A stretch of 64,000 bases of DNA from an uncultured Clostridia bacterium (GTDB lineage: Bacteria > Bacillota > Clostridia > Christensenellales > Borkfalkiaceae), in assembly GCA_947627065.1 (NCBI GenBank), contig CANQUN010000002.1, positions 1-64,000 on the forward strand. The letters run 5' to 3'. The notes under the pieces are model-generated. The model worked only from the letters and a program-made list of their open reading frames with translations, ran no database searches and had not been told where the DNA came from. Position 1 is the first letter of the stretch. Every line of letters starts with the position of its first letter. Made by a program: the position numbers and the translations under genes. This document shows, in pieces, positions 1 through 64,000 of this stretch.

Positions 1-1
1 C

Positions 2-1678
2 CACACGTTCAACCGCATTTACGTCGACCGCCACAACACCGTCAGCGAAAAGGTAGAAACCGACTACATGAGCGACCCGCTCATCTGGGAAGACAGACAC
101 CTGTGGAACCACCTCGGCTCCCTCGCTGTGGACATCTCGCCCAACAAGTACTCTTACGACGCCGACACCGGCCGTTACAGATACCTCATCGACGAGGAAG
201 ATTACGAAGAAGGCGGAGACCTCTACTTCATGACCTACCTCGCATGCTCGCTCACGCCCATGCTGTCGGATACCCTCATGAGTTTCTCGTTCACCATAAC
301 CGACGGCCACATCGACAAGATTTACGCCCAGACCGAAGTTCTGCAGTACGGCGATTCCGAAAACCCGACCGCCGAGAGTTACACTACCGTAGAACTCACC
401 GTTTCGGACATCGGCTCCACCGTGATAACCGACCCCGAAGTCTTTGAGGCTCCCGCCAACGCGCAGTACCTCGAAACCGCCCTCAACAACATGAAGACGG
501 CAAGAAACTACACCTATCAGGCCACCCAGAACGAGACCTACACCGCCATGCCCGACGAAGGCGAATATGAATACGAGGCGGCAACGGGCGCTTCTTCTGG
601 TGCGGTAACCGTCAAGTACAACAACAGCACGTCCCCCTCGGGTACGGCGGGAGAACGCGGCTACGTTACCGAAAATGCCATAATCATAGCGTCCACGGGT
701 ATGTACACCGTGTCCGACGGCAATCCCTATCACACCGAATACAGCGGCTACAAGCAACTTACCGACAACACTTACGACGCGTTCAAAAACGTTGCCAAGG
801 ACGGCGTTTACCACTTTGAAGGCACCAGACAGTACCACGGCAACATCTTTGACAAGATGCCCGAGTTCGACTTCTCTGCCAACATCTTCAAGTTTGCGGG
901 TTCCAACACCGACGGAACGGGCAAGACGACCTACAGATTCGTCCTGCGCGACACCTCGATAACCAAGGAAATCGCCATGCAGATGTCCGCGCATTCCTAT
1001 GCGGACAACGCGTCCGTAACCACAACCACCACCCTCAGCATAAGCGTTGACGACTCCGGCCACATCGTTTCCACTTCTTTCCCGTACAACGTTTACGACG
1101 CCTACGTCGGCACCATAAACACCTCTTACTCGGCTTACTGCACCACCGAAATCGACGCCGACGCCTTTGACGATTACGTGCCCAGAGTGGTGAGGGGAGA
1201 ATGGTCGCAGTACGTTACTCAGGATTACGACCCCAACCACAATTACGATCAGGACGATAACGCCGACACCATGGAAGCCTTCAAGTACCTCTACGGTGAA
1301 GAAGTTGCCAACCTGCCCACGCCCGCCCTGCTCATAGAAGTGTTCGGCGACAACCTCTTCGGACCTTGGTTCGACTATGAAGAGAGGACGAGACCCGACG
1401 GTACCACCAAGTATTACAGAGACCACATGGACATCAACACTTCTACCGACCAGTACGACGAGAACGGCAAGATAACCAACTACGGCGAGATAAAGGAAGC
1501 CCTCATCGAAAAGTTCACCGCAATAGGTTACACTTATTCCGAAGCAAATTCGGGTCAGGCCCACGGCGATTACTACCTCTGCTTTGTCAACGGCAACATA
1601 ACCATAGTGTTTGAAAACAACCGCACCAAGAACTTCTTCATTTCCTTCTACAGGACGGGAGAATGGGTTCTTTCCTGA
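2..1678 (+). CDS. Large secreted or surface protein of unknown function, 5' end cut by window edge
   Basis: The reading frame is open from base 2, so the true start lies outside the window; an internal ATG at 68 is not a convincing start because no ribosome site precedes it. The visible part is about 558 residues, rich in Thr, Tyr, Asp and Asn, with few Cys and no transmembrane segment, as expected for an extracellular beta-rich protein. I recognise no domain. It is followed 17 bp later by a lipoprotein gene and then a giant InlB-type lipoprotein on the same strand, so the three probably form a surface-protein cluster. A surface role is inferred from composition and neighbours only. Confidence 0.75.
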   Translation, partial: HTFNRIYVDRHNTVSEKVETDYMSDPLIWEDRHLWNHLGSLAVDISPNKYSYDADTGRYRYLIDEEDYEEGGDLYFMTYLACSLTPMLSDTLMSFSFTITDGHIDKIYAQTEVLQYGDSENPTAESYTTVELTVSDIGSTVITDPEVFEAPANAQYLETALNNMKTARNYTYQATQNETYTAMPDEGEYEYEAATGASSGAVTVKYNNSTSPSGTAGERGYVTENAIIIASTGMYTVSDGNPYHTEYSGYKQLTDNTYDAFKNVAKDGVYHFEGTRQYHGNIFDKMPEFDFSANIFKFAGSNTDGTGKTTYRFVLRDTSITKEIAMQMSAHSYADNASVTTTTTLSISVDDSGHIVSTSFPYNVYDAYVGTINTSYSAYCTTEIDADAFDDYVPRVVRGEWSQYVTQDYDPNHNYDQDDNADTMEAFKYLYGEEVANLPTPALLIEVFGDNLFGPWFDYEERTRPDGTTKYYRDHMDINTSTDQYDENGKITNYGEIKEALIEKFTAIGYTYSEANSGQAHGDYYLCFVNGNITIVFENNRTKNFFISFYRTGEWVLS

Positions 1679-1695
1679 AAAGTCCGAGGTGAAAA

Positions 1696-4600
1696 ATGAA
1701 ACGCATAGCGAGAATCTTGTGTATTCTGTGCGTGATTGCGGCGGTCGCGTTCTCCGCGTTCGCCTGCGGCGGCCCCGGTAACAACAGCGGCAACAGCGGC
1801 AATTCGTCCGCAGGGGAGACGGTCGTCGTCTCCGCCTCGGGCGGGACCGTTACCGTAAAGGACAGAGAAATCGGCACCTACGATTACACAACACTCTTTA
1901 CCATAACCGAAAACGGCAGCCCCGTTGCGGTAAAGGCGGAATACGTGGACGCTTCCAAGGTGGTTGCCATCCCCGGTATTTACGTCGTAACCTGCACCTA
2001 CAAGGGCAAGTCGGCGGACGCCGCGGTTAAGGTAGAAGCCACGGACTATTCGCTCGACCTTGCGGTCGAACAAGTCTCCGTAAAACTCTCCGAGGTTGCG
2101 GGTTACGACTTCAAGGCGCTCTTTTCGGCAACGCTCGACGGTGAGCCCGCCGAAATAACCGACGACATGGTCGTTTCCACCGTCAAAAACGAGGTGGGCG
2201 ACTATACCTACACAGTCAACTTTTACGGCCTTAGCAAAACGCTCACCGTGCACGTCGTACCCAACAGGTCGGTGGAAATCGTCCTTTCCTACACCGTGTA
2301 CGAACTGCCCGTTTCCGAAATAGACGGCTTTGACGCAAAGACGCTGTTCTCCCTTTACATCGACGGGCAGGCCGCTAAAATAGACGACTCCATGATAGAC
2401 TCGTCCGCCCTTGCCGCCGCCACCGTCGGCGACACGGTGGAGGTTACCCTCAATTATTCGGACGGAGAGGTTACGGCCGTAAAATCGGCTTCCGTAACCG
2501 TTGTTGCCGAGATAGAGGTGGTAATCACCGCCCGCAACGTGGTAACCTACCCCAACGGGGACGTCATCGACCTCACGTCGCTCTTTACCATAAAGAGGGG
2601 AGAGGAGGACATTCCCGTAACCATCGACATGATAGAGGGCAGCATCGACTACTCGTCGGAAGGCGAAAACCGCATAACCCTCACTTACGGCGGCAAGACC
2701 GCCACCGCGGTGGTAGAAGTCAAGCGCGGCGTCATCATCGGTTACGCCAAGGGCGACACCGTTACCGTGAGAAAGGGTGCGGACAAATCGGTCTACCCGT
2801 TTGCGGACGACTTTGTCATAATAATCAACGGCACACGTTTCCGCAGGATTCCGGACAGTTGCTTTGACCTCTCGGCCGTCAATTTCGATGAGGCGGGCAC
2901 CTTTACGGTAACCCTCACCATCAAGTACAACGACCAGGGCCTCGGCCTTTCGGGCGCGAAGTTTGAAGAAGTTTCCGAAACCATAACCTACGTCGTTACC
3001 GAAACGACGTATTCGGTAAACGTTATCAACCCGCTGGTAATCCTCCCCGCAGGCACTTCTTCTTACAACCCGCTCGGCAACCTGTCCGTCGTCATAAACG
3101 GCTACACGCAGACGCTGACCACCAACCCCGCCCACGTGGACACCATAACCTGCTACGCGCAGGTACAGGGCAGCATCGACTTTTCGGTGAGCGAAGTTCA
3201 GCAAATCTCCGTCGCCGTTTACGTAAACGGCCCCGAGGCCGAACCCGTTACCGTTTCCTTTGAAGTGGCTGTTGACAGCGCGATTACCGTCTCCGCGCAC
3301 GACGCGGCCGTCTTTGCGGGAGACACCGTTTACGCACGCAACCTGTTCACGATAACCGCGGGCAGCCGCGAGGTGCAGGTTACCGACGAAATGGTCAGCG
3401 GCAAGGTGGACACCTTCACCCCGGGCGTTTACAGAATAACCGCCGATTACATGGGATACAAGGCGGTTGCCACCGTCATAGTCTATCCCGCCGAGATGAA
3501 GGGCACTTACAAGACGGGGCTTACCACCATACCTACCTACACTTCGGACGACGACGATGACGAAAGCGGCTGGTATACCGAAGGGGGAGACGACTATTAC
3601 GACGACTCCTACGGGGCAGACCTTCCCGCAACCATTGCGGAAACCATGGACCCCGTATCGCCCCTCGGCGACCTCGTGATAGAAGAAGGCTCCATCACCT
3701 TCAACGACAATACCGCGACCGAAGCAATCGGCATCGACGAAAACAGCATGCTGCTCCGCACGGGGGTGTCGGGCAGGGAATACACCCTGACTTACGACAA
3801 CGGCGTCGTCGTTCTCGTACCCGACAACGGCATAAAACTCTCCTTCAGCGATTACGCCCGTCCGCTCATCTACTTCAAGAGCGACATGTGGACGATAGAG
3901 CAGCACTTTACGGTCAACTATTCCGACCACTACGTCCTCTCGGACGCTTTAGTCGGATATTCCATGGACAACTTCCTCATCCGTTCCTCTACGGGCGAGC
4001 GCAAGTGGTACACGCTGTACGTGCGTCTTGCCACCAAAACCTCGGCGGACACCGTTTACAACGTGAGGTGGGGAGAATCCACCATGGACAACTTCAACCC
4101 CGCCGTCGGCTCCGTCTGCACCCTCAATTTTGAAGATACGGCTTACGAATTTACGGTAACCGCCACGGGTGTAGGCAAGGTCAACCGCTACGAGAATCAC
4201 GAATACGCAAACATGGAATTTTCGGGCACGGTTGACGGAAAGGAGGCCAAACTCGTCGTCAATTCCTCCGAGTGGTTCCAGCTCTACATCGAAAACAAAC
4301 TTGTGCTGCAACTCACGGGCAACGACGTTTCGCAACTTAAAAACGGCGGCAAACTGTCGGGCAACAGGGTGTTCCTGTACGCCCACGAGACAGACTCCGA
4401 TTACGGCGAATACTCCTACATGTTCGACCTTGACGTAGAGGGCAAAACCTTCACGCTCGAACAGCGCGACCCCTATTACGGCAGGTACATGAGGGACAAC
4501 ACCTACATCTTCCTCGACGGTTACGGCACGGGCCACTTCAACACCAACATCGGCTCGCACGTTACCACTTGCTTCCGTTACACGGCCGTGAACGGCGAAC

Positions 4601-5496
4601 TGAGGATAACCTTTGTGGATACCGACCCGGGCTACGCTTACGGCGACGGTGCGGTGTTCTACATCTCGCCTCTTCTCAACGTGCTCACCGTCAAGCAGTC
4701 TTACAACGACACGCTGGCGGGCGCGGACTTCCGCAACGAGATAATAACCGACGGCGCCATCGTTGACGTCAACGCCGACATAATAGCCTCGGAAAGCACC
4801 ACCTCGGGCCGTCAGGCTCTGCTGGACGCCATTACGGTAACCACCAAGGACGGAACCTTTACGGGCACCTACGCTACGGCTTACGTCAACACAGACACGG
4901 TGGACTTCACCCACAACGGCTTCTGCCAGTTTACCATAAACGTGTCCGTCGGCGGCAGGCAGGTAGCCAACTACTACGCCGTGCAGATAATAACGCCCGA
5001 CAGTTCGGTCAGCGGATACGTCGGCTCCTACACGGGCGTCATGAACAAGTCTCTCGGGCTCACCGTAGACAAGTTCGGCCGTGCGTTCATCTCGGTTGAC
5101 GGCACGGTGTACGGCGGCCTCGTAACGGTAAACGAGGACGGCGGCTTTTCCGTCAAGGCCTACACCGAGGGCGGCGAATTCATCTCCGCCAAGGCGGCGG
5201 TCATCGCAAGCGGCGTGTTTGCCGTAACGTGCGACGGCGCGCTCCGCAGTTCCGATTACTTTGCGTCATCCTCCGTCTCGGCAGACGCCGCGGGTACGGA
5301 AGGCTTTGTCATCAGACGGTTTATATCGGGAGATGTTACCGTCTACACCGTCTCTTCGGGAGACAGAATGCTCGGCGACGTCGTTACCGTAACCCTTGCG
5401 GGAGACGTTTACGAGATACACATGAAAGACGGTTCCGTCCGCCGCGCCCGCATAGTATGGGGCAGCGCGTCCACGGGCGTAACCTTTGAACAATAA
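1696..5496 (+). CDS. Surface lipoprotein with repeated Ig-like domains
   Basis: The 1266-residue product starts with a lipoprotein-type signal peptide: Lys/Arg at 2-3, a hydrophobic stretch to about residue 23, then FSAFAC followed by a Gly/Asn/Ser linker, so Cys24 is the probable lipidation site. Residues about 45-610 hold some six to eight imperfect units of 75-90 residues, each with a pattern like 'LFTI..G..V.V...V....Y.V...Y.G..A...V.V', typical of bacterial Ig-like or freely exposed beta-sandwich folds. A very acidic Asp/Glu/Tyr linker follows near 615-640, then a Tyr/Asp-rich C-terminal region without a recognised domain. The ribosome site (GAGGTG) is weak. Probably anchored on the outer face of the membrane; the ligand is unknown. 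Confidence 0.8.
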   Translation: MKRIARILCILCVIAAVAFSAFACGGPGNNSGNSGNSSAGETVVVSASGGTVTVKDREIGTYDYTTLFTITENGSPVAVKAEYVDASKVVAIPGIYVVTCTYKGKSADAAVKVEATDYSLDLAVEQVSVKLSEVAGYDFKALFSATLDGEPAEITDDMVVSTVKNEVGDYTYTVNFYGLSKTLTVHVVPNRSVEIVLSYTVYELPVSEIDGFDAKTLFSLYIDGQAAKIDDSMIDSSALAAATVGDTVEVTLNYSDGEVTAVKSASVTVVAEIEVVITARNVVTYPNGDVIDLTSLFTIKRGEEDIPVTIDMIEGSIDYSSEGENRITLTYGGKTATAVVEVKRGVIIGYAKGDTVTVRKGADKSVYPFADDFVIIINGTRFRRIPDSCFDLSAVNFDEAGTFTVTLTIKYNDQGLGLSGAKFEEVSETITYVVTETTYSVNVINPLVILPAGTSSYNPLGNLSVVINGYTQTLTTNPAHVDTITCYAQVQGSIDFSVSEVQQISVAVYVNGPEAEPVTVSFEVAVDSAITVSAHDAAVFAGDTVYARNLFTITAGSREVQVTDEMVSGKVDTFTPGVYRITADYMGYKAVATVIVYPAEMKGTYKTGLTTIPTYTSDDDDDESGWYTEGGDDYYDDSYGADLPATIAETMDPVSPLGDLVIEEGSITFNDNTATEAIGIDENSMLLRTGVSGREYTLTYDNGVVVLVPDNGIKLSFSDYARPLIYFKSDMWTIEQHFTVNYSDHYVLSDALVGYSMDNFLIRSSTGERKWYTLYVRLATKTSADTVYNVRWGESTMDNFNPAVGSVCTLNFEDTAYEFTVTATGVGKVNRYENHEYANMEFSGTVDGKEAKLVVNSSEWFQLYIENKLVLQLTGNDVSQLKNGGKLSGNRVFLYAHETDSDYGEYSYMFDLDVEGKTFTLEQRDPYYGRYMRDNTYIFLDGYGTGHFNTNIGSHVTTCFRYTAVNGELRITFVDTDPGYAYGDGAVFYISPLLNVLTVKQSYNDTLAGADFRNEIITDGAIVDVNADIIASESTTSGRQALLDAITVTTKDGTFTGTYATAYVNTDTVDFTHNGFCQFTINVSVGGRQVANYYAVQIITPDSSVSGYVGSYTGVMNKSLGLTVDKFGRAFISVDGTVYGGLVTVNEDGGFSVKAYTEGGEFISAKAAVIASGVFAVTCDGALRSSDYFASSSVSADAAGTEGFVIRRFISGDVTVYTVSSGDRMLGDVVTVTLAGDVYEIHMKDGSVRRARIVWGSASTGVTFEQ

Positions 5497-5518
5497 CCCA
5501 ATTTTAAGGAGATAAACT

Positions 5519-8500
5519 ATGAAAAAAGGCAGATTGTTGACCTTTTTGGCGCTCGCACTGTGTGCGGCCGTGTCTCTGTTCCTCTACGGATGCGGAGACA
5601 TTCTCACCGAACACGTGCATGAGTACACCGAGTGGGTCATAACAACCACCCCCACCCAGGAAACGGGCGGCGAAGCCACGCACAAATGCCCGGCTTGCCT
5701 CAACGAGGAAACGGTGGAAATACCCGCCCTGTCGGATTCGGACGTCTGGTCCGTCAAGTCCGAACAGCCGGCCACTCACGATGCCGACGGCACGAGAGTA
5801 TACACTTCCGAATACGGCGATGTAGAAATCGTTCTGCCCCTCGTACCCGACCACGTTTACGGCGAATGGACGATAACCGACGAGCCTACCGAAGACGCAA
5901 GCGGCTCCGCCGAGCGTGAATGCTCCGTCTGCGGCGACGTGGAAACGGCAACCGTTCCCACCCTGTCCGACGGTTCGGTCTGGACCGTGGAAGAAGTTCC
6001 CGCCGACCACCACAACGCAGGCAGCAAGACCTACACTTCCGAATACGGCCAAGTTGTAGTAGAACTGCCCGTCGTTCCCCACAGTTACGGCGCGTGGACT
6101 ATAACCGACGAGCCTACCGAGGACGAAACGGGCACCGCTTACCGCGAATGCGAATGCGGCGACAGAGAGGATGCGGAAGTTCCCGCCCTGTCCGACGCCG
6201 ACACGTGGACTATGGAAGAAGTTCCCGCCGACCATCACAATACAGGCAGCAGGACTTACACTTCCGAATACGGCGAGGTTGTAGTAGAACTGCCCGTCGT
6301 TCCCCACAACTACGGCGCGTGGGTCATGACCGACGAGCCTACCGAGGACGAAACGGGCGCCGCTTACCGTGAATGCGAATGCGGCGACAGAGAGGATGCG
6401 GAAGTTCCCGCCCTGTCCGACGCCGAAACGTGGACTGTGGACGAAGTTCCCGCCGACTACAACACCGCAGGCCACAAGACCTACACTTCCGAATACGGCG
6501 AGATTACCACCGCCACCCCCAAACTCGTTGCGCCTTACGACAACAAGACTTATTACAGTTTTGCCGTTCAGGCCAACGATTCCGGATACAGAAACAGGTC
6601 GCTCCGCATCGGCGACTCGTGGACGGGCCAGTTCATCGTCCTCGATGAAAACGGCGTGGGTATCGGCTACGGCATGCCCTTCAACAACAAGGACAAACAC
6701 ACTTTTGCCATAATCGACCCCGCCACGGGCGAAGCGCAGCTCACCACCATTGACCTCGCGGGCGACCAACTCAAAGACGAGGACGGCACCCCGCTGGTAG
6801 ACGCTTTTGACAGGCCGCTGTACGACCTCAACAACACCAGCGGTTCGCCCACCGTGCGCCGCGTTTACGTTGACTTTGAAACGGGCTTTATGGTTCTTGC
6901 CAACAACGGCAACGACCTCAGTTACGTTCACGTTCTCACGCCTTACGGCAAGTACGACAGAGAAAGTCCCGCACTCGCTTCGGCTTGGGGTAACGACCTC
7001 GAATACGCCATTGCCATAACCTACCCCTACGGCGACGGCCTGACCGAAAGCATATTCATCACCGACGGCAGGGCTTACTTCGGCGTAACCTTCGAGGATA
7101 TCGACGGACAGCCCGTAGCGGCCGACAAATGCTACAACAACTCTTACGTTTACGTCAAGAAGAACGGCGTAACCCTGTTCGCTTACGGCTACGGCGAAGG
7201 AGCCATGCATAAGTTGGACGGCAACGAGGGCACCTACACTCTCGGAGAGGACACCCTCACCGTTTCGGGTTACGGCACTCTCGAATACAAGGGCAACTCC
7301 GGTACTTACACGGTAGAGGGCGACATAATTGCCGCCACCGTTACCGAGGACGGCAAGGAAGTTTATTACGAATTCACCCTTGAAGGCGACACCTACACCG
7401 TTGACAAACCCATGGTGGAAATCACCTTCAACCTCGGCGGCCACGGCGCGCTTGCCGACGACGTGGTTACCGTAAACAAAAACGCCGCTTACGACCTGCC
7501 CGTGCCCGACGAAGACCCCGCTTTCATCTTCCGCGGCTGGTTCCTTGACGAGTCGTTCGACACGCCTGTGGACGAAGTGTTCCGCCCGTCGGGCAGCGTT
7601 ACGCTCTACGCCAAATGGCTGGCCAAGGTAACCATAATCGTACACGTTGCCGAAGGCGACACGCGCACCCTCTACCTTGCCGACGGCGAAATGCTCTCCG
7701 TCGTGCTCGAAGGCCTCATCGAAAAGGCCGTAGACGAGGACAAGGGCGTTTACTTCGTCGGTTGGTATTCCGACGAGGGCTACGAAACCGAAGTTCCCGA
7801 CAACGCGCAGGTTTCCACCGAGGACGACGGCTTTGAAATTTACGCCAAGTGGGAGGCTCTGCCCGACTATTACGGCGATTACGTCGGTTGGAATTTGGAC
7901 GGCGCAAGTAATACGAGTAGTTCGAAGTACACAGCGTCCATAGACATTTACGGCAACATAACTTCCGGCAGGTACAACATTGACGGAGCCAAAGTCAGCC
8001 ACTACGACCCCGCTACGGGAATCATAACCGCTAACAAAGGTAGCTCTCAGCCGTATCTTTACCTTGACCCCGAATACGACATTATGGCAACCGCTTATAA
8101 CACCAACAGATATCTCGGCAGCGACATAATATTCATGGCCAAATACGAGATGGATCCTGTTAAGAATATCGGCATAAGGGTAGCCAGCAAGAACCCGAGC
8201 AGTGGTACTTCTCAGGGCTATTACGTAAGAATCGTCCTCGCCAAGGATAAGGAGGGCAACGACCTTCTCGTGTTCATCTACGACGATGAGATTCACGGCG
8301 GCGTTACCATTCAAGACGCCCTTGGCAAAACCCTTGAGTTCGATGCCATCCAGAACTCCAAGACCCTCATCGTAAAACTCGGAGACAAGATTCTGTTCTC
8401 CGTCAGCGCGGTTGACGCCACCCTTAAGGGCAGCGACACCGTTCCGCTTGACAGTTGGTACGGCACCTACACGGGCGAAGGCGGCAACGCCGTTGTCGAC

Positions 8501-10993
8501 GGTGCGGGTTCCATCAAATTCTACTTTGAAGGCGCCGAGGTAGACGGCACTTACACCGTTGCCGAGGACGCGGGGTACACCTTTGACGTTTACAGCGACG
8601 ACGGTTATTATGAAGTAACCCTCGACAAGGACGGCATGACCTACACCGTCAACAAACCCATGGTTGAAATTTCCTTCAACCTCGGCGGCGTTGATGTCGA
8701 ATACCCGTCGTCCACAACCGTAAACAAGAACGTTGAGATCACCGTTGCCGCTCCCGAAGAGGCGGGCCACGTGTTCCGCGGCTGGTTCACCGATCCCGAA
8801 TTTGCCGAGAACTCCGCCCTTGCCACCGATGAGGAAGGCAACTACCTGTTCACCCCCACGGAAACCGCCACTCTCTACGCCAAATGGCTGGTAAAGGTTA
8901 CCATAACCTTCACTATGAACGACGGAACGGACAACGCCGAAACCCTCGTCTACGGCGAAGGCGAAACGGCGACCTTCGACGACCCGAGATACAAGGGCTT
9001 TGAGTTCAAGGGCTGGTTTACCGACAAGGACGTCTGGGCAGAAGAATGGGGCACTCACGACGGAGAAACCCGTTCCACCTCGGGCGTGCTTAACGAAAGC
9101 GTAACCGTTTACGCCAAGTGGGTAGAAGCGCCCGTTTACGCCAACCTCTACCACGGCGCTATCATAAGCGGCGACGAGGATAGGACGGACGGTAAAACGT
9201 CTGTTGACGTGAGAGAGTTCGTGGTAGACATCGCCGCCGACGGCGCGGCTTATTCCGTATATTCCATTTCCCCGTTCAGGGGCGAATTCAGGATTGAAGG
9301 GTATGACGAAGCCACCGGCAAGATGAACATGATATTCACTTACAACAATAGTGATTCCGAATACATTGCCGTTATCGACAAAGTAACGGGTATCATCGTC
9401 ATGAACGGCTTCAGCAAGACCAATTTGTCCGGCAACGACGGCTATAACTTCACTTACAGTTACTACCTGCTCTCGCCATTCGGCGACGAAATAAAGAGCA
9501 GTGAGATAGCCTCCACCTATTGGAACAACGGCACCACCGTCGTCCTGACCTACACGCCCGCCGTTGGCGGTTCCTACAACATACTCCTCCACAAGGGAGA
9601 AGTTTATTTCGGCGTAACCTTCAAGGATGGCCTCACCGACGATGCGGGCGACGTTCCCGCGGAAAGCGCGAACAGGGCCGAACGTATCTACGTCTTTGAC
9701 AGAGAGGGCAACGAAATATTCCGCAGCGGCTTTGACAGCGACAGCAACACCATGGTTGACCTCGACGGTTACGAAGGTTCTTACACCTTCGCCTCGGGCA
9801 GCAAGGACTTCGGCGAGATAGAACTCAACGGCGTCAGCACCTTGACCGTCAAGGCCCAAGAGGGTACGAGCGGCGTATATGCGCCCGTCAAGGGTAAAGA
9901 GTGGTCCATCGACGTTTACATCGAAGGCGATTATTACCGCTTTACTCTCGACACCGAGGCCCGCACCTACACCAACGTCAAGCCGATGGTAGACATAACC
10001 TTCTCCAGCGAGGTTACCGCCGTTGACTCCGCAAACGTCAACGTCAACATTCCTTACGAACTGCCCGCGCCCGACGACACCGAAACCAAGGTGTTCCGCG
10101 GCTGGTACACCGACCCCGACTGCCAGACCGCCGTTACCCTCGATGAGGACGGACTCTACGTCCCGACCGAAGACGTTACTCTGTACGCCAAGTGGCTCGA
10201 CAAGGTAACCGTAACCGTGGTTTACGGCAACACCCTGCCCGATGGAAAGATCGAACTCGGCAAGGGAGAGGCGGCCCACCCGGAAAAACCCGTTTATACC
10301 GAAGGTAAGATTTTCGAGGCGTGGTACACCACGTCCGACTATCAGGCGGGCACCGAATGGACCGACGGCACCGCTGTCGAAAGCGACATAACCATCTACT
10401 GCAAGTGGCAGGAGGCCGCTCCCGTTTACGGAGAATGGGTAGGCGCAAACTATTACGGTACAGGTAACAGCAATTGCTCGATTCTCTCCAGAGAAAGCAC
10501 GCTGACGTTTGACGCGCAGGGCAACTGCAGCGGCAAAAAGACAGGAGTGTTCACCGATTATGACCCCGAAACGGGTAAATTCAAGGTTGGCAGCACCGCC
10601 GGGGCATTGGATGCAAAGAACGGAGTACTGTATGTAAACTACGATTCGGTTGGCGAACCTGACGACGACATCTACATTTTCGTCAAAAAGACCATGATTT
10701 CCTCGTTCAACGCGATGGAGACATCGTCTGCTTCCAACCTACTTGGCGGTTTGACTAAACTTGCCGACATAACCCTCGACGACGGTTCTTCCTTCAAGGT
10801 GCTCTACCACGACGGCAGAATTTACGGCAACGTGTCCATCGAAGGCACCAACGTTGAAGGCAGGACCGAAGCGATCACCTGCGGCAACGTTCACTCCGTA
10901 GCCCAGACGCTCACCGTCAAGGACAGCGACGGCAACGTAATTGTTGAGTTTGAACGTGTAAGCGGCACCCTCGCCGTCAAAACGTCCGACTGA
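5519..10993 (+). CDS. Giant InlB-repeat surface lipoprotein
   Basis: This 1824-residue protein has a strong ribosome site (AAGGAG, 8 nt from ATG) and a lipoprotein signal ending in FLYGC (Cys25). Residues about 37-335 consist of four near-identical units of 75-76 residues containing ITDEPTED, CxCGDxED and TYTSEYGE motifs. From about residue 640 onward at least six InlB B-type (Listeria-Bacteroides, 'Flg_new') modules can be seen, each with F(R/K)GW(F/Y) followed by (L/I/V)YAKW, separated by unrelated beta-rich regions with GTYT motifs. This architecture is typical of clostridial surface adhesins. There is no LPxTG or S-layer domain, so lipid anchoring is the likely attachment. It lies 22 bp downstream of the Ig-like lipoprotein gene. 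Confidence 0.85.
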   Translation: MKKGRLLTFLALALCAAVSLFLYGCGDILTEHVHEYTEWVITTTPTQETGGEATHKCPACLNEETVEIPALSDSDVWSVKSEQPATHDADGTRVYTSEYGDVEIVLPLVPDHVYGEWTITDEPTEDASGSAERECSVCGDVETATVPTLSDGSVWTVEEVPADHHNAGSKTYTSEYGQVVVELPVVPHSYGAWTITDEPTEDETGTAYRECECGDREDAEVPALSDADTWTMEEVPADHHNTGSRTYTSEYGEVVVELPVVPHNYGAWVMTDEPTEDETGAAYRECECGDREDAEVPALSDAETWTVDEVPADYNTAGHKTYTSEYGEITTATPKLVAPYDNKTYYSFAVQANDSGYRNRSLRIGDSWTGQFIVLDENGVGIGYGMPFNNKDKHTFAIIDPATGEAQLTTIDLAGDQLKDEDGTPLVDAFDRPLYDLNNTSGSPTVRRVYVDFETGFMVLANNGNDLSYVHVLTPYGKYDRESPALASAWGNDLEYAIAITYPYGDGLTESIFITDGRAYFGVTFEDIDGQPVAADKCYNNSYVYVKKNGVTLFAYGYGEGAMHKLDGNEGTYTLGEDTLTVSGYGTLEYKGNSGTYTVEGDIIAATVTEDGKEVYYEFTLEGDTYTVDKPMVEITFNLGGHGALADDVVTVNKNAAYDLPVPDEDPAFIFRGWFLDESFDTPVDEVFRPSGSVTLYAKWLAKVTIIVHVAEGDTRTLYLADGEMLSVVLEGLIEKAVDEDKGVYFVGWYSDEGYETEVPDNAQVSTEDDGFEIYAKWEALPDYYGDYVGWNLDGASNTSSSKYTASIDIYGNITSGRYNIDGAKVSHYDPATGIITANKGSSQPYLYLDPEYDIMATAYNTNRYLGSDIIFMAKYEMDPVKNIGIRVASKNPSSGTSQGYYVRIVLAKDKEGNDLLVFIYDDEIHGGVTIQDALGKTLEFDAIQNSKTLIVKLGDKILFSVSAVDATLKGSDTVPLDSWYGTYTGEGGNAVVDGAGSIKFYFEGAEVDGTYTVAEDAGYTFDVYSDDGYYEVTLDKDGMTYTVNKPMVEISFNLGGVDVEYPSSTTVNKNVEITVAAPEEAGHVFRGWFTDPEFAENSALATDEEGNYLFTPTETATLYAKWLVKVTITFTMNDGTDNAETLVYGEGETATFDDPRYKGFEFKGWFTDKDVWAEEWGTHDGETRSTSGVLNESVTVYAKWVEAPVYANLYHGAIISGDEDRTDGKTSVDVREFVVDIAADGAAYSVYSISPFRGEFRIEGYDEATGKMNMIFTYNNSDSEYIAVIDKVTGIIVMNGFSKTNLSGNDGYNFTYSYYLLSPFGDEIKSSEIASTYWNNGTTVVLTYTPAVGGSYNILLHKGEVYFGVTFKDGLTDDAGDVPAESANRAERIYVFDREGNEIFRSGFDSDSNTMVDLDGYEGSYTFASGSKDFGEIELNGVSTLTVKAQEGTSGVYAPVKGKEWSIDVYIEGDYYRFTLDTEARTYTNVKPMVDITFSSEVTAVDSANVNVNIPYELPAPDDTETKVFRGWYTDPDCQTAVTLDEDGLYVPTEDVTLYAKWLDKVTVTVVYGNTLPDGKIELGKGEAAHPEKPVYTEGKIFEAWYTTSDYQAGTEWTDGTAVESDITIYCKWQEAAPVYGEWVGANYYGTGNSNCSILSRESTLTFDAQGNCSGKKTGVFTDYDPETGKFKVGSTAGALDAKNGVLYVNYDSVGEPDDDIYIFVKKTMISSFNAMETSSASNLLGGLTKLADITLDDGSSFKVLYHDGRIYGNVSIEGTNVEGRTEAITCGNVHSVAQTLTVKDSDGNVIVEFERVSGTLAVKTSD
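5629..6520 (+). repeat. Tandem in-frame 225-228 bp coding repeats
   Basis: Four direct repeats encode the N-terminal 75-76 residue modules of the InlB-type lipoprotein. Landmarks such as the codons for ITDEPTED recur near 5873, 6101 and 6326. The last two units are almost identical at DNA level, which suggests recent duplication and possible copy-number variation. Confidence 0.85.
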
Positions 10994-11006
10994 CAATTGC
11001 CCGTCC

Positions 11007-11081
11007 GACATCGGTACTTGAATCGGTAAGGCTAACTGACATCGGTACCTGACATCGGTTCGTCTGTTTGACATCGGTACG
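11007..11081. repeat. Clustered GACATCGGT repeats downstream of the lipoprotein gene
   Basis: GACATCGGT (mostly followed by AC) occurs at about 11007, 11038, 11051 and 11070, with degenerate copies (AATCGGTA at 11021, GACATCTCGG at 11096), all within 100 bp of the upstream stop codon. There is no open reading frame and no clear terminator in this stretch. Function unknown. Confidence 0.7.
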
Positions 11082-11170
11082 ACTGTATGTCCAACTGACA
11101 TCTCGGGCAGGCGGCGGCCGCAACGTCGGCCCCGCCTCGCCTGACGAATATGCCATAACGGCAGTCTCAT

Positions 11171-11271
11171 GTTGCTTGGCGCTTCGCGCCGCAACAACTG
11201 TTGCCTCATGTCGCTTGGTGCCTTGCACCGCAACAACGGCAGTCCATGTTGCTTGCGCCTCGCGCCGCAAC
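11171..11271. repeat. Three tandem 38-39 bp hairpin repeats
   Basis: Hairpins at 11171-11195, 11210-11234 and 11248-11271 share the plan GTTGC-TT-GGCGC, a 3-nt loop, then GCGCC-GCAAC. In the second copy the inner stem is GGTGC/GCACC, a compensatory change that keeps the pairing. One outer pair in copy 2 is lost and copy 3 has a bulge. The units are joined by a CAACAAC(T/G)G linker. Covariation suggests selection on structure in RNA or single-stranded DNA. They sit between the lipoprotein gene and its terminator. Confidence 0.65.
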
Positions 11272-11298
11272 GTCGGCACCGCCTGACGACATCACACA

Positions 11299-11332
11299 AA
11301 AAGCCCGTTTTTCTCACGAAAAACGGGCTTTT
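11299..11332. terminator. Perfect 14-bp bidirectional terminator with TCAC loop
   Basis: A-rich sequence, AAAGCCC, GTTTTTC, loop TCAC, GAAAAAC, GGGCTTT form an uninterrupted stem flanked by A and T runs. It would end the surface-lipoprotein transcript. The inner arms plus loop (TTTTTC-TCAC-GAAAAA) match the core of the motif dispersed across the window. Confidence 0.85.
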
Positions 11333-11985
11333 CACATATCTTCCCGCCGCAGGCCTTACCTCGCCCTAAACGGTCTTTTCACATCTTCTCGCCGCAGGTT
11401 TTACCTCGCCCTAAACGCTCTTTCCACCTTGCCGCCAAACAGGTTTTTATATTTCTTTTTCCACATCGTTGCATGCGGGTTTTCAGTTTTTCACTTCGCT
11501 GTAAAAGGCCGTATACACGTCCTCTTGATGGTTTTACTCGTTTCTCCGTCCGCCTTGCGTCCCTGCACCGCAAAGGCGGTTTTACGCCTCAACCCTCAAA
11601 ACCCCCCTGAATCTCACAAAAACGAGGGTGTCCGACCCCAAAACGAACAACTCGACATAAAAAGAGGGGACTTGTCCATTTCGCAAACAAACAAAAAGGA
11701 AGAGGAAAATCACCTCAATCTTCAATCAACCCAAATAAAAAAAGGGGCGGCATGTAACCAACCCCAATAAAAAATGGCGACGCGCAATCACCCCAAACAA
11801 ACAACGGGAAGGGAATCACCCCAATCCGCAAACGCCCTCAACACACAACAAACCCCCTAAAACACACAAAAACGAGGGGATTACGATACACAATCAACCC
11901 AAAAAACGAGGGGATAACGATATACAACCAATCCAAATATAAAACGTGGAATTACGATACAATCAACCCCAACAAATAAAAAAGA
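11333..11985. other. Repeat-rich non-coding stretch
   Basis: No credible gene. It begins with degenerate copies of 'TTTTCACATCTTC(T/C)CGCCGCAGG.(C/T)TTACC' near 11334 and 11376, followed by two copies of the dispersed CTCACAAAAA-type motif (11603-11624 and 11853-11874). A run of short direct repeats follows (AACGAGGGGAT(T/A)ACGATA at about 11873 and 11907, AATCAACCC between). It looks like decayed repeat DNA between convergent transcription units. Confidence 0.6.
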
Positions 11986-12007
11986 GGGGAACGGAAATCC
12001 GTTCCCC
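11986..12007 (-). terminator. Terminator of the TSCPD-DUF4364-HPr operon
   Basis: GGGGAACGGA and TCCGTTCCCC form a perfect 10-bp stem with an AA loop. On the minus strand it is followed by CTCTTTTTTATTTG, a good intrinsic terminator 14 bp after the stop of the minus-strand gene. Confidence 0.9.
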
Positions 12008-12021
12008 GAACATCGCTCGGC

Positions 12022-12741
12022 TTATTTTGCCGCCTTGGCCGTCTTGGTCTCCTTGGCGGGTTTGGTCTCCTTTGCAGGCTTGGTTTCGGCCGTCTTGGTC
12101 TCCTTAACCTCTTTGGCTTCTTTTGGCTCCTTTGCCGTTTTAGCCTTAGTCTCCTTGGGCTTGGCCTCTTGCGCCTCAGGCTTATCCGCAACGGGCGCGG
12201 CCTCGGCCGTCTTTGTCGTCTTGGCGGCTTTTACCGTCTTGGCGGGTTTGGCTTCCTCGGCGGGCTTGGCCTCTTGCGCCTCAGGCTTATCCGCAACGGG
12301 CGCGGCTTCGGTTGTCTTTGTCGTCTTGGCGGCTTTTACCGTCTTGGCGGGTTTGACTTCCTCGGCGGGCTTGGCCTCTTCGGCCTTCACGGCCTCTTTA
12401 ACCTCGGCCTCCTTGGCCTGCTCGGCCTTTGGTTCCTTTGGCTCTCTGGAAGCCTTGGGCGGCTTGGCTTCCTTGGCCTCTTTGGCCTGCTTTTCTTTCT
12501 TTTCCTTGTAGTCGATGAGCGCGCGCGCCAGCTGGTCTCCGCACGAAGTGTCCGACTGGCACCTTATGCCCTTGAGCGTGGCGATGACCTCGTCTATGGG
12601 CTTGCCGTTGACGAGGCGGGAAATGGCCTGCAGGTTGCCGCTGCAGCCGCCAATGAATTTGACGTTAAGCAGTCTGTTATCTTCCGTCACGTCAAAGAGT
12701 ATCTGACGCGAACACGTTCCTTTAGTGATGTAGGTATTCAT
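12022..12741 (-). CDS. TSCPD-domain protein with a long Lys/Ala/Glu-rich tail
   Basis: Residues 1-80 match the stand-alone TSCPD family (TIGR03905 type), including GTCSRQI near the N-terminus, a GGCSGNLQA motif and CxxxxxSCGDQLA. TSCPD domains are small Cys-containing folds also found at the end of B12-dependent ribonucleotide reductases; the stand-alone proteins are usually about 80-85 residues and uncharacterised. Here some 155 more residues follow, made almost only of Lys, Ala, Glu, Pro and Thr in repeated AKPAKTVKAAKTT and PVADKPEAQEAKP blocks, like histone H1 or AlgP-type tails. The tail is probably disordered and may bind nucleic acid; that is inference. The gene starts 3 bp after the DUF4364 stop, in a three-gene operon. 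Confidence 0.85.
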   Translation of the reverse strand: MNTYITKGTCSRQILFDVTEDNRLLNVKFIGGCSGNLQAISRLVNGKPIDEVIATLKGIRCQSDTSCGDQLARALIDYKEKKEKQAKEAKEAKPPKASREPKEPKAEQAKEAEVKEAVKAEEAKPAEEVKPAKTVKAAKTTKTTEAAPVADKPEAQEAKPAEEAKPAKTVKAAKTTKTAEAAPVADKPEAQEAKPKETKAKTAKEPKEAKEVKETKTAETKPAKETKPAKETKTAKAAK

Positions 12742-12744
12742 TTT

Positions 12745-13278
12745 TTACTCCTGTTCAACCAGATTTTCGTAGATGAGCGCGTAGAAATCCGCGGCCTTGT
12801 TTTCCCAGCTGCGGTAAATCTCCTTGGCGATGTTTCTGCCGGGAACGACGAGCTTCATTTCCAAAAGCGGCTGGGCCGGTTCTATTATCTTGAGGTGAAC
12901 GGTAAACGTCCCGTCCTTATTCATGAAATAATCGGCAAAGCACTCCTGCCGCTTGCGGAACAACTTGCGGTTGTTTTTGACAAACAGCGCAATTTCTTCT
13001 CTCGTGCTGGTTGGAATCTTGACAAAATAGTTTGCAAGGCACATCCGTCCTTCCGTGGTTATGTTGTAAAGAACTTCACCCGTGTTGTTGATTGTGTAAA
13101 TCAGGCCTCTGTCGTTCAGGCTGGCAATTATCCCCTTGAGGTCCATATAATTTATCCAGCTGTTTGCCGACGTGCACATATCGAAGAGAGTCTCTTCAGA
13201 CATCGCCATTTCCATTTTGTCAAAGACGAAAAGAAGTATTAACTTGTTGACTTCCGCATCGCCCTTGACTTGCTGCAT
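12745..13278 (-). CDS. DUF4364 family protein
   Basis: The 177-residue product has the DUF4364 layout: an N-terminal winged-helix-like segment (NKLILLFVFDKMEMAMSEE through LNDRGLIYTI), a linker, and a C-terminal beta-rich part. This Firmicute family is thought to be a DNA-binding regulator but has no established role. The start is supported by GAGGAG close to the ATG on the minus strand. It lies 19 bp downstream of the HPr-like gene and 3 bp upstream of the TSCPD gene, so the three are likely cotranscribed. Confidence 0.85.
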   Translation of the reverse strand: MQQVKGDAEVNKLILLFVFDKMEMAMSEETLFDMCTSANSWINYMDLKGIIASLNDRGLIYTINNTGEVLYNITTEGRMCLANYFVKIPTSTREEIALFVKNNRKLFRKRQECFADYFMNKDGTFTVHLKIIEPAQPLLEMKLVVPGRNIAKEIYRSWENKAADFYALIYENLVEQE

Positions 13279-13297
13279 TTTTCTCCTCCCGAAAATT

Positions 13298-13525
13298 TTA
13301 TACCTGGAAAGGTTTAAGTTCTTCCAACAGCCTTCCGCAATCGTCCGAATGTATCTCTACGTTTATCGGCTTTGACAGGTCGAGGCTGAATATACCGAGT
13401 ATGGACTTTGCGTCCACAACGTACCTGTCGCACCTGAGGTCGATGTCGAATGCGTATTTCTGAACTATGCTGACAAACTCTTTTACAGAACTTGCCATCT
13501 GCAGTGAAATTTGAATTGATTTCAT
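13298..13525 (-). CDS. HPr-like protein lacking the phospho-histidine
   Basis: The 75-residue length and the segment VVDAKSILGIFSLDL match the second half of the PTS phosphocarrier HPr, including the region around regulatory Ser46 (AKSI(M/L)G). The canonical active-site block around His15 (GxHARPA) is absent and replaced by QMASSVKEFVSIVQKY. It is therefore unlikely to carry phosphate from PEP and resembles a Crh-like or purely regulatory paralogue. The ribosome site (AAAGGAGG, 8 nt from ATG) is excellent. It is the first gene of a three-gene operon with DUF4364 and TSCPD. Confidence 0.8.
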   Translation of the reverse strand: MKSIQISLQMASSVKEFVSIVQKYAFDIDLRCDRYVVDAKSILGIFSLDLSKPINVEIHSDDCGRLLEELKPFQV

Positions 13526-13564
13526 GGTCGTCCTCCTTTAAGACAGCGTTTTTATTTGGCTTAT

Positions 13565-13594
13565 ATTATACTCTAAACGGGTGTTAAAAAGCAA
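13565..13594 (-). promoter_or_regulatory. Sigma-A promoter of the HPr-DUF4364-TSCPD operon
   Basis: On the minus strand TTGCTT, an 18-bp spacer and TATAAT are found, with the -10 box about 40 bp before the HPr-like start codon. Confidence 0.65.
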
Positions 13595-13983
13595 GCGTTT
13601 GGCGGAATATTTTCCGCGATTTATTTTTTGAACGGCGCGGCGCGCCCCGCCGCGGGTTTTGCTCTGTTGATTTACCCGTGTCCAGTTCGTCCGCCCGCCG
13701 GTTTTGCCCTATCGTGCACGTCTCGTTTGCCCGTGGGTTTTTACCTCGCGGCTTTGAGCCGCGTGCCTTGTTGCCGTTGTTCCCCGTCGGCGCCCCTGCC
13801 CTGCGGCTTTGGAAAACGGCCGCCCCACGGGTTTCGACCTTCGGCTTTGAAAAAGCCGCTGTCCCACGGTTGCACGGTTTCAAAACGGCCGCAGGCCTTG
13901 CCTGTGCTACTTCAAAAAACAATCGCCGTTTTCCCCAAAGCGCAAAAACGTTTGCAAATTATTTCAAAGACCCGACAAAACGT
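13595..13983. other. GC-rich non-coding stretch
   Basis: I see no supported gene. Imperfect repeats of the type C(G/C)(C/G)GG(G)TTTTGCC or CGTGGGTTTTTACC recur every 40-60 bp (about 13643, 13700, 13733). Frames that stay open here are arginine/proline/alanine-rich, have no ribosome site and do not resemble proteins. Confidence 0.5.
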
Positions 13984-14012
13984 TTGTAAATTATCCGCAA
14001 ATATGGTAATAT
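13984..14012 (+). promoter_or_regulatory. Sigma-A promoter upstream of the gene at 14048
   Basis: TTGTAA (13984-13989), 17-bp spacer, TAATAT (14007-14012), in a locally AT-rich zone; the start codon follows 35 bp later with AGGAGAGG between. Confidence 0.7.
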
Positions 14013-14047
14013 ATTATCAAGAAAACCAAAGGAGAGGATAGAGGATT

Positions 14048-14833
14048 ATGAAGACGAGCCAACAATCCCTTGACAGATTCCTCGCCGCTATGGATGAAGC
14101 CATAAACACCGACTACCTGTTCTTCCGCAGCAGGGTTCCCGCCGTGATAGACGAGATAACCACGTCTCACCTGCTTTTCGATCTGACCAACTTCTGCTGC
14201 AAGGCCGACGACAAGGAAAGCCTGTACGCCAGATATCTGAGAAAGAATCCCTTTGTCGCGCCTCCGCGCAGGCAGTTCATAGCCCTCGGCTTCTACCTGT
14301 TTTCGGACATACTCAACAACACGGACACTCTGTCGGACATTATCATGAGTTGCTTCCCGGGGTACATGGTAGTGGACAATTACAAAAATTTCATCTCCGG
14401 TTTCGTCGTTCCTTACCGCGACGCCGTCAGGGACGTGGCCGAATATCTCATCTTTGCCAAGAAGGCAAAGGAGAACCGAGAGTCGTCTTATTCCAAGGAC
14501 AACGTTGACGAAAAGTACCTGATGGGCCTTACGGACTTTCTCACCGACGACACCAACATTCTGCAAAACGCCATAAATTCCATCACCGAAAACGAGGGGT
14601 GGGAAAACGACAAAAGGCTCCGCACAACGGTCAAAATCCTGCGGGACGCCATGGCCGCCGCCAAGAGTTTTGCGGTCTCGGCAACCAAGGGTGAAATCGA
14701 ACGCTTCAACTCGCTGTACATAGCCTACAAGTACAGCATGACCGCGGCAAGCCGTTCCAAGGCCAAAGTCTCGGGCCACGTTGCCGATGTGGAAGAACTG
14801 CTCATCGACCACGGAATAATCGTGGCGGACTAA
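14048..14833 (+). CDS. Conserved-looking protein of unknown function
   Basis: The 261-residue product has no signal peptide and no membrane segment, and its pattern is mainly helical. I do not recognise a family. Notable segments are FDLTNFCCK near residue 48, PPRRQFIALGFYLFSDIL near 73-92 and a C-terminal SKAKVSGHVADVEELL segment. It has its own promoter, a good ribosome site (two AGGAG-type elements just before ATG) and its own terminator, so it is a single-gene transcription unit. Codon use matches neighbouring core genes, which makes it a real gene rather than a random frame. Confidence 0.8.
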   Translation: MKTSQQSLDRFLAAMDEAINTDYLFFRSRVPAVIDEITTSHLLFDLTNFCCKADDKESLYARYLRKNPFVAPPRRQFIALGFYLFSDILNNTDTLSDIIMSCFPGYMVVDNYKNFISGFVVPYRDAVRDVAEYLIFAKKAKENRESSYSKDNVDEKYLMGLTDFLTDDTNILQNAINSITENEGWENDKRLRTTVKILRDAMAAAKSFAVSATKGEIERFNSLYIAYKYSMTAASRSKAKVSGHVADVEELLIDHGIIVAD

Positions 14834-14844
14834 CTCAATCACAA

Positions 14845-14868
14845 ACGGCCGCTTCGGCGGCCGTTTTT
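14845..14868 (+). terminator. Intrinsic terminator with UUCG tetraloop
   Basis: ACGGCCGC-TTCG-GCGGCCGT followed by TTTTTCTG, 12 bp after the stop of the upstream gene. Confidence 0.9.
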
Positions 14869-15139
14869 CTGTGCCCCGACGTCTTGAAAAAGCCGTTTTT
14901 GTGAGAAAAAGGGCACTTCTTGCCTTTGGCGGGGTTTTTGTCGTAAGAGAGGAAGCGGCCGATTCGCCGCCCCCGCAATGCGTTTTTACCTCTTGCGGGG
15001 TATTTTTGCACTCAAACACCTTGAAAATGCCTTTTTTTGTGAGAAAAAGGGCACTTTTTGCCATCGACGGGCACTATGGACAAAAGAAAGGAATAGCCGC
15101 GCCCCCGCAAATAAAAAGAGAACGCCCGCGCCGAAAGCC

Positions 15140-15850
15140 AATAACCATCCACCCGCGTAGCGGGTGGTTTTGCATTTTCGGGCATAGCCCTAATCTTTAC
15201 AGGCGGCGCACAAGTGCGCTTTGTGTTGACCTGCCAGTCATGCATTTGTTACTTGCTACCCGTAAACGGGTCTCTCGGGTCAAAGATACTTATTTGATCC
15301 GCTTCTTTATCTTGTTTCAGTTGGTTTGCAATGTACTCTTTTATTGCGGCTGTGTTCTTCCCTACCGTGTCTACGTAGTACCCTTTGCACCAAAACTCGC
15401 GGTTGCGGTATGCATATTTCATGTTCCCCCATTTTTGAAATATCATCAGGCTACTCTTCCCTTTCAGATATCCCATGAACCCCGCAACGCTCATTTTGGG
15501 CGGGATGCTCACCAGCATGTGGATGTGGTCGAGACATATCTCTCCTTCAACCAACTCTACGCCTTTCCATTGGCACAGCGTCCTCAATATCTCCCGTATT
15601 TCCAAACGCTTCCCTTCGTAAAATACTTTCCTTCGGTATTTCGGCGCAAACACTATGTGATACTTGCAATTCCATTTTGTATGTGCTAAACTATTTGTGG
15701 TATTATTTTGCTCCGGCATTTTAATATCCTCCGATTGGTGTGAATTTTTCAGACTGGCAGGTCTTATTCAATTCTACACCAATCGGAGTACTTTTGTCTA
15801 CCTCATCGGCTTTAGCCTCTTTTGAACCACGCGACTATCGCGTGGTTTTC
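15140..15850 (-). mobile_element. IS200-type insertion sequence
   Basis: A single Y1 transposase gene without tnpB, bounded by small imperfect-palindrome ends as in IS200. One end has the hairpin CCACCCGC-GTA-GCGGGTGG (15149-15167); the other has AACCACGCGA-CTA-TCGCGTGGTT (15825-15847). Inside them a perfect 12-bp inverted pair flanks the gene: GACCTGCCAGTC at 15228-15239 and GACTGGCAGGTC at 15752-15763. A further 11-bp inverted pair (CCGATTGGTGT at 15731 and its complement ending at 15786) could fold over the transposase start and limit its expression, as known for IS200. Exact ends cannot be fixed because these elements make no target duplication. Confidence 0.8.
15249..15719 (-). CDS. tnpA: IS200/IS605-family Y1 transposase TnpA
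   Basis: The 156-residue protein is full length for IS200 TnpA. The HUH metal-binding motif is His65-Ile-His67 in LDHIHMLVSIPPK, and the catalytic tyrosine is one of Tyr114/Tyr115 in CKGYYVDTVGKN. N-terminal KYHIVFAPKYRRKVF is characteristic of the family. It would catalyse single-strand cut-and-paste transposition at the hairpin ends. No frameshift or truncation is visible, so the element may be active. Confidence 0.95.
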   Translation of the reverse strand: MPEQNNTTNSLAHTKWNCKYHIVFAPKYRRKVFYEGKRLEIREILRTLCQWKGVELVEGEICLDHIHMLVSIPPKMSVAGFMGYLKGKSSLMIFQKWGNMKYAYRNREFWCKGYYVDTVGKNTAAIKEYIANQLKQDKEADQISIFDPRDPFTGSK

Positions 15851-15866
15851 TTGTTAATACAAAAAA

Positions 15867-15887
15867 GGGAACGGCCAAGCCGTTCCC
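15867..15887 (-). terminator. Terminator of the small membrane-protein gene
   Basis: GGGAACGGC-CAA-GCCGTTCCC, followed on the minus strand by TTTTTTGT; 18 bp after the stop codon of the gene at 15905-16102. Confidence 0.85.
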
Positions 15888-15904
15888 CGAAAGATGAAAA
15901 CCGA

Positions 15905-16102
15905 TTATTTCCCGCAGCCGCAGTAACCGGGCTTTCCCGTGTAGCAGAACCAGATAAGGAGCATGGGGACGAGCCAGTCGCACCCGGTCAGCTTATCTAT
16001 GATTCCGTCGAGCATTCCCCCACAACTGCACAGGATGAGCAGTATGATGAGTATCCACAGCCAGCTGTTGTTGTCGCTTCCGCAACTCATGAAGTTGTTC
16101 AT
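15905..16102 (-). CDS. Small Cys/Trp-rich membrane protein (65 aa)
   Basis: The start at 16102 is set by AGAAGGAGG 6 nt upstream; longer in-frame extensions lack a ribosome site. The product begins MNNFMSCGSDNNSWLW, has one hydrophobic helix (WILIILLILCSCGG, about residues 16-29), then a GCDWLVPMLLIWFC segment and a Cys/Gly-rich end (YCGCGK). Such short Cys-rich membrane proteins are common in spore-forming Clostridia and are often annotated as 'chorion class high-cysteine' proteins, without known function. A spore or membrane association is only inference. Confidence 0.7.
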   Translation of the reverse strand: MNNFMSCGSDNNSWLWILIILLILCSCGGMLDGIIDKLTGCDWLVPMLLIWFCYTGKPGYCGCGK

Positions 16103-16470
16103 GTTGTTCCTCCTTCTGTATTTTGGCTTTAGCCGCGGAAAGGTGAGGCGGAAGGTATGTAAGTCGGCGGGATTTCTCCGTCCCACCCTTTCCATTTCAT
16201 TGTACTCATCTCGCCCGCCTTTTGTGCCGCAAACGGCAAATTGCACGTTAAAATCCGTCATCGCCGCCACAACTTGCAAAGATTACCGCATAAACCGCCC
16301 CGCAACCGTTTGCCTCACGTACAATCCAAACCCGCACATGCCCACCTCAACCACCCCGCAATCCAGCCCGCACAGCCGAAAAACATTACATAAAGCGGTG
16401 GGAAATATTTACGCAATACGAAAAAACGTTACGCAATGTATGAAATATTGCCGCCCGAGCGGCAAAATCC

Positions 16471-16499
16471 TTGCATTCCTTAAAATTTTGTGCTAAAAT
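16471..16499 (+). promoter_or_regulatory. Sigma-A promoter of the pantothenate cluster
   Basis: TTGCAT, 17-bp spacer, TAAAAT (16494-16499), about 100 bp before the ECF-transporter start. A GC-rich imperfect hairpin (CGGTCGG...ACCGAACCG, 16505-16530) follows at the expected 5' end of the RNA. The rest of 16103-16470 holds nothing I can identify. Confidence 0.65.
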
Positions 16500-16599
16500 T
16501 AACGCGGTCGGTACCTTCGGGACCGAACCGAATAAATTTCCAATTTCATAGGTTTCGTTCATTCGACAGATATCCTTTGGAATTTGATTGGAGTGAAAA

Positions 16600-17223
16600 A
16601 TGGAACAAAAACACATCGGACAGTCCTTCGGCAAGGCCACCCGCCTTGCCATTCTCGCAATGCTTCTGGCGCTCGTTATTGTGCTGCAACTCACGTCGTC
16701 GGTCATTCACATCGGGCCCGCAGTCCTCAACTTCTCGCTCGTGCCCATCGTCATCGGCTCGATAATCCTCGGACCCGTGTACGGCGGAATCCTTGGTTAC
16801 GCCTCGGGCATCGTGGTGATCATGGCGGGCGTAACGGGGGCGGAAGCGTTCACCAATATCCTGCTCGGTTCGGGCGCGGTAAACGCCCTGATAACGGTGG
16901 CAACCTGCCTTATCAAGGGAATAGCGTCGGGCGTCGTCCCCGCTTTTGTCTACCGTGCGCTGGCGGGTAAAAACAAGCACGTAGCGGCGGTGGTTGCCTC
17001 TGCGTCCGCTCCCGTGGTTAACACGGGCGTCTTCCTACTGGGCGTGTTTGCCATGTACAAACTCATGTCGGAGATGGCCGCGGGCAACGGACAGAGTGCC
17101 ATGTACTTCATATTTGCAGTCCTCGTGGGGACCAATTTCTTTGTGGAATTTGCCATAAACATCGTGCTTTCCCCCGTGATATACACGGTTTCCGAGGTTG
17201 TGGCGCGCCGCAGGTACCGTTAA
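16600..17223 (+). CDS. ECF transporter S component, probably for pantothenate
   Basis: The 207-residue protein has about six hydrophobic segments and the ECF substrate-binding (S-component) signature: an N-terminal LAILAMLLALVIVLQL helix, then a GPAVLNFSLVPIVIGSIILG loop-helix and GPVYGGILGYASG. S components bind a vitamin and dock onto a shared EcfAA'T energy module, which is not encoded here. The substrate is inferred from the adjacent pantothenate kinase gene coaX, 9 bp downstream; PanT-type proteins have this neighbourhood. The ribosome site is weak (GGAGTG). Confidence 0.8.
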   Translation: MEQKHIGQSFGKATRLAILAMLLALVIVLQLTSSVIHIGPAVLNFSLVPIVIGSIILGPVYGGILGYASGIVVIMAGVTGAEAFTNILLGSGAVNALITVATCLIKGIASGVVPAFVYRALAGKNKHVAAVVASASAPVVNTGVFLLGVFAMYKLMSEMAAGNGQSAMYFIFAVLVGTNFFVEFAINIVLSPVIYTVSEVVARRRYR

Positions 17224-17232
17224 GGAGTAAAC

Positions 17233-18006
17233 ATGCTTCTCGTAATAGATATAGGCAACACCAACATAAAATACGGCGTTTACGACAAGGAACAACTCAA
17301 GGCCAGCTTCCGCGTTACCTCCGCCAAAAAGAAGACGGCGGACGAATACGGCGCCGTGCTCATGAGCCTGCTGTCGCAGTCGGGCATAACCGCCGCCGAC
17401 ATAGACGGGGTAATCCTGTCGTCGGTCATTCCCGCCCTCAATTTCACCGTCTGCCACATGTGCGAATACTTCTTTAACATCAAGCCGCTCGTGGTCGGCC
17501 CGGGCGTGCGCACGGGGCTTAACGTCCGTGCGGACAACGCCAAAGAAGTGGGTGCGGACAGAATAGCCAACAGCGTGGGCGCTTACGTCAAGTACGGCGG
17601 CCCGTGCATAGTCATCGACTTCGGCACCGCCACCGTGTTCAACGTCATAGACGAAGGCGGCGCTCTCGTCGGCGGTTGCATAGCCCCGGGCATAAAAGGT
17701 TCGCTCGAATCCCTCGTCGGGGGCACGGCCAAACTACCCGACGTAGAACTCGAGTTTCCCGGCAAGGTAGTCTGCACGGACACGGTTACCAACATGCAGG
17801 CGGGCCTGCTGTACGGGTTTGCGGGTCTTGTCGAATACATCGTCAAAAAGATAAAGGATGAAACGGGCCGCCCGGACGCCAAGGTCATAGCCACGGGCGG
17901 TCTCGGCGAATTTATATCGAGAGAGGCTTCTTCCATAGACATCGTGGACAGAAAACTCACCCTCGAAGGGCTGAGGTACATCTACAACCTCAACAGGAGA
18001 AAATAA
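17233..18006 (+). CDS. coaX: Type III pantothenate kinase
   Basis: CoaX phosphorylates pantothenate to 4'-phosphopantothenate, the first step of coenzyme A synthesis. The 257-residue length is usual. The ASKHA-fold motifs are present: phosphate-1 DIGNTNIKYG (about 5-14), the GADRIANSVGA segment (about 105), IDFGTATVFNV (about 126-136) and the GGCIAPGI loop. A monovalent cation is expected as cofactor in the family. Ribosome site AAGGAG. It follows a probable pantothenate importer and its stop overlaps the next start (TAATG), which suggests translational coupling. Confidence 0.95.
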   Translation: MLLVIDIGNTNIKYGVYDKEQLKASFRVTSAKKKTADEYGAVLMSLLSQSGITAADIDGVILSSVIPALNFTVCHMCEYFFNIKPLVVGPGVRTGLNVRADNAKEVGADRIANSVGAYVKYGGPCIVIDFGTATVFNVIDEGGALVGGCIAPGIKGSLESLVGGTAKLPDVELEFPGKVVCTDTVTNMQAGLLYGFAGLVEYIVKKIKDETGRPDAKVIATGGLGEFISREASSIDIVDRKLTLEGLRYIYNLNRRK

Positions 18007-19442
18007 TGTTGGATTATCCGTTTACAACAGAATATCTGCCGCCCGTGCGCGTTGTCGCCGCGGAGGGGAAAACGGAAGGGATAGAGGAACTTCTTAAGGA
18101 AAAACCCCTTCAGATAGGCCTTGCGGAAAGGGGGCTTTTTACGGTAAGCGGCAAAGCCTCGATTATCCTCGACTTCGGCAAGGAATACTCGGGAGGAGTC
18201 AGGATTCTCACCCACATCACAAAAACGCCGTCCGTTTCCGTGAGACTGCGCTTTGGCGAATCGGTGGCCGAAACGTGCGCGGAACTCGGCGAGCGCGGCG
18301 CCTGCAACGACCATTCCAACCGTGATTTTGTGGTGAATCTTTCCTGTTATTCGGACATGACGTTCGGGCAGACGGGCTTCAGATTCTTGCGTATCGATTT
18401 TGAAAAAGACGCCTATATCACGATAAAAAGCGTACTTTGCGCTTACACGCACAGGATTTTCCCCGCTGCCGAAAGGTTCGTTACTTCGGATGCGGAAATC
18501 CAAAATATTTACGCCACCGCCAAGCGCACCATAGAACTTTGCTGCCAGACCTACGTGTGGGACGGCATAAAGCGCGACCGCCTTGTCTGGATAGGGGACA
18601 TGCACCCCGAAATGCTCGCCCTCACCTCCCTTTACGGAAGGATGAAGATAATAGAGGACTCGCTCGACTTTTCGGTCTCGGGCTTTCCGGTGGGAGAGTG
18701 GATGAACAACATGCCCATGTACTCGGCGTGGCTGCTCATCATCATGGCCGATTACTGCGAAATAACGGGCGCCGACGATTACGTCGCCCGCCACCGCGCT
18801 TACATAGAAGGACTGCTCGAACAGATCGACGGCTGCATAAAGGACGACGGAACGCTGGACTTTCCGTCCTACTTCGTCGACTGGCCCACCCACGAACAGC
18901 CCGACGAACTTGCGGGCTGCCGCGCAATTCTCAAAATAATGGCAAGAAAGATGACGGGGCTTTGCGAAAAGATTGGCATAAGTGGCCTTTATCCCATAAA
19001 AATGCTCAAAAAACTCTCCCTCGTGCCCATCGAGGTAAAGCATGCAAAGCAGGTCGTCGCCCTCAAATTCTTTGCCGAAGGCGGCCTTGGCAGAGAGGAC
19101 AGAGAACTGCTCGTCAAAGGCGGCGCGGCGGGAATGTCCACCTTCATGGGCTACTACATTCTCAAAGCGATTGCCGAAACGACGTCCGTGGAAACCGCCG
19201 TTTCCGTCATGAAGGAATATTACGGCGCCATGCTCAAAAAGGGCGCCACCACCTTCTTTGAAGATTTCGACATGGCGTGGGCGGAAAACTCCTCCGACAT
19301 CGACCGCCTGCCCAAAGAAGGGGAGAGGGACATCCACGGCGATTTCGGCAAATACTGCTACGTCGGGTTCCGCCACAGTTTCTGCCACGGCTGGAGCGCG
19401 GGCGTCCTCCGCTTCCTGTACGACTACTGCAACGAGGCGTAA
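18006..19442 (+). CDS. Alpha-L-rhamnosidase-like (GH78-related) protein
   Basis: The 478-residue product resembles the six-hairpin (alpha/alpha)6 rhamnosidase fold: the segment WDGIKRDRLVWIGDMHPE (about 181-198) closely matches the GH78 catalytic stretch with its acidic residues (D-x-x-x-x-D-R-x-x-W-x-G-D). C-terminal FRHSFCHGWSAG also fits this group. There is no signal peptide, so it should act in the cytosol on imported oligosaccharides. It is shorter than most GH78 enzymes and lacks the usual multiple N-terminal beta domains, keeping one beta-sandwich (about 30-150). It overlaps coaX by one base. A rhamnulokinase gene lies far downstream at 62458. Confidence 0.75.
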   Translation: MLDYPFTTEYLPPVRVVAAEGKTEGIEELLKEKPLQIGLAERGLFTVSGKASIILDFGKEYSGGVRILTHITKTPSVSVRLRFGESVAETCAELGERGACNDHSNRDFVVNLSCYSDMTFGQTGFRFLRIDFEKDAYITIKSVLCAYTHRIFPAAERFVTSDAEIQNIYATAKRTIELCCQTYVWDGIKRDRLVWIGDMHPEMLALTSLYGRMKIIEDSLDFSVSGFPVGEWMNNMPMYSAWLLIIMADYCEITGADDYVARHRAYIEGLLEQIDGCIKDDGTLDFPSYFVDWPTHEQPDELAGCRAILKIMARKMTGLCEKIGISGLYPIKMLKKLSLVPIEVKHAKQVVALKFFAEGGLGREDRELLVKGGAAGMSTFMGYYILKAIAETTSVETAVSVMKEYYGAMLKKGATTFFEDFDMAWAENSSDIDRLPKEGERDIHGDFGKYCYVGFRHSFCHGWSAGVLRFLYDYCNEA

Positions 19443-19469
19443 AATTTTTTCCAAGCCGCGGCAAACGTT

Positions 19470-19499
19470 TGACAGGATGCCGCGCCGTCTGCTATAATT
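19470..19499 (+). promoter_or_regulatory. Near-consensus sigma-A promoter
   Basis: TTGACA (19470-19475), 18-bp spacer, TATAAT (19494-19499). It is among the strongest-looking promoters in the window, yet is followed almost at once by a terminator-like hairpin (see next entry). Confidence 0.85.
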
Positions 19500-19504
19500 T
19501 CAAT

Positions 19505-19576
19505 ATGGATGTGAAAAAACACGAATACGGTATGATAAGGCGATAACGGGAAAACGCTCCACGTGTCGCCTTTTTT
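19505..19576 (+). ncRNA. Candidate ~70-nt small RNA or attenuated leader of glnN
   Basis: Transcription from the consensus promoter should begin near 19506. At 19536-19576 AGGCGA pairs with TCGCC and is followed by TTTTTT, an intrinsic-terminator layout with a large loop. An earlier ACACG (about 19519) could pair with CGTGT inside the hairpin's 3' side, giving an alternative fold. A 13-codon frame (MDVKKHEYGMIRR, 19505-19546) covers the same stretch, but has no ribosome site and would be almost leaderless. Either a short RNA or an attenuator in front of glutamine synthetase is possible. Confidence 0.35.
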
Positions 19577-19788
19577 ACATTCCGCACCCCGCCCGTTTCC
19601 CGCCAAAACCTGCGGAAAAGGCCGTTTTTGCGATTTGCGCCGATTCGCAAAACCTGCGAAAAAGGGCACTAATTCAACCCCGCAACTTTGCATTTTTGCC
19701 CGAAAACCTGAGAAATAGGGCACTTTTCGATATATTCCGCCCGTCGGGCGTCAAGCGGCGGCCTTTCGGCGGCCGTACAAGGAGACTT

Positions 19789-21879
19789 ATGAAGAACATT
19801 TCGGAAATTTTCGCAAGTCGGGTATTCACCGACGACGTCATGCAAAAGATGCTTGCGCCCGAAACGTACGAGGCGTTCAAGCGTACCGTCAGGGACAATC
19901 TTCCCCTTGCGCCCGAGGTCGCAAACGAGATAGCCAAGGCCATGATGACGTGGGCCATTTCCAAGGGCGCCACCCACTACACCCACTGGTTCCAGCCAAT
20001 GACGGGCATAACCGCCGAAAAGCACGACAGTTTCATCTCCAAAAAACGCAACGGCAAGATAATAACCGACTTCAAGGGTAAGGAACTCATCAAGGGCGAA
20101 CCCGACGCGTCGAGTTTCCCGAGCGGCGGCATCCGCGCCACCTTTGAGGCGAGGGGCTACACCGATTGGGACCCCACGTCCTACGCCTTCGTCAAGGACG
20201 ACACCCTCTACATACCCACGGCGTTCTGTTCCTACACGGGCGAAGCGCTCGACAAGAAAACCCCGCTCCTGCGTTCCATGGAAGCGCTCGACCGCCACGC
20301 CCGCAGGCTGCTCAGGCTGTTCGGCAAAAACGTCGGCAAGGTAACCGCCACCGTGGGCAGCGAGCAGGAGTATTTTTTGATTGACAAAAAAATCGCGGCA
20401 GCCCGCCCCGACCTCACGTACACGGGCAGGACGCTGTTCGGCGCAAAGCCGCCCAAGGGGCAGGAGCTGGACGACCAGTATTTTGCCACCATAAAGCCGC
20501 GCGTGCTCGCCTTCATGCAGGAACTCGACGAACAGCTGTGGGAACTCGGCGTTCTTTCCAAAACCCGCCACAACGAGGTTGCGCCCTCCCAGCACGAACT
20601 TGCGCCCATTTACGAAAGCGCAAACGTCGCCACCGACCACAACCAGCTGACAATGGAACTTATGAAAAAACTTGCCGACAAGCACGGCATGGTTTGCCTG
20701 CTGCATGAAAAACCCTTTGCGGGCGTAAACGGCAGCGGCAAGCACAACAACTGGTCGCTCTCGACAGACGAGGGGGAAAACCTGCTTGACCCCGGCGACA
20801 CGCCCATGGAAAACACACAGTTCCTCCTTTTCCTCGCCGCCGTCATCCGTGCGGTCGACGATTATCAGGATCTTCTGCGCGTGTCCGTGGCAAGCGCGGG
20901 CAACGATCACCGTCTCGGTGCAAACGAAGCGCCGCCCGCCATCGTCTCCATGTACGTCGGCGACGAACTCGGCAGGGTTATCGACGCCATAGACGCGGGC
21001 ACTTCCTACCGCGGCAAGGGCAGAAAGGAAATGGCGTTCGGCAGCATGGTCCTGCCCAAGTTCAAGCAGGACAATTCGGACAGGAACAGAACGTCCCCCT
21101 TTGCTTTTACGGGCAACAAGTTCGAGTTCCGCATGCCGGGTTCGTCCTTCTCCGTCGCAGGCCCCAACATCATTCTCAACACCGCCGTGGCCGAAGCGCT
21201 CGACGACTTTGCCACCACCCTCGAAAAGGCCGACGATCTCGGCAAGGAAGTCCGCAACATCGTATTCAAAACCATAAAAGCGCACAAGCGCATAATCTTC
21301 AACGGCAACGGTTACAGCGACGAATGGGTGAAGGAAGCAGAGGCGAGAGGGCTGAAGAACCTGCGCTCCACGCCCGAGGCCATTCCCTGCCTCGTTGCCG
21401 ACAAAAATGTCCGTTTATTTGAGAAATACGGGGTTTATACCCGCCACGAACTCGAAGCGCGCCACGACATCTTCCTCGAAAATTATTGCAAGACCGTGCG
21501 TATCGAAGCCCTCACCGCCAAGGAAATCGCCACCCGCAAGATATTCCACGCCGTCAACAGGTGCGTTGCCGACATGTGCGAAAACATCGCATCCAAACAC
21601 AACGTCCTGCCCGCCGTCGACACCACTATAGAAGAGGACGTCGCCGCACGCCTGTCCGCCCTCAACTCCACCATGATGGCCGCCGTAAGCGAACTTGACG
21701 CCGCTACCCTTGCCGCCGACAAGATTTCCGACCCCCGTGAACAGGCCCTCTTTTACGCCGACACCGTTCTTCCCGCAATGGACAAGGTCCGCGCCGCCGC
21801 CGACGAAATGGAAACCCTCTGCGGCTCCTCCTACTGGCCGCTGCCCACCTACGGCGAACTCCTCTTCAGCGTAAAATAA
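19789..21879 (+). CDS. glnN: Type III glutamine synthetase (GlnN)
   Basis: Makes glutamine from glutamate, ammonia and ATP. The 696-residue size is that of GSIII, much longer than GSI. Family landmarks are GGIRATFEARGYTDWDPTS (about 115-133), EVAPSQHELAPIYE (about 262-275), HNQLTMELMKKLA and NGSGKHNNWS (about 313-322), followed by RLGANEAPPAI. The ATG at 19789 has a good ribosome site (AAGGAG); the frame stays open upstream but without any initiation signal. Two copies of the dispersed motif (about 19651 and 19705) lie between the candidate leader RNA and the gene. Encoded as a single gene. Confidence 0.95.
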   Translation: MKNISEIFASRVFTDDVMQKMLAPETYEAFKRTVRDNLPLAPEVANEIAKAMMTWAISKGATHYTHWFQPMTGITAEKHDSFISKKRNGKIITDFKGKELIKGEPDASSFPSGGIRATFEARGYTDWDPTSYAFVKDDTLYIPTAFCSYTGEALDKKTPLLRSMEALDRHARRLLRLFGKNVGKVTATVGSEQEYFLIDKKIAAARPDLTYTGRTLFGAKPPKGQELDDQYFATIKPRVLAFMQELDEQLWELGVLSKTRHNEVAPSQHELAPIYESANVATDHNQLTMELMKKLADKHGMVCLLHEKPFAGVNGSGKHNNWSLSTDEGENLLDPGDTPMENTQFLLFLAAVIRAVDDYQDLLRVSVASAGNDHRLGANEAPPAIVSMYVGDELGRVIDAIDAGTSYRGKGRKEMAFGSMVLPKFKQDNSDRNRTSPFAFTGNKFEFRMPGSSFSVAGPNIILNTAVAEALDDFATTLEKADDLGKEVRNIVFKTIKAHKRIIFNGNGYSDEWVKEAEARGLKNLRSTPEAIPCLVADKNVRLFEKYGVYTRHELEARHDIFLENYCKTVRIEALTAKEIATRKIFHAVNRCVADMCENIASKHNVLPAVDTTIEEDVAARLSALNSTMMAAVSELDAATLAADKISDPREQALFYADTVLPAMDKVRAAADEMETLCGSSYWPLPTYGELLFSVK

Positions 21880-21883
21880 CCCA

Positions 21884-22192
21884 CGTTTTTGTGAGAAAAA
21901 GGGCACTTGTTGTGCGCGGTTCGAGGTTTTTGCCCGTCTCAACGGGCGGCGGGTTTCGTTTTCTTTGAGAAAATCTGATATTTTCGTGTCTTTCCCCGCC
22001 GTATCCAAAAACGTCTCTCTCCTCCCGATGTGTCGTTTTTGTGAGAAATAGGCCACTTCTTGCGTTTTTACCCGTTAAAGGAGCAATAGCGACGCAAGCG
22101 GAGCGGCAGCATAAACAAAGCACAACGAAGAAACTAATACACCAAAGCGGCGGAGCCATCGGCTCCGCCGCTTTGCCTGCGCTGTGCGCTTT
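21884..22192. repeat. Left copy of a long direct repeat flanking the accessory island
   Basis: Block 1 (21884-22124) matches 30581-30822 with about 15 differences over 240 positions by eye. Block 2 (22138-22192) matches 30976-31030 exactly over 55 bp. Block 2 contains a perfect 14-bp hairpin (AAAGCGGCGGAGCC-ATC-complement, 22144-22174). Block 1 carries two copies of the dispersed motif (about 21885 and 22034) and the segment GTTAAAGGAGCAATAGCGAC. It starts 5 bp after the glnN stop codon. There is no coding potential. Confidence 0.9.
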
Positions 22193-22293
22193 TGCCTTGC
22201 AAAAATCGTTACACCACGTTTTATTAAATTTATATAATAATTTGTTATAGATTTATTCTATGACGGATGTACTGATTTTGTCCCGTGTTATAG

Positions 22294-22323
22294 TTGATTT
22301 TTGAAAATGCTTTGTGATACAAT
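22294..22323 (+). promoter_or_regulatory. Sigma-A promoter of the five-gene island operon
   Basis: TTGATT (22294-22299), 18-bp spacer, TACAAT (22318-22323). It sits in a markedly AT-rich stretch (22200-22340) unlike the surrounding GC-rich genes. A roughly 170-nt leader separates it from the first start codon. Confidence 0.65.
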
Positions 22324-22496
22324 AGAAAAACAAAACGAAAGGTTACGGTTTATTTCAGTAAATCATAATATTGCAGTTTGCGGCATTGTCCCGAAATTTT
22401 GCGGCCGAAAAGTAAAGCCAAACCGTCCTTTTGTTAAACGACGGCCGCAGCGCATAACAGCAACGCAAGAAAACGACGCAAATAAAAAGGAGTAAT

Positions 22497-23555
22497 ATGG
22501 ATTTTATCGAATTTCTCAACTCAAAGGACGTTGCGGAGTACCTTCGCAAGATAAATTACAAATTTACGCCCGAAGAGGCGCTTTACGTGATACACGAAAG
22601 CAGAACGTGCACGCTTGCCCAAAAGCGGGAGGCGTACACGCAGTTGCTTGCGCAGTTTCCCGATTATAAATTGATGGAACGCGGCTTTGGCGCATTCAAG
22701 AACCACACGCTTGCAAGTTTTCTCGATACCTACTTCAAAAAGCAGGACGCGCTCATCGACGAATGCAAACGTGCGGGCGACGCCGCATATTCTTTCTGCA
22801 CCTACACCTCCGCCGAGGGGTGGATCCGTGATGACGGCAGCCTGTTCCGTACCTTCGGCGAATGCCTGCTTGCCGCGGGGGACGACGAAGAAGTTGAAAA
22901 AATCGAAATCGTCAAGAAATACCTGTCCTCGGACCGCTTTGTTTCTTTGACGCTCCGCCGCGACGGCACCATCCTTGACGTCGGATCTTCCGAGCGGGAC
23001 GACGAGGTGATGGACGCCTTTGAAATGCTGTACGTTGAAATTCCAACGCCTTTCCGCTTCGGCGACATAGTAAAGCCCGTGAGGGAAAAGGTGTGGGATT
23101 CCGAATTTCACGAGCAGTACGAGGACGTTTGCGTGCTGACCTACCTTCCGCAGTGGGATGAAAAAGCCGCCGCCGATTGCGACCCGCGGGAAACGCGGAT
23201 GAGCGCTGAAAACTATGCCGAGGCCGTAAGGCAACGGGAGAGGCGGCTTAAAGAGGGAGACGAAACGGACATGCTGTACGCGGGATATTCCGTAACGGAG
23301 CACGGTTTTGTCTGCGACCACAGCGTGTGGGGCACTTATCTCGACCTTGAATATTTCCGCGAGGAACCTGCGGGGCGATGCAGGATTCTGACGGCAATTT
23401 CCCTTTATCTCAAAAAGAAAATGAACCTTGAAACGCTGTTTGCCGCAGTGCGCGCCATCGAGGCGGAGGAGACCAAGCGCGAACTTTGGGAGTGTTCCCT
23501 CCAAGGCTATGAGGAATACATGAAGCAAATAAAGATTGAAGAGGAAAAACCATGA
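22497..23555 (+). CDS. Island protein A: uncharacterised family with N-terminal FLNSK motif
   Basis: The 352-residue soluble protein starts MDFIEFLNSKDVAEYLRKI, then an EEALYVIHESR segment, a central EIPTPFRFGDI motif (about 181-191) and a C-terminal GTYLDLEYF. The same landmarks recur in the next gene, so the two are paralogues. Similar 'FxxxxNSKDIxxYL...PTPFxxGDI...YxDLEY' proteins occur in gut Clostridia without known function, as far as I recall. No enzyme motif is obvious. Strong ribosome site AAAAAGGAG. Its stop overlaps the start of gene B by 4 bp (ATGA). First gene of a five-gene operon. Confidence 0.85.
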   Translation: MDFIEFLNSKDVAEYLRKINYKFTPEEALYVIHESRTCTLAQKREAYTQLLAQFPDYKLMERGFGAFKNHTLASFLDTYFKKQDALIDECKRAGDAAYSFCTYTSAEGWIRDDGSLFRTFGECLLAAGDDEEVEKIEIVKKYLSSDRFVSLTLRRDGTILDVGSSERDDEVMDAFEMLYVEIPTPFRFGDIVKPVREKVWDSEFHEQYEDVCVLTYLPQWDEKAAADCDPRETRMSAENYAEAVRQRERRLKEGDETDMLYAGYSVTEHGFVCDHSVWGTYLDLEYFREEPAGRCRILTAISLYLKKKMNLETLFAAVRAIEAEETKRELWECSLQGYEEYMKQIKIEEEKP

Positions 23556-24661
23556 CCGACTTCACCCGTTTTCTCAATTCCAAGAGCATTGCCGAACACC
23601 TTCGCAAGATAGATTATCGGTTTGAGCCCGAAGAAGCGGCCTTTGTCGTGCACGAGGCGCGGAATGTCCCGCTTTCCGAAAAGCACGAGGCTTACGGAGA
23701 GATTATCGCAAACTATCCCGACGCCGTTCTCAAAAAGCGGAACGGCGACTTTGAAACGCAGCCGTTGGCGGAATTTTTAACCAAGTTCATGATGTTGGAA
23801 AACGAATACGTTGCCGAGTGCAAAACGCCTTCGCCAAACGCCGCCTACGTCTATTCGGTTTACACCGAGGATATGGACGGCAACCTGTTCTGGTTTGACG
23901 AGGACGATGTTATTTACGGAACTTACGAAGAATGTTTCCTTGCGGCAAGCGGAGAACAGGCGGCAAAGATACGCGTCGCAAAGCGGTATTTCGGCGGGCG
24001 GGAGTACGTTGAACTGTATCTTTTGCCCGACGGAACGGTGCTTTCCGTTGACGTCGGCGGCAAGAGGGACGGAATCACCGACGGGTTCGATTGGTTTTGG
24101 ATAAGCTTGCCCACGCCCTTCCGCCGCGGCGACATTCTGCGCTCCGTTCACGAAAGGAAGGGAGACGCGTCGCCTGACTTTGTCGTTCTGGAAAAGATGA
24201 TTCATTGGAGCGGGAAGGAACTTGCGGACAACGGGTTTGTTGACAGCAAGGGCAAACCCGACAGAGACAGAAAGAGAAACGAGTTGGACTTTGCCGCATG
24301 GGAGCGCGCCAACCTTCGCCACAAAGAGAGCGGCGACAGCAGCGACATGAACTTTGACGGTTTTGAAATAGACTCCGACGGAAACGTGGTCTGGGACGTG
24401 TACATGACCTATCTCGATTACGAACTGTGCCTCGACCTTCCCAAGGATAAAAAAGCGCTCGTTGCCCTCTCCGCCTTCATGAAGGGGGAGATTGCGGAGG
24501 ATTTGCTCCTAAACGCCTATCGGCACCACACGCTGCGTGCGGCGCTCGCCAAGGCGGAGGAGATTCTCCCTCTCTACACGGACGCAGGGCTTGAAACAGC
24601 GGGAATAACCGCACGTGGCGGACGCGACGAAGAAAAACGAGAGTTAAAAGATGAAACGTGA
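23552..24661 (+). CDS. Island protein B: paralogue of protein A
   Basis: 369 residues with the same order of motifs as the preceding gene: FTRFLNSKSIAEHLRKIDY at the N-terminus, EEAAFVVHEAR, then LPTPFRRGDIL (about 187-197), SSDMNFDGFE and YMTYLDYELCL. Identity to protein A is moderate, so the duplication is old. There is no signal peptide or membrane segment. It overlaps gene A by 4 bp (ATGA); the LRR gene starts 60 bp after its stop. Tandem paralogues in one operon suggest a heteromeric pair or two substrates, which is inference. Confidence 0.85.
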   Translation: MTDFTRFLNSKSIAEHLRKIDYRFEPEEAAFVVHEARNVPLSEKHEAYGEIIANYPDAVLKKRNGDFETQPLAEFLTKFMMLENEYVAECKTPSPNAAYVYSVYTEDMDGNLFWFDEDDVIYGTYEECFLAASGEQAAKIRVAKRYFGGREYVELYLLPDGTVLSVDVGGKRDGITDGFDWFWISLPTPFRRGDILRSVHERKGDASPDFVVLEKMIHWSGKELADNGFVDSKGKPDRDRKRNELDFAAWERANLRHKESGDSSDMNFDGFEIDSDGNVVWDVYMTYLDYELCLDLPKDKKALVALSAFMKGEIAEDLLLNAYRHHTLRAALAKAEEILPLYTDAGLETAGITARGGRDEEKRELKDET

Positions 24662-24720
24662 ATTTACAGCGCCCGATGCGGGATTCTGCGCACGGGTTTA
24701 ACGCCCATCGGAGGCGAAAC

Positions 24721-27231
24721 ATGGAAGAATATAAAATAGTCGAAGATTCGCTGAAAAAATATACCGGGCAAGCGGCGGATGTAATTGTTCCCGACGGGAT
24801 CAAAACGATAAGGACGGCGGCATTTGGCGGGAACACTCGCTTAAAGAGCGTGATTCTTCCGCCGTCGGTCATAAAAATAGACCACGACGCATTCTCGGAC
24901 TGCAAATCTTTGGAACGGGTGGTTTTATCCGAAAACCTGGCCGAGATTGGATGGTGTGTGTTCCGGGATTGCAAATCTTTGAAAGAGATAATCTTTCCGC
25001 CGTCGCTCAAAAAAACGGGCCGAGGCGTGTTCAATGGTTGCAAATCTTTGGAGCGGGTGGTACTATCCGAAAACCTGGATAAAATCGAAATCGAAACGTT
25101 CAACGGTTGCACATCCTTGAAAGAGATAAACATTCCGCCTTCGGCCCGAACGATAGGAGCCTGTGCGTTCAATGGCTGTAAATCGTTGAAACGGGTGGTT
25201 CTGCCCGAAAACCTGACCGAGATTGAATGGCGGGCATTTGAAGGCTGCAAGTCTTTGGAAGAGATCAACGTTCCGCTTTCGGTAAAAATTGCCGCTAACG
25301 CATTCGTTGGATGCAAAAGCCTTAAAAAAGAAAACGGATTCGTGTTTGTCGGTTCGCTTCTTGTCGCTTACAGGGGTAAAGCTACTCAAGTCGCCGTGCC
25401 TTCCTTCGCTACGGCAATTGGCGCGAATGCGTTTGAAAAATGCAGGATTCGGGCCGTTTCCATTCCGTGTTCGGTCACGGAAATCGGTAAATGCGCGTTC
25501 AAGGACTGCACATCGCTCAAGGAGATAATCCTTCCTTCTTCCGTCGAAAAAATCGGCGATGATATGTTCAGCGGATGTTCTTCTTTGGAGCGGGCCGTAT
25601 TGCCCGATTCGATTAAAACATATCGTATAGACGACGGCCTGTTTCGAAACTGCGCCGCCCTCACGAGTGTTACGCTGCCCAAATCCGTTATCACCTGTTC
25701 CCACAGCGCGTTTGCAGGGTGCAATCGGCTCGGCCTTGTCATTTCCGACGAAACGCCGTTTTATGACGGTATCCCGGATAGGTCCAATCCTCCTTACTTC
25801 AAAACGCTGCTTACTTACGGTAACGTCCCGGCGGATATCGTGATACCCGATACGGTCAAGGTAATCGGAGAGGGGGCGTTTGCGGGCAATGAGGAGCTGA
25901 AAACGGTCGTCGTACCGCCGTCGGTTTTCGCGATAAAGAAGAATGCGTTCTGCCGCTGCAGTTCGCTTGAGCGGGTAGTCCTTCCCGAAGGGTTGACAGA
26001 GATGGGAGAAAGCGCGTTTGACTCGTGCGAGGCGCTCAAGGAAATCACGATCCCGTCTACGGTCAGCCGTCTTAACGAATGCGCGTTTGCGGGCTGCAAA
26101 TCGCTGGAACGGGTCGTCCTTTCCGAAGGCTTGGAATATATAGACGACAACGCCTTCAACTGTTGCATAGCCCTTGAGGAAATCACGATTCCCGCCTCTG
26201 TCGGTCGGCTCGCATCCGACGCGTTTGCGAATTGTCGGTTCAAAAAGATCACCTTGCTCGGTTCCGCCCCAAAGGGAGTGAAAGCGCTGGCAGGTTTTGC
26301 AATCGAAGCGCCCAATGCCTGCCTGTCGGAGTTCGCTACGTGTCGGGAGGAGTTTCTCGTCGGGTTTCTGCGGCTTTTGAAAAGAGGGGAACTGTCCGAC
26401 GAAATAATCGCAAAAAATCATAAATGTATCAGACTGAACGCACGGAAACTGTGCGAGACCGACAACCGCGAACTGCTCGGATACATGTTGCAAAACAAAC
26501 TCATTCCCTTAAAAGACGTGGATGAACTGATCCGAAAATTCAGCGGCAGAAAGGACACCGAGCGGGTGGCCGCGCTTATAGAATACAGGGAGACGCAGTT
26601 TACCGAAGAGGAGAAGGACAAGTTGTTCCAAAAGCAATTCGATTTCAGAGAGCCGACGGATTTTGAAAAGTTGAGGAGCGTGTGGCGGTTTTCAAAGACA
26701 AAGCAAGGTACGTATCGGATCTCCGGTTATAAGGGTGAGGACGAGAACGTCGTCGTGCCCGCGACAATCAGGGGGATACAAGTTACGGAAATCGGAAACG
26801 GAAACGATTGCTTTTTCAGTAAAGAACTCCGCGAAACGGCAAAGAGCGTAATTTTGCCCGACGGGATAGAGACGATAAATAGGTTTGCATTCCGCGGATG
26901 TCAATCCTTGAAATGCGTAGTTTTGCCCGATGGATTGAAAAGGGTGGCATACGGTGCGTTTATGCGTTGTGATTCTTTGGAAGAAATCATCCTGCCCGAA
27001 GGGCTTGAGAGAATCTGTTCCCAGGCTTTCCGCGAGTGCGGAAACCTCAAAAAAGTCGTGATTCCCGCTTCGGTTACGTGTATTCTCATGGGGGTATTTT
27101 CATGTTGCCCGGATATCACCGTTTACTGCAGGAGTAAACAGAAGCGGTTGGGCTGGTTCGCCGACTGGGATGATTCCGGATATTTCCGGAGACCAAAAGT
27201 CAACGTCGTTTGGGGCTACGAGGGCGAATAG
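24721..27231 (+). CDS. Cytoplasmic BspA-type leucine-rich-repeat protein
   Basis: I chose the ATG at 24721 because CGGAGGCG lies 6 nt upstream; an upstream ATG at 24658 would add an Arg-rich stretch without similarity. The product is 836 residues. About 15-20 LRR_5 repeats of 23 residues (IPPSV..I...AF.GCKSLERVVLSENL..I) cover residues about 15-540 and again 690-810. Between them (about 560-680) lies a helical insert (RKLCETDNRELLGYMLQNK and a Lys/Glu-rich part). Most BspA-type proteins are secreted; this one has no signal peptide and is encoded with a MoxR ATPase and a vWA protein, so a cytosolic recognition or scaffold role is plausible. Confidence 0.85.
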   Translation: MEEYKIVEDSLKKYTGQAADVIVPDGIKTIRTAAFGGNTRLKSVILPPSVIKIDHDAFSDCKSLERVVLSENLAEIGWCVFRDCKSLKEIIFPPSLKKTGRGVFNGCKSLERVVLSENLDKIEIETFNGCTSLKEINIPPSARTIGACAFNGCKSLKRVVLPENLTEIEWRAFEGCKSLEEINVPLSVKIAANAFVGCKSLKKENGFVFVGSLLVAYRGKATQVAVPSFATAIGANAFEKCRIRAVSIPCSVTEIGKCAFKDCTSLKEIILPSSVEKIGDDMFSGCSSLERAVLPDSIKTYRIDDGLFRNCAALTSVTLPKSVITCSHSAFAGCNRLGLVISDETPFYDGIPDRSNPPYFKTLLTYGNVPADIVIPDTVKVIGEGAFAGNEELKTVVVPPSVFAIKKNAFCRCSSLERVVLPEGLTEMGESAFDSCEALKEITIPSTVSRLNECAFAGCKSLERVVLSEGLEYIDDNAFNCCIALEEITIPASVGRLASDAFANCRFKKITLLGSAPKGVKALAGFAIEAPNACLSEFATCREEFLVGFLRLLKRGELSDEIIAKNHKCIRLNARKLCETDNRELLGYMLQNKLIPLKDVDELIRKFSGRKDTERVAALIEYRETQFTEEEKDKLFQKQFDFREPTDFEKLRSVWRFSKTKQGTYRISGYKGEDENVVVPATIRGIQVTEIGNGNDCFFSKELRETAKSVILPDGIETINRFAFRGCQSLKCVVLPDGLKRVAYGAFMRCDSLEEIILPEGLERICSQAFRECGNLKKVVIPASVTCILMGVFSCCPDITVYCRSKQKRLGWFADWDDSGYFRRPKVNVVWGYEGE

Positions 27232-27240
27232 AGGGGACGT

Positions 27241-28857
27241 ATGGATCAAAACGAATTACAAAACAAAAAGGAAAAATTGGCGGCGGACATACTGAATATC
27301 GCCCGCAGCACGCTGCTCGTGAACATGCGGTTTCTCAGCGCGGCCACGATGAGGCTGGGGCTTGAACCCTACCGCGGGACCATAGCGACCGATGCGAAAA
27401 CGCTCCGTTTCAACCCCGATTACATAATTTCCCTCTACAAAGAGGGAAAGGAAGAAACGGTCAGGGCGTATCTTCATATGATTCTGCATTGTCTGTTCCT
27501 GCATCCTTTTTCCAAGGCCGAACCGAGACTGTGGAATCTCGCCTGCGACATCGCCGTGGAGGCCGTAATCGGCGAATGGGGACTGCCTTGCACGATGGTC
27601 AAGGCCGACCGAAGGCGCAGGGAATGCGCGGAAGAAATAAAGAAAAAAGCGGGTTTTTTGACCGCGGAAAAGATTTATTCCTATTTAAGGCGCGAAGAAT
27701 TACCCAAAACGACGCTCGTGGAGTTGGAAGAACTTTTTGCAACGGACGACCATTCGGGGTGGCAGAACACAACTTACCCGTCAACCTCCGCCTTGTCGCC
27801 AAAATCGGGGCAGTCCGAAAAACAATCCGAGGAAGAAAAGCCGCAGACCGACAAAACGGACGCCGACGGCGAAAATCCCGACGAAGAGGCCGACGGCTCC
27901 AAGATAGACGGCAAAAAATCCGACGAAGAGGCCGACGGCTCCAAGATAGACGGCAAAAAATCAGCCAAAGAGGCCGACAGCAAGGAATGCGATTGTACGG
28001 ACGGCTTACCGCAATCCGCCCCCAATGGCTCCCCGAATCCCGAAGCCGACGGCTTGCCGCAACCTGTCCACGGCGGTTCCCGAAATGCCAAAGAAGCAGA
28101 CACTTCCGCCCATGAGTACAGGCCAGTAGAGCGGGAGTGGAAGGAACTTGCCGAACGCCTTCAGACGGACATGGAAACGTTCTCCGCAGAGTGGGGCGAC
28201 CGGTCGGGCAGCATGATGACGGCGCTCAGAGAGATCACCCGTGAAAAATACAATTACGAGGAATTTTTGAAGAAATTTGCCGTCAGGACCGAGGCGATGA
28301 AGGTAAACGACGACGAGTTCGACTATATTTTTTACACGTTAGGGCTGAATATGTACGGCAATTTGCCGCTCGTCGAACCGCTCGAATACAAAGAAGCCAA
28401 GCGCATCAGAGATTTTGTCATTGCAATAGACACCTCAGGCTCGGTACAAGGAGAAAAAGTACAGGCGTTCGTACGCAAGACGTACAACATTCTCAAGCAG
28501 CAGGACACCTTCGGCCAAAAAGTCAACATCCACATTGTCCAATGCGACGCCGAAATCACAAACGTTTGCAAGATTTCGAGTCTCAAAGACCTTGAAGCCT
28601 ACTTCGGCAGCATGAAGTTGTACGGGGCAGGCGGCACCGATTTCCGCCCCGTTTTCGAATATGTGGACAGAATGGTGCGGGAAAAGGAATTTACCAATCT
28701 CAAGGGGCTTATATATTTCACCGACGGATACGGCACCTTCCCCCAAAACAAACCCCAATACAGTACGGCATTCGTGTTTGTAGACGACAATTACAACAAT
28801 TACAACGTGCCTCCGTGGGCGATAAAACTCGTTTTAGAGGCGGAAGATTTACAATAA
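27241..28857 (+). CDS. DUF2201-type putative metallopeptidase with C-terminal vWA-like domain
   Basis: The 538-residue protein has the two-part DUF2201 design. The N-terminal domain contains HMILH (79-83), an HxxxH metal-binding motif with a further His shortly after. A low-complexity acidic linker follows (about 180-300), including a 14-residue block duplicated at DNA level. The C-terminal von Willebrand A-like domain has an intact MIDAS: DTSGS (about 397-401), Thr in GGTDF (about 466) and Asp in FTDGYG (about 494). Such proteins work as partners of MoxR-type AAA+ ATPases. Only 9 bp separate it from the LRR gene and 19 bp from the ATPase gene. Whether it cleaves protein is unknown. Confidence 0.85.
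   Translation: MDQNELQNKKEKLAADILNIARSTLLVNMRFLSAATMRLGLEPYRGTIATDAKTLRFNPDYIISLYKEGKEETVRAYLHMILHCLFLHPFSKAEPRLWNLACDIAVEAVIGEWGLPCTMVKADRRRRECAEEIKKKAGFLTAEKIYSYLRREELPKTTLVELEELFATDDHSGWQNTTYPSTSALSPKSGQSEKQSEEEKPQTDKTDADGENPDEEADGSKIDGKKSDEEADGSKIDGKKSAKEADSKECDCTDGLPQSAPNGSPNPEADGLPQPVHGGSRNAKEADTSAHEYRPVEREWKELAERLQTDMETFSAEWGDRSGSMMTALREITREKYNYEEFLKKFAVRTEAMKVNDDEFDYIFYTLGLNMYGNLPLVEPLEYKEAKRIRDFVIAIDTSGSVQGEKVQAFVRKTYNILKQQDTFGQKVNIHIVQCDAEITNVCKISSLKDLEAYFGSMKLYGAGGTDFRPVFEYVDRMVREKEFTNLKGLIYFTDGYGTFPQNKPQYSTAFVFVDDNYNNYNVPPWAIKLVLEAEDLQ
27877..27964 (+). repeat. In-frame 42-bp tandem duplication in the DUF2201 linker
   Basis: Two adjacent copies of a 42-bp unit encode a duplicated DEEADGSKIDGKKS block, followed by a diverged third unit (AKEADSKE). 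It is located in the disordered acidic linker between the peptidase-like and vWA domains, so copy number could vary without breaking either domain. Confidence 0.75.
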
Positions 28858-28876
28858 AAAAGAGGAAATTAACATT

Positions 28877-30379
28877 ATGAATATCAAAGAAGCAAAGGGA
28901 CAAATCAAAAACACGATCACGGCCTACCTTACCAAGGACGAACTCGGCAGGTATTGCATTCCGCCCGAAAAGCAGCGTCCCGTCTTTCTCATCGGCGCCC
29001 CGGGTATCGGCAAGACGGCCATCATGAAGCAGATTGCCGAAGAGATCGGCGTGGGACTTCTGTCCTATTCCATGACCCATCACACCCGCCAGAGCGTGTT
29101 GGGGCTGCCGTTCATCGAACACAAGACTTACGACGGCAAGGAATACAGCGTTTCGGAGTACACCATGAGCGAAATCATCGCTTCCGTGTACGATCTGATG
29201 GAAGAATCGGGCGTGAAGGAGGGCATTTTGTTCATAGATGAAATAAACTGCGTTTCGGAAACGCTCGCGCCCATCATGCTGCAGTTTTTGCAGTACAAGG
29301 TGTTTGGCAAGCACAGAGTTCCCGACGGCTGGATAGTCGTTGCCGCGGGCAACCCGCCCGAATACAACGATTCCGTGCGTGAGTTCGACATCGTTACGTG
29401 GGACAGGTTAAAGCGCATAGACGTCGAACCCGACTTTGACGTGTGGAAAGAGTTCGCCTACAAAACGCACGTCCACTCCGCCATCGTAACCTATCTCGGA
29501 ATCAAACGCAGCAACTTCTTCAACATCTCAACCACGTTGGACGGCAAACGTTTCGTAACCGCAAGAGGGTGGGACGACCTCGGCAGGATAATCGAACTTT
29601 ATGAGAAAAACGGGCTTTCCGTAGACGTAAGGCTCGTCTCGCAGTATCTGCAGGACAAGAAGATTGCCATTGACTTTGCCAATTATTACGACCTGTACTA
29701 CAAGTACAAAAAGGATTACCGCATAGACGACATTCTCAAAGGAAGTGTCTCGGAGGACGTATGCGCCACGGCGCGCGCCGCGGGCTTTGATGAAAAATAT
29801 TCGCTAATAGGCCTCTTGCTCGACGCCAACAATTCAAACATCCGCGAGGTTATGTTCGATGAAAAGGTGCTTGCCGCCAAGATAGAAGTGCTGCGCAGTT
29901 TCATGACCATGACGGACGCCGATTCGTCGGGCAATGCGCTTGTCAAAGCGGTTGACGACATGGAAAAACGGACAAAACACCTCAAAGCCTCGGGTGCTCT
30001 CTCTTTGGAGAAAGAAAAAGTCTCCATGGTTACCGCCGCCGCTCTCTACGCGCTCAGCGGAAAAATACAAATGCAAACGGACCGCAAAGAAGCCGCGAGG
30101 CTCATTAAAAAGGAACTTGACGACGAAGCCGCCAAACTCAAAAAACAGGCAAAAGCCGCCTCGGCAGCCCTTTCCAATGCCATAAAATTCTGCGATAAAG
30201 CGTTCAGCGAACAGGAACTTTCCATATTCATAGTCGAACTGACCGCCAACAGTACCTGTGCCGAGTTTCTGGGAAAATACGGCTGTCCCGAATATTTTGC
30301 GCACAACAAGAGCCTCTTGATATACGAGCGCGGGCTGGACATCATTGCCGAAATCGAACGTCTCTCCGCCGAGGATTAA
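28877..30379 (+). CDS. MoxR-type AAA+ ATPase of the island
   Basis: The 500-residue product has an N-terminal AAA+ core: Walker A GAPGIGKTA (about 40-48), Walker B ILFIDEIN (about 116-123) and sensor 1 in AAGNPPEYN (about 156-164), a spacing typical of MoxR/RavA-like ATPases. After the core there is a long helical C-terminal region (about 290-500) rich in Lys/Ala, longer than in simple MoxR proteins. MoxR ATPases remodel or load metal into client complexes together with vWA partners, here encoded immediately upstream. Ribosome site AGAGGAAA. Last gene of the operon; the right repeat copy begins about 200 bp later. Confidence 0.9.
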   Translation: MNIKEAKGQIKNTITAYLTKDELGRYCIPPEKQRPVFLIGAPGIGKTAIMKQIAEEIGVGLLSYSMTHHTRQSVLGLPFIEHKTYDGKEYSVSEYTMSEIIASVYDLMEESGVKEGILFIDEINCVSETLAPIMLQFLQYKVFGKHRVPDGWIVVAAGNPPEYNDSVREFDIVTWDRLKRIDVEPDFDVWKEFAYKTHVHSAIVTYLGIKRSNFFNISTTLDGKRFVTARGWDDLGRIIELYEKNGLSVDVRLVSQYLQDKKIAIDFANYYDLYYKYKKDYRIDDILKGSVSEDVCATARAAGFDEKYSLIGLLLDANNSNIREVMFDEKVLAAKIEVLRSFMTMTDADSSGNALVKAVDDMEKRTKHLKASGALSLEKEKVSMVTAAALYALSGKIQMQTDRKEAARLIKKELDDEAAKLKKQAKAASAALSNAIKFCDKAFSEQELSIFIVELTANSTCAEFLGKYGCPEYFAHNKSLLIYERGLDIIAEIERLSAED

Positions 30380-30580
30380 CCCACAAACTTTTTTGAAGAA
30401 CCTGCGCTTTCGCCGTTTGCTACTTCTGCAGGTTTTCCTCCCGCCCCGCAAATTCCGCCGCTTAAAATCAAACGTGAATTATACGGCAAACAAACGGCAG
30501 TTTTCCGCAACAGGCATTTTTCGGTTTCTCCGCTCCGCCAAGGTTTTGCTGCCTTTACGCAGGGTGTATGCCAAAATACC

Positions 30581-31030
30581 TCGTTTTCGTGAGAAAAAGG
30601 GCACTTGTTGTGCGTGGTTCGCGCTCTTGTCCGTCTCAACGGGCGGCGGGTTTCGTTTTCTTTGAGAAAATCTGATATTTTCGTGTTTCTCTCCTCCGTC
30701 TCCAAAAACGTCTCTCTCCTCTCGATGTGCCGTTTTTGTGAGAAATAGGCCACTTCTTGCGTTTTTACCCGTTAAAGGAGCAATAGCGACGCAAGCAGAG
30801 CGGCAGCATAAACAAAGCACAGCAAAACGCCCAAACATACACAAGATAGACAAACGCAAGGCAATCATACACAGCAATCAAATATATGCAAGGTAGTCAA
30901 ACGCAAGGTAATCATACACGTAACGACCAAACATACACAAAGCAGACGCGTGCAACAAAGAAGCCATATCAAACATACACCAAAGCGGCGGAGCCATCGG
31001 CTCCGCCGCTTTGCCTGCGCTGTGCGCTTT
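30581..31030. repeat. Right copy of the direct repeat flanking the island
   Basis: Block 1 (30581-30822) and block 2 (30976-31030) match the left copy. Unlike the left copy, 150 bp of short repeats (CAAACATACACAA, CAAACGCAAGG, AATCATACAC) lie between the blocks. The perfect hairpin of block 2 is at 30982-31012. Two dispersed-motif copies are at about 30582 and 30731. Region 30380-30580 shows nothing recognisable. Confidence 0.9.
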
Positions 31031-31098
31031 CATTCGACGATAAATTATCTACCGCTTTGTCTGCGCTGCGCACTTTTATTCGATGATATACAATCTAC
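31007..31098. repeat. 46-bp tandem duplication next to the right repeat
   Basis: The unit beginning GCTTTG(C/T)CTGCGCTG occurs at about 31007 and 31053, the second copy diverged. It extends the end of the flanking repeat. The following 230 bp (to 31328) hold AT-rich sequence with TTAAGCGC motifs and no gene. Confidence 0.6.
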
Positions 31099-31328
31099 CG
31101 CACCTTAACGTTAAGCGCACTTATTCCATGTAAAACTATTAACCACATTCTTACGTTATGCACATTATTCTGTGGCAATCATTTTACCGCATTCTTGTGT
31201 TATTCGCGTTGTATTGCGGCGGGATATCCGGTTTTGTCTTGCGTTGAATTTAAGTCTTAGGTTAAGCGTTGCGCCGTGCTTCTTGCCGAATATCCGCCGC
31301 GTCCACGCGTTAAGCGCGTTTTTCTGTG

Positions 31329-32117
31329 TTAAGCGATCTTGATTATATTCATCAGTGTGTCGTTGTAGGTGGGGCCTTCGCCGAGCGTGAGTTGCAGCGT
31401 AATGCCGCCCGTGCTTTGGACGACGGCGGTTTTGGACATAGAGTACGTTGCCGCCGTCTCGCCAGTCTGTCCCTGCGCGAGCGTCCCTTCCTGAGCGGTT
31501 CCGCCCACGGTAAGTTGCATGCTGGGCACGGCCGTGCCGTCCGAAACGTAGTTTGTCCCGTAGGTTACAAGGTAAGTCCCCGTGCCGAGCGTTACGGTGC
31601 CCGTGGTTTGGTCGTAAGTTATCTCCGTTTCACCGGTCGGCAGGGGAGTGTATTCGGTGAATATCGCCGTGGGGCCTGTCAGACCCGTTCCCTGCAGGGT
31701 GGCCGCGCTCAGTTGCGCCGTCCCCGCCGGGCCTTGCGGACCTGCCGGACCTTGAGGACCTTGCGGACCCGTTGCACCCGTTAAACCAACCGGTCCCTGA
31801 GGACCTGCGGGACCTTGGGGACCTTGCGGTCCTGTTGCACCCGTCAAACCAACCGGACCTTGCGGACCTGCGGGACCCTGAGGGCCTTGCGGACCCGTTG
31901 CGCCCGTCAAACCAATAGGCCCTTGCGGACCTGCGGGACCCATCGGACCCGTCGCACCTGTAAGACCCGTAGGTCCCTGCGGACCCTGCGGGCCTGTGGG
32001 ACCCTGAAGCCCCATGGGGCCTTGCGGGCCTCTCGGGCCTGTTCCGCCGGTAACGGAAACGGTTATTTCCTCTCCGCACCTGCGGCAATTTTCGAAAAAG
32101 CTGTTATTACAAGCCAT
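31329..32117 (-). CDS. Collagen-like (Gly-X-Y) protein, exosporium BclA-like
   Basis: The 262-residue product has a short Cys-containing head (NCRRCGEE), about 36 Gly-X-Y triplets (residues about 26-133, mostly [13 protein letters not shown]) and a globular beta-rich C-terminus ([12 protein letters not shown]...). This plan matches BclA-type filament proteins of spore surfaces, where the C-terminal domain trimerises. No signal peptide is seen, which suits a mother-cell-made spore coat or exosporium protein. The collagen part is encoded by near-identical 54-bp DNA repeats, prone to length change. The minus-strand ribosome site GGAGGTTAAA is good. Location on spores is inference, supported by nearby spmAB. 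Confidence 0.85.
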
Positions 32118-32384
32118 TTTAACCTCCGTAAAATCGTGAAGGCGTTGCCTTCTCTACATTATACGTCCCGCCGCCGCGTTGTGTGCGCCGCGGACAAAAA
32201 TTGCCAATTCCGCGTTGTCTGCCGCCGTCCGTGTGCGGAAATCGGATGATTATGGGTAAGGTAATCGAAACCGCAACCGCCTCCGCACCCTGTCTGTACA
32301 CCGTGCCCAAAGCCCCGAAACAGGCCTTTCCGAAAGCTCGCCAAAGTAGCGTTAAAACCGAAAAGTGGCCTATTTCTCACAAAA

Positions 32385-32897
32385 TCACATTATTCGGCAG
32401 ATGAGACAGGCGAAGATCGCCGAGGCGAGCGTTGCGACGAGGGACACGGCGACGGGCAGGGCCAGCCGCTTGTTCTTGCAGCCCGCAAAGTAGACGGCGG
32501 AGATATAGAACACCGTTTCCGACGAGCCGAAAATGACCGAAGCGCACCTTGAAACGTAACTGTCGGCACCGTATTCGGCGTACACGTCGCTCAGCACGGC
32601 TAAACTTCCGCTCCCCGAAAAGGGCTTTATGAGAATGAGCGGCCCGAGTTCGGGCGGAACGCCCACAAACTTCCACACGGGCGCGAGCAGGGCGTTGAGT
32701 TTATCGTTGAGACCGCTTGCCGAAAACAGTTCGCTCATCATGAAGATCGCGGCGAGATAGGGAAAGAGCGACAGGGCGAGCGGAACGGCTCCTTTTGCCC
32801 CTTCCACAAACGCGTCGTAGGTCTTTACCCCCCTAAATCGCGCAAAAACGAAGAGTGCGAGTATCAGCGCGGGTATGATAAAGGCGGAAACATTCAT
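32385..32897 (-). CDS. spmB: Spore maturation protein B
   Basis: The 170-residue membrane protein matches SpmB: it belongs to the nucleoside-recognition (Gate) domain family, with hydrophobic helices, FPYLAAIFMMSELF and the conserved KPFSGSGSLAVLSD motif. SpmA and SpmB are needed for spore-core dehydration and heat resistance in Bacillus and Clostridium. The start ATG overlaps the spmA stop (ATGA at 32894-32897), so I reject longer in-frame extensions. The codons near 32828-32850 contain a copy of the dispersed motif. A motif copy also lies before the stop-side intergenic region (about 32362). Confidence 0.9.
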   Translation of the reverse strand: MNVSAFIIPALILALFVFARFRGVKTYDAFVEGAKGAVPLALSLFPYLAAIFMMSELFSASGLNDKLNALLAPVWKFVGVPPELGPLILIKPFSGSGSLAVLSDVYAEYGADSYVSRCASVIFGSSETVFYISAVYFAGCKNKRLALPVAVSLVATLASAIFACLICRIM

Positions 32898-33451
32898 CTT
32901 ACTTTGTGCTTTCCCGCAAAGATTCTCACACCCGCAACGCCGATTGCCGTGGAGATGAGGGTGGAGATGAGAGAGGGCAGAATTATTCGGCCGGGGTTGG
33001 CGCTGCCCGCCCCCGAGAGCAGGGAGATGACCGTTGTCGGCAGCAGCTGAATGCTGGTTGCGGCAATCACAAACAGCATGTTCATGGCGTAAACGTTGCC
33101 CTCGGCGTCCAACTCGCGTGCCGCGGCCACGCCCATCGGGGTGGCGACGCCGCCCATTCCCAGGAGGTTGGCGGAGATGTTCACGGTGAGATCCGCGGCC
33201 GCTTTTTCGCTCACTCTGCCGAACAGCCATCGGATAGGTTTTTTGAGATAATGTGCGATTCGGGCGGTTAATCCGCTTTTTTCGGCAAGGCCGAGGATGC
33301 CGAGCCACACGGCGTAAACGGCCGTCATGGTAACGGTCAGTTCCACCGCTTTCTCTCCTCCAGCGACGAGCGAGTCCATTACGGCGGAGGGAGATGAGAA
33401 CATGGCCGCCGCAACGGCCGCCGACACGAGCACAAAGAAGATTCCGTTCAT
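32894..33451 (-). CDS. spmA: Spore maturation protein A
   Basis: The 185-residue protein starts MNGIFFVLVSAAVAAAMF and has the SpmA core AVYAVWLGILGLAEKSGL followed by NLLGMGGVATPMG, typical of the Gate family. It pairs with SpmB in spore maturation; the genes overlap by 4 bp and are cotranscribed. The ATG at 33451 fits the family's N-terminus, but has no good ribosome site; an upstream extension is Arg/Trp-rich and unlike the family, so I leave it out. Confidence 0.88.
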   Translation of the reverse strand: MNGIFFVLVSAAVAAAMFSSPSAVMDSLVAGGEKAVELTVTMTAVYAVWLGILGLAEKSGLTARIAHYLKKPIRWLFGRVSEKAAADLTVNISANLLGMGGVATPMGVAAARELDAEGNVYAMNMLFVIAATSIQLLPTTVISLLSGAGSANPGRIILPSLISTLISTAIGVAGVRIFAGKHKVR

Positions 33452-33692
33452 ACTTTTAAGATATGCCCGCCGCTCTCCCAAATTGCCCAAACCTTTTGCG
33501 GGAGCATAAACCCACCGCCGCCGCCCGACCAAAGCAAACAGACGGTCAACCGCCAGCCCAATGCAACCGCGCCGACACCAACCGCAAGTCCGCCGCCACT
33601 GTCTTCCAGCCCGCAAATCCGCAAACGTATCGTCCGCAAAACTCCGCGGCCGCTTTTATCCACGGAAAAGTATTTTACCCGTCTTAATATAA

Positions 33693-33721
33693 TTTACTTT
33701 TTACAAAGGTTATGGTATAAT
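33693..33721 (+). promoter_or_regulatory. Sigma-A promoter of metG
   Basis: TTTACT (33693-33698), 17-bp spacer, TATAAT (33716-33721), 33 bp before the metG start. The rest of the 300-bp gap between spmA and metG (33452-33692) is C-rich and shows nothing else. Confidence 0.7.
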
Positions 33722-33754
33722 AAATCTATATGCCCTGAAACGAAGGAGAAGTTT

Positions 33755-35740
33755 ATGGCAGAGAAAAAGGGAACCTATTTCATAACCACGCCCATCTATT
33801 ACACGAGCGGCAAGTGGCACATCGGCCACGCGTACACCACGGTGGTGTGCGACGCCATATCCCGTTACCGCAGGATGCTCGGCTACGACGTGTTCTTTCT
33901 GACGGGTACGGACGAGCACGGCCAGAAGGTGCAGGAAAAGGCGCGCGAGGCGGGCGTTTCACCCAAAAAATTCGTGGACCCGCTCGTAGACGATCTCAAA
34001 TCGGTGTGGAAAACGCTTGACGTAAAGTACGACAAGTTCATAAGGACCACCGACGATTACCACGTGAAGTCCGTGCAGAAGATCTTCCGCACCCTCTACG
34101 AAAAGGGCAAGATTTACAAATCGGTGTACGAGGGGCGCTACTGCACCCCGTGCGAAGCGTTCTGGACGGTTTCGCAACTTAAAGACGGCCGCTGCCCCGA
34201 TTGCGGCAGAGAGGTTACCGTGCAGAAGGAAGAAGGCTACTTCTTCCGCCTTTCCGAATATGCGGACAGAATCCTCAAACTGTACGAGGATAACCCGACC
34301 TTCCTTCAGCCCAAGAGCAGGATGAACGAGATGATAAACAACTTCATCAAACCGGGGCTGCAGGATCTGTGCGTTTCGAGAACTTCGGTCGATTGGGGCA
34401 TTCCCGTGGACTTTGACCCCAAGCATACGATATACGTGTGGGTAGACGCGCTGTTCAACTACATAACCGCCCTCGGTTACGGTTCGGACGACACGTCCCT
34501 GTTTGAAAAATATTGGCCTGCAAGCCTGCACCTTACCGCAAAGGAAATCGTCCGCTTTCACGCCATCGTGTGGCCCGCGCTGCTCATGGCGCTCGATCTG
34601 CCGCTGCCCAAGCAGGTTTACGGGCACGGCTGGCTGCTCATAGGCGGAGACAAACTTTCCAAGAGCAAGTCGGACAAGATTTCCACAGAACTCACCGACC
34701 CCAAGGAACTTGTGGAAAGGTACGGTTCGGACGCCATAAGGTACTTCCTTTTGAGGGAAATCCCCTTTGGCAGCGACGGCGTTTACACCAACGACAGTCT
34801 GCTTAAACGCATAAACGGAGACCTTGCCAACGATCTCGGCAACCTCGTTTCGAGAACGACCGCCATGATCGGCAAGTATTTCGGCGGAATACTCCCGCCC
34901 GCGGGTGCGGAGGAAGGGACGGACGCCGAACTCAAGGCCGTAGCCTCGGCTCTTCCCGCCAAAGTGCTCGCCGCCATGGACGCGCTCAACGCGCCCGACG
35001 CCTTGGAGGAAATCTTCACCCTCATCCGCCGTGCCAACAAGTATATAGACGAAACCATGCCGTGGGCGCTCGCCAAAGAAGAGGCTGACAAGCCCCGCCT
35101 CGGCACGGTCATGTACAATCTGGCGGAATCCATCCGCATTTCCGCCGTCATGCTCAAACCCTTCCTCACCGTGGGTGCGGACAAGATACTCGCCTGCCTC
35201 GGCGTCGACCCCTCAGAAGTAACCGACTTTTCAACCGTGGGCTTCGGCCACCTTGCAGCGGGCGCAAAGATCACCGTGTGCCCGCCGCTATTCCCGCGGA
35301 TAGACGTCGCCAAGGAACTTGACGCTCTTGCCGCCATAGCCGCCGCCAAAAAGACCGAAAAGGCCGAAAAGTCCCCCGAATCGCACAAAAACGCCACTTC
35401 CGACGCTCCCGTAGAGGAGATAAGCGCGGAAGATTTTGCCCGCGTTCGGCTCGTTACGGGCAAGGTTGAAGCGTGCGAAAAGGTGGAGAATGCCGACAAA
35501 CTTCTCAAACTTTCGGTGAGAACGGGAGAGAGACTGCGCACGGTGGTCAGCGGCATAGCCCGTTACTATTCGCCCGACGAACTCGTGGGCAAAACCGTCG
35601 TTGTCGTCGCCAATCTCAAGCCGTGCAAACTGCGCGGAATCCTTTCGGAAGGCATGATTCTCTGTGCCGAAAACAAAGAGGGCAAACTGAGCATAGTTAC
35701 CACGCTTGCCGACGTCGGAGACGGAGCGACCGTCCGCTGA
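33755..35740 (+). CDS. metG: Methionyl-tRNA synthetase
   Basis: Charges tRNA-Met. The 661-residue protein has the HIGH motif (22-25, KWHIGHAY), a zinc-binding insert CTPC...CPDC (about 129-153), and the KMSKS loop as KLSKS (300-304). A C-terminal EMAP/Trbp111-like tRNA-binding domain occupies about 555-661 (FARVRLVTGKVEACEKVENADKLL). The linker before it (about 530-550, Lys/Glu/Ala-rich) is encoded partly by a copy of the dispersed motif (35373-35399, PESHKNA). Ribosome site GAAGGAGAAG. First gene of metG-tatD-radical SAM, with a one-base overlap to tatD. Confidence 0.97.
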   Translation: MAEKKGTYFITTPIYYTSGKWHIGHAYTTVVCDAISRYRRMLGYDVFFLTGTDEHGQKVQEKAREAGVSPKKFVDPLVDDLKSVWKTLDVKYDKFIRTTDDYHVKSVQKIFRTLYEKGKIYKSVYEGRYCTPCEAFWTVSQLKDGRCPDCGREVTVQKEEGYFFRLSEYADRILKLYEDNPTFLQPKSRMNEMINNFIKPGLQDLCVSRTSVDWGIPVDFDPKHTIYVWVDALFNYITALGYGSDDTSLFEKYWPASLHLTAKEIVRFHAIVWPALLMALDLPLPKQVYGHGWLLIGGDKLSKSKSDKISTELTDPKELVERYGSDAIRYFLLREIPFGSDGVYTNDSLLKRINGDLANDLGNLVSRTTAMIGKYFGGILPPAGAEEGTDAELKAVASALPAKVLAAMDALNAPDALEEIFTLIRRANKYIDETMPWALAKEEADKPRLGTVMYNLAESIRISAVMLKPFLTVGADKILACLGVDPSEVTDFSTVGFGHLAAGAKITVCPPLFPRIDVAKELDALAAIAAAKKTEKAEKSPESHKNATSDAPVEEISAEDFARVRLVTGKVEACEKVENADKLLKLSVRTGERLRTVVSGIARYYSPDELVGKTVVVVANLKPCKLRGILSEGMILCAENKEGKLSIVTTLADVGDGATVR

Positions 35741-36510
35741 TGTTTGCAGACACCCACGCCCACCTCACCGATGAAAAGTTGTTCTGCCGTATCGACGAGG
35801 TGATAAACGACGCCGCGGCGGCGGACGTCGGCCTCATAATAAACGTCGGCTACGACCTTGCAAGCAGCCGGGAAAGCGCCCGAATCGCACAAAAACACCC
35901 AAATGTCTACTTTGCGGCGGGTCTGCACCCGACCGACGGAGAGTTCCCCACCCAAGACAATCTCGGCGTTATAAAAAGCCTGCTCACGCACGAAAAATGC
36001 GTGGCGGTGGGGGAGATAGGGCTGGACTACCACTACGGTGAGAACCGCGTGCGGCAGATGGAAAGTTTCACAACGCAACTCGCCGTGGCCGCCGAATACG
36101 GCCTGCCCGTTTCCGTCCACGCGCGCGACTGCACAGAGGATATGCTGTCCGTCGTCGCCGAGTGGCACAGCCGCCTGCCCGCCGTCGTGCTGCACTGCTA
36201 TTCCATGAGCGCAGAAGCCGCCCAAACCTTCACGAAATACGGCTGTTACTTCGCCTTCGGCGGGGCGATAACCTTCAAGAACAACAAGCAGGCGGAACGT
36301 GTCGCCGCAGTGATTCCAACGGACAGACTGCTTACCGAAACCGACTGCCCCTACATGGCGCCCGTGCCCAAAAGAGGGGAAGTAAATGAACCCAAATACG
36401 TGCGCTACCCCGCCGAAAAACTCGCCGTTCTATATGGAATAGAATTCGGTAAAATGCAGGAAATATTGATAAATAACACATTAAAAGTGTTTAATAGGAT
36501 TAAATTATGA
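35740..36510 (+). CDS. tatD: TatD-family metal-dependent DNase
   Basis: 256 residues with the TatD motifs: DTHAHL (4-9, metal site), EIGLDYHY (about 88-95), VHARDC, HCYSM and ETDCPYMAPVP (about 206-216). TatD proteins are 3'-5' exonucleases acting on DNA or RNA, and their gene usually follows metG in Firmicutes, as here. The ATG overlaps the metG stop by one base (TGATG). Its own stop overlaps the next start by 4 bp. RIAQKHPN is encoded by a sequence resembling the dispersed motif. Confidence 0.95.
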   Translation: MFADTHAHLTDEKLFCRIDEVINDAAAADVGLIINVGYDLASSRESARIAQKHPNVYFAAGLHPTDGEFPTQDNLGVIKSLLTHEKCVAVGEIGLDYHYGENRVRQMESFTTQLAVAAEYGLPVSVHARDCTEDMLSVVAEWHSRLPAVVLHCYSMSAEAAQTFTKYGCYFAFGGAITFKNNKQAERVAAVIPTDRLLTETDCPYMAPVPKRGEVNEPKYVRYPAEKLAVLYGIEFGKMQEILINNTLKVFNRIKL

Positions 36511-37094
36511 CTAACACCTACGTCTATGCGATAGGCGATACGCTGTATATCAACCTTACCAACGAGTGCTCCAACGTCTGCGAATTCTGTGTGCGCGCCA
36601 TGCGGGACGACTACGAAGGTTACGACCTCTGGCTGGAAAAGGAACCCACCGCGGAGGAGGTGCTCGCCGCCATACCGCAGGGCGATTTCGCTCAGGTTGT
36701 GTTCTGCGGCTACGGCGAACCGACCTGCCGTTTCGACGTGCTGAAGCGGGTTGCCACCGCCCTCAAGGGCAGGTACCGTCTGCGCCTCAACACCAACGGG
36801 CAGGGCAGCCTCATAAACGGGCGCGACATAACGGGCGAGGTGGCTCTGCTGTTCGACGAGGTCAACGTTTCGATGAACGCGTCGGACGCCGTCAAGTACG
36901 ACGACATCTGCCACTCCCGCTTCGGTAAAGCCGCGTTCGGCGCCATGCTCGAATTTGGCAAATCCTGTGCGAAAAAGGGGGTTAAAACCCATTTTTCGGT
37001 AGTGGATTGCATTGGGGAGGAAGAGGTGGAGGCCTGCCGCGTCCTCGCCTTTCAAAGCCGCGTCCTGTTTAAGGTACGCAAATTTATAACCTGA
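36507..37094 (+). CDS. TatD-linked radical SAM protein
   Basis: The 195-residue protein carries the radical-SAM cluster motif CSNVCEFC (about 21-28, CxxxCxxC), then FCGYGEPT (about 71-78), where the GGE-type SAM-binding motif appears as GYGEPT, and NTNGQG. It matches the short radical SAM family found next to tatD (TIGR04038 type), whose substrate is unknown. C-terminal cysteines (VDCIGEEEVEAC) may bind a second cluster or zinc. It overlaps tatD by 4 bp, so it belongs to the metG-tatD operon. Confidence 0.9.
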   Translation: MTNTYVYAIGDTLYINLTNECSNVCEFCVRAMRDDYEGYDLWLEKEPTAEEVLAAIPQGDFAQVVFCGYGEPTCRFDVLKRVATALKGRYRLRLNTNGQGSLINGRDITGEVALLFDEVNVSMNASDAVKYDDICHSRFGKAAFGAMLEFGKSCAKKGVKTHFSVVDCIGEEEVEACRVLAFQSRVLFKVRKFIT

Positions 37095-37416
37095 AAAACA
37101 TCAATATAAAGCAAAAACCGCACCGCTTCCCAAACGGGGCAAAAATGCCCGCCTAAAAACGGGCGGACGCAAGCAGAGAAACTCACCAAAACGGGCGAGC
37201 ACAAGCAAAAACCAAAACACCCGCTTGCCACAGAACACAACCCAAAAAGCAATTCAAAGCGCAACAAAAACAACCCAAAATATAACCTGAAACGCAAAAA
37301 GCGTTCGGGGCCGTATAATGAACACGACCCCGAGCCATCATTTGTGTTTGCGGTGTTTCCGCAAGTAAAGAATAACCTTTACGGTAGCAGTATGTGCCGT
37401 AAAACGCGTATTATAC
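37095..37416. other. Intergenic stretch with small hairpins before rsmA
   Basis: No gene is supported. GGGCA-AAA-TGCCC (about 37136) and an imperfect CCGCC/GGGCGG pair lie close to the preceding stop and may end transcription, though no T-tract follows. A TATAAT box occurs at 37314-37319 without a convincing -35. The last 60 bp contain GGTAGCAGTATGTGCCG, of unknown meaning. Confidence 0.45.
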
Positions 37417-38244
37417 ATGGTTTTGAAGGAACTTTTGAACCGCAACGGCTTCCGCTTTGACAAGCGTTACGGGCAGAATTTCATATCGGACGGCAACCTG
37501 CTTTCGTCCATTGTCTCCCTCGCCGACATAGACGGGGAGAACGTTGTGGAGATAGGCGTGGGCGCCGCCACCCTAACGCTCGCCGCCGCCGCACGGGCAA
37601 GACGCGTCGTGGGCTTTGAGATAGACGGGCGGTTGCGCCCCGTGATAGAGGAAATGCTCTCATCCACGGACAACACGGAGATAATTTACGCCGACTTCAT
37701 GTCCGTGCCCGCGGCCGAACTCGACCGCAAACTCGGCGAATACGTCGTTCTCGCAAACCTGCCTTACTACATAACCACGCCCGTCATCATGAAACTCGTC
37801 GAGGAATCCGCGGGCGTCAAGCGCATTGTGGTTACCGTGCAGCAAGAAGTTGCCGAGCGGCTGGCCGCCCGTGCGGGCACGCCCGAATACGGGGCGATAA
37901 CCGCTTCCATTGCAATCACGGGGGACGCCGCCATCGTCAAACGCATTCCGCGCACCATGTTCTACCCGCAGCCCAACGTCGATTCCGCGGTTGTCAGAAT
38001 TGACATGTGCAAGCCCAAGTACGGTGTGGAAAACGTGGAATTTTACCGCCGCACGGTCAGGGCGGGCTTTGCCAACAGGCGCAAGACTTTGGAAAACAAC
38101 ATCATGTCGGCGTTCGGCCTCGGGCGCGAACAGGCGGGCGCAATCATAAGCCGTGCGGGCATAGACCCGCGCGTCAGGGGCGAAACGCTCTCCGCCAAGG
38201 AGTTCGCCGCTCTCTCCGTTGCCCTTCTGGAAAACATCGGATAA
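37417..38244 (+). CDS. rsmA: 16S rRNA dimethyladenosine transferase (RsmA/KsgA)
   Basis: Dimethylates two adjacent adenosines near the 3' end of 16S rRNA during ribosome assembly. The 275-residue product contains KRYGQNFISD (typical KsgA N-terminus), the SAM-binding motif VEIGVGAATLT (about 44-54), FEIDGRL and the catalytic motif NLPYYI (about 113-118). There is no clear ribosome site before the ATG; the preceding bases TATTAT end just 2 nt before it, so initiation may be unusual, but the protein start agrees with the family. Confidence 0.95.
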   Translation: MVLKELLNRNGFRFDKRYGQNFISDGNLLSSIVSLADIDGENVVEIGVGAATLTLAAAARARRVVGFEIDGRLRPVIEEMLSSTDNTEIIYADFMSVPAAELDRKLGEYVVLANLPYYITTPVIMKLVEESAGVKRIVVTVQQEVAERLAARAGTPEYGAITASIAITGDAAIVKRIPRTMFYPQPNVDSAVVRIDMCKPKYGVENVEFYRRTVRAGFANRRKTLENNIMSAFGLGREQAGAIISRAGIDPRVRGETLSAKEFAALSVALLENIG

Positions 38245-38493
38245 TCCGCCGCTCCAATCCGCACGCAACCACCCCGTCATCTTATTATAATATAACCGCG
38301 GGCATAACGCCGCACCGCACACCAACAGGCACGCAGTCCACAGACACTATACACAACCGCGCGGCCCCGACGCAAACCAAACCCGCGACACGGCCGCGGC
38401 CGATAAGAACAACACCCTCAAAACCCCAAAACCCCCTAAATCACGCAAAAACGCACAAGTTCCGCTGAAAGTTTCGGCCCTCGGAGAATAGAA
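38245..38493. other. Short intergenic stretch with dispersed motif
   Basis: C/A-rich sequence without a gene; it ends with a good copy of the dispersed motif (38432-38453, CCCCCTAAATC then ACGCAAAAACG). No terminator for rsmA is apparent. Confidence 0.5.
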
Positions 38494-40098
38494 TTGTTCG
38501 GCATTGTACTACGAAAATTAAAAGAAGCGGTCATCGGCGTTCTGCCCATAACCGTCATAATAATCGCCGTCAACTTCACGGTGGGGCACATGGACCCCAT
38601 GGCGTTCGCTTCCTTTCTCGTGGGCGCGGCGCTGCTGGTGGCGGGGCTTGCGCTTTACAGTTTCGGCAGCGGCTCGTCGGTGGAATTCATGGGCGGGCTG
38701 ATCGGCTCCGAAGTAACGCGGTCGAGAAAGCCCATACTCATACTGACGGTGGCCGCCCTCATCGGCTTTATCGTAACCGTTGCCGAACCCGACCTTGCGG
38801 TGCTTGCAAATCAGGTGGGCGGAATCGACAACTTCACCCTGATAATCTGCGTTGCGGCGGGCGTAAGCGCCTTTCTCATGATCTCGGTGCTCAGGCTCTT
38901 TCTCAAAATAAGCCTCAGGTGGCTGCTGCTCGTTTTCTACGGGGCGGTGTTCGTGCTGGCGTTCGTCATAGACGGCGGCTTTGTGCCGCTGGCGTTCGAC
39001 TCGTCGGGCGTAACCACGGGGCCTGTAACCGTGCCCTTCATCATCGCGCTGGGCGCCGCGCTGTCAGCCTCCCTCGGCGGAAACGATTCGGTGGACAGCA
39101 GTTTCGGTATAGTCGGCATCTGTTCCATAGGTCCCATAATCGCGGTAATGCTGCTCAGCCTGTTCTCGGACCTCAGCGTAGCGGGGGAAACCGCGGCCGC
39201 CGTGCCCGCCACTTTCGGAGAGGTAATTTCGGTTTACCTCAGCGCTTTCCCCAAGTATTTGGGGGAAATGGCCGTGGCGCTCCTGCCCGTAACCGCCTTC
39301 TTCATAATTTACGACCTAATCGCGTTTAAGCTGAGTTTTAAGCGGTTTATGCGTACCATGATAGGTCTCGTGTACGTCCTTTTGGGTCTCACGCTCTTCC
39401 TGCTCGGCGCCAACGTCGGCTTTGTGCCCGCTGGCAGGGAGATAGGAGAAGCGCTCGTCGGCGCGGGCGGCGGTCTGCTGATAACCGTCGGCGTAATCGT
39501 CGGCGCGGTCATCGTCCTTGCCGAACCCGCCGTTCACGTCCTCACCAAAAACGTGGAGGAGATAACGGGCGGCGTTATAAAGAGAAAGACAATGCTCCTG
39601 TTCATGTGCATGAGCATGGCGGTCTCCGTCGGGCTTTCCATGATGAGGATAGTGTTCGACATTGACATAAAGTGGGTGCTGTGCGTGGGTTACGCGCTGG
39701 CGCTGGGGCTGATGTTCGTGGTGCCCAAGATATTCACGGGCATAGCCTTCGACTCGGGCGGGGTGGCAAGCGGCGCTATGACCGCGGCCTTCCTGCTGCC
39801 CATGGCGTACGGCGCAACTTACGCGCTGTACGGCGCCGATAATCCCGAAATAGGCAGGTACATAACGGCCGACGCCTTCGGTTGCGTCTCCCTCGTCGCA
39901 ATGACGCCGCTCGTCGCCGTCCAACTGCTCGGCCTCATTTACAAGTTGCGCACCGCGCGCGCCACCAAGGCCAAGACGCAGGCCTTTGCCGACATGCTCG
40001 CGAGAGAGGGCGAGGTTATAGTGTTTGACGAAAAACCCGCCGCTCCGCCCGCCGTCCGCCCCGCGCAATCGCGGCGTAAACCCCGTAAATCACGGTAA
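38494..40098 (+). CDS. DUF1538 multipass membrane protein
   Basis: The 534-residue protein consists of two homologous halves with about six hydrophobic helices each: VAEPDLAVLANQV in the first and LAEPAVHVLTKNV in the second are the DUF1538 hallmark, and GG(N)DSVDSSFGIVG and AFDSGGVASGAM also pair up. It begins with TTG, with GGAG 9 nt upstream. Two P-II-like proteins are encoded directly downstream, so this is probably a transporter or channel gated by them, similar in logic to AmtB-GlnK; the substrate is unknown. The C-terminus is a Pro/Arg-rich cytosolic tail. Confidence 0.85.
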   Translation: MFGIVLRKLKEAVIGVLPITVIIIAVNFTVGHMDPMAFASFLVGAALLVAGLALYSFGSGSSVEFMGGLIGSEVTRSRKPILILTVAALIGFIVTVAEPDLAVLANQVGGIDNFTLIICVAAGVSAFLMISVLRLFLKISLRWLLLVFYGAVFVLAFVIDGGFVPLAFDSSGVTTGPVTVPFIIALGAALSASLGGNDSVDSSFGIVGICSIGPIIAVMLLSLFSDLSVAGETAAAVPATFGEVISVYLSAFPKYLGEMAVALLPVTAFFIIYDLIAFKLSFKRFMRTMIGLVYVLLGLTLFLLGANVGFVPAGREIGEALVGAGGGLLITVGVIVGAVIVLAEPAVHVLTKNVEEITGGVIKRKTMLLFMCMSMAVSVGLSMMRIVFDIDIKWVLCVGYALALGLMFVVPKIFTGIAFDSGGVASGAMTAAFLLPMAYGATYALYGADNPEIGRYITADAFGCVSLVAMTPLVAVQLLGLIYKLRTARATKAKTQAFADMLAREGEVIVFDEKPAAPPAVRPAQSRRKPRKSR

Positions 40099-40112
40099 AA
40101 AGGAGGAAAACA

Positions 40113-40436
40113 GTGCTCAAACAATTGTTCGTCATCGCCGAGAGGCGCAAGAGCGAAAAGATAAAAGCCGCCCTCGCATCGTCGGGGGCAAGCGAGATAA
40201 ACACCGTTTATGCCGACGGAACCGCCCGCAGCGACATTCTCGAAGTGCTCGGGCTGGATTCGTCCGAGAGGATGCTGATAACCGCGTCCGTCCCGCCCGA
40301 ACGCGTTGCCGCCATCATGGATACGCTCGAAAGGGACTATTCCTTCGGCAAGGGCGGAGGCGTAGCCTTCACCGTGAACATGACGGCGGTCAGCGGCCCC
40401 GCGTCGCTGCACATCCTGTCGGGAGGTCTGTTATGA
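40113..40436 (+). CDS. P-II-like signalling protein 1
   Basis: 107 residues, the size of a P-II protein, with a GTG start behind an excellent AAGGAGG. The N-terminal MLKQLFVIAERRKSEKIKAAL and the central LITASVPPERVAAIMDTL fit the ferredoxin-like P-II fold; the Tyr-containing T-loop of GlnB/GlnK is not evident. It lies 14 bp after DUF1538 and overlaps the next P-II-like gene by 3 bp. Likely a cytosolic trimer regulating the membrane protein; the effector ligand is unknown. Confidence 0.75.
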   Translation: MLKQLFVIAERRKSEKIKAALASSGASEINTVYADGTARSDILEVLGLDSSERMLITASVPPERVAAIMDTLERDYSFGKGGGVAFTVNMTAVSGPASLHILSGGLL

Positions 40437-40786
40437 AATACGAGGTAATATTCTTTATATTGAACAAGGGGCACGTTGACGAGGCGATGACCGCCGCGCG
40501 CGAAGCGGGCGCAACGGGCGGCACCGTCATAACGGGAAGAGGCTCCGCCACCGAAGAAATAAGCAAGGCTTTCGGCATAGATTTCCGTCAGGAAAAGGAG
40601 ATTCTTTTAATCCTTTGCGAAAGCCGCCTCCGCACCGACATCATGTCCGCCATCTCCAAAAAGGCGGGTCTGAGCAAACCGGGCTGCGGCATCGGGTTTT
40701 CCCTCCCCGTTGAGGACGTTGCGGGAATAGGCAAAACGGCCCCGCCGGAAAATGAAACCGCGCCCACCGAAAACGCGGCGGAATAA
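40433..40786 (+). CDS. P-II family regulator 2
   Basis: 117 residues: KYEVIFFILNKGHVDEAMTA, GGTVITGRGSATE (the P-II B-strand/T-loop region) and QEKEILLILCESRLRTDIMSAI match P-II-type proteins found with DUF1538. A disordered Glu/Pro/Thr tail follows. The ATG overlaps the stop of the first P-II-like gene (TTATGA), implying coupled translation and perhaps a mixed complex. No classical uridylylated tyrosine is seen. Confidence 0.8.
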   Translation: MKYEVIFFILNKGHVDEAMTAAREAGATGGTVITGRGSATEEISKAFGIDFRQEKEILLILCESRLRTDIMSAISKKAGLSKPGCGIGFSLPVEDVAGIGKTAPPENETAPTENAAE

Positions 40787-40879
40787 CCCGCATTCCACTG
40801 CGCGGCAAAATGTAAATTTTATAAAAAGCCGCCTGAATCTCACAAAAATCACCACAAAACCAAATAAAGAGGCAACGAT

Positions 40880-42667
40880 ATGAAAAACTTTACATCCGAC
40901 ACGCTTAGAGAAACCTTTCTCAAATTCTTCGAGTCCAAGGGGCACAAGCGGATACCTTCCGCCAGCCTCATACCCGAAAACGACCCCACGGTTCTGTTCA
41001 CCACCGCGGGCATGCACCCGCTCGTTCCTTACCTTCTCGGCGAAAAACACCCCGCCGGCAAACGCCTGACCGACGTTCAGAAATGCGTGAGGACGGGCGA
41101 CATCGACGAGGTGGGCGACGACAGGCACTGCACCTTCTTCGAGATGCTCGGCAACTGGTCGCTCGGCGATTATTTCAAGAAAGAGATGATTCCGTGGAGT
41201 TACGAATTTTTGACCTCGCCCGAATATCTCGGCATTCCGTCGGACTCCATTGCCGTGTCCGTGTTCGAGGGCGACGCCGAAGTCCCGCGCGACGAAGAAG
41301 CCGCCCGCCTGTGGCAGGAATGCGGCATCCGTCCCGAAAACATTTATTACCTGCCGAGGAGCGCAAACTGGTGGGGACCCGCGGGCACCACGGGACCGTG
41401 CGGCCCCGATACCGAAATGCACATTATAAGAAAGCCCAAGTGCGGTCCCGACTGTTCGCCTGCCTGCAACTGCGGCGCGTTTATGGAAGTGTGGAACGAC
41501 GTGTTCATGCAGTACAACAAGACCGAGAGCGGCGCTTACGAACCGCTTGCGCAAAAGAACGTGGACACGGGCATGGGGCTTGAACGCACGCTGTGCATAA
41601 TGACGGGTGCAAAGACCGTGTTCGACACCGACCTGTTCGCCTCCGCCGTCGCCCGCCTCAACCAACTTACGGGCAGAACCTACGGTTCGGACGAGGAGAC
41701 CACCCGCGCTTACAGGATAGTGCTCGACCACACGAGAACGGCAACCTTCCTGCTCGGAGACGTAAAGGGGATTGTTCCTTCCAACACCGATCAGGGTTAC
41801 GTACTCCGCCGTCTCATCCGCCGCGCCGTGCGTTACGGCAAGAACATCGGGCTGACAGCGGGCGGTCTCGGGCAATTAGCCGCCGTTTTCGTGGAAAAAT
41901 ACGCCGCGGTCTATCCCGAACTCAAGGAAAATTCCGCCAAGATTTACGCCGAACTCGAGGCCGAGGAGGACAAGTTCTCCAAGACGCTCGAGGGCGGTCT
42001 CAAAGAATTCGGCAAAGTCATCACCCACATACCGGGCAAGGTTTTCCCGGGTAAAACCGCGTTCAGGCTGTACGACACCTTCGGCTTCCCCTTTGAAATG
42101 ACCAAGGAACTTGCCGAAGAGCAGGGCTTTACCGTGGACAGGGAAGGTTACGAAAACGCCTTCCGTGAACATCAGGCCAAATCCCACGCGGGCAGCGAGC
42201 AGAAATTTGCCTGCGGCCTTGCCGACCACAAGGAAGAAACCACCCGCCTGCACACCGCGACCCACCTGCTGCACGCCGCCCTGCGCAAGGTCCTTTCCGA
42301 GGACGTCGCCCAAAAGGGCAGCAACATAACCGAGGAGCGCCTGCGCTTTGACTTCAACTTCCCCCGTCCCATGACGGCCGAGGAAATAGCAGAAGTGGAA
42401 AAAACGGTAAACGACGTGATCGCCGCCGACCTTCCCATCGTGATGAAGGAGATGACCGTGGACGAGGCCAGAAGGGAAAACTTCGTCGGCCTGTTCTCGG
42501 ACAAGTACGGCGACGTGGTAAAGACCTACGCCATCGGCGATTTCTCCAAGGAAATCTGCGGCGGCCCGCACGCCGCAAGCACGGGCGAACTCGGGCATTT
42601 CCGCATCGTAAAAGAGCAGTCATCGTCCGCGGGTATCCGCAGGATAAAGGCCGTCTTGGAGAAATAA
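40880..42667 (+). CDS. alaS: Alanyl-tRNA synthetase, short form without C-Ala domain
   Basis: Charges tRNA-Ala. The class II catalytic core (AGMHPLVPYL, RCxxxGD-like VRTGDIDEVGDDRHCTFFEM, GNWSLGDYFK) spans about 1-240, the tRNA-recognition helices about 240-440, and the editing domain is present with HTATH (457-461) and CGGPHA (about 560-565) as zinc ligands. It stops at residue 595, while typical bacterial AlaRS has about 870: the coiled/glycine-rich linker and C-Ala domain are missing. The reading frame and flanks look normal, so this is not an obvious truncation. Ribosome site AAGAGGCAA. Confidence 0.93.
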   Translation: MKNFTSDTLRETFLKFFESKGHKRIPSASLIPENDPTVLFTTAGMHPLVPYLLGEKHPAGKRLTDVQKCVRTGDIDEVGDDRHCTFFEMLGNWSLGDYFKKEMIPWSYEFLTSPEYLGIPSDSIAVSVFEGDAEVPRDEEAARLWQECGIRPENIYYLPRSANWWGPAGTTGPCGPDTEMHIIRKPKCGPDCSPACNCGAFMEVWNDVFMQYNKTESGAYEPLAQKNVDTGMGLERTLCIMTGAKTVFDTDLFASAVARLNQLTGRTYGSDEETTRAYRIVLDHTRTATFLLGDVKGIVPSNTDQGYVLRRLIRRAVRYGKNIGLTAGGLGQLAAVFVEKYAAVYPELKENSAKIYAELEAEEDKFSKTLEGGLKEFGKVITHIPGKVFPGKTAFRLYDTFGFPFEMTKELAEEQGFTVDREGYENAFREHQAKSHAGSEQKFACGLADHKEETTRLHTATHLLHAALRKVLSEDVAQKGSNITEERLRFDFNFPRPMTAEEIAEVEKTVNDVIAADLPIVMKEMTVDEARRENFVGLFSDKYGDVVKTYAIGDFSKEICGGPHAASTGELGHFRIVKEQSSSAGIRRIKAVLEK

Positions 42668-42698
42668 GTGGCCTTTTTTCCACAAAAACGGGGTGTTT

Positions 42699-43328
42699 AT
42701 GGTAGAAAACTATCTCAGTGCAGACGGCGAATGTGAGGTGGAAACAGTCATCGAACGCTCGCGGTTTATTACCCGCGTTGCGAGAATTGAAAGCGAGGAC
42801 GGCGCCCGCGCCTTTATAGAAAAGGTCAAAAAGCAGCATTCCGCCGCCACGCACAACTGTTTCGCCTACGTCGCCTCCGAGGACGGGAACATAATGAAGT
42901 TTTCGGACGACGGAGAGCCTCAGGGTACGGCGGGTATGCCCATGCTCGAGGTTCTGCGTTCCCGCCGTCTCGCCATGACCGCCGCCGTCGTAACCCGCTA
43001 CTTCGGCGGAATAAAGCTGGGAGCGGGCGGCCTTGTCAGGGCTTATTCGTCGTGCGTCGCCGCTTGTCTCGACGCGGCAAACATAGTTTCCAACGAACGT
43101 TCGGTAGAACTCAAAATAGATTTGAGTTACGATCTGTACCCCGTGTTCATGCGATTCGTGTCGGATAAAAAGGCGGTTATTCTCTCCTCCGATTTTTCGG
43201 ACGGAGTGGCGATAACCTGCGTTTTACCGCACGTTTTCAAAAAAAGTTTCATTCTCGGGCTGAACGACGCCCTTTTGGGAAAGGGTAAAATAACGTCGGG
43301 TGCCGAATATTTTTACAGGTATAAATGA
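42699..43328 (+). CDS. YigZ/IMPACT family protein (UPF0029)
   Basis: 209 residues with the family hallmarks FITRVARIESEDGARAF, HNCFAYV (about 48-54), DDGEPQGTAGMPML (about 65-78) and VVTRYFGGIKLGAGGLVRAY. The N-terminal domain resembles ribosomal protein S5 domain 2; the role is unproven (proposed link to translation control). I prefer ATG 42699, with GGGGTG just upstream, over the GTG two codons earlier. A dispersed-motif copy lies between the alaS stop and this start (42666-42690). Its stop overlaps recX by 4 bp. Confidence 0.9.
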   Translation: MVENYLSADGECEVETVIERSRFITRVARIESEDGARAFIEKVKKQHSAATHNCFAYVASEDGNIMKFSDDGEPQGTAGMPMLEVLRSRRLAMTAAVVTRYFGGIKLGAGGLVRAYSSCVAACLDAANIVSNERSVELKIDLSYDLYPVFMRFVSDKKAVILSSDFSDGVAITCVLPHVFKKSFILGLNDALLGKGKITSGAEYFYRYK

Positions 43329-43942
43329 AAACCGTTACCGCCATAACCCAACAGAAGGACCCCAAGAGGTGCAACATTTTCCTCGACGGCGAATTTTTCT
43401 GCGGCCTCCCGCTCGAAACGGTGATGAAGTGCCGCATCAAGGTGGGCATGACCATAGACAGCGAGGAACTCGAAAAGATTCAGTTAGACAGCGAACTGCT
43501 CGCCGCCACCGACAAGGCAATGTCCTACCTCACGGGTTCGGTTAAGACCGAAAAACAGGTGCGCGACTACCTCAGGGGCAAGGGTTACACCCCGCTCGTC
43601 GTCGGCCACGTCGTGGAAAAACTCAAGGGCTACTCGCTGATTGACGACGCCGAGTACGCCCGCCGTTACGTGGAAACCTATTCGGGCAAGAAGGGCGCCC
43701 GCCTCATGCTCATGGAACTTAAAACCAAGGGCGTCTCCGCCGAGATTGCCGAACGGGCTGTTGACGCGGTTGACGACCAGACCGAAGCGGCCTACCGCAT
43801 AGCCGTAAAGTACACCAAGGGTAAGACTCCCGACCGAGAAGGCCTGCAAAAACTTTACAGGTACCTCTTGTCCAAAGGCTTTTCTTATGATGAAGCGCGC
43901 GCCGCCGCCGACCGCCTCGGCAGCAGCGACGACGGATTTTGA
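43325..43942 (+). CDS. recX: Regulatory protein RecX
   Basis: 205 residues made of tandem three-helix RecX repeats: AMSYLTGSVKTEKQVRDYLRGKGY, VVEKLKGYSLIDDAEYARRYVE and a GARLMLMELKTKGV repeat. RecX binds the RecA filament and limits its activity. The N-terminal extension (VTAITQQKDPKRCNIFLDGEF) is usual in Firmicutes. It overlaps the YigZ gene by 4 bp. Region 43943-44388 that follows has no gene; it contains a dispersed-motif copy at about 44098. Confidence 0.92.
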   Translation: MKTVTAITQQKDPKRCNIFLDGEFFCGLPLETVMKCRIKVGMTIDSEELEKIQLDSELLAATDKAMSYLTGSVKTEKQVRDYLRGKGYTPLVVGHVVEKLKGYSLIDDAEYARRYVETYSGKKGARLMLMELKTKGVSAEIAERAVDAVDDQTEAAYRIAVKYTKGKTPDREGLQKLYRYLLSKGFSYDEARAAADRLGSSDDGF

Positions 43943-44388
43943 AATAACAACCGCCATAAAACCGCTTTGCTCGGTGCACCACTATCCGCAATTAAAACCC
44001 GCCGCGTCTTTGCATTTGCAACGCCGCGGGTAAAACTCAAAATCAGCCGCACTCGCCATGTCTCAACGCCGTTTTCCGAAAACCGAAAACGGCGTTTAAT
44101 GTGCGAAAAAGGCCACTTCTTGCAATTTCCGCCCTTCAACAAGTCCTCCCGAAAGATTATTCGCCCTGCCAACACAACCGCTTAAACAATACCCGCCCGT
44201 CGTTTATACCGTCCGCTCAATTCGCCCGCCCGCAAGCCTCGTCAACGCCGCCCGCGGCTCGCTTTTTGTCTGCTCTCAATCCGATTCCCGCAACCCGCAA
44301 AACCATTTCTTCCAGCCGGTTCCGCACTACCCGCCGACCGTTCCGATAAAAACCAAAGACAAAAATTATAAAAACACCCGTCATACGC

Positions 44389-44417
44389 TTGCGTTTTTTT
44401 GCGGAGGGGAGTATAAT
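44389..44417 (+). promoter_or_regulatory. Sigma-A promoter of the riboflavin-uptake leader
   Basis: TTGCGT (44389-44394), 17-bp spacer, TATAAT (44412-44417), 7 bp before the riboswitch P1 helix. Confidence 0.8.
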
Positions 44418-44423
44418 TAAAAA

Positions 44424-44533
44424 AAATCTTTGGGGCGGGGTGCAATTCCCTACCGGCAGTTAAAGTCTGCGAGCTTCGGCCGATGCGGTGAAATTCCGCA
44501 ACCGACGGTACAGTCCGGATGGAAAAAGATTTT
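44424..44533 (+). promoter_or_regulatory. FMN riboswitch (RFN element)
   Basis: The conserved blocks are all present in order: GGGGCGGGGTGCAATTCCC, TACCGGCAGT, AGTCTGCGAGC, GATGCGGTGAAATTCCGCA, ACCGACGGTACAGTCCGGA. P1 is closed by AATCTTT and its complement AAAGATT. It binds flavin mononucleotide and should reduce expression of the downstream riboflavin importer when FMN is plentiful. Confidence 0.95.
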
Positions 44534-44548
44534 AAGACGATTCTTTCC

Positions 44549-44571
44549 GCCCCCGATATGTATTCGGGGGC
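44549..44571 (+). terminator. Probable expression-platform terminator of the FMN riboswitch
   Basis: GCCCCCGA and TCGGGGGC form an 8-bp stem with a 7-nt loop, followed by a short ATTTTCAT tract. It lies 16 bp after the aptamer, the usual place for a riboswitch-controlled terminator; the T-tract is weak. Confidence 0.6.
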
Positions 44572-44585
44572 ATTTTCATCCGGAG

Positions 44586-45039
44586 GTTCCGCCGCATATA
44601 TGCTACGCAATACGGTGTCAAACTTCGCTTGCCTCGGGTCATTTACGCAAAGTAAACTCCCCGTCGGCAACGCTCGCTTTCCTTGTCTTGCTTGCGTCTC
44701 TGCACCGGAAAGCGGGCACGGAAAAGTTCCGCCGCATATCCGCCGCGCAATACGGTGCCATCGCTTGCCTCGGGTCATTTACGCCGAGTAAACTCTCCGT
44801 CGGCAACGCTCGCTTTCCTTGTCTTGCTTGCATCTCTGCACCGGAAAACGGGCACGGAAAAGTTCCGCCGCATATATGCATCGCAATACGGTGTCAAACA
44901 TCGCTTGCCTCGGGTCATTTACGCCAAGTAAACTCCCCGTCGGCAACGTTCGTTTTCCTTGTCTTGCTTGCGTCTCTGCACCGGAAAGCGGGCACGGAAA
45001 AGTTCCGCCGCACATCTGCTACGCAATACGGTGCAAAAC
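44586..45039. repeat. Tandem 136-140 bp repeats inside the ribU leader
   Basis: Three full units begin with GTTCCGCCGCA at 44586, 44726 and 44862 (lengths 140, 136, 140), and a partial fourth runs 45002-45039. Each holds G(C/T)TCG(C/T)TTTCC, a ~24-nt loop, then GGAAA(G/A)CGGGC; the stem is kept in units 1 and 3 through G-U exchanges, with one mismatch in unit 2. Lengths are not multiples of three and frames shift, so the repeats are not coding despite open frames. The array ends in a dispersed-motif copy (45039-45060). Confidence 0.9.
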
Positions 45040-45066
45040 CCCCTAAATCTCACAAAAAGCCACTCC

Positions 45067-45120
45067 TTGGCCCTTCCCGAGGAGGGGCCGGCGAACGGAG
45101 TGAGACTGAGGTGGGCAATG
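45067..45120. repeat. REP-like palindromic element, copy 1
   Basis: TTGGCCCTTCC-CGA-GGAGGGGC starts a hairpin element that ends TGAGGTGGGCAATG. The same start and end occur at 49231-49282, with an altered middle. Intergenic; between the tandem repeats and ribU. Confidence 0.65.
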
Positions 45121-45218
45121 TAAGTAGCGCGGCGCAACACGGTGCCTCTATCACCATCGTAGCGCCGGAAAGCAGGGACAGATTTAACACCGCCAAGCCC
45201 CGAAGGAAGGAGTCAATC

Positions 45219-45779
45219 ATGTCGGTTAAAAACAAGGTTCGCTTCACAGCGTCCCGCATCGCCTTCGTGGCGATGTTCACCGCGCTTGCGTTTGCGGTTT
45301 CTTTCCTGCATTTCCCCATCTTTCCCGCCGTGCCATTTCTCGAATTGGATTTCTCAAACGTGTTCTTCATGATAGAGGGGTTCATCTTCGGTCCTGTGGA
45401 AACGCTCGTCTCCATAGCCGCCAAAGAACTGCTGTGCCTGCTCAAGACAAGCTCGGGCGGCGTGGGCGAACTTGCCAACTTCATCATGTCCGCGGCTTAC
45501 ATAATCGTGCCGTCGGTGGCGTACAGGTTCGCCAAGGGGCGCTGGGTAGTGCTGCTGTTTCTTCTAATCGGGTGCGAAGTACAGGTCGGCTCGTCCTTCC
45601 TCGTCAACCGTTACATCACGTTCCCGTTTTACGGCATAGCGGAAATGTTCATGGAAGTGTGGCCGTTCGTAATTTACTTCAACATAATAAAGAGCGTGGC
45701 GATAAGTGTCATCGTGTTCTTCGTCTATAAACCGCTGTCCCGCTTTATAAAATCGGTGTCGGCAAAATTTTCGGGCTGA
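45219..45779 (+). CDS. ribU: ECF transporter S component for riboflavin (RibU)
   Basis: The 186-residue protein has six hydrophobic helices and RibU-type motifs: RIAFVAMFTALAFAVSFLHF, FLELDFSNVFFMIEGFIFGP and KELLCLLKTSSGGVGELANF. It binds riboflavin outside and works with a shared ECF module not encoded here. The FMN riboswitch upstream fixes the substrate. Start chosen at ATG 45219, with AAGGAAGGAG 7 nt before; the frame stays open through the repeats but that is not translated sequence in any sensible way. The leader is about 690 nt long because of the inserted repeats. Confidence 0.93.
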   Translation: MSVKNKVRFTASRIAFVAMFTALAFAVSFLHFPIFPAVPFLELDFSNVFFMIEGFIFGPVETLVSIAAKELLCLLKTSSGGVGELANFIMSAAYIIVPSVAYRFAKGRWVVLLFLLIGCEVQVGSSFLVNRYITFPFYGIAEMFMEVWPFVIYFNIIKSVAISVIVFFVYKPLSRFIKSVSAKFSG

Positions 45780-45949
45780 AACTTCCGCCCCGAATGCGGG
45801 AATAATTCCCCGTGTTCATTGAATCAATGTCCCGCACTTACCAAAGTCGAGTCCGCACGCCGCTTTTCGGGCACGCGCCGCCCGCACGCCGCAGATTTCG
45901 CGCAGTCCATAACCCGCACCGTCCGCACGTCGGACAATAAGGAGAAAAA

Positions 45950-47533
45950 ATGGCAAACATCTTTGATTATATAATCTGGAGGGGAGACCTTCCGTTCGCT
46001 TCCGCGCCCGTGTGCAACGCCGATTACGTCGCCCTGTCGCAGATTGCGCTGCTCGATCTGTCGGGCGTCATTCCCAAACGCGGCAGCGTAACGCTGGGCG
46101 ACGCTTACGCCCGTTTCCTTTCCAAAAAGAGCGGAAAGATAGGTTATATAATCCCCGAGGACATCAAGGCGCTTTTTGAAAAAATGGCCGATTCTTCGCG
46201 ATTCAGGCCACTTTTGCTCCACCATTACGTCGATGAAGTGGACATTGAAACGGACACGCAGTTTTCGGCTCTCACCCTCGACGACCCAAAGTCGCGCACG
46301 CGGTTTGTCGTGTTCAGCGGCACGGACGACACCTTGGCCGGCTGGAAGGAAAACTTCAACCTGCTCTACCGCACGCCCACCGTCGCGCAGATAAGGTCGG
46401 TGCGATATCTCGATTCTCAGGCCGAAGATTTCGACGGGGACATCTACGTCCTCGGCCACAGCAAGGGCGGGCATCTGGCCATGTATTCGTCGCTCGGGTG
46501 CAAAAAACCCAATGCCGACAAGATAAAAAAGATAATCAACCTCGACGGCCCGGGTATGCCCGACGGCTTAAAGCGCAAGAAACTAAACGCCGACATCTAC
46601 TCCAAAACCGAGGCCTTCCTCCCGCAATCGTCCATAATCGGCAGGCTGTTTGAACACGGCGAAACCTTCCACATAGTCCACAGCAACGCCAAGGGGCTGT
46701 TCCAGCACGACTGTTTTTCCTGGGAGATTCTCGGTCCCGACATCGTGCGCGAACCGAGTTTTGACGAGGACGGCGAAGGGGTGGACGCGTGCTTCCGCAC
46801 AGTCATCGCCGAACTTACGGCAGATGAAAAGGAGTTTTTTGTGGAAAGCCTGTTCGGGTTGATGTACTCGACGGGGGCGACCACGCTCACCGAACTTGTG
46901 GCCAACACACGCGAGTTCGTCAGGCTGTGGCTGCGCGCCGACGGCGAGACCAAAAAGTCCCTGAATCGCGTGTTATTGCTGTTTTTGAAGGACAAATATT
47001 TCAGGAAATGTATCTTTGAAACCTTCAAGGAAATGCGCAAGAACACCCGTTCGGGTGAAGCCGCCCGTCTGGAAGAAGAGGCCGCCGCTCTCGTCTCCGC
47101 CGCCGAACGGGAGGACGCCGTTCAGCCCGTTTCCGCTCCCGCAGAGTCTGAAAAGAAAGCCAAGCCCGCCCGCAAGAAGGCCGAAAAGAAGGCCAAGCCG
47201 AGCGCGGATACGGCAGCCAAAGAGGCCGAACCGAAGCCCGTGGAAGAAGGGGAAAAGGCCGATTCCTTTGCGAAAAAGGCGGCTAATCGCAAAAAGTCCG
47301 CCTCTCATGCGGCAGAATCTCCCGCGGCCGAACCCGCCGCAAAGCCCGCTGCAAAACCCGCACCCGCCGAGCAAAAGGCGGCCGCAGCACCCAAAACCAA
47401 AAAATCCGACGCAAAGAACCCTGTGGCCGCCAAAAAATCCGCCGTCAACGCTCCCGCAAGCACTGCAAAACAACCCGCGACAGGCAAAAAAACGCCCGCG
47501 GCAAAGAACGCCGCGGGACGCAAGAAAAAATAA
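45950..47533 (+). CDS. DUF2974 alpha/beta-hydrolase-like protein with a histone-H1-like tail
   Basis: The 527-residue product starts with the Mbeg1-like DUF2974 domain (about 1-330), which has a lipase-type fold: GTDDTLAGWKEN (about 124-135, oxyanion region) and the nucleophile elbow GHSKGG (169-174, Ser171). A plausible His is in FHIVHS or LFQHD. From about residue 385 the sequence becomes Lys/Ala/Pro/Glu-rich (KKAEKKAKPSADTAAKEAE and similar to the end), resembling the tail of the TSCPD protein at 12022. The tail is probably disordered and strongly basic. No signal peptide. Ribosome site AAGGAGAA. Its lipase activity is not established for the family. Confidence 0.85.
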   Translation: MANIFDYIIWRGDLPFASAPVCNADYVALSQIALLDLSGVIPKRGSVTLGDAYARFLSKKSGKIGYIIPEDIKALFEKMADSSRFRPLLLHHYVDEVDIETDTQFSALTLDDPKSRTRFVVFSGTDDTLAGWKENFNLLYRTPTVAQIRSVRYLDSQAEDFDGDIYVLGHSKGGHLAMYSSLGCKKPNADKIKKIINLDGPGMPDGLKRKKLNADIYSKTEAFLPQSSIIGRLFEHGETFHIVHSNAKGLFQHDCFSWEILGPDIVREPSFDEDGEGVDACFRTVIAELTADEKEFFVESLFGLMYSTGATTLTELVANTREFVRLWLRADGETKKSLNRVLLLFLKDKYFRKCIFETFKEMRKNTRSGEAARLEEEAAALVSAAEREDAVQPVSAPAESEKKAKPARKKAEKKAKPSADTAAKEAEPKPVEEGEKADSFAKKAANRKKSASHAAESPAAEPAAKPAAKPAPAEQKAAAAPKTKKSDAKNPVAAKKSAVNAPASTAKQPATGKKTPAAKNAAGRKKK

Positions 47534-47537
47534 AAAA

Positions 47538-47563
47538 GCGGCCTTTTTCTCACAAAAAGCCGC
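47538..47563. terminator. Bidirectional terminator with CTCAC loop
   Basis: GCGGC(C)TTTTT-CTCAC-AAAAAGCCGC, flanked by AAAAAA on the left; serves the converging DUF2974 and TtcA-like genes. Loop plus arms equal the dispersed motif core. Confidence 0.8.
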
Positions 47564-47588
47564 AAAGCCGAGGCCTCGTCCGTCGGCT

Positions 47589-48320
47589 TTATCTTTTTGC
47601 CGCGGGAAAGAGGTTGTACCTTTCGGGGTGGGTTATGGCCGAAAAGATTCTCTCCTTGACGGCGGGGTTTTCCTTTCTCAGCGACTCCACAAACTGTTTG
47701 ACCCTCTCCCGCTGCGTGTGCTTGTCGGCGGGGCAGGGGTTGTGAAAGACGGGTTTGTCCTTTGCAAACGCCGCAACGTCGCACTCGTTTATGTAGAGCA
47801 TGGGGCGTATGAGGGTTATGTGCGTCCTTGACATTTCCGAAACGGGGGAGAAGGTGGAAAGCCTTCCCTCGTAAAACATGCTGAGGAAAAAGGTCTCTAT
47901 GAGATCGTCGGCGTGGTGGCCGAGCGCAAGTTTGTTGCAGCCGAGTTCCGCCGCCGCATTGCACAGCGCGCCCCGCCGCATCTTTGCGCACAGGCTGCAG
48001 GGATTTTTTTCCTTTCTCACGTCAAAAATTATCTCGGCAATGTCCGTCTTTACGGCGTGAAAGGCAACGCCCAGCCCCTCGCACATGTCGGCAACGGCTT
48101 CAAGTTCCTTGGCGTCGGCATTCTTAAAACCCATGTCCACGTGAATTGCCTTAAGCGAAAAGGGAGCGGGGTAAAACCGTTTAAGCCCCGCCATCAAGTG
48201 GAGGAGCGTAACGCTGTCCTTTCCGCCCGAAAGCCCCACGGCTATCGAATCGCCCGCCGAAATCATGTCGAATTCCTCAACCGCCCTGCGCGTGGGGGAT
48301 AAAAGTTGCTGAAGGGTCAT
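47589..48320 (-). CDS. TtcA-like tRNA cytidine thiolation enzyme (PP-loop)
   Basis: The 243-residue protein (from the preferred start) has the PP-loop SGGKDS (31-36), GHHADD, and CxxC in NPCSLCAKMRRG, the Fe-S/thiolation signature of the TtcA/TtuA group. TtcA introduces 2-thiocytidine at tRNA position 32. The ATG at 48320 has AGGAGG 12 nt upstream; a second ATG at 48353 lacks a ribosome site and overlaps the divergent promoter, so I prefer 48320. It is transcribed convergently with the DUF2974 gene. The exact tRNA position modified is uncertain. Confidence 0.88.
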   Translation of the reverse strand: MTLQQLLSPTRRAVEEFDMISAGDSIAVGLSGGKDSVTLLHLMAGLKRFYPAPFSLKAIHVDMGFKNADAKELEAVADMCEGLGVAFHAVKTDIAEIIFDVRKEKNPCSLCAKMRRGALCNAAAELGCNKLALGHHADDLIETFFLSMFYEGRLSTFSPVSEMSRTHITLIRPMLYINECDVAAFAKDKPVFHNPCPADKHTQRERVKQFVESLRKENPAVKERIFSAITHPERYNLFPAAKR

Positions 48321-48346
48321 ATAATTAAACGTCCTCCTGAAAATTG

Positions 48347-48375
48347 TTGCCATTTATCGCCGCGTGTGATATAAT
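48347..48375 (+). promoter_or_regulatory. Sigma-A promoter for the small export protein gene
   Basis: TTGCCA (48347-48352), 17-bp spacer, TATAAT (48370-48375), 45 bp before the preferred start codon. Confidence 0.75.
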
Positions 48376-48419
48376 CTATGATACAACAAAAAGCGGTTTT
48401 TTTCAATCGTTTGGAGAAT

Positions 48420-49094
48420 ATGATTACCAAAATTACCGAAACTTTAATAGAATTTTTTCTCAAACTCACGGGCGGAAACGGCAGCCTTACGGTCGTGCTC
48501 GTTTCCATGTTTCCGCTCATAGAACTCAAAGGGGCCATTCCCGTGGGCGAAAGGCTCGGGTTGGAACTGTGGCGTTCGGCGCTCATGGCGTACGTCGGCT
48601 CCACGCTCGTCGCGCTGCCCATCTTCTTTCTGCTCATTCCTCTCTTCAACCTGCTCAAGAGGTGGAAGCCGCTGTCCCGCTTCGTCTCAAAGGTAGAAAA
48701 CGTGTTCCTCCGCCGTGCCGAACGCATATCCTCGGGCAAGGACAAACAGGCCGCCGCAAGGAGAATGCTGACCCTCGGCGTGTTCGCCTTCGTCGCCGTT
48801 CCGCTGCCTCTCACGGGCGTGTGGACGGGCACCGCCATTGCCGCATTCCTCGGTCTCCGCTTCCGCGAGGCCGCGCCCGCAATAGTTCTCGGCAACCTCA
48901 TCGCAGGCTCTGTAATAACCCTCCTGACCTTCCTTTTCAGACAGTACGTGGACATAATAATCTTCGCAATCTTCGTCGCGGCAATCGTCATGCTCGCCGT
49001 GTTTATAATTAAAGTCGCGGTCTCCAAGCCCGGCAAAGACAAGGCGGAAGCGGGCAAAGAAGAAGGGGGCGCCTCGGACAAAAACTCTCAATAA
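48420..49094 (+). CDS. Small multidrug export family protein
   Basis: 224 residues, with hydrophobic helices and the PF06695-type motifs SMFPLIELKGAIPVG (about 31-45) and VAVPLPLTGVWTGTAIAAFLG (about 126-146). Despite the family name, transport of drugs has not been generally shown. The start at ATG 48420 has GGAG 5 nt upstream; an earlier in-frame ATG at 48378 lies at the transcription start. The C-terminus is a charged cytosolic tail. Single-gene unit with its own promoter. Confidence 0.85.
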   Translation: MITKITETLIEFFLKLTGGNGSLTVVLVSMFPLIELKGAIPVGERLGLELWRSALMAYVGSTLVALPIFFLLIPLFNLLKRWKPLSRFVSKVENVFLRRAERISSGKDKQAAARRMLTLGVFAFVAVPLPLTGVWTGTAIAAFLGLRFREAAPAIVLGNLIAGSVITLLTFLFRQYVDIIIFAIFVAAIVMLAVFIIKVAVSKPGKDKAEAGKEEGGASDKNSQ

Positions 49095-49230
49095 TGCGCG
49101 AAAAAGGCCACTTTTGAGATTTTGGCGCAATCCCTGCCCCTGTCGTGTTTTTTACCCGCATTGACGGACAAAAACGGCGATAATGTGTGAAAAAGGCTAC
49201 TTATAGATTTCATCATCCGCACACCCGTCC

Positions 49231-49282
49231 ATTGGCCCCTCCCGAGGAGGGGCTGGCGCGCACGCGCCTGAGGTGGGCAACG
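49231..49282. repeat. REP-like palindromic element, copy 2
   Basis: GCCCCTCC-CGA-GGAGGGGC followed by GGCGCG-CA-CGCGCC and TGAGGTGGGCAACG. The outer parts match 45067-45120; the second hairpin differs. Three dispersed-motif copies surround it (about 49094, 49182, 49378). The rest of 49095-49585 has no gene. Confidence 0.65.
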
Positions 49283-49585
49283 CCCTCAACCCCGACCGAC
49301 AACTCAGTTTTTTGTGCGGAACGGCCGTTAGTCTCGTTCCTGTCAAAGGCTCGTGATTTTATTAAAACCCTCAATAATGCGTGATAAAGGCCACTTTTGC
49401 GGTTTTTATAGTTACCTCACAGCGCACGCCACCCGCATCTGTTTTACACATGGCACCCCGCACACCCGACAAACGGCATGCTTGTTATAAACACAAGCCT
49501 TGTCCAACCCGCGCACGCAATCCATACCAGACGCGCACAACTCTTGCAACCTACACAAACGCAACGTCAAACAATTACGATATAT

Positions 49586-49623
49586 AAAAGACGTAGGCGG
49601 CCGAAAGGCCGCCTACGTCTTTT
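49586..49623. terminator. Strong bidirectional terminator with GAAA tetraloop
   Basis: AAAAGACGTAGGCGGCC, loop GAAA, and its complement ending GTCTTTT: a perfect stem of 17 bp. It would end the minus-strand pot operon, which stops about 150 bp upstream. Confidence 0.92.
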
Positions 49624-49671
49624 ACTCCTGCCGCGTCGCGGGATAAAGAGTTTGGTTTTTACACGCCATAA

Positions 49672-49699
49672 TTTAACCCGCACATCGGTGCGGGTTAAA
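49672..49699. other. Perfect 12-bp palindromic hairpin after potD
   Basis: TTTAACCCGCAC-ATCG-GTGCGGGTTAAA, between the potD stop and the strong terminator. No T-tract follows on either strand, so it may protect mRNA 3' ends or be a protein site rather than a terminator. Confidence 0.6.
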
Positions 49700-49769
49700 G
49701 CATATTGGCACGTTTTTGAAAGTGCGATTATCAAACGGCTATGCCAAAGGGCGGCTTGCCGAAACGGGT

Positions 49770-51350
49770 TTAATCGTCTACTTTGGTGTAACCCTTTGCG
49801 GGTCTCGGGCGGAACACGCCCGCCTTTATCAAAACGAACACTACGGCGACGACGGCGATGAGGCCGACGGAAACGGCGGTTACCGTGGCGTAAAGCCCTA
49901 TGTCTCCCGCCTTGACCCTGTTCCACATGTTGTTGACTTTGGTGTTGTCGCTGTCCGAAAAGGTTTCCATAATCGTGCAGCGGCTGGCAATCTCCTCGGA
50001 GGGGTATTGCGCTATGAACGCGCCGTCCGGGTACACCCACAGCGTATAGTCGCCGTCCCCGAAGTAATAACCGAGGTCAAGTTCTATTGCGCCGTCCTCG
50101 CCTTCTTCGGCAATGCCGCGGGCCTTTTTGAGGGCGGCGTTTAGTGTTGTAAGGTCGGTGTCCTCGTCAAGGCCTATGGAAGCCGCGGCCTCGGCAATTT
50201 CGTCGGCGTCGGCGTCCTCGCCAAGTTCCACGTCCGTAACGTATTCAAACACTTCATCACCCACTATCGCGCTGGTGTAGCGCGTGTAATCCATGTTTTT
50301 AATGGCGTTTTCGGGCGCACAGATGTAGTTGATGAACTCCTGCGCAAGTTCGGTGTTAGCGCCCTTGGGCATAACCCAGCCGTCGTACCAGATGTTGCTG
50401 CCTTCGAGCGGAACGGAGTATTTCAGTTCCTTGCCGTCCGAAAGTATCTCGTTCATTGCAAATATTGCGTCGCCGCTCCACGCGAGGTAGAGGTCGACGT
50501 AACCGTTCACCACGTCCTCCTTGCCGCTGTCCACCTCGAGGGCGAAGGAGTTGTTCTTGGCAAGCCTCAGTTTTTCGCTGACGAGCGAGAGGGGAACATC
50601 CTCGGTGTCCACGGCGTTGAATATCTCCGCCAGCTTCCCGGCGTAGAACTCTTTGCTTATGTGCCCGTCGGCGTCCTCTTCGGAAGTGAAGTTTTTATAA
50701 AGTTCGCGCAGTTCGTCGAGTTTGGCAAGCGCAACGCCGAAGAAATAGGTGTCCCTCACGCTGTCCTTTATGGTCGTCCTGTTCCAGAATTTGTCGCTGA
50801 GCATAACTTCCCACGAGGAGGCTTCCTCGGGCGTAACGTTCTCGTTGTAAACAATGCCCACGGTGCCCAGCGTGTAAGGAATGGCAATGTCCTGCCAGCC
50901 GTGCGCTTCAAACAGTTCCTTCATGTAAGGCGAACCGTACGTGGTGTAATTATCGAGTTTGTCAAGGTCGAACTTTTCGAGCATGCCCTTTTCTTCCATC
51001 TTCTGGATCATGTAGTCGGAAGGGCATACGAGGTCGTACTCAAACCCCGTGTAATTGCCGTTGCCGTCCTTGGTGTTGTTGAGGAGCATGTTGTTGAAAA
51101 GTATCTCGTTTGTGCCGAACGTGGTGTATTCAACGGTTATCTTATTGTCGTGGGTCTCGTTATACCAATCTTCAAACTCGTCCGCAAGGGAGTTGCCGTC
51201 GTCGTCCACATAGATGTAATCTTCCCAATTGCATATACGCAAAACGTTTGCCGACTTTTGGCTGCCGCCTCCGCCGCCCCCGCACGCAGCGAGACCCGCC
51301 ACGAGCGCCGCCAGCGCAAAAAGTGCCGTAAATCTCACAAAAAGCCTCAT
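49770..51350 (-). CDS. potD: Spermidine/putrescine ABC transporter, substrate-binding lipoprotein with C-terminal membrane helix
   Basis: The 526-residue protein has a lipoprotein signal (LVAGLAAC, Cys23) and the PotD/PotF core: VLRICNWEDYI, NEILFNNML, YDLVCPSDYMIQKM and a Trp/Asp-rich polyamine pocket (LYLAWSGDA). It is much longer than usual PotD (about 350). An acidic insert (about 375-430, ELGEDADADE) occurs and a C-terminal helix (ATVTAVSVGLIAVVAVVFVL, about 487-506) followed by a basic tail predicts a second membrane anchor. The start codons of the signal peptide include a dispersed-motif-like sequence. Last gene of regulator-potA-potB-potC-potD, overlapping potC by 4 bp. Confidence 0.92.
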   Translation of the reverse strand: MRLFVRFTALFALAALVAGLAACGGGGGGSQKSANVLRICNWEDYIYVDDDGNSLADEFEDWYNETHDNKITVEYTTFGTNEILFNNMLLNNTKDGNGNYTGFEYDLVCPSDYMIQKMEEKGMLEKFDLDKLDNYTTYGSPYMKELFEAHGWQDIAIPYTLGTVGIVYNENVTPEEASSWEVMLSDKFWNRTTIKDSVRDTYFFGVALAKLDELRELYKNFTSEEDADGHISKEFYAGKLAEIFNAVDTEDVPLSLVSEKLRLAKNNSFALEVDSGKEDVVNGYVDLYLAWSGDAIFAMNEILSDGKELKYSVPLEGSNIWYDGWVMPKGANTELAQEFINYICAPENAIKNMDYTRYTSAIVGDEVFEYVTDVELGEDADADEIAEAAASIGLDEDTDLTTLNAALKKARGIAEEGEDGAIELDLGYYFGDGDYTLWVYPDGAFIAQYPSEEIASRCTIMETFSDSDNTKVNNMWNRVKAGDIGLYATVTAVSVGLIAVVAVVFVLIKAGVFRPRPAKGYTKVDD

Positions 51351-52144
51351 TTTACCGCCTCCTTCTTGCGTATGTTCATCAGCACCGCAACCACGATTAT
51401 AATGAGGAATATGATGGTGGAAAGCGCCCTCAGTTCGTTGACCTGCGAGTTGACGGGCACCTTTACCGCGTTGTAAACGTAGGTGCTTATGGTGTCAAAC
51501 CCGTTGGGTTTGGTGAACGCCGTAACGATGTAATCGTCGAGCGAGAGGGTAACAGAAAGCATGAAGCCGGACAGTATGCCGGGCAGTATTTCGGGAATGA
51601 TAATAGTCATCATTGCCCGAAGAGGCGACGCGCCCAAGTCGAGCGCGGCCTCGTAAATGTTCTTGTCCATCTGCTTGAGTTTGGGCGTTACGGACAGAAT
51701 CACGAACGGGGCGGTTATCACAACGTGCGCCACGACGAGCGAGAAATAGGTCTTGCTCAGGCCTATCGAAAGGCCCGACAGCATTGCAAACAGCAGCGCG
51801 AGGGAGAGGGCGGTTACTATTTCCGCGTTGACCACGGGTATGTTGTTGAGAAAACCGAGCGCGGCCTTGGTGCGCTTTTTGGAATAGAATATGCCAATTG
51901 CGCCCAGCGTTCCGAGAACGGTGGAGATCAGCCCCGCACCCACCGCAAGCAGCACGGTGTTGCCTATTATCGTCATGAGGTGGCTGTTGGTAAAGAGTTT
52001 GCGGTACAGCCCAAAACTGAATCCGCCCCAGTCGCCCAGCACCTTGGTGTCCGTAAAACTGAAGAACACGAGGACGAATATGGGTATGTATATGAACAGC
52101 AGAACGAGTGCGAGAAACGCGTATTTACATATTTTCTTTACCAT
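51347..52144 (-). CDS. potC: Spermidine/putrescine ABC transporter permease PotC
   Basis: 265 residues with six predicted membrane helices and the permease coupling (EAA) motif AALDLGASPLRAMMTIIIPE (about 166-185), which docks onto PotA. The N-terminus (FLALVLLFIYIPIFVLVFFSF) is typical of PotC. It overlaps potB by 7 bp and potD by 4 bp, indicating tight translational coupling. Confidence 0.93.
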   Translation of the reverse strand: MVKKICKYAFLALVLLFIYIPIFVLVFFSFTDTKVLGDWGGFSFGLYRKLFTNSHLMTIIGNTVLLAVGAGLISTVLGTLGAIGIFYSKKRTKAALGFLNNIPVVNAEIVTALSLALLFAMLSGLSIGLSKTYFSLVVAHVVITAPFVILSVTPKLKQMDKNIYEAALDLGASPLRAMMTIIIPEILPGILSGFMLSVTLSLDDYIVTAFTKPNGFDTISTYVYNAVKVPVNSQVNELRALSTIIFLIIIVVAVLMNIRKKEAVK

Positions 52145-52920
52145 AATCCACCTCTTGCGGCCTGCGCGCCGTCATCTTTGAATCCGCCCGTCAGCCAGGT
52201 AGAAACGAACATTATTGCAAGCAGAAGCATGGATATTGCGGCGCCCGCGTTCCAGTTTGTCTGCATAAAGTAGTTTTCTATCAGTTTGCCGAGTATGGTT
52301 ATCTGGGACCTGCCGAGTATGTCGCTCACCACGTAGTTCGTCATCGCGGGCATGAACACCATGGTTATGCCCGAAACTATGCCCGGCATGGACATGGGCA
52401 GTATAACCTGCACGAAGGTGGTGAATTTGCCCGCCCCGAGATCGTAGGACGCTTCTATCAGGTTCTTGTCCATCTTGAGCAGCGTGGTGTAGAGGGGAAG
52501 GATCATGAAGGGCAAAAAGTCGTACACCATGCCTATTATCGTGTTTATGTAAGGGGACTTGTCAAGCAGGTTGATGAGGCCGAAGAACTCCTTCAAAGCG
52601 TTTATCCTCATGACAAAGTTTATCCACATCGGGGTTATGAAGAGTATGAGCAGGGCGTTCTGCCGCTTTATTCCGCTCCTTGCGAGAATGTAGGCCACGG
52701 GGTAGGCGATGAGCAGACAGATGAGCGTGGCGACCAGCGCGACCGAAACGGAAGCGAGCGCCGCCGAGAGGACGGTTATGTCCGTGAATATCAGCGCAAA
52801 GTTGTCGAGCGTCAGGTGGTTCTCCGCGTCCGTAAACGCGTAGAACAGCATTATGAATATGGGCGCGACGACAAACAGCACGAGAAACACGGAATAGGGA
52901 ATGCACAGGTGCTTTCTCAT
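52138..52920 (-). CDS. potB: Spermidine/putrescine ABC transporter permease PotB
   Basis: 260 residues with six membrane helices, family motif PMWINFVMRINALK (about 99-112) and the EAA loop EASYDLGAGKFTTFVQVILP (about 155-174). It forms the membrane channel with PotC. Starts one base after the potA stop, with GGAGAAAAAG within the potA end as ribosome site. Confidence 0.93.
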   Translation of the reverse strand: MRKHLCIPYSVFLVLFVVAPIFIMLFYAFTDAENHLTLDNFALIFTDITVLSAALASVSVALVATLICLLIAYPVAYILARSGIKRQNALLILFITPMWINFVMRINALKEFFGLINLLDKSPYINTIIGMVYDFLPFMILPLYTTLLKMDKNLIEASYDLGAGKFTTFVQVILPMSMPGIVSGITMVFMPAMTNYVVSDILGRSQITILGKLIENYFMQTNWNAGAAISMLLLAIMFVSTWLTGGFKDDGAQAARGGLW

Positions 52921-52921
52921 C

Positions 52922-54421
52922 TTACTTTTTCTCCGTTTGTTTGAACTTGAGTTTTATCTTGTCGGCGGGGATTTTCACGCTCACGCGGTCGAATTCGTTC
53001 CACGCGTACTCGGTGTCGGCAACGAAATCTTCTTCTTCCTCGTCCGTCCTTATAACCACCTGGTAGTGGTCGCCCTTGTAGATTATGGAGACTATGGAAC
53101 CGCAGGCGTCGCCGTCCTCGTCGTTGTCTATTATCTCAATGTCTTTAAGGCCGACTTCCACTTCCACATCCCTGTCGGTAAGGTCGAGTTTCTCGCCCTC
53201 GGGCGTTATGAGATAACCTTCCTCGTCGAGGTGCGAGCCGGGCACCAGCGTGGTAACGTCGCATTCAAACTCGCCTTCGGCAAAGCACACGGTGTTGTGT
53301 TTGGTAATATAACCGTCGTACTTGTTGGAAACAAACTCCTTGGCCATTATGTGAATGCCTTCGGGCATTATCTTTATCCCCACCGTCTCGCCAACCTTGT
53401 GTTCAACGGTGTCCTGTATGATTACCTCCGTTTTTCCCACGGTAAACGCCATTTCATAGTGAACGCCCTTGAATATGGAAGAGGTTATCGTACCGTCTAT
53501 GTACCCTTCTCCGGGAGGGGTTACGATGACGTCCTCGGGGCGGACCACCACGTCCACCTTCTCGTTGAGGGGAAAGTCGTCCACACAGTCGAACACGCGG
53601 TTGACAAACTTGACCTTGCGCTCTCCCACGATTGTACCCGAAAAGATGTTGCTCTCTCCTATAAAGTCCGCCACAAACGCGTTTTTGGGTTCATTGTAAA
53701 TGTCGAGGGGCGTGCCTATCTGCTGAATCGCCCCGTCGTTCATCACGACTATCGTGTCGCTCATGGTCAGCGCTTCTTCCTGGTCATGCGTTACGTATAT
53801 GAAGGTTATGCCGAGTTTGCGGTGCATTTCCTTGAGTTCGAGTTGCATGTCCTTTCTCATCTTGAGATCGAGCGCGCCGAGCGGTTCGTCCAACAGCAGA
53901 ATCTCCGGTTCGTTGACTATCGCCCTCGCAATGGCAACGCGCTGCTGCTGCCCGCCCGAAAGGGTGGTAACGTCCCTCTTTTCAAATTCCTCGAGGTCCA
54001 CCATCTTCAGGGCCTTTTCCACCTTTGCGGCTATCTCCGCCTTGGAAAGGCGTTCCTTCTTCTCCACGCGCCTGCCTTCGGCGTCCTCGTACACGTTGAC
54101 AACCTTTTTCAGTTTAAGCCCGTAGGCTATGTTGTCAAACACGTTCATGTGCGGAAACAGCGCGTACCTTTGGAACACGGTGTTTATGGGTCTCTTGTAG
54201 GGGGGAATGGAGGTTATGTCCTTGCCGCCTAAGAGAATCTGCCCCGAAGTCGGCGTTTCAAACCCCGCTATCATGCGCAGCGTCGTGGTCTTTCCGCAGC
54301 CCGAAGGTCCCAAAAAGGTAACAAATTCGCCCTTTTTTATGGACAGGTCAATGTTGTCAACGGCCAGCGTCGTGTCGTATTGGCGGGACACGCCCTTGAG
54401 TTCAATGATGTTTTCTTCCAT
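52922..54421 (-). CDS. potA: Spermidine/putrescine ABC transporter ATPase, C-terminally extended
   Basis: Energises polyamine import. Walker [10 protein letters not shown] (38-46), signature LSGGQ (153-157) and Walker B ILLLDEP (173-179) are intact. The start at 54421 has AAGGAG upstream. At 499 residues it exceeds the usual 350-380: after the ATPase domain two or more TOBE-like regulatory regions occur ([10 protein letters not shown] at about 310; a second acidic part from about 400 ending in [13 protein letters not shown]). The acidic insert parallels that of PotD. Extra TOBE domains may sense substrate; that is inference. Confidence 0.93.
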
Positions 54422-54438
54422 TTTTTCTCCTTGATGGC

Positions 54439-54972
54439 TCAGAAGTTCGGAGGGGACGATATCCACAGAAACTTCGCCGTCTTTTGTTTGTTGTTTTTTA
54501 TAAAGTGGGGTTTGTCCGCGTCGTAATAAAAACTCTCGCCTTTACGTGCGGTGTACTTGGTTCCGCCGAGGTTGATCTCCACCTCGCCCGCCAGCACAAA
54601 GCCGAATTCTTCACCCTCGTGGGGAATATCTTCGGCCGTGCTCATACCGGGCAAGAGTTCTATCATAATCGGCTCCATGTTGTTCTTCTGCGCGTTGGGC
54701 ACGAGCCATTTCAGGGTGGACTCCTCGCTCACCTTTTCAATGAAATCGTTCTCCCCAAACACAACCTTGCCGTCCACCTCGTCGCTGAAAAAATCCTTCA
54801 GGTCGGTGCCGAGGGCGGACAGTATGTCCACGAGCGTGGCGATCGACGGGCTTGTCAGGTCGTTTTCGAGTTGCGAAATGTAACCCTTTGTCAACTCGCA
54901 CCTGTCGGCAAGTTCCTTTTGGGTAAGCCCGCACACCGTCCTCAGCCGTTTTATCTTACTGCCTAATTCCAT
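54439..54972 (-). CDS. XRE-family regulator with cupin sensor domain (polyamine operon)
   Basis: 177 residues: an N-terminal helix-turn-helix ([20 protein letters not shown] and [17 protein letters not shown], about 10-50) and a C-terminal cupin barrel (about 105-172, [28 protein letters not shown]). This PuuR-like design is common in regulators located first in pot operons, with the cupin probably sensing polyamines. Ribosome site AGGGAGG. A perfect inverted repeat overlaps the likely transcription start (55039-55055), suggesting autoregulation. potA begins 17 bp downstream. Confidence 0.92.
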
Positions 54973-55038
54973 ATTTCCTCCCTTGATTAGCAGGGTTAAT
55001 CTTTCCGTTTAGCGGCTCCGAATACCGATAAACTCAAA

Positions 55039-55055
55039 GTTTAGAAAGACTAAAC
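55039..55055. promoter_or_regulatory. Probable operator of the pot regulator
   Basis: GTTTAG-AAAGA-CTAAAC, a perfect 6-bp inverted repeat at about +1 to +17 of the minus-strand promoter. Binding there would block transcription of the regulator and the pot genes. Confidence 0.65.
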
Positions 55056-55061
55056 GCATGA

Positions 55062-55091
55062 ATTATATAACAAGCCGTCGCCTCTTGTCAA
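55062..55091 (-). promoter_or_regulatory. Consensus sigma-A promoter of the pot operon
   Basis: On the minus strand TTGACA, an 18-bp spacer and TATAAT; both boxes are perfect. The leader to the regulator start is about 80 nt. Confidence 0.9.
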
Positions 55092-55422
55092 GCGTTTGAA
55101 GGGGATTTTTCTGCAATTTTTGACTATTTCCGCACAATTTTTACGGCTTCCGCTCCGCCCGCATTTCCCGCCGTATAGTCAATATAAATGCGGCCGTAAA
55201 ATATGCGTAAATTTTGCCGTAAAATCCGCGCCAGCGTCGCGGCTTTGCCGTAAAATCCGTGCCCGCGTCCATGCTTTCTGCCCGAATTTTGCCTTGTCCG
55301 TACCTTACCCGCCATAATCCCCGCCAAATTCCGCCGCGCGTTCCGCTTGTCCGTTTCCCCGCCGCTCGCCCAAACGTGCCGCCGCTTTGCCCGTGGGTCG
55401 GTGCGCCGCTTTTGCCAAATGC
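55092..55422. other. Intergenic stretch with GCCGTAAAAT repeats
   Basis: No gene is supported. GCCGTAAAAT occurs three times (about 55184, 55212, 55247), mixed with GCGTAAATTTT and CCGCGCC repeats. There is no terminator. Confidence 0.5.
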
Positions 55423-55451
55423 TTTACAACGGGCGGCGGTTGTGTTATACT
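55423..55451 (+). promoter_or_regulatory. Sigma-A promoter directly abutting rdgB
   Basis: TTTACA (55423-55428), 17-bp spacer, TATACT (55446-55451). The start codon lies only 6 bp after the -10 box, so the transcript should begin at or very near the ATG. Confidence 0.75.
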
Positions 55452-55457
55452 TTTTTC

Positions 55458-56026
55458 ATGAAAAGATTGACAGTTGCAACTTCAAACCCCGGCAAACTCG
55501 CCGAGATCAGGGAGATGCTGGGGACGGACTTTGAAGTCGTCTCCGCAAAACAGGCGGGCTTTACGGGCGATGTCGAGGAGACGGGCGCCACCTTTTACCA
55601 GAACGCAAGGCGCAGGCCGTGCACGACGCCCTCGGCGGGGCGGTGCTCGCCGACGACAGCGGGCTTGAAGTGGCCGCCCTCGGCGGTGCGCCCGGCGTTT
55701 TCAGCGCGAGGTACGCGGGCGTGGGCTGCGGGGACGAAAACAACCGCAAACTCCTCCTCAAAAACCTTGCGGGCGTAACCGACAGGTCGGCGCGTTTCGT
55801 GTGCTGCATGGTGTACATCGACCAAAACGGCAACGTTTCCACCGCCACGGGCACGACCGAGGGCAGGATTCTCGAGCGCGAGGAGGGCGGCAACGGCTTC
55901 GGCTACGACCCGCTGTTTTTCAGTTACGATATCGGCAAGAGTTTCGGCGTCGCCTCCGAGGAGGAAAAGAACGGCGTCAGCCACCGTGCCCGCGCCCTCG
56001 GCGGGATAAGAAAAAAGATATTATGA
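55458..56026 (+). pseudogene. rdgB: XTP/dITP diphosphatase (RdgB/HAM1) with a one-base frameshift
   Basis: RdgB removes non-canonical purine triphosphates. The N-terminal half is in one frame (MKRLTVATSNPGKLAEIREM to FYQNA) and the rest in another (KAQAVHDA, LADDSGLEV, GVFSARYAG, FGYDPLFF, GVSHRARAL). The two join near 55607, where adding one A to GCAAGG would restore about 190 residues of normal RdgB. All catalytic motifs are present, and the stop overlaps the next start (ATGA), so decay would be very recent; a sequencing error or programmed slippage is also possible. Confidence 0.88.
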
Positions 56027-57540
56027 AAAAAACCGTAACCGTCAACATTCCCGCCGAGGAAGGCGAAAAGTGCCTTAAAACAAAGGTTTTCGCCAAACTC
56101 GGCATAAGAGACGACAGGGGATACGACTTCCGCATTGTCAAAAAATCGCTCGACGCACGCGATAAACGCCGCATCGTGTGGGCGTACACGGCCGAGGTGT
56201 CGGACGAGCCGCCCGTTCCTCCCGCGACCCCTCTCAAAGCGGACAGAAAGGGCAAGGTTCTCGTGGTGGGCAGCGGCCCCGCGGGGCTTTTCTGCGCCCT
56301 CACGCTCGCCCGCGGCGGCATGGAAGTAACCCTCATCGAACGCGGCGCCCCCGTCGAGGAGCGCAGCAGGACGGTTTCGGCATTCTTTTCGGGCGGCGCG
56401 CCCGACCCCGATTCCAACGCGCAGTTCGGCGAAGGCGGGGCGGGCACTTTCTCGGACGGAAAACTCAACACTCAGGTCAACAACCCCCTTATTTTGCGTG
56501 TTTTAGGGGACTTTGTGGCCTTTGGCGCACCCGAAGAGATAGCCTATTCTGGCAAACCGCACATCGGCAGCGACCGCCTGCCCGCCGTCGTCAAGGCCAT
56601 CAGAGAGGAGATTAAGCGGCTGGGCGGAAGGGTGTTTTCCCACACCTCGCTCACGGGCGTTAAGATAAGCGGCGGAATTGCCGAGGCCGAGATTTCCGAC
56701 CCCGCACTGTCCGCCGAACGGTGGGACGAGATAGTCCTTGCCCTCGGCCACAGCGCGCGGGATACCTTCGGCGCACTTGAAAAAGGCGGCGTGTTTATGG
56801 AAAGCAAGGCGTTTGCCGTGGGGCTGAGGATAGAACACCCGCAGGAACTCATCGACAGGGCGCAGTACGGCCGTCCCCGCGGCAGCCTTCCGCCCGCCGA
56901 TTACAAACTCGTCAGCCACGCCTCGGACAGGGCGGTTTTCACCTTCTGCATGTGCCCGGGCGGAACCATCGTGCCCGCTGCGAGCGAACGCGGCGGCGTG
57001 GTTACAAACGGAATGAGCGTGTACGCGCGGGACGGAAAGTACGCAAACAGCGCCGTCGTTGCCGAGATTCGCCGTGAGGATTTCGGCGGCGGTCCCCTCG
57101 GCGGAATGTACTTTCAACGAACCCTCGAAGAGGCGGCCTTTCTTGCGGGCGGCGGAAACTACGCGGCGCCCGCGTCCACGGTGGGCGACTTTCTCGCGGG
57201 CAGGGCTTCGGCCGCCGTCTCCTCAACCTACCCGCGCGGGACTGTAACCTTCCCCTTAAAGGAAATCCTCGGCCCGTCCGTCGCCGAGACGATAGCCCAA
57301 GGCATAAGGGACATGGGCAGAAAACTGCGCGGCTTTGACGACCCGTCCGCCGTTCTCGTCGGCGTGGAAAGCCGCACTTCCTCGCCCGTCCGGATAACGC
57401 GCGGGGCGGACTTCGCCTCCCTATCTGCCGCCAATCTTTACCCTGCGGGAGAGGGCGCGGGCTACGCGGGCGGCATAACCAGCGCGGCTGCGGACGGCAT
57501 CCGCATAGCCGAGGCCATAATCCGCAAATACAAGAGATAA
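56023..57540 (+). CDS. FAD-dependent dehydrogenase (COG2509-like)
   Basis: 505 residues: an N-terminal domain of about 75 residues (TVTVNIPAEEGEKCLKTKVF), then the dinucleotide-binding motif VVGSGPAGLFCA (about 85-96) with the acidic residue in LIER, and a long substrate domain with NAQFGEGGAGTFSDGKLNT (about 131-149). The C-terminal FAD motif is AANLYPAGEGAGYAGGI. It matches uncharacterised FAD proteins widespread in Clostridia. The substrate is unknown. It overlaps rdgB by 4 bp. A copy of the dispersed motif begins at its stop codon (57540). Confidence 0.9.
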   Translation: MKKTVTVNIPAEEGEKCLKTKVFAKLGIRDDRGYDFRIVKKSLDARDKRRIVWAYTAEVSDEPPVPPATPLKADRKGKVLVVGSGPAGLFCALTLARGGMEVTLIERGAPVEERSRTVSAFFSGGAPDPDSNAQFGEGGAGTFSDGKLNTQVNNPLILRVLGDFVAFGAPEEIAYSGKPHIGSDRLPAVVKAIREEIKRLGGRVFSHTSLTGVKISGGIAEAEISDPALSAERWDEIVLALGHSARDTFGALEKGGVFMESKAFAVGLRIEHPQELIDRAQYGRPRGSLPPADYKLVSHASDRAVFTFCMCPGGTIVPAASERGGVVTNGMSVYARDGKYANSAVVAEIRREDFGGGPLGGMYFQRTLEEAAFLAGGGNYAAPASTVGDFLAGRASAAVSSTYPRGTVTFPLKEILGPSVAETIAQGIRDMGRKLRGFDDPSAVLVGVESRTSSPVRITRGADFASLSAANLYPAGEGAGYAGGITSAAADGIRIAEAIIRKYKR

Positions 57541-57653
57541 TGTGAGAAAAAGGCCACTTTTGCCCGCTTGTGGGCAAAAATTTACCTAAATCCGTGCCAA
57601 AACTCCGCACAACACCCAAAAACCGCCTAAAACGTGAGAAAAAGGGGACTTTT

Positions 57654-58556
57654 ATGAAAAAAGGCCACATCATCACCAACGCCTTTTACACCAATCCTTC
57701 AATTGAACATCAGGTTTCCCGCCTTACAGAGGAACTTGAAAAACTCGGCGTGTCGGTTTCAAAAAACAAGACCGACGAGATTTTCAGTTATGTGGACGGC
57801 GAAGATTGCGCCTGCCGCCTCGGCGGGGATTTTGCCGTCTACCTCGACAAGGACCCCCACATCTCCGCCATGCTTGAAAAGTGCGGAATGCGCCTGTTCA
57901 ACACGGCGGCCGCCGTCGCCGTGTGCGACGACAAGATGGCCACCCACATCTTCCTATCGGGCCGCGGCGTCCGGATGCCGCGCACGGTCTCGTCTCCGCT
58001 TTCCTATTACGGCGCCGACAGCCAAAATTTCCTGACCCGCGTCGAACGCCTCCTTCCATACCCGATAGTCGTCAAAAAGACCTTCGGTTCCATGGGACAG
58101 GGCGTCTTTCTCGCCGAGGATAGGGCGCAACTTGCCGAGCTCCGCGCGTCGCTCATAGCCGTTCCGCACATCTACCAGCAGTTCATCGGTAGCGGCGGAA
58201 GGGACAAGCGCGTTGCGGTGGTGGGGGGTAAGGCCGTCGCCGCAATGGAACGGGTCAACAGCCTCGACTTCCGCTCCAACCTCGCCCTCGGGGGCACGGC
58301 TTCGCCCGCCGGACTCACCGAGGAGGAACGCGCCCTCGCCGAAAAGGCCGCCGCGGCCATCGGCCTCGACTACTGCGGCGTGGACATAATTTCCGACGGC
58401 ACCCGCCCCTACGTGTGCGAAGTGAACTCCAACGCCTTCTTCCTCGGCATCGAAAAATGCACGGGCGTGCCCGTCGCCGCCCTGTACGCAAAGAGGATAT
58501 ACGACGAGGTTTACGGCAATGCCCGCGGCGGCGTTTCCGCTGCCGTCAAGGAATAA
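57654..58556 (+). CDS. ATP-grasp (RimK-like) ligase
   Basis: 300 residues with ATP-grasp landmarks: IVVKKTFGSMGQGVFL (about 138-153, ATP-binding lysine and Gly-rich loop), QQFIGSGGRDKRVAVVGG and CEVNSNAFF (about 260-268, metal ligands E and N). RimK-like enzymes join amino acids or peptides to carboxylates. The start at 57654 uses AAGGGGA upstream as ribosome site, which is part of a dispersed-motif copy (57633-57653). The substrate cannot be told. It follows the FAD gene after about 110 bp. Confidence 0.88.
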   Translation: MKKGHIITNAFYTNPSIEHQVSRLTEELEKLGVSVSKNKTDEIFSYVDGEDCACRLGGDFAVYLDKDPHISAMLEKCGMRLFNTAAAVAVCDDKMATHIFLSGRGVRMPRTVSSPLSYYGADSQNFLTRVERLLPYPIVVKKTFGSMGQGVFLAEDRAQLAELRASLIAVPHIYQQFIGSGGRDKRVAVVGGKAVAAMERVNSLDFRSNLALGGTASPAGLTEEERALAEKAAAAIGLDYCGVDIISDGTRPYVCEVNSNAFFLGIEKCTGVPVAALYAKRIYDEVYGNARGGVSAAVKE

Positions 58557-58683
58557 ACCACCCGTCCCTCGCCTGTCCGTAAAGCGCACAACCCCCCGTC
58601 AATTATTTGCCCGTAAAGTTCACAAAAACCCGCCTGCCCGCCCGTGGGTAAAAGCCCTTTGAATTTTTCAGGAAAAATAAAAA

Positions 58684-58716
58684 AGTCCCCTGTTTCTCAC
58701 AAAAACAGGGGATTTT
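58684..58716. terminator. Bidirectional terminator built from the dispersed motif
   Basis: AAAGTCCCCTGTTT-CTCAC-AAAAACAGGGGATTTT: the stem CCCCTGTTT pairs with AAACAGGGG and the loop contains CTCAC. It lies between the ATP-grasp gene and the convergent DeoR gene. The rest of 58557-58888 shows no gene. Confidence 0.8.
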
Positions 58717-58888
58717 GTCATTCTTGTCCGCTTTTATGCGGTGCCGCGGAGCGACCCGCGCAAGCCCGCCAAACGAACCCGCTCCGACGCTTCCAAAAGT
58801 CAGTCGTCGGCCCGTCGCAAGCCCGCCGCGCGCCTTCCTTTCACACACGTCGCAAGCCCGCGCCAATTCATCAAACGCCCGCGGTAAA

Positions 58889-59659
58889 TCACACCGATGA
58901 GGCGCACAGTATCTTGCAGCCGCTCTTTTCCACGGCTTGGACGCAAGGTTCGGGGGGCATGACGTCGGTTACGAGGTAGTCGAGGTCGGAAAAGTCGGCC
59001 GTCTTTGCCATGAACGTCTTGCCGAACTTGCTGCCGTCTGCAAGCAGGACCTTCAGTTTGGAATTGCGCAGCATGGTCTGCTTGACTTTGGCCTGTTCGA
59101 GGTTGGCCTCGGTAACGCCGTTTTCGGCATCCACGCCGTTGCAGGATATAAAGGCTATGTCCGTGTGCAGTTTGGAAAGGTACTCCACGGTGTCCGCCCC
59201 GAGTATGGAGTTGGACTGGCTCTGTATCATTCCGCAGGTAACGTAAACGCGTGCGTTTGTCGTTTCGGACAGCAGCAGGGCATTCTTCAGCCCGTTGGTA
59301 ACGATGGAGATAAAACTGAACCGTTTGAGCAGGGGAATTATCTTGCCCACCGTGCTCGACGAATCGAGATAGACCGAGTTGCCCGTTTTGATAAGCCCCG
59401 CCGCAACGTAAGCGATCTCCTTTTTGGCAAGCACGTTTTCCTGTTCCCGCATGAAAATGCTCGTCTCGTCGGACGAACCTTCCAGCACGATCGCCCCGCC
59501 GTGCAGGCGGCGTATCAGCCCCGTCTTTTCCATGGCGCCGAGGTCGCGCCTTACCGTTGCGGGACTGACGAACAGTTCCTTTGACAGGTCGGTAACTGAA
59601 ACCGACTTCCTCTCCTTGATTATGGCAAGTATCTCTTCCTGCCTTTCGGGTGCAAACAT
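58889..59659 (-). CDS. DeoR/GlpR-family sugar-responsive repressor
   Basis: 256 residues: helix-turn-helix in VSVTDLSKELFVSPATVRRDLG (about 19-40) and the DeoR sensor domain with LDSSSTVGKIIPLL (phosphate-binding loop, about 98-111), IVTNGLKNALLL and LLADGSKFGK. Family members bind phosphorylated sugars. Ribosome site GAAGGAGGA. Divergent to the PHP-SDR-RhaB genes, which it probably controls. Its promoter lies 220 bp upstream and heptad direct repeats mark a likely operator. Confidence 0.92.
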   Translation of the reverse strand: MFAPERQEEILAIIKERKSVSVTDLSKELFVSPATVRRDLGAMEKTGLIRRLHGGAIVLEGSSDETSIFMREQENVLAKKEIAYVAAGLIKTGNSVYLDSSSTVGKIIPLLKRFSFISIVTNGLKNALLLSETTNARVYVTCGMIQSQSNSILGADTVEYLSKLHTDIAFISCNGVDAENGVTEANLEQAKVKQTMLRNSKLKVLLADGSKFGKTFMAKTADFSDLDYLVTDVMPPEPCVQAVEKSGCKILCASSV

Positions 59660-59865
59660 TCTTCCTCCTTCGCATCGTCAAAACGTGCATCATCACGCCC
59701 GCCGCAGTCAAAGCGCGGTCATACCATGGCTTAAAACGCGGTTTGCAAAACTCCGCGTAACAAGCGGCAAACGCGCCGCATAAATCGCCCGTGGTAAACG
59801 TGGGTGTTCTGTTAAAAGCCCGCCGCAGACAATTGCCGCACGTTTTCAGACCGTTTGAGCGAACG

Positions 59866-59882
59866 TGATTGATTATGATTGA
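59866..59882. promoter_or_regulatory. Likely DeoR-type operator (direct repeats)
   Basis: TGATTGA-TTA-TGATTGA: two identical heptads 10 bp apart (one helical turn), at the expected transcription start of the minus-strand promoter. Direct heptads are usual for DeoR-family repressors. Confidence 0.6.
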
Positions 59883-59911
59883 ATTATAGCATAAAAATTT
59901 CTTTTTTGCAA
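59883..59911 (-). promoter_or_regulatory. Sigma-A promoter of the DeoR-family gene
   Basis: On the minus strand TTGCAA, 17-bp spacer, TATAAT, directly followed by the heptad repeats. Confidence 0.75.
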
Positions 59912-59926
59912 CTTATTTTTCATCGG

Positions 59927-59955
59927 TATTCATGCGCGCGCGCTTATGTTATACT
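59927..59955 (+). promoter_or_regulatory. Extended -10 promoter of the PHP gene
   Basis: TGT directly precedes TATACT (59950-59955), an extended -10; the -35 (TATTCA, 17 bp away) is poor. The start codon follows 34 bp later. The operator lies 45-60 bp upstream of the -35. Confidence 0.5.
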
Positions 59956-59988
59956 ATAAATAGAAAATTTTGGTTTAAGGAGAGAAAA

Positions 59989-61287
59989 ATGAACGCAGAC
60001 GCAACGACCCGTCGCGAGGAACTCAAAAACAGGCTGAACGCGCCCCGCAAAGAGGAGAGGCTGGCCGCCCTCGACGAACTCATCGCCTTTGAGAGAGAAA
60101 ACGGCCTGCAGCCCGTGCGGCGCGACAACGACAGCAACAACCACATTCACACCATATATTCTTTTTCTCCCTACTCGCCCACGTCGGCGGCCTACCACGC
60201 TTACAGCGCGGGGCTTACTTCGTGCGGAATCATGGACCACGACAGCCTTTCGGGAGCGGCCGAGTTTACAGCCGCCTGCAAAAAACTCGGCATGGGCTAC
60301 ACCTGCGGGGCGGAAGTCAGGGCAAAGTTCAACTCCCGCCATTGGGGCAAGATAAACCACCCCGATCAGGAGGACTGCATATACATGGCGGCGCACGGCG
60401 TGCCCGCCGAAAGTATAGAAGCGTTCAACGCCTACCTTGCGCCCTACCGCGCAAAGCGGCTGGAGCGCGACCGCAAGATGACCGAACTCATCAATTCCAA
60501 ATTCGGCAAGTTCGGCCTTGCGCTGGATTTTGAAAAGGACGTTTACGCCGCGTCCTGCGCAGCCGAGGGCGGCTCGGTAACCGAACGCCACCTCATGAAC
60601 GCCCTCGCCCACAAGTTGGGCAGCCGTTTCGGCCGCACGCCCGCGCTCATCGCTTTCCTTGAAAACGACCTCGGGCTTTCCGTCGGCGACAAGCAGAAGG
60701 GTTACCTTACCGACGCCGCCAACCCGCACTTCTGCTACGACCTTCTCGGCGTGCTCAAGGCGGACACCAAATTCTTTTACATAGACGCCGACGACGAGAT
60801 GCCCGACGTAAACGAATTTGTGGCTGCGGCAACCCGCTTCGGGGCCATACCCGCTTACGCCTACCTCGGCGACGTGGGGGACAGCGTGACGGGAGACAAG
60901 CGCGCGCAGAAGTTTGAGGACGACTTCCTCGACGATTTAATTGCGGAGATAAAAAGGGTAGGCATACGCGCCGTAACCTACATGCCCACCCGCAACACTT
61001 ACGCCCAGCTGGACAGGCTGCGCCGCCTCTGCGCTGAAAACGAACTGTTTGAAATAAGCGGAGAGGACATCAATTCCCCCCGTCAGCTGTTCGAATGCAA
61101 GGCGCTTGCAAACCCGCGTTACAGCAACCTTATAGAAAGCACGTGGGCGCTCATCGGGCACGAACGCGCCTCGGAAGAAGGGCTTGAAAACGGCATGTTC
61201 GGCGCGCGGGCGGACGCGGAATATCCCCGCCTTGCGGACAAGATAACCCATTACGCAGCCATCGGCCGCGCCTCGGTAAAGCGCTGA
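59989..61287 (+). CDS. PHP-domain metal-dependent phosphoesterase
   Basis: 432 residues, with PHP metal motifs NHIHTIYSFSPYS (about 44-56), CGIMDHDSLSGAAEF (about 76-90) and CGAEVRA (about 104-110). PHP domains hydrolyse phosphate esters with a trinuclear metal site. C-terminal FEISGEDINSPRQ (about 359-371) provides further Asp ligands. The start at 59989 has AAGGAGAG upstream. Located between a DeoR repressor and sugar genes, it may act on a sugar phosphate; that is inference, and no close named relative is recognised. Confidence 0.85.
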   Translation: MNADATTRREELKNRLNAPRKEERLAALDELIAFERENGLQPVRRDNDSNNHIHTIYSFSPYSPTSAAYHAYSAGLTSCGIMDHDSLSGAAEFTAACKKLGMGYTCGAEVRAKFNSRHWGKINHPDQEDCIYMAAHGVPAESIEAFNAYLAPYRAKRLERDRKMTELINSKFGKFGLALDFEKDVYAASCAAEGGSVTERHLMNALAHKLGSRFGRTPALIAFLENDLGLSVGDKQKGYLTDAANPHFCYDLLGVLKADTKFFYIDADDEMPDVNEFVAAATRFGAIPAYAYLGDVGDSVTGDKRAQKFEDDFLDDLIAEIKRVGIRAVTYMPTRNTYAQLDRLRRLCAENELFEISGEDINSPRQLFECKALANPRYSNLIESTWALIGHERASEEGLENGMFGARADAEYPRLADKITHYAAIGRASVKR

Positions 61288-61485
61288 ACAAGGGGCAAGG
61301 GAGACGCGGACGTTTACCTAAACGTTTTGAGGTAAACTTACCAAAAACCCCCTGAATCGCACAAAAACGCGGCGTTTCCGGCGGCTCGCCGCCCGCTGAG
61401 GACAAACCCGCACGGCATTGAAATAAACACAAAACACGACACAACCCGCACACGCGGTCAGAAAAAATAAAAGGAGAACATAAAA

Positions 61486-62268
61486 ATGAGCAGTATCGAT
61501 CTTAAAGGAAAAGTAGCGGTAATCACGGGCGCAAGCCAGGGTCTCGGCGAGGCACTCGCCCTCAGGCTGGACAGAGAGGGCTGCAAGGTGGCCGTCTGCG
61601 ACATCAACATCGAAGGAGCGCAGAAGGTGGCTTCCTCCCTCAAGGAAGGTTACGCCCTTCAGGTAGACGTTACCAAGTACGAAACCTGCAAGGCGGCGGC
61701 CGACGCCGTGGTTGCAAAGTGGGGAACGGTGGACATTCTCGTCGCCAACGCCGCAATAGTCAAGAGCGGGGACATCTACAACCTGTCGCCCGAAATGTTC
61801 AAACTCGTTACCGACGTAAACCTCAACGGTTACTTCAACACGGTCAAGGCCTTCGCCCCCATAATGCTCGCCAACAAGAAGGGCAGCATAATCCAGATAA
61901 ACTCCAAGTCGGGCAAGAAGGGTTCTTACAAGAACGGCGCTTACGCATCGAGCAAGTTCGGCGGCGTGGGTCTCACGCAGTCGCTCGCGCTCGAGTTTGC
62001 GGAGGAGGGCGTAAGGGTCAACAGCATCTGCCCGGGCAACCTGCTCAACTCGCCCCTGTGGGTAAACAGCCTGTTCAAGCAGTACGCCGCCAACCAGAAC
62101 ACGACCGAGGAGAAGATTCGCGAAAAGTACATAAACCAGGTCCCCATGAAGCGCAGTTGCGAGTATGAGGATATCGAAAACGTAATGGTGTTCCTCGCCT
62201 CGGACATGTCCTCTTACATGACGGGTCAGGCCATCAACGTAACCGGCGGCCAGCAGATGGAACCGTAA
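61486..62268 (+). CDS. SDR oxidoreductase, sorbitol-6-phosphate 2-dehydrogenase-like
   Basis: 260 residues of classical short-chain dehydrogenase: TGASQGLG (14-21, NAD(P) binding), NAAI, and the catalytic Tyr153/Lys157 in YASSK. The C-terminal half strongly resembles SrlD/GutD (IIQINSKSGKKGS, KFGGVGLTQSLALEFAE, GNLLNSP and INVTGGQQM). It would interconvert a hexitol phosphate and a ketose phosphate, but the precise sugar is unproven; with rhamnulokinase next door another polyol or deoxysugar is possible. Ribosome site AAAGGAG. Confidence 0.85.
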   Translation: MSSIDLKGKVAVITGASQGLGEALALRLDREGCKVAVCDINIEGAQKVASSLKEGYALQVDVTKYETCKAAADAVVAKWGTVDILVANAAIVKSGDIYNLSPEMFKLVTDVNLNGYFNTVKAFAPIMLANKKGSIIQINSKSGKKGSYKNGAYASSKFGGVGLTQSLALEFAEEGVRVNSICPGNLLNSPLWVNSLFKQYAANQNTTEEKIREKYINQVPMKRSCEYEDIENVMVFLASDMSSYMTGQAINVTGGQQMEP

Positions 62269-62457
62269 TCACGGCCACCCGCATCCCCGCAACCCAACGG
62301 GCATAAAACCCCGCCGGGAGGGAATTGACCCCGCACCAAACGGGCATAAAACCCCGCGGCACAACGGGGCAAATCCCGCGCGGGCGGGGCAAAAACCCCG
62401 TAAATCACACAAAAACCAACAAAAAATAAAATTCCGCGAAAGCGCACGGAGTGAAAG

Positions 62458-63921
62458 ATGAAGAGAGTTCTCGCATTCGATTTCGGCGCGTCCAACGGCA
62501 GGGCGCTGATAGGAGAGGTTAAGGACGGCAAGCTCGTCTACACCGAAGTACACCGTTTTTCCAACGACCCCGTTCTCGTAAACGGCAAGTTGTATTGGGA
62601 CTTTTTAAGGCTGATACACGAGATAAAAACGGGCATGGTAAAGGCAAAGCAGCAGGGCGGGTACGACGCCATAGGCATTGACACGTGGGGCGTCGACTAC
62701 GGCTTTCTGGACAGTGAGGGCAACATTATAAACACGCCCTACCATTACCGCGACCTGCGCACGGAGGGCGCACCCGAAGAAGTTTACGCCCTGTTTGAAG
62801 GCGGCAAGGAGGAACTTTACTCCCGCACGGGCATTCAGCTCATGCGCATAAACACCGTGTTCCAACTCTACCGCTCGGTGCATTCGGACGCGCAGGCCGC
62901 GTCCCGCGCGGCGGAAATGCTGTTCATCCCCGACCTCATGGCTTACGTTCTCACGGGCAACAAGGTTGCCGAATACACCATCGCTTCCACTTCCCAACTG
63001 CTCAACCCGTTCACCCGCGATTGGGACAGAGAACTTGTCAAAAAGATAGGATTCGACCCCGAAAAACTCCCCAAAATCGTGCCGAGCGGTTACGTTTACG
63101 GCAAGGTTAAAAAAGAGATATGCGAAGAACTCGACGTCGAACCCGTGCCCGTAATAGCCGTGTGCACGCACGACACGGGGTCGGCCGTAGCGGCGGTGCC
63201 CGGCAACATGGACAACTGCTGTTACATCTCCTGCGGAACGTGGTCGCTCATGGGCGTCGAGTTGGACGCACCCGTCGTGAACGACGACAGCCGCAGGGAG
63301 AACTTCACCAACGAGGGCGGCTACGGCGGAAAGATACGTTTCCTCAAAAACATAATGGGGCTTTGGATAATACAGGAAGCCCGCCGCAGATGGCAGAAAG
63401 AGGGGCAGGACTATTCCTTTGCCCAGCTTGCCGCCATGGCCGCGGAATCCAAGTCGGTGTGCTACATCGACCCCGACAGCCCCGAGTTCGACAACCCCGG
63501 CAACATGCCCGAACGCATAAAGGCGTTTGCCGTGCGCACGGGGCAGAAGGTTCCCCAAACGGTTGGCGAATACGCCCGCTGCATATACGAGAGCCTCGCC
63601 CTCAAATACAAGTACACGCTCGAGCGGATTGAAAAACTGACGGGCAAGAAGTACGCGGCCGTCAACGTGATAGGCGGCGGCTGCAAGGCCGAGATTCTCT
63701 GCGAGATGACGGCCGATCTGCTCGGCGTAAAGGTCATCGCAGGCCCGTCCGAAGCCACGGCCCTCGGCAACATAGCCGTGCAGATGATAGCCCTCGGCGA
63801 GATAGAGGACATAACCACGGCAAAGAAGATGATAGCCCTCGGCGGAGATGTCAGGGAATATCTGCCGAGCGGGAAATACACCGCCGACTACGCGTCATTC
63901 CTCTCCATCTTGGATAAATAA
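62458..63921 (+). CDS. rhaB: Rhamnulokinase (FGGY family)
   Basis: Phosphorylates L-rhamnulose in rhamnose breakdown. The 487-residue protein has the FGGY/RhaB motifs AFDFGASNGRALIG (about 5-18), GIDTWGVDYGFLD (about 73-85), THDTGSAVAAVPG (about 236-248), SCGTWSLMG (about 258-266) and the C-terminal VIGGGCKAEILC. No isomerase or aldolase gene is seen in the window. Together with the SDR, PHP and DeoR genes and the GH78-like gene at 18006 it points to deoxysugar use. Only a dispersed-motif copy (about 63971) follows. Confidence 0.9.
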   Translation: MKRVLAFDFGASNGRALIGEVKDGKLVYTEVHRFSNDPVLVNGKLYWDFLRLIHEIKTGMVKAKQQGGYDAIGIDTWGVDYGFLDSEGNIINTPYHYRDLRTEGAPEEVYALFEGGKEELYSRTGIQLMRINTVFQLYRSVHSDAQAASRAAEMLFIPDLMAYVLTGNKVAEYTIASTSQLLNPFTRDWDRELVKKIGFDPEKLPKIVPSGYVYGKVKKEICEELDVEPVPVIAVCTHDTGSAVAAVPGNMDNCCYISCGTWSLMGVELDAPVVNDDSRRENFTNEGGYGGKIRFLKNIMGLWIIQEARRRWQKEGQDYSFAQLAAMAAESKSVCYIDPDSPEFDNPGNMPERIKAFAVRTGQKVPQTVGEYARCIYESLALKYKYTLERIEKLTGKKYAAVNVIGGGCKAEILCEMTADLLGVKVIAGPSEATALGNIAVQMIALGEIEDITTAKKMIALGGDVREYLPSGKYTADYASFLSILDK

Positions 63922-64000
63922 ACCGCATTGGGATTTCGGGAGGCCAAAAACCCCGTTTTGGGCGATTAGTCCCCTAAATCCCACAAAAAAACGCCCATTC

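Follow-up and report, generated by a model that had tools for sequence, protein, structure and literature searches.

A TSCPD protein with an IscU-like predicted fold and a long polyampholyte tail in an uncultured Borkfalkiaceae bacterium

The gene studied here joins a small TSCPD domain, which looks IscU-like and carries four conserved cysteines, to a long C-terminal tail that is a near-balanced, well-mixed polyampholyte and not a histone-H1-like polycation. The reading favoured for the whole protein, with a probability of roughly 0.55, is that of a small metal- or Fe-S-handling protein bearing a lineage-specific disordered spacer tail.

Genomic source and gene layout

The window, that is the whole stretch of DNA analysed, covers positions 1-64,000 of contig CANQUN010000002.1 from the uncultured Clostridia bacterium (Borkfalkiaceae) GCA_947627065.1. 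The features of the locus are collected in Table 1. The stop codon of the DUF4364 gene is separated by 3 nt from the TSCPD start codon, and the motif AGGAG stands just upstream of that start. Eight terminator-like sites were counted in the 2.5-kb region against 4.4 expected from shuffles, the hairpin of Table 1 being the one with the most pairs.

Table 1. Features of the TSCPD locus, in window coordinates
Feature	Position	Strand	Description	Basis
Whole TSCPD-plus-tail gene	12022..12741	-	239 aa, ATG start	ORF, domain HMMs
TSCPD/TIGR03905 domain	12502..12741	-	Residues 1-80; Cys10, Cys33, Cys61, Cys67; IscU-like predicted fold	
Disordered polyampholyte tail	12025..12501	-	Residues 81-239; 42 K, 29 E, 39 A, 17 T, 16 P	
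In-frame tandem duplication	12157..12380	-	105-bp unit, 2.1 copies, 96% match	
Tandem repeat at C-terminal end of tail	12033..12105	-	18-bp unit, 4.2 copies	
Intrinsic-terminator-like hairpin	11986..12007	-	9 pairs, loop of 4, T run; 14 nt past TSCPD stop codon	
DUF4364 gene	12745..13278	-	177 aa, weak winged-helix similarity	

As the source genome is a draft of 104 contigs, with a completeness of 90.8% and a contamination of 4.0%, and the tail is known from this one genome, an error of assembly or binning was considered as the origin of the tail. This origin appears very improbable in view of four observations. The gene order upstream of the TSCPD gene (DUF4364, then a divergent gene, the likeness being judged by eye) is the same in two loci of the same genus, the GC content at codon positions 1/2/3 is similar in tail (0.62/0.47/0.70) and domain (0.50/0.40/0.75), the stop codon of the tail stands directly before the terminator-like hairpin, and no second copy of the tail was found in the genome by protein search at E values up to 10.

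The TSCPD domain and its IscU-like fold

Residues 4-78 match the Pfam TSCPD model (PF12637) with 87.3 bits against a cut-off of 22.8, and residues 3-77 match TIGR03905 with 95.6 bits against a cut-off of 67.7, which confirms, far above both thresholds, the TSCPD domain that had been proposed for this frame. The protein thus shares with the small proteins of TIGR03905/PF12637 the full domain match and the four cysteines, while its 239 residues compare with a size of about 80-100 aa that is typical of, although not defining for, TSCPD proteins. Cys10, Cys33, Cys61 and Cys67 are invariant across 45 aligned TSCPD sequences; a more distant relative within the order (G205, locus L063) lacks Cys10. 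A literature search found nothing for TIGR03905 or for DUF4364, nor any description of a tailed TSCPD protein.

The AlphaFold model of the domain, built with 45 sequences, has a pLDDT of 94.3 and consists of three strands and three helices. When this model was compared with the PDB by Foldseek, the best six matches were all IscU/ISCU, with probabilities of 0.87-0.96 at E values of 0.11-0.19, and no match other than IscU reached a probability of at least 0.1 among the 50 matches listed. In VIA-align, the Z score of IscU structures reached 7.2 at most, which is a tie with domains of dihydrolipoamide dehydrogenase, one chain of which ranks first with 7.4. Profile comparison by hhalign was made with 21 of 25 IscU/NifU_N loci from the same bacterial family, four being left out by a motif filter, and gave a colinear alignment of 83 columns over query residues 1-85 (score 35.3, E 1.3e-6, probability 82), while the best of 30 column-shuffled decoys scored 17.0; both profiles are shallow, with an Neff of about 2.1 each. 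In this alignment Cys10, Cys33 and Cys67 fall on three cysteines of the IscU profile, which we take to be its metal-site residues.

Other features set the protein apart from the IscU/NifU_N/SufU scaffolds. It is shorter, Cys61 is extra relative to IscU, the Asp of the IscU C-G-D motif is aligned with a gap and Ser66 stands opposite the His of the H-C motif, so that neither is kept, and Pfam NifU_N gives no match to the protein at E values up to 1. Because of this missing match and the loss of Asp and His, the domain is named IscU-like and not a NifU_N member. A sequence search of solved structures with the single protein returned none at E values up to 1; five profile matches to solved structures, with E values of 0.37-1.5, were taken as chance. 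The likeness to the scaffolds consists of the predicted fold, with the six top Foldseek matches, the colinear profile alignment and the three of four cysteines that coincide, and on these grounds the domain looks IscU-like. We infer that the cysteine cluster most likely holds zinc or an Fe-S/sulfur species. As to NifU_N itself, matches above the cut-off are present in 27 of 41 sampled genomes of the bacterial family, and the genome under study, a draft about 91% complete, has only a weak one (E 3.2e-4, contig C8:29268-29438).

IscU-like domains are also carried by the C-terminal tails of class II ribonucleotide reductases, according to PMC9669993. Weak TIGR03905 matches below the cut-off, mostly covering model positions 24-77, are found mostly in frames of at least 734 aa, which we take to be putative reductases, a view that fits the domains described in that source. 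The present protein would share the IscU-like fold with those domains (PMC9669993) and differs in being encoded by a stand-alone gene with no reductase. We infer a link between the TSCPD name and the IscU-like domains of reductases; a literature search under TSCPD found no paper on these enzymes.

Composition, charge and disorder of the tail

Besides the five residue types counted in Table 1, the tail contains only V 8, Q 4, D 2, S 1 and R 1. The fraction of K+A+E+P+T is 0.899; over 2000 dinucleotide-preserving shuffles it averages 0.513 and never exceeds 0.654. The initial annotation had reported about 155 extra residues of Lys/Ala/Glu/Pro repeats, and this description holds, the tail measuring 159 residues of which 90% are K, A, E, P or T, beyond anything seen in the shuffles. 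An open frame by itself is weak evidence, since the frame of the tail stayed open in 73 of these shuffles and the opposite strand, too, has one frame without a stop codon along the tail. The disorder that had been assumed is borne out as a prediction: in the full-length AlphaFold model the last helix extends to residue 91 with nothing predicted beyond, and block-mean pLDDT values are 43-61 from residue 101.

The same annotation had likened the tail to a basic, histone-H1-like one, and this label is not sustained. In the tail, 43 basic residues are offset by 31 acidic ones, for a net charge of +12 over 159 residues (+0.075 per residue), the net charge per 20 residues varies between -3 and +4, and the charges are mixed better than in 99.8% of 2000 shuffles. 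The tail is therefore a near-balanced, well-mixed polyampholyte. Since its net charge is still +12, it may make weak contact with nucleic acids or ribosomes.

This charge pattern bears on the idea of a tether, in which Lys-rich segments of the tail would bind DNA, RNA or polyphosphate and so hold the TSCPD domain there, by analogy with the role supposed for the KPAA tail of AlgP. Such a tether would be in keeping with the Lys (26%), Pro (10%) and Ala (25%) content, the positive net charge and the +4 of the first 20 tail residues. AlgP, described in PMC9239181 as H1-like with KPAA repeats, and PhaF, treated in the same source, resemble the present protein in their long Lys/Ala/Pro low-complexity C-terminal tails with internal repeats; however, they are strongly basic, with whole-protein net charges of +55 in 352 residues for AlgP and +35 for PhaF, whereas the TSCPD tail is near-balanced with 18% Glu. 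With 31 acidic residues, a 20-residue net charge that falls to -3 and charges that are mixed and not blocky, tethering of this kind seems unlikely. Another comparison is offered by bacterial ribosomal proteins with Ala/Glu/Lys low-complexity C-termini (PMC6821194), which are similar in that an Ala/Glu/Lys C-terminal region sits on a small conserved protein; here, that region is carried by an IscU-like protein with four cysteines.

Repeats, codon pattern and selection

A three-residue rhythm runs through the tail. Amino acids three positions apart are identical in 56 of 156 comparisons, a number reached in 0 of 2000 shuffled tails, whose mean is 28.6, while identical codons at this lag number 30, against 29.8 expected from random choice of synonyms. 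After removal of one 105-bp copy, the corresponding values are 44 of 121 against 22.5 for amino acids and 23 against 22.8 for codons. At a lag of 9 nt, the normalised base match at codon positions 1/2/3 is 0.19/0.41/0.07. A strong amino-acid rhythm together with randomised synonymous codons indicates that the rhythm is kept as protein and is not a residual DNA repeat, and thus suggests, at the level of the sequence pattern, protein-level selection on the three-residue rhythm of the tail. At a lag of 35 codons, by contrast, identical codons number 39 against 23.0 expected; this excess marks the 105-bp duplication as recent, newer than the three-residue rhythm. There was time for such randomisation: when the genome is compared with its four genus relatives, identity of synonymous codons exceeds the random level only slightly (in G004, for example, 92 of 198 are identical, against 76.7 expected).

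A tandem-repeat hot spot of 1.4 kb (11007-12384) holds 10 of the 20 repeat rows of the window, three of them in the tail and seven past the TSCPD gene.

It could accordingly be asked if the tail is a neutral product of slippage, in which a stop codon was lost beside a repeat-prone region, the repeats expanded and the resulting tail has no role. The clustering of half of the repeat rows, which points to a repeat-prone site and weighs against a strong claim of selection, the apparently recent 105-bp duplication and the absence of the tail from every relative read all speak for such an origin. Set against it are a pattern that is present in the amino acids while the choice of synonymous codons is randomised, and the 9-nt match that is far higher at position 2 than at position 3 (0.41 versus 0.07), which would be unexpected for a DNA repeat decaying neutrally, and a purely neutral tail is judged doubtful. 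The codon test also illustrates how one genome can suffice to separate a selected low-complexity tail from one produced by slippage alone.

Distribution of the domain and the tail among relatives

With E values up to 0.001, TIGR03905 was found in 6 of 6 genus, 140 of 151 family, 309 of 396 order and 89 of 398 phylum genomes, and above the family cut-off in 6, 140, 291 and 52 of them, respectively. A DUF4364-linked orthologue is present in four of the five other genus genomes; these orthologues are 81-91% identical to the domain (BLAST) and all stop at residue 85. For the fifth genome (G003), the locus fetched contains only a more distant kind of TSCPD protein. The whole 239-residue query has matches in 353 of 398 family genomes, and among the matches listed for these 398 genomes a tail match without stop codons occurs in the genome under study only; one further row (G1021) aligns up to tail residue 159 but crosses four stop codons.

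Forty-five loci chosen for long open frames were read, a set that does not include some listed frames of 120-130 codons (e.g. G060, G234, G734). In 43 of them the extra length lies upstream of the domain start. In the other two (G764 and G788) a further domain of about 214 residues comes after the TSCPD domain, and its similarity to calcineurin-like phosphoesterases is very weak (E 0.34). Both of these genes belong to another family of the phylum and lie on the + strand of loci L074 and L075, at about 1570-2454 and 1626-2510. The longest plain end among the loci read is that of G107, a protein of 101 aa whose last 21 residues are rich in Ala, Lys and Glu. The third cysteine and the stop codon are separated by at most 37 residues in 80 named relatives and 2 viral contigs, against 179 here. 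Candidatus Borkfalkia, Gallimonas and Scatosoma are among the named relatives, many of which come from animal gut or rumen samples. A TSCPD-type protein, 46% identical, is also encoded at 3001-3243 of a 139.5-kb contig listed as viral (L167, IMGVR_UViG_3300037249_001000).

Members of TIGR03905/PF12637 that were read thus end at most about 25 residues past the domain, the fusions in G764 and G788 excepted, whereas the present protein continues for 159. The search for long-tailed homologues called for by the initial annotation therefore ended with no relative read that has the tail. The architecture, which had been described there as unfamiliar, is real, in frame and absent from the relatives read, but the basic H1-like label attached to it did not stand. 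It had further been argued that close relatives without the tail, together with a frameshift, would explain the tail away: close relatives do lack it, but no frameshift is present. The tail shares the reading frame of the domain, has an amino-acid-level pattern with randomised codons and is followed by a terminator past its stop codon, and the frameshift origin was rejected, the protein search of the genome having returned no other tail match. A fusion with a neighbouring gene was likewise unsupported, since terminator-like or unrelated sequence follows the short gene in four loci of the same genus, as judged by eye. Since the relatives do without the tail, it is dispensable for the conserved function.

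Pairing with DUF4364

At 46 of the 54 distinct TSCPD places read in the bacterial family, the 2-3 kb locus also encodes a DUF4364 relative, and the remaining 8 have the second kind of TSCPD protein, the more distant one. In loci from beyond the family, BLAST with the DUF4364 protein of the window found a relative in 1 of 25 (L083), and the pairing is consequently a trait of the family and not a general one. The DUF4364 protein is possibly a winged-helix regulator linked to the TSCPD protein.

Other low-complexity sequences

A second tail is found in the Mbeg1-like protein encoded at 45950-47533 (+), which has 156 C-terminal residues rich in A/K/E/P with a net charge of +16. Its frame has 530 codons, against 377-423 in five genus orthologues, four of which have plain short ends while that of G004 is short and Lys/Ala/Ser-rich. 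Identical amino acids at lag 3 number 18 of 153, against 24.6 in shuffled tails, and identical codons at this lag 12, against 6.4 in synonym shuffles. With no three-residue rhythm, the Mbeg1-like tail is not the same kind of sequence as the TSCPD tail.

Genome-wide, a degenerate Lys-Pro-Ala pattern was not enriched, with 41 sites against 67 for the reversed control. The surroundings of 40 of the 41 sites were scanned, a site on contig 93 being left out; six belong to the TSCPD tail, and other long K/A/E/P stretches were found in two genes, a DUF2188 protein in which a K/A/P stretch precedes the DUF2188 domain and a protein presumed, by recognition of its sequence, to be IF-2. The lack of enrichment thus leaves two clear tail cases, TSCPD and Mbeg1-like, and no genome-wide habit.

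The window contains further repetitive sequences. A 262-aa protein at 31329-32117 (-) consists of collagen-like Gly-Pro-Gln/Gly-Pro-x repeats and a non-repeat C-terminal part; a 140-bp tandem repeat (44586-45037, 3.3 copies, 89% match) lies upstream of a membrane-spanning-looking frame; and a putative surface protein of 1824 aa at 5519-10993 (+) carries a tandem repeat of 225 bp close to its start, and the strand opposite this gene is likewise open, over 1591 codons.

Discussion

In the favoured reading of a small metal- or Fe-S-handling protein with a spacer tail, the conserved part would be a TIGR03905/TSCPD protein that stands alone and folds like IscU, whose four conserved cysteines would bind zinc or an Fe-S/sulfur species, and which in this bacterial family would be made together with the DUF4364 protein, a putative regulator. 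In this lineage the usual stop codon was probably lost, as the relatives suggest, and a near-neutral K/E/A/P/T tail with a three-residue rhythm, apparently kept by protein-level selection, would have been lengthened by the later 105-bp duplication. The most likely role of the tail would then be that of a soluble spacer, or bristle, which may keep the small domain apart from, or loosely near, charged molecules and would touch polyanions weakly and non-specifically at most. Several points weigh against this reading, namely the missing NifU_N match, the loss of Asp and His, the VIA-align tie, the shallow profiles, the absence of Cys10 in L063, a DUF4364 pairing that is not general, the remaining net charge of +12, an Mbeg1-like tail without the three-residue rhythm and a tail seen in a single draft genome.

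A bolder version, for which the odds are low, would see in the protein a minimal stand-alone IscU-like scaffold that forms a unit with DUF4364 in this bacterial family and, in this lineage, is held near a partner or polyanion by a selected, three-residue-periodic tail. If true, it would be a tethered Fe-S or metal scaffold of a sort not described in the literature found.

The tail itself, ordinary in kind, is a lineage-level elaboration of a known small protein, and it looks selected. More useful is the link of the uncharacterised TIGR03905/TSCPD family, present in 140 of 151 sampled genomes of the bacterial family, to an IscU fold with matching cysteines, as this link would make a test of metal or Fe-S binding by a widespread unknown protein simple to design.

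Follow-up and report, generated by a model that had tools for sequence, protein, structure and literature searches.

Integron attC sites are imperfect hairpins located directly 3' of stop codons, in the orientation of the gene. Among dispersed repeats, the ERIC (RU-1) element of enterobacteria is a 127-bp intergenic imperfect palindrome whose insertion at 3' ends can alter mRNA level, and MITEs residing within transcripts can supply RNase III or RNase E sites (reviewed in PMC10969869). In the pneumococcus, a BOX element is placed between two T-box riboswitches of the trp leader, which is enlarged by it (PMC3049150); this is a direct precedent for a repeat that lengthens a riboswitch leader.

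In this work, we analyse a 64,000-nt stretch of DNA (the window; positions 1 to 64,000 of contig CANQUN010000002.1, assembly GCA_947627065.1) from an uncultured Clostridia bacterium of the family Borkfalkiaceae, in which tandem repeats separate an FMN riboswitch from ribU. The array consists of local copies of an undescribed hairpin element of 105-160 bp, dispersed in gut Clostridia and Bacteroidota. It is this dispersed family, rather than the ribU leader, that constitutes the finding of interest, the leader being probably one accidental landing place.

The ribU leader in the window

All features of the leader are encoded on the plus strand. A putative promoter read directly from the DNA, TTGCGT-17-TATAAT (44389..44417), adjoins the riboswitch on its upstream side; its -35 box has 3 of 6 matches, which is why the sigma70-like promoter scan omits it. 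The FMN riboswitch aptamer (RF00050; 44422..44534) scores 116.8 bits (E 1.4e-26), where the cut-off is 66.2, and stands 5' of a riboflavin gene, with the array itself outside the aptamer. A scan places a terminator-like hairpin behind it, followed by the short U-tract ATTTTCATCC (44549..44571), where relatives carry the longer TTTTTT. The 3' side of the aptamer, UCCGGAUGGAAAA (44514-44526), could pair with UUUUCAUCCGGA (44573-44584), which directly follows the terminator, so that this stretch might fold in an alternative way.

The array follows at 44586-45037, with a period of 140, 3.3 copies and a score of 753 in the tandem-repeat scan of the window. Unit 1 (44586..44725; 140 bp) contains the conserved core at 44594-44700, scoring 111.2 bits with the covariance model R1; unit 2 (44726..44861; 136 bp), which has a 4-nt deletion, contains it at 44734-44836 (89.3 bits), and unit 3 (44862..45001; 140 bp) at 44870-44976 (109.6 bits). 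A partial fourth unit (45002..45039) repeats the first 38 bp at 89% identity. The units are 90-96% identical to one another and spaced by 136 and 140, in a copy number that is as assembled in a MAG of 104 contigs. Tandem-repeat scan, BLAST and aptamer search agree with the earlier note, made from the sequence alone, in placing 3.3 tandem repeats between the riboswitch terminator and ribU, and the coordinates given in the note are all correct.

Behind the array lies another dispersed repeat that is unrelated to the unit, GGCCCTTCCCGAGGAGGGGCC..GAGGTGGGCAATG (also given as GAGGAGGGGCC..GAGGTGGGCAATG; 45039..45124), with 82 matches in the genome. A sequence resembling a ribosome-binding site, AGGAAGGAG (45204..45212), stands 6 nt 5' of the ATG of ribU (45219..45779), which encodes a 186-aa substrate-binding (S) component of an ECF transporter (PF12822, E 3e-12). 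Homologues occur in 58 of 61 genomes; the name ribU is assigned from the FMN riboswitch, Pfam giving only the ECF-transporter S component. The sequence scan detected no sigma70-like promoter on the array's sense strand, and one could still exist there. The frame in phase with ribU stays open from 44430 to 45779 (449 codons), through the riboswitch and all repeats, and is probably fortuitous upstream of ribU; a coding role was rejected, as Pfam gave no match for the 263 codons that precede ribU. Further tandem repeats are found in the window at 5801-6501 and 31727-32007, one with a 225-bp period (3.1 copies) and one with a 63-bp period rich in GGACCTTG/CCTGCGG, which may encode a collagen-like repeat on the minus strand.

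From the end of the aptamer to the ATG at 45219 the leader measures 684 nt, compared with about 100 nt for the two closest riboswitch-ribU leaders. The repeats do lengthen it, as had been proposed. The FMN riboswitch is present at all 20 ribU loci scanned (the window's own and those of 19 relatives). The repeat unit is absent from the riboswitch-ribU loci of all 19 relatives, and from 10 further ribU loci as well.

The core fold is kept by compensatory change

BLAST with the unit gave 11 matches in the window's own genome, including five other contigs of the MAG, and weaker ones in relatives, while model R1 gave 10 in the own genome. The genes next to the copies include those for ferritin, an FtsX-like permease, queA and a U32 peptidase; upstream genes were checked at seven copies, and six of the seven belong to a Pfam family. 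A covariance search in related genomes, which the earlier note had suggested, showed that 89 of 121 genomes in the window's family carry the element, covering 16 of 18 genera with up to at least 32 copies; of 245 genomes sampled from the class, 18 have it. A scan with the core sequence reached Clostridia MAGs including Candidatus Coproplasma, Bacteroidales, Saprospiraceae, Prolixibacteraceae, a Chlorobiota MAG and Staphylococcus pragensis; the scan preselects 22 bases and inflates the scores at those loci, and the whole-genome searches are unbiased for additional copies. One Saprospiraceae genome holds 111 matches. The E-values of the model are rough, and the weakest cross-phylum matches (e.g., Rickettsiales) may be due to chance.

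No Rfam family matches the element at the gathering score, whether the window's unit or copies from other genomes are used, and literature searches outside subscription papers gave no description of the core sequence or of dispersed stop-codon hairpins. Phages and viral contigs contain no match to the unit, and a phage origin was rejected on that ground.

To examine the fold, 33 copies were aligned with MAFFT without structural information (alignment A1) and folded by RNAalifold. The result is one long hairpin with a core of about 108 nt and two conserved internal loops, in which 19 of 23 pairs show compensatory changes altering both sides. Paired cells amount to 92.9% (71.7% in shuffled alignments and 30-44% with slid partners) and double-change cells to 147 (44 and 10-28, respectively), the slid-partner control being somewhat biased in favour of the structure, which came from A1 itself. 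Aligned and folded separately, 26 Bacteroidota copies gave an equal architecture, with double changes at 15 of 24 pairs. The core fold of the element is thus kept by compensatory change. In unit 1, the apical part of this hairpin occupies 44629..44670 (TTGCC..GGG.TCA.TTTAC-loop-GTAAA.CTC.CCC..GGCAA), corresponding to the covarying helices 4-6 of A1.

These results bear on the earlier note in different ways. Its alternative of a unit occurring nowhere else, with a randomly decaying stem, is the opposite of what is seen, the unit being dispersed and its core hairpin covarying strongly. Its view that readthrough RNA would bear a regular chain of hairpins is supported; in copies elsewhere, the core fold persists by compensatory change. 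The 11-bp stem that it singled out (44672-44682 with 44707-44717 in unit 1; 44672..44717) can be found in the sequence: all its pairs form in unit 1 and, with the help of G-U pairs, in unit 3, while unit 2 has one C-A mismatch. It is not the conserved structure, however: it draws on the 3' flank, common to close subfamily copies only, and in eight close copies it covaries no more than in shuffles.

Two kinds of variant were seen. Four copies in one Prolixibacteraceae genome (G147; L341, L342, L343 and L344) carry a TCCCGATTTTATCGGGA palindrome in place of the apical TTTAC/GTAAA stem, and a related palindrome stands in for part of their 3' loop. A short variant at L362 (431-516 and 704-789) retains the basal loop and lacks the apical GUCA-UUUAC module.

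Placement, flanking arms and mobility

For the placement count, genes were called with a codon-scored ORF finder written for the purpose, so the calls are approximate, and the loci are not independent, as orthologous sites (e.g., queA) recur. First copies are sense to the preceding gene in 126 of 146 cases, with 110 in tandem-sense, 16 in convergent-sense, 10 in divergent and 10 in tandem-antisense contexts. A sense stop codon lies at most 25 nt away in 89 of them and the mirror arrangement occurs in none, while random placement would bring 6% close to a sense stop if gaps are weighted by length, and 22% if all gaps count equally. The element therefore strongly favours gene 3' ends in the sense orientation. 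Runs of T follow the core at 60 of 183 loci, compared with 18 in shuffled sequences. Sec/Pyl recoding was rejected, each of the three stop codons preceding the element somewhere. Unlike most copies, the window's array has no stop codon before it; some copies elsewhere also stand behind terminators.

In the rRNA operons of two Clostridia (L358, 1589-1694 and 4751-4856; L359; L360), antisense copies precede the 23S and the 5S rRNA genes by about 10 nt, and in Bacteroidales they stand equally about 10 nt upstream of tRNA genes (L130, 537-641; L151, 1423-1529 and 1682-1786).

The core stem extends outward into arms that vary by locus and nevertheless pair. Arms with at least 8 uninterrupted pairs occur at 72 of 183 loci, compared with 1.75% when arms from different loci are combined. 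For queA, compared across ten species, the stop codon and the codons just before it make up the 5' arm, with which the 3' arm alters in step, as in TGCCTCTTTTTATAAGC/GCTTCTAAAAAGAGGC compared with ATGATGATCGTATAAGC/GCTTCTCCGATCCTCAT, with imperfect pairing in some species. The placement at stop codons, together with arms that co-vary with the last codons, suggests that a hairpin at the message's 3' end is under selection. Recent copies in two genomes (G140 and G147) have arms that are constant within the genome, and some of these copies stand behind terminators, distant from stops.

Signs of mobility were clearest in G147, where 156-bp copies, mostly 95-99% identical, occupy unrelated sites. 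They start with TAGTGT and finish mostly with (T/C)ACTA, giving inverted ends (TAGTGT...ACACTA/TACTA). The flanking dinucleotides match in 14 of 14 copies (0-2 at other offsets), and the base A 5' of the element also matches in 14 of 14, so the duplication measures 2 or 3 bp depending on how the end is defined. The features that define a MITE can accordingly be recognised: short, non-coding, dispersed and near-identical copies in G147; terminal inverted repeats, in the form of the G147 ends and of pairing arms in other genomes; and a 2-bp target site duplication in all 14 copies, from one Bacteroidota genome only and not from the window's family. Partial-end matches in the draft genomes G147 and G156 were followed, and neither a transposase between or beside them nor a parent insertion sequence with the ends of the element was found. 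With the genomes being drafts, and with many recognised MITEs having no known parent, the missing parent was not counted as a failed defining feature. Mobilisation of the IS200/RAYT type was rejected, as Y1_Tnp is missing from many high-copy genomes and does not correlate with copy number. The window has one IS200-type (Y1) transposase gene at 15321-15677, with an equal-scoring second copy on another contig (299-655).

One species (L139) carries the element at an operon site where another (L203) has an orthologous short gap without it. The element has thus been gained or lost between related genomes, and the change between L139 and L203 may have gone either way. Insertion into a pre-existing terminator was rejected, the empty L203 site having no hairpin.

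Origin of the array and comparison with known systems

In our view, the array is likely to be a dispersed MITE-like hairpin element, non-coding and made of the core of about 108 nt and its pairing arms, that was amplified locally in tandem. One copy would have landed directly behind the riboswitch terminator, a spot resembling the 3' end of a transcript, and would then have been multiplied by unequal recombination or slippage. As the array stands behind a terminator and copies elsewhere do so too, the simplest account is that a copy landed behind a transcript's 3' end and was then amplified. It has to accommodate several observations that fit it less well, namely the failure to find a transposase or a longer element with matching ends, the lack of IS200-type transposases in many high-copy genomes, target duplications that come from a single Bacteroidota genome with none for the window's family, the antisense copies by rRNA and tRNA genes, and an array that does not follow a stop codon. 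On a view close to that of the earlier note, the array evolved as a component of the ribU riboswitch and tunes ribU; its position between terminator and gene and the core fold kept in all three units lend this some appeal. With the unit missing from the relatives' ribU loci and standing behind unrelated genes, and with a second, unrelated repeat occupying the same leader, such a role is very improbable, and the note's interpretation is partly supported as a whole. Least credible of all is an assembly artefact in the tandem copy number: the MAG is fragmented into 104 contigs and the units are near-identical, but they differ by 4-10% and in length, and many other assemblies hold tandem arrays of the hairpin element at many loci. 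If amplification of a landed copy is accepted, readthrough RNA formed when ribU is on (low FMN) would bear three strong hairpins ahead of the ribU ribosome-binding site. The units would most likely act on ribU as an RNA processing or stability site, like other MITEs within transcripts, quantitatively and without creating a new switch; our best guess is a modest change in how stable the readthrough RNA is or how it is processed.

What the element is in general can be read in more than one way. It is quite conceivable that it is a parasite at the DNA level only (MITE or REP-like), with the fold and arms serving as a transposase substrate or arising by self-templated cruciform repair, and with its position reflecting tolerance at gene 3' ends. 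The inverted ends with 2-bp duplications, the tandem arrays at many loci and the presence or absence at an orthologous site speak for this, and the copies antisense to rRNA and tRNA genes keep it open; tolerance, however, leaves the 110:10 ratio of sense to antisense copies in tandem gene pairs unexplained, no mobilising enzyme was found, and arms altering in step with queA codons exceed passive decay. A somewhat less probable reading is that of a mainly cis-acting mRNA 3'-end stem-loop under selection, with mobility secondary. It would fold onto the stop codon, where it would shield the message, direct its processing or link translation termination to decay. Sense orientation, stop-codon adjacency, arms that co-vary with the codons of queA orthologues, compensatory changes with G-U intermediates and the T-runs 3' of the core are in its favour, while the antisense copies at rRNA and tRNA genes fit poorly with a purely sense 3'-end RNA role, and the recent G140 and G147 copies have genome-constant arms and lie partly behind terminators, off stop codons. 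Rather doubtful, finally, is a combination of both, in which an undescribed RNA-structured family of Clostridia, Bacteroidota and Staphylococcus would spread like a MITE and be kept as a stop-codon hairpin, its 5' arm being the coding end, its 3' arm re-adapting and its internal loops binding a common factor that acts on message 3' ends.

Gut Clostridia and some Bacteroidota commonly carry the element, which is apparently unannotated, and its family makes it possible to test directly whether mRNA 3'-end signals are recruited from mobile hairpins; the ribU locus, for its part, advises caution against taking local repeats for riboswitch parts. Among known systems, ERIC is similar in size, in its long imperfect hairpin and in its dispersal in transcribed intergenic regions, but it has another sequence and occurs in other phyla, and PMC10969869 describes for it neither strict stop-codon adjacency nor two conserved internal loops nor locus-matched arms. 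The pneumococcal BOX, RUP and SPRITE repeats (PMC3049150) are likewise dispersed, with strong predicted RNA folds; they are enriched between convergent genes, whereas the window's element lies mostly between co-directional genes, and BOX is modular and belongs to another phylum under another name. REP elements (tagged GTAG or CGTC, with dedicated Y1 transposases, the RAYTs; PMC3733652) are also high-copy extragenic palindromes with cross-phylum families, some without a known transposase. They are, in contrast, single hairpins of 20-40 bp with the GTAG/CGTC palindrome, while the present core measures about 108 nt, contains internal loops and shows no correlation with IS200-type transposases, Y1_Tnp often being missing. 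Integron attC sites share the imperfect hairpin adjacent to the stop codon in sense orientation; here no R'/R'' boxes (R' GTTRRRY) are seen by eye, and the genes are ordinary housekeeping genes in chromosomal operons. The element is therefore of a known kind, a small hairpin repeat in transcribed spacers, and is unusual in its cross-phylum internal loops, its strict sense placement at stop codons and its locus-matched arms.
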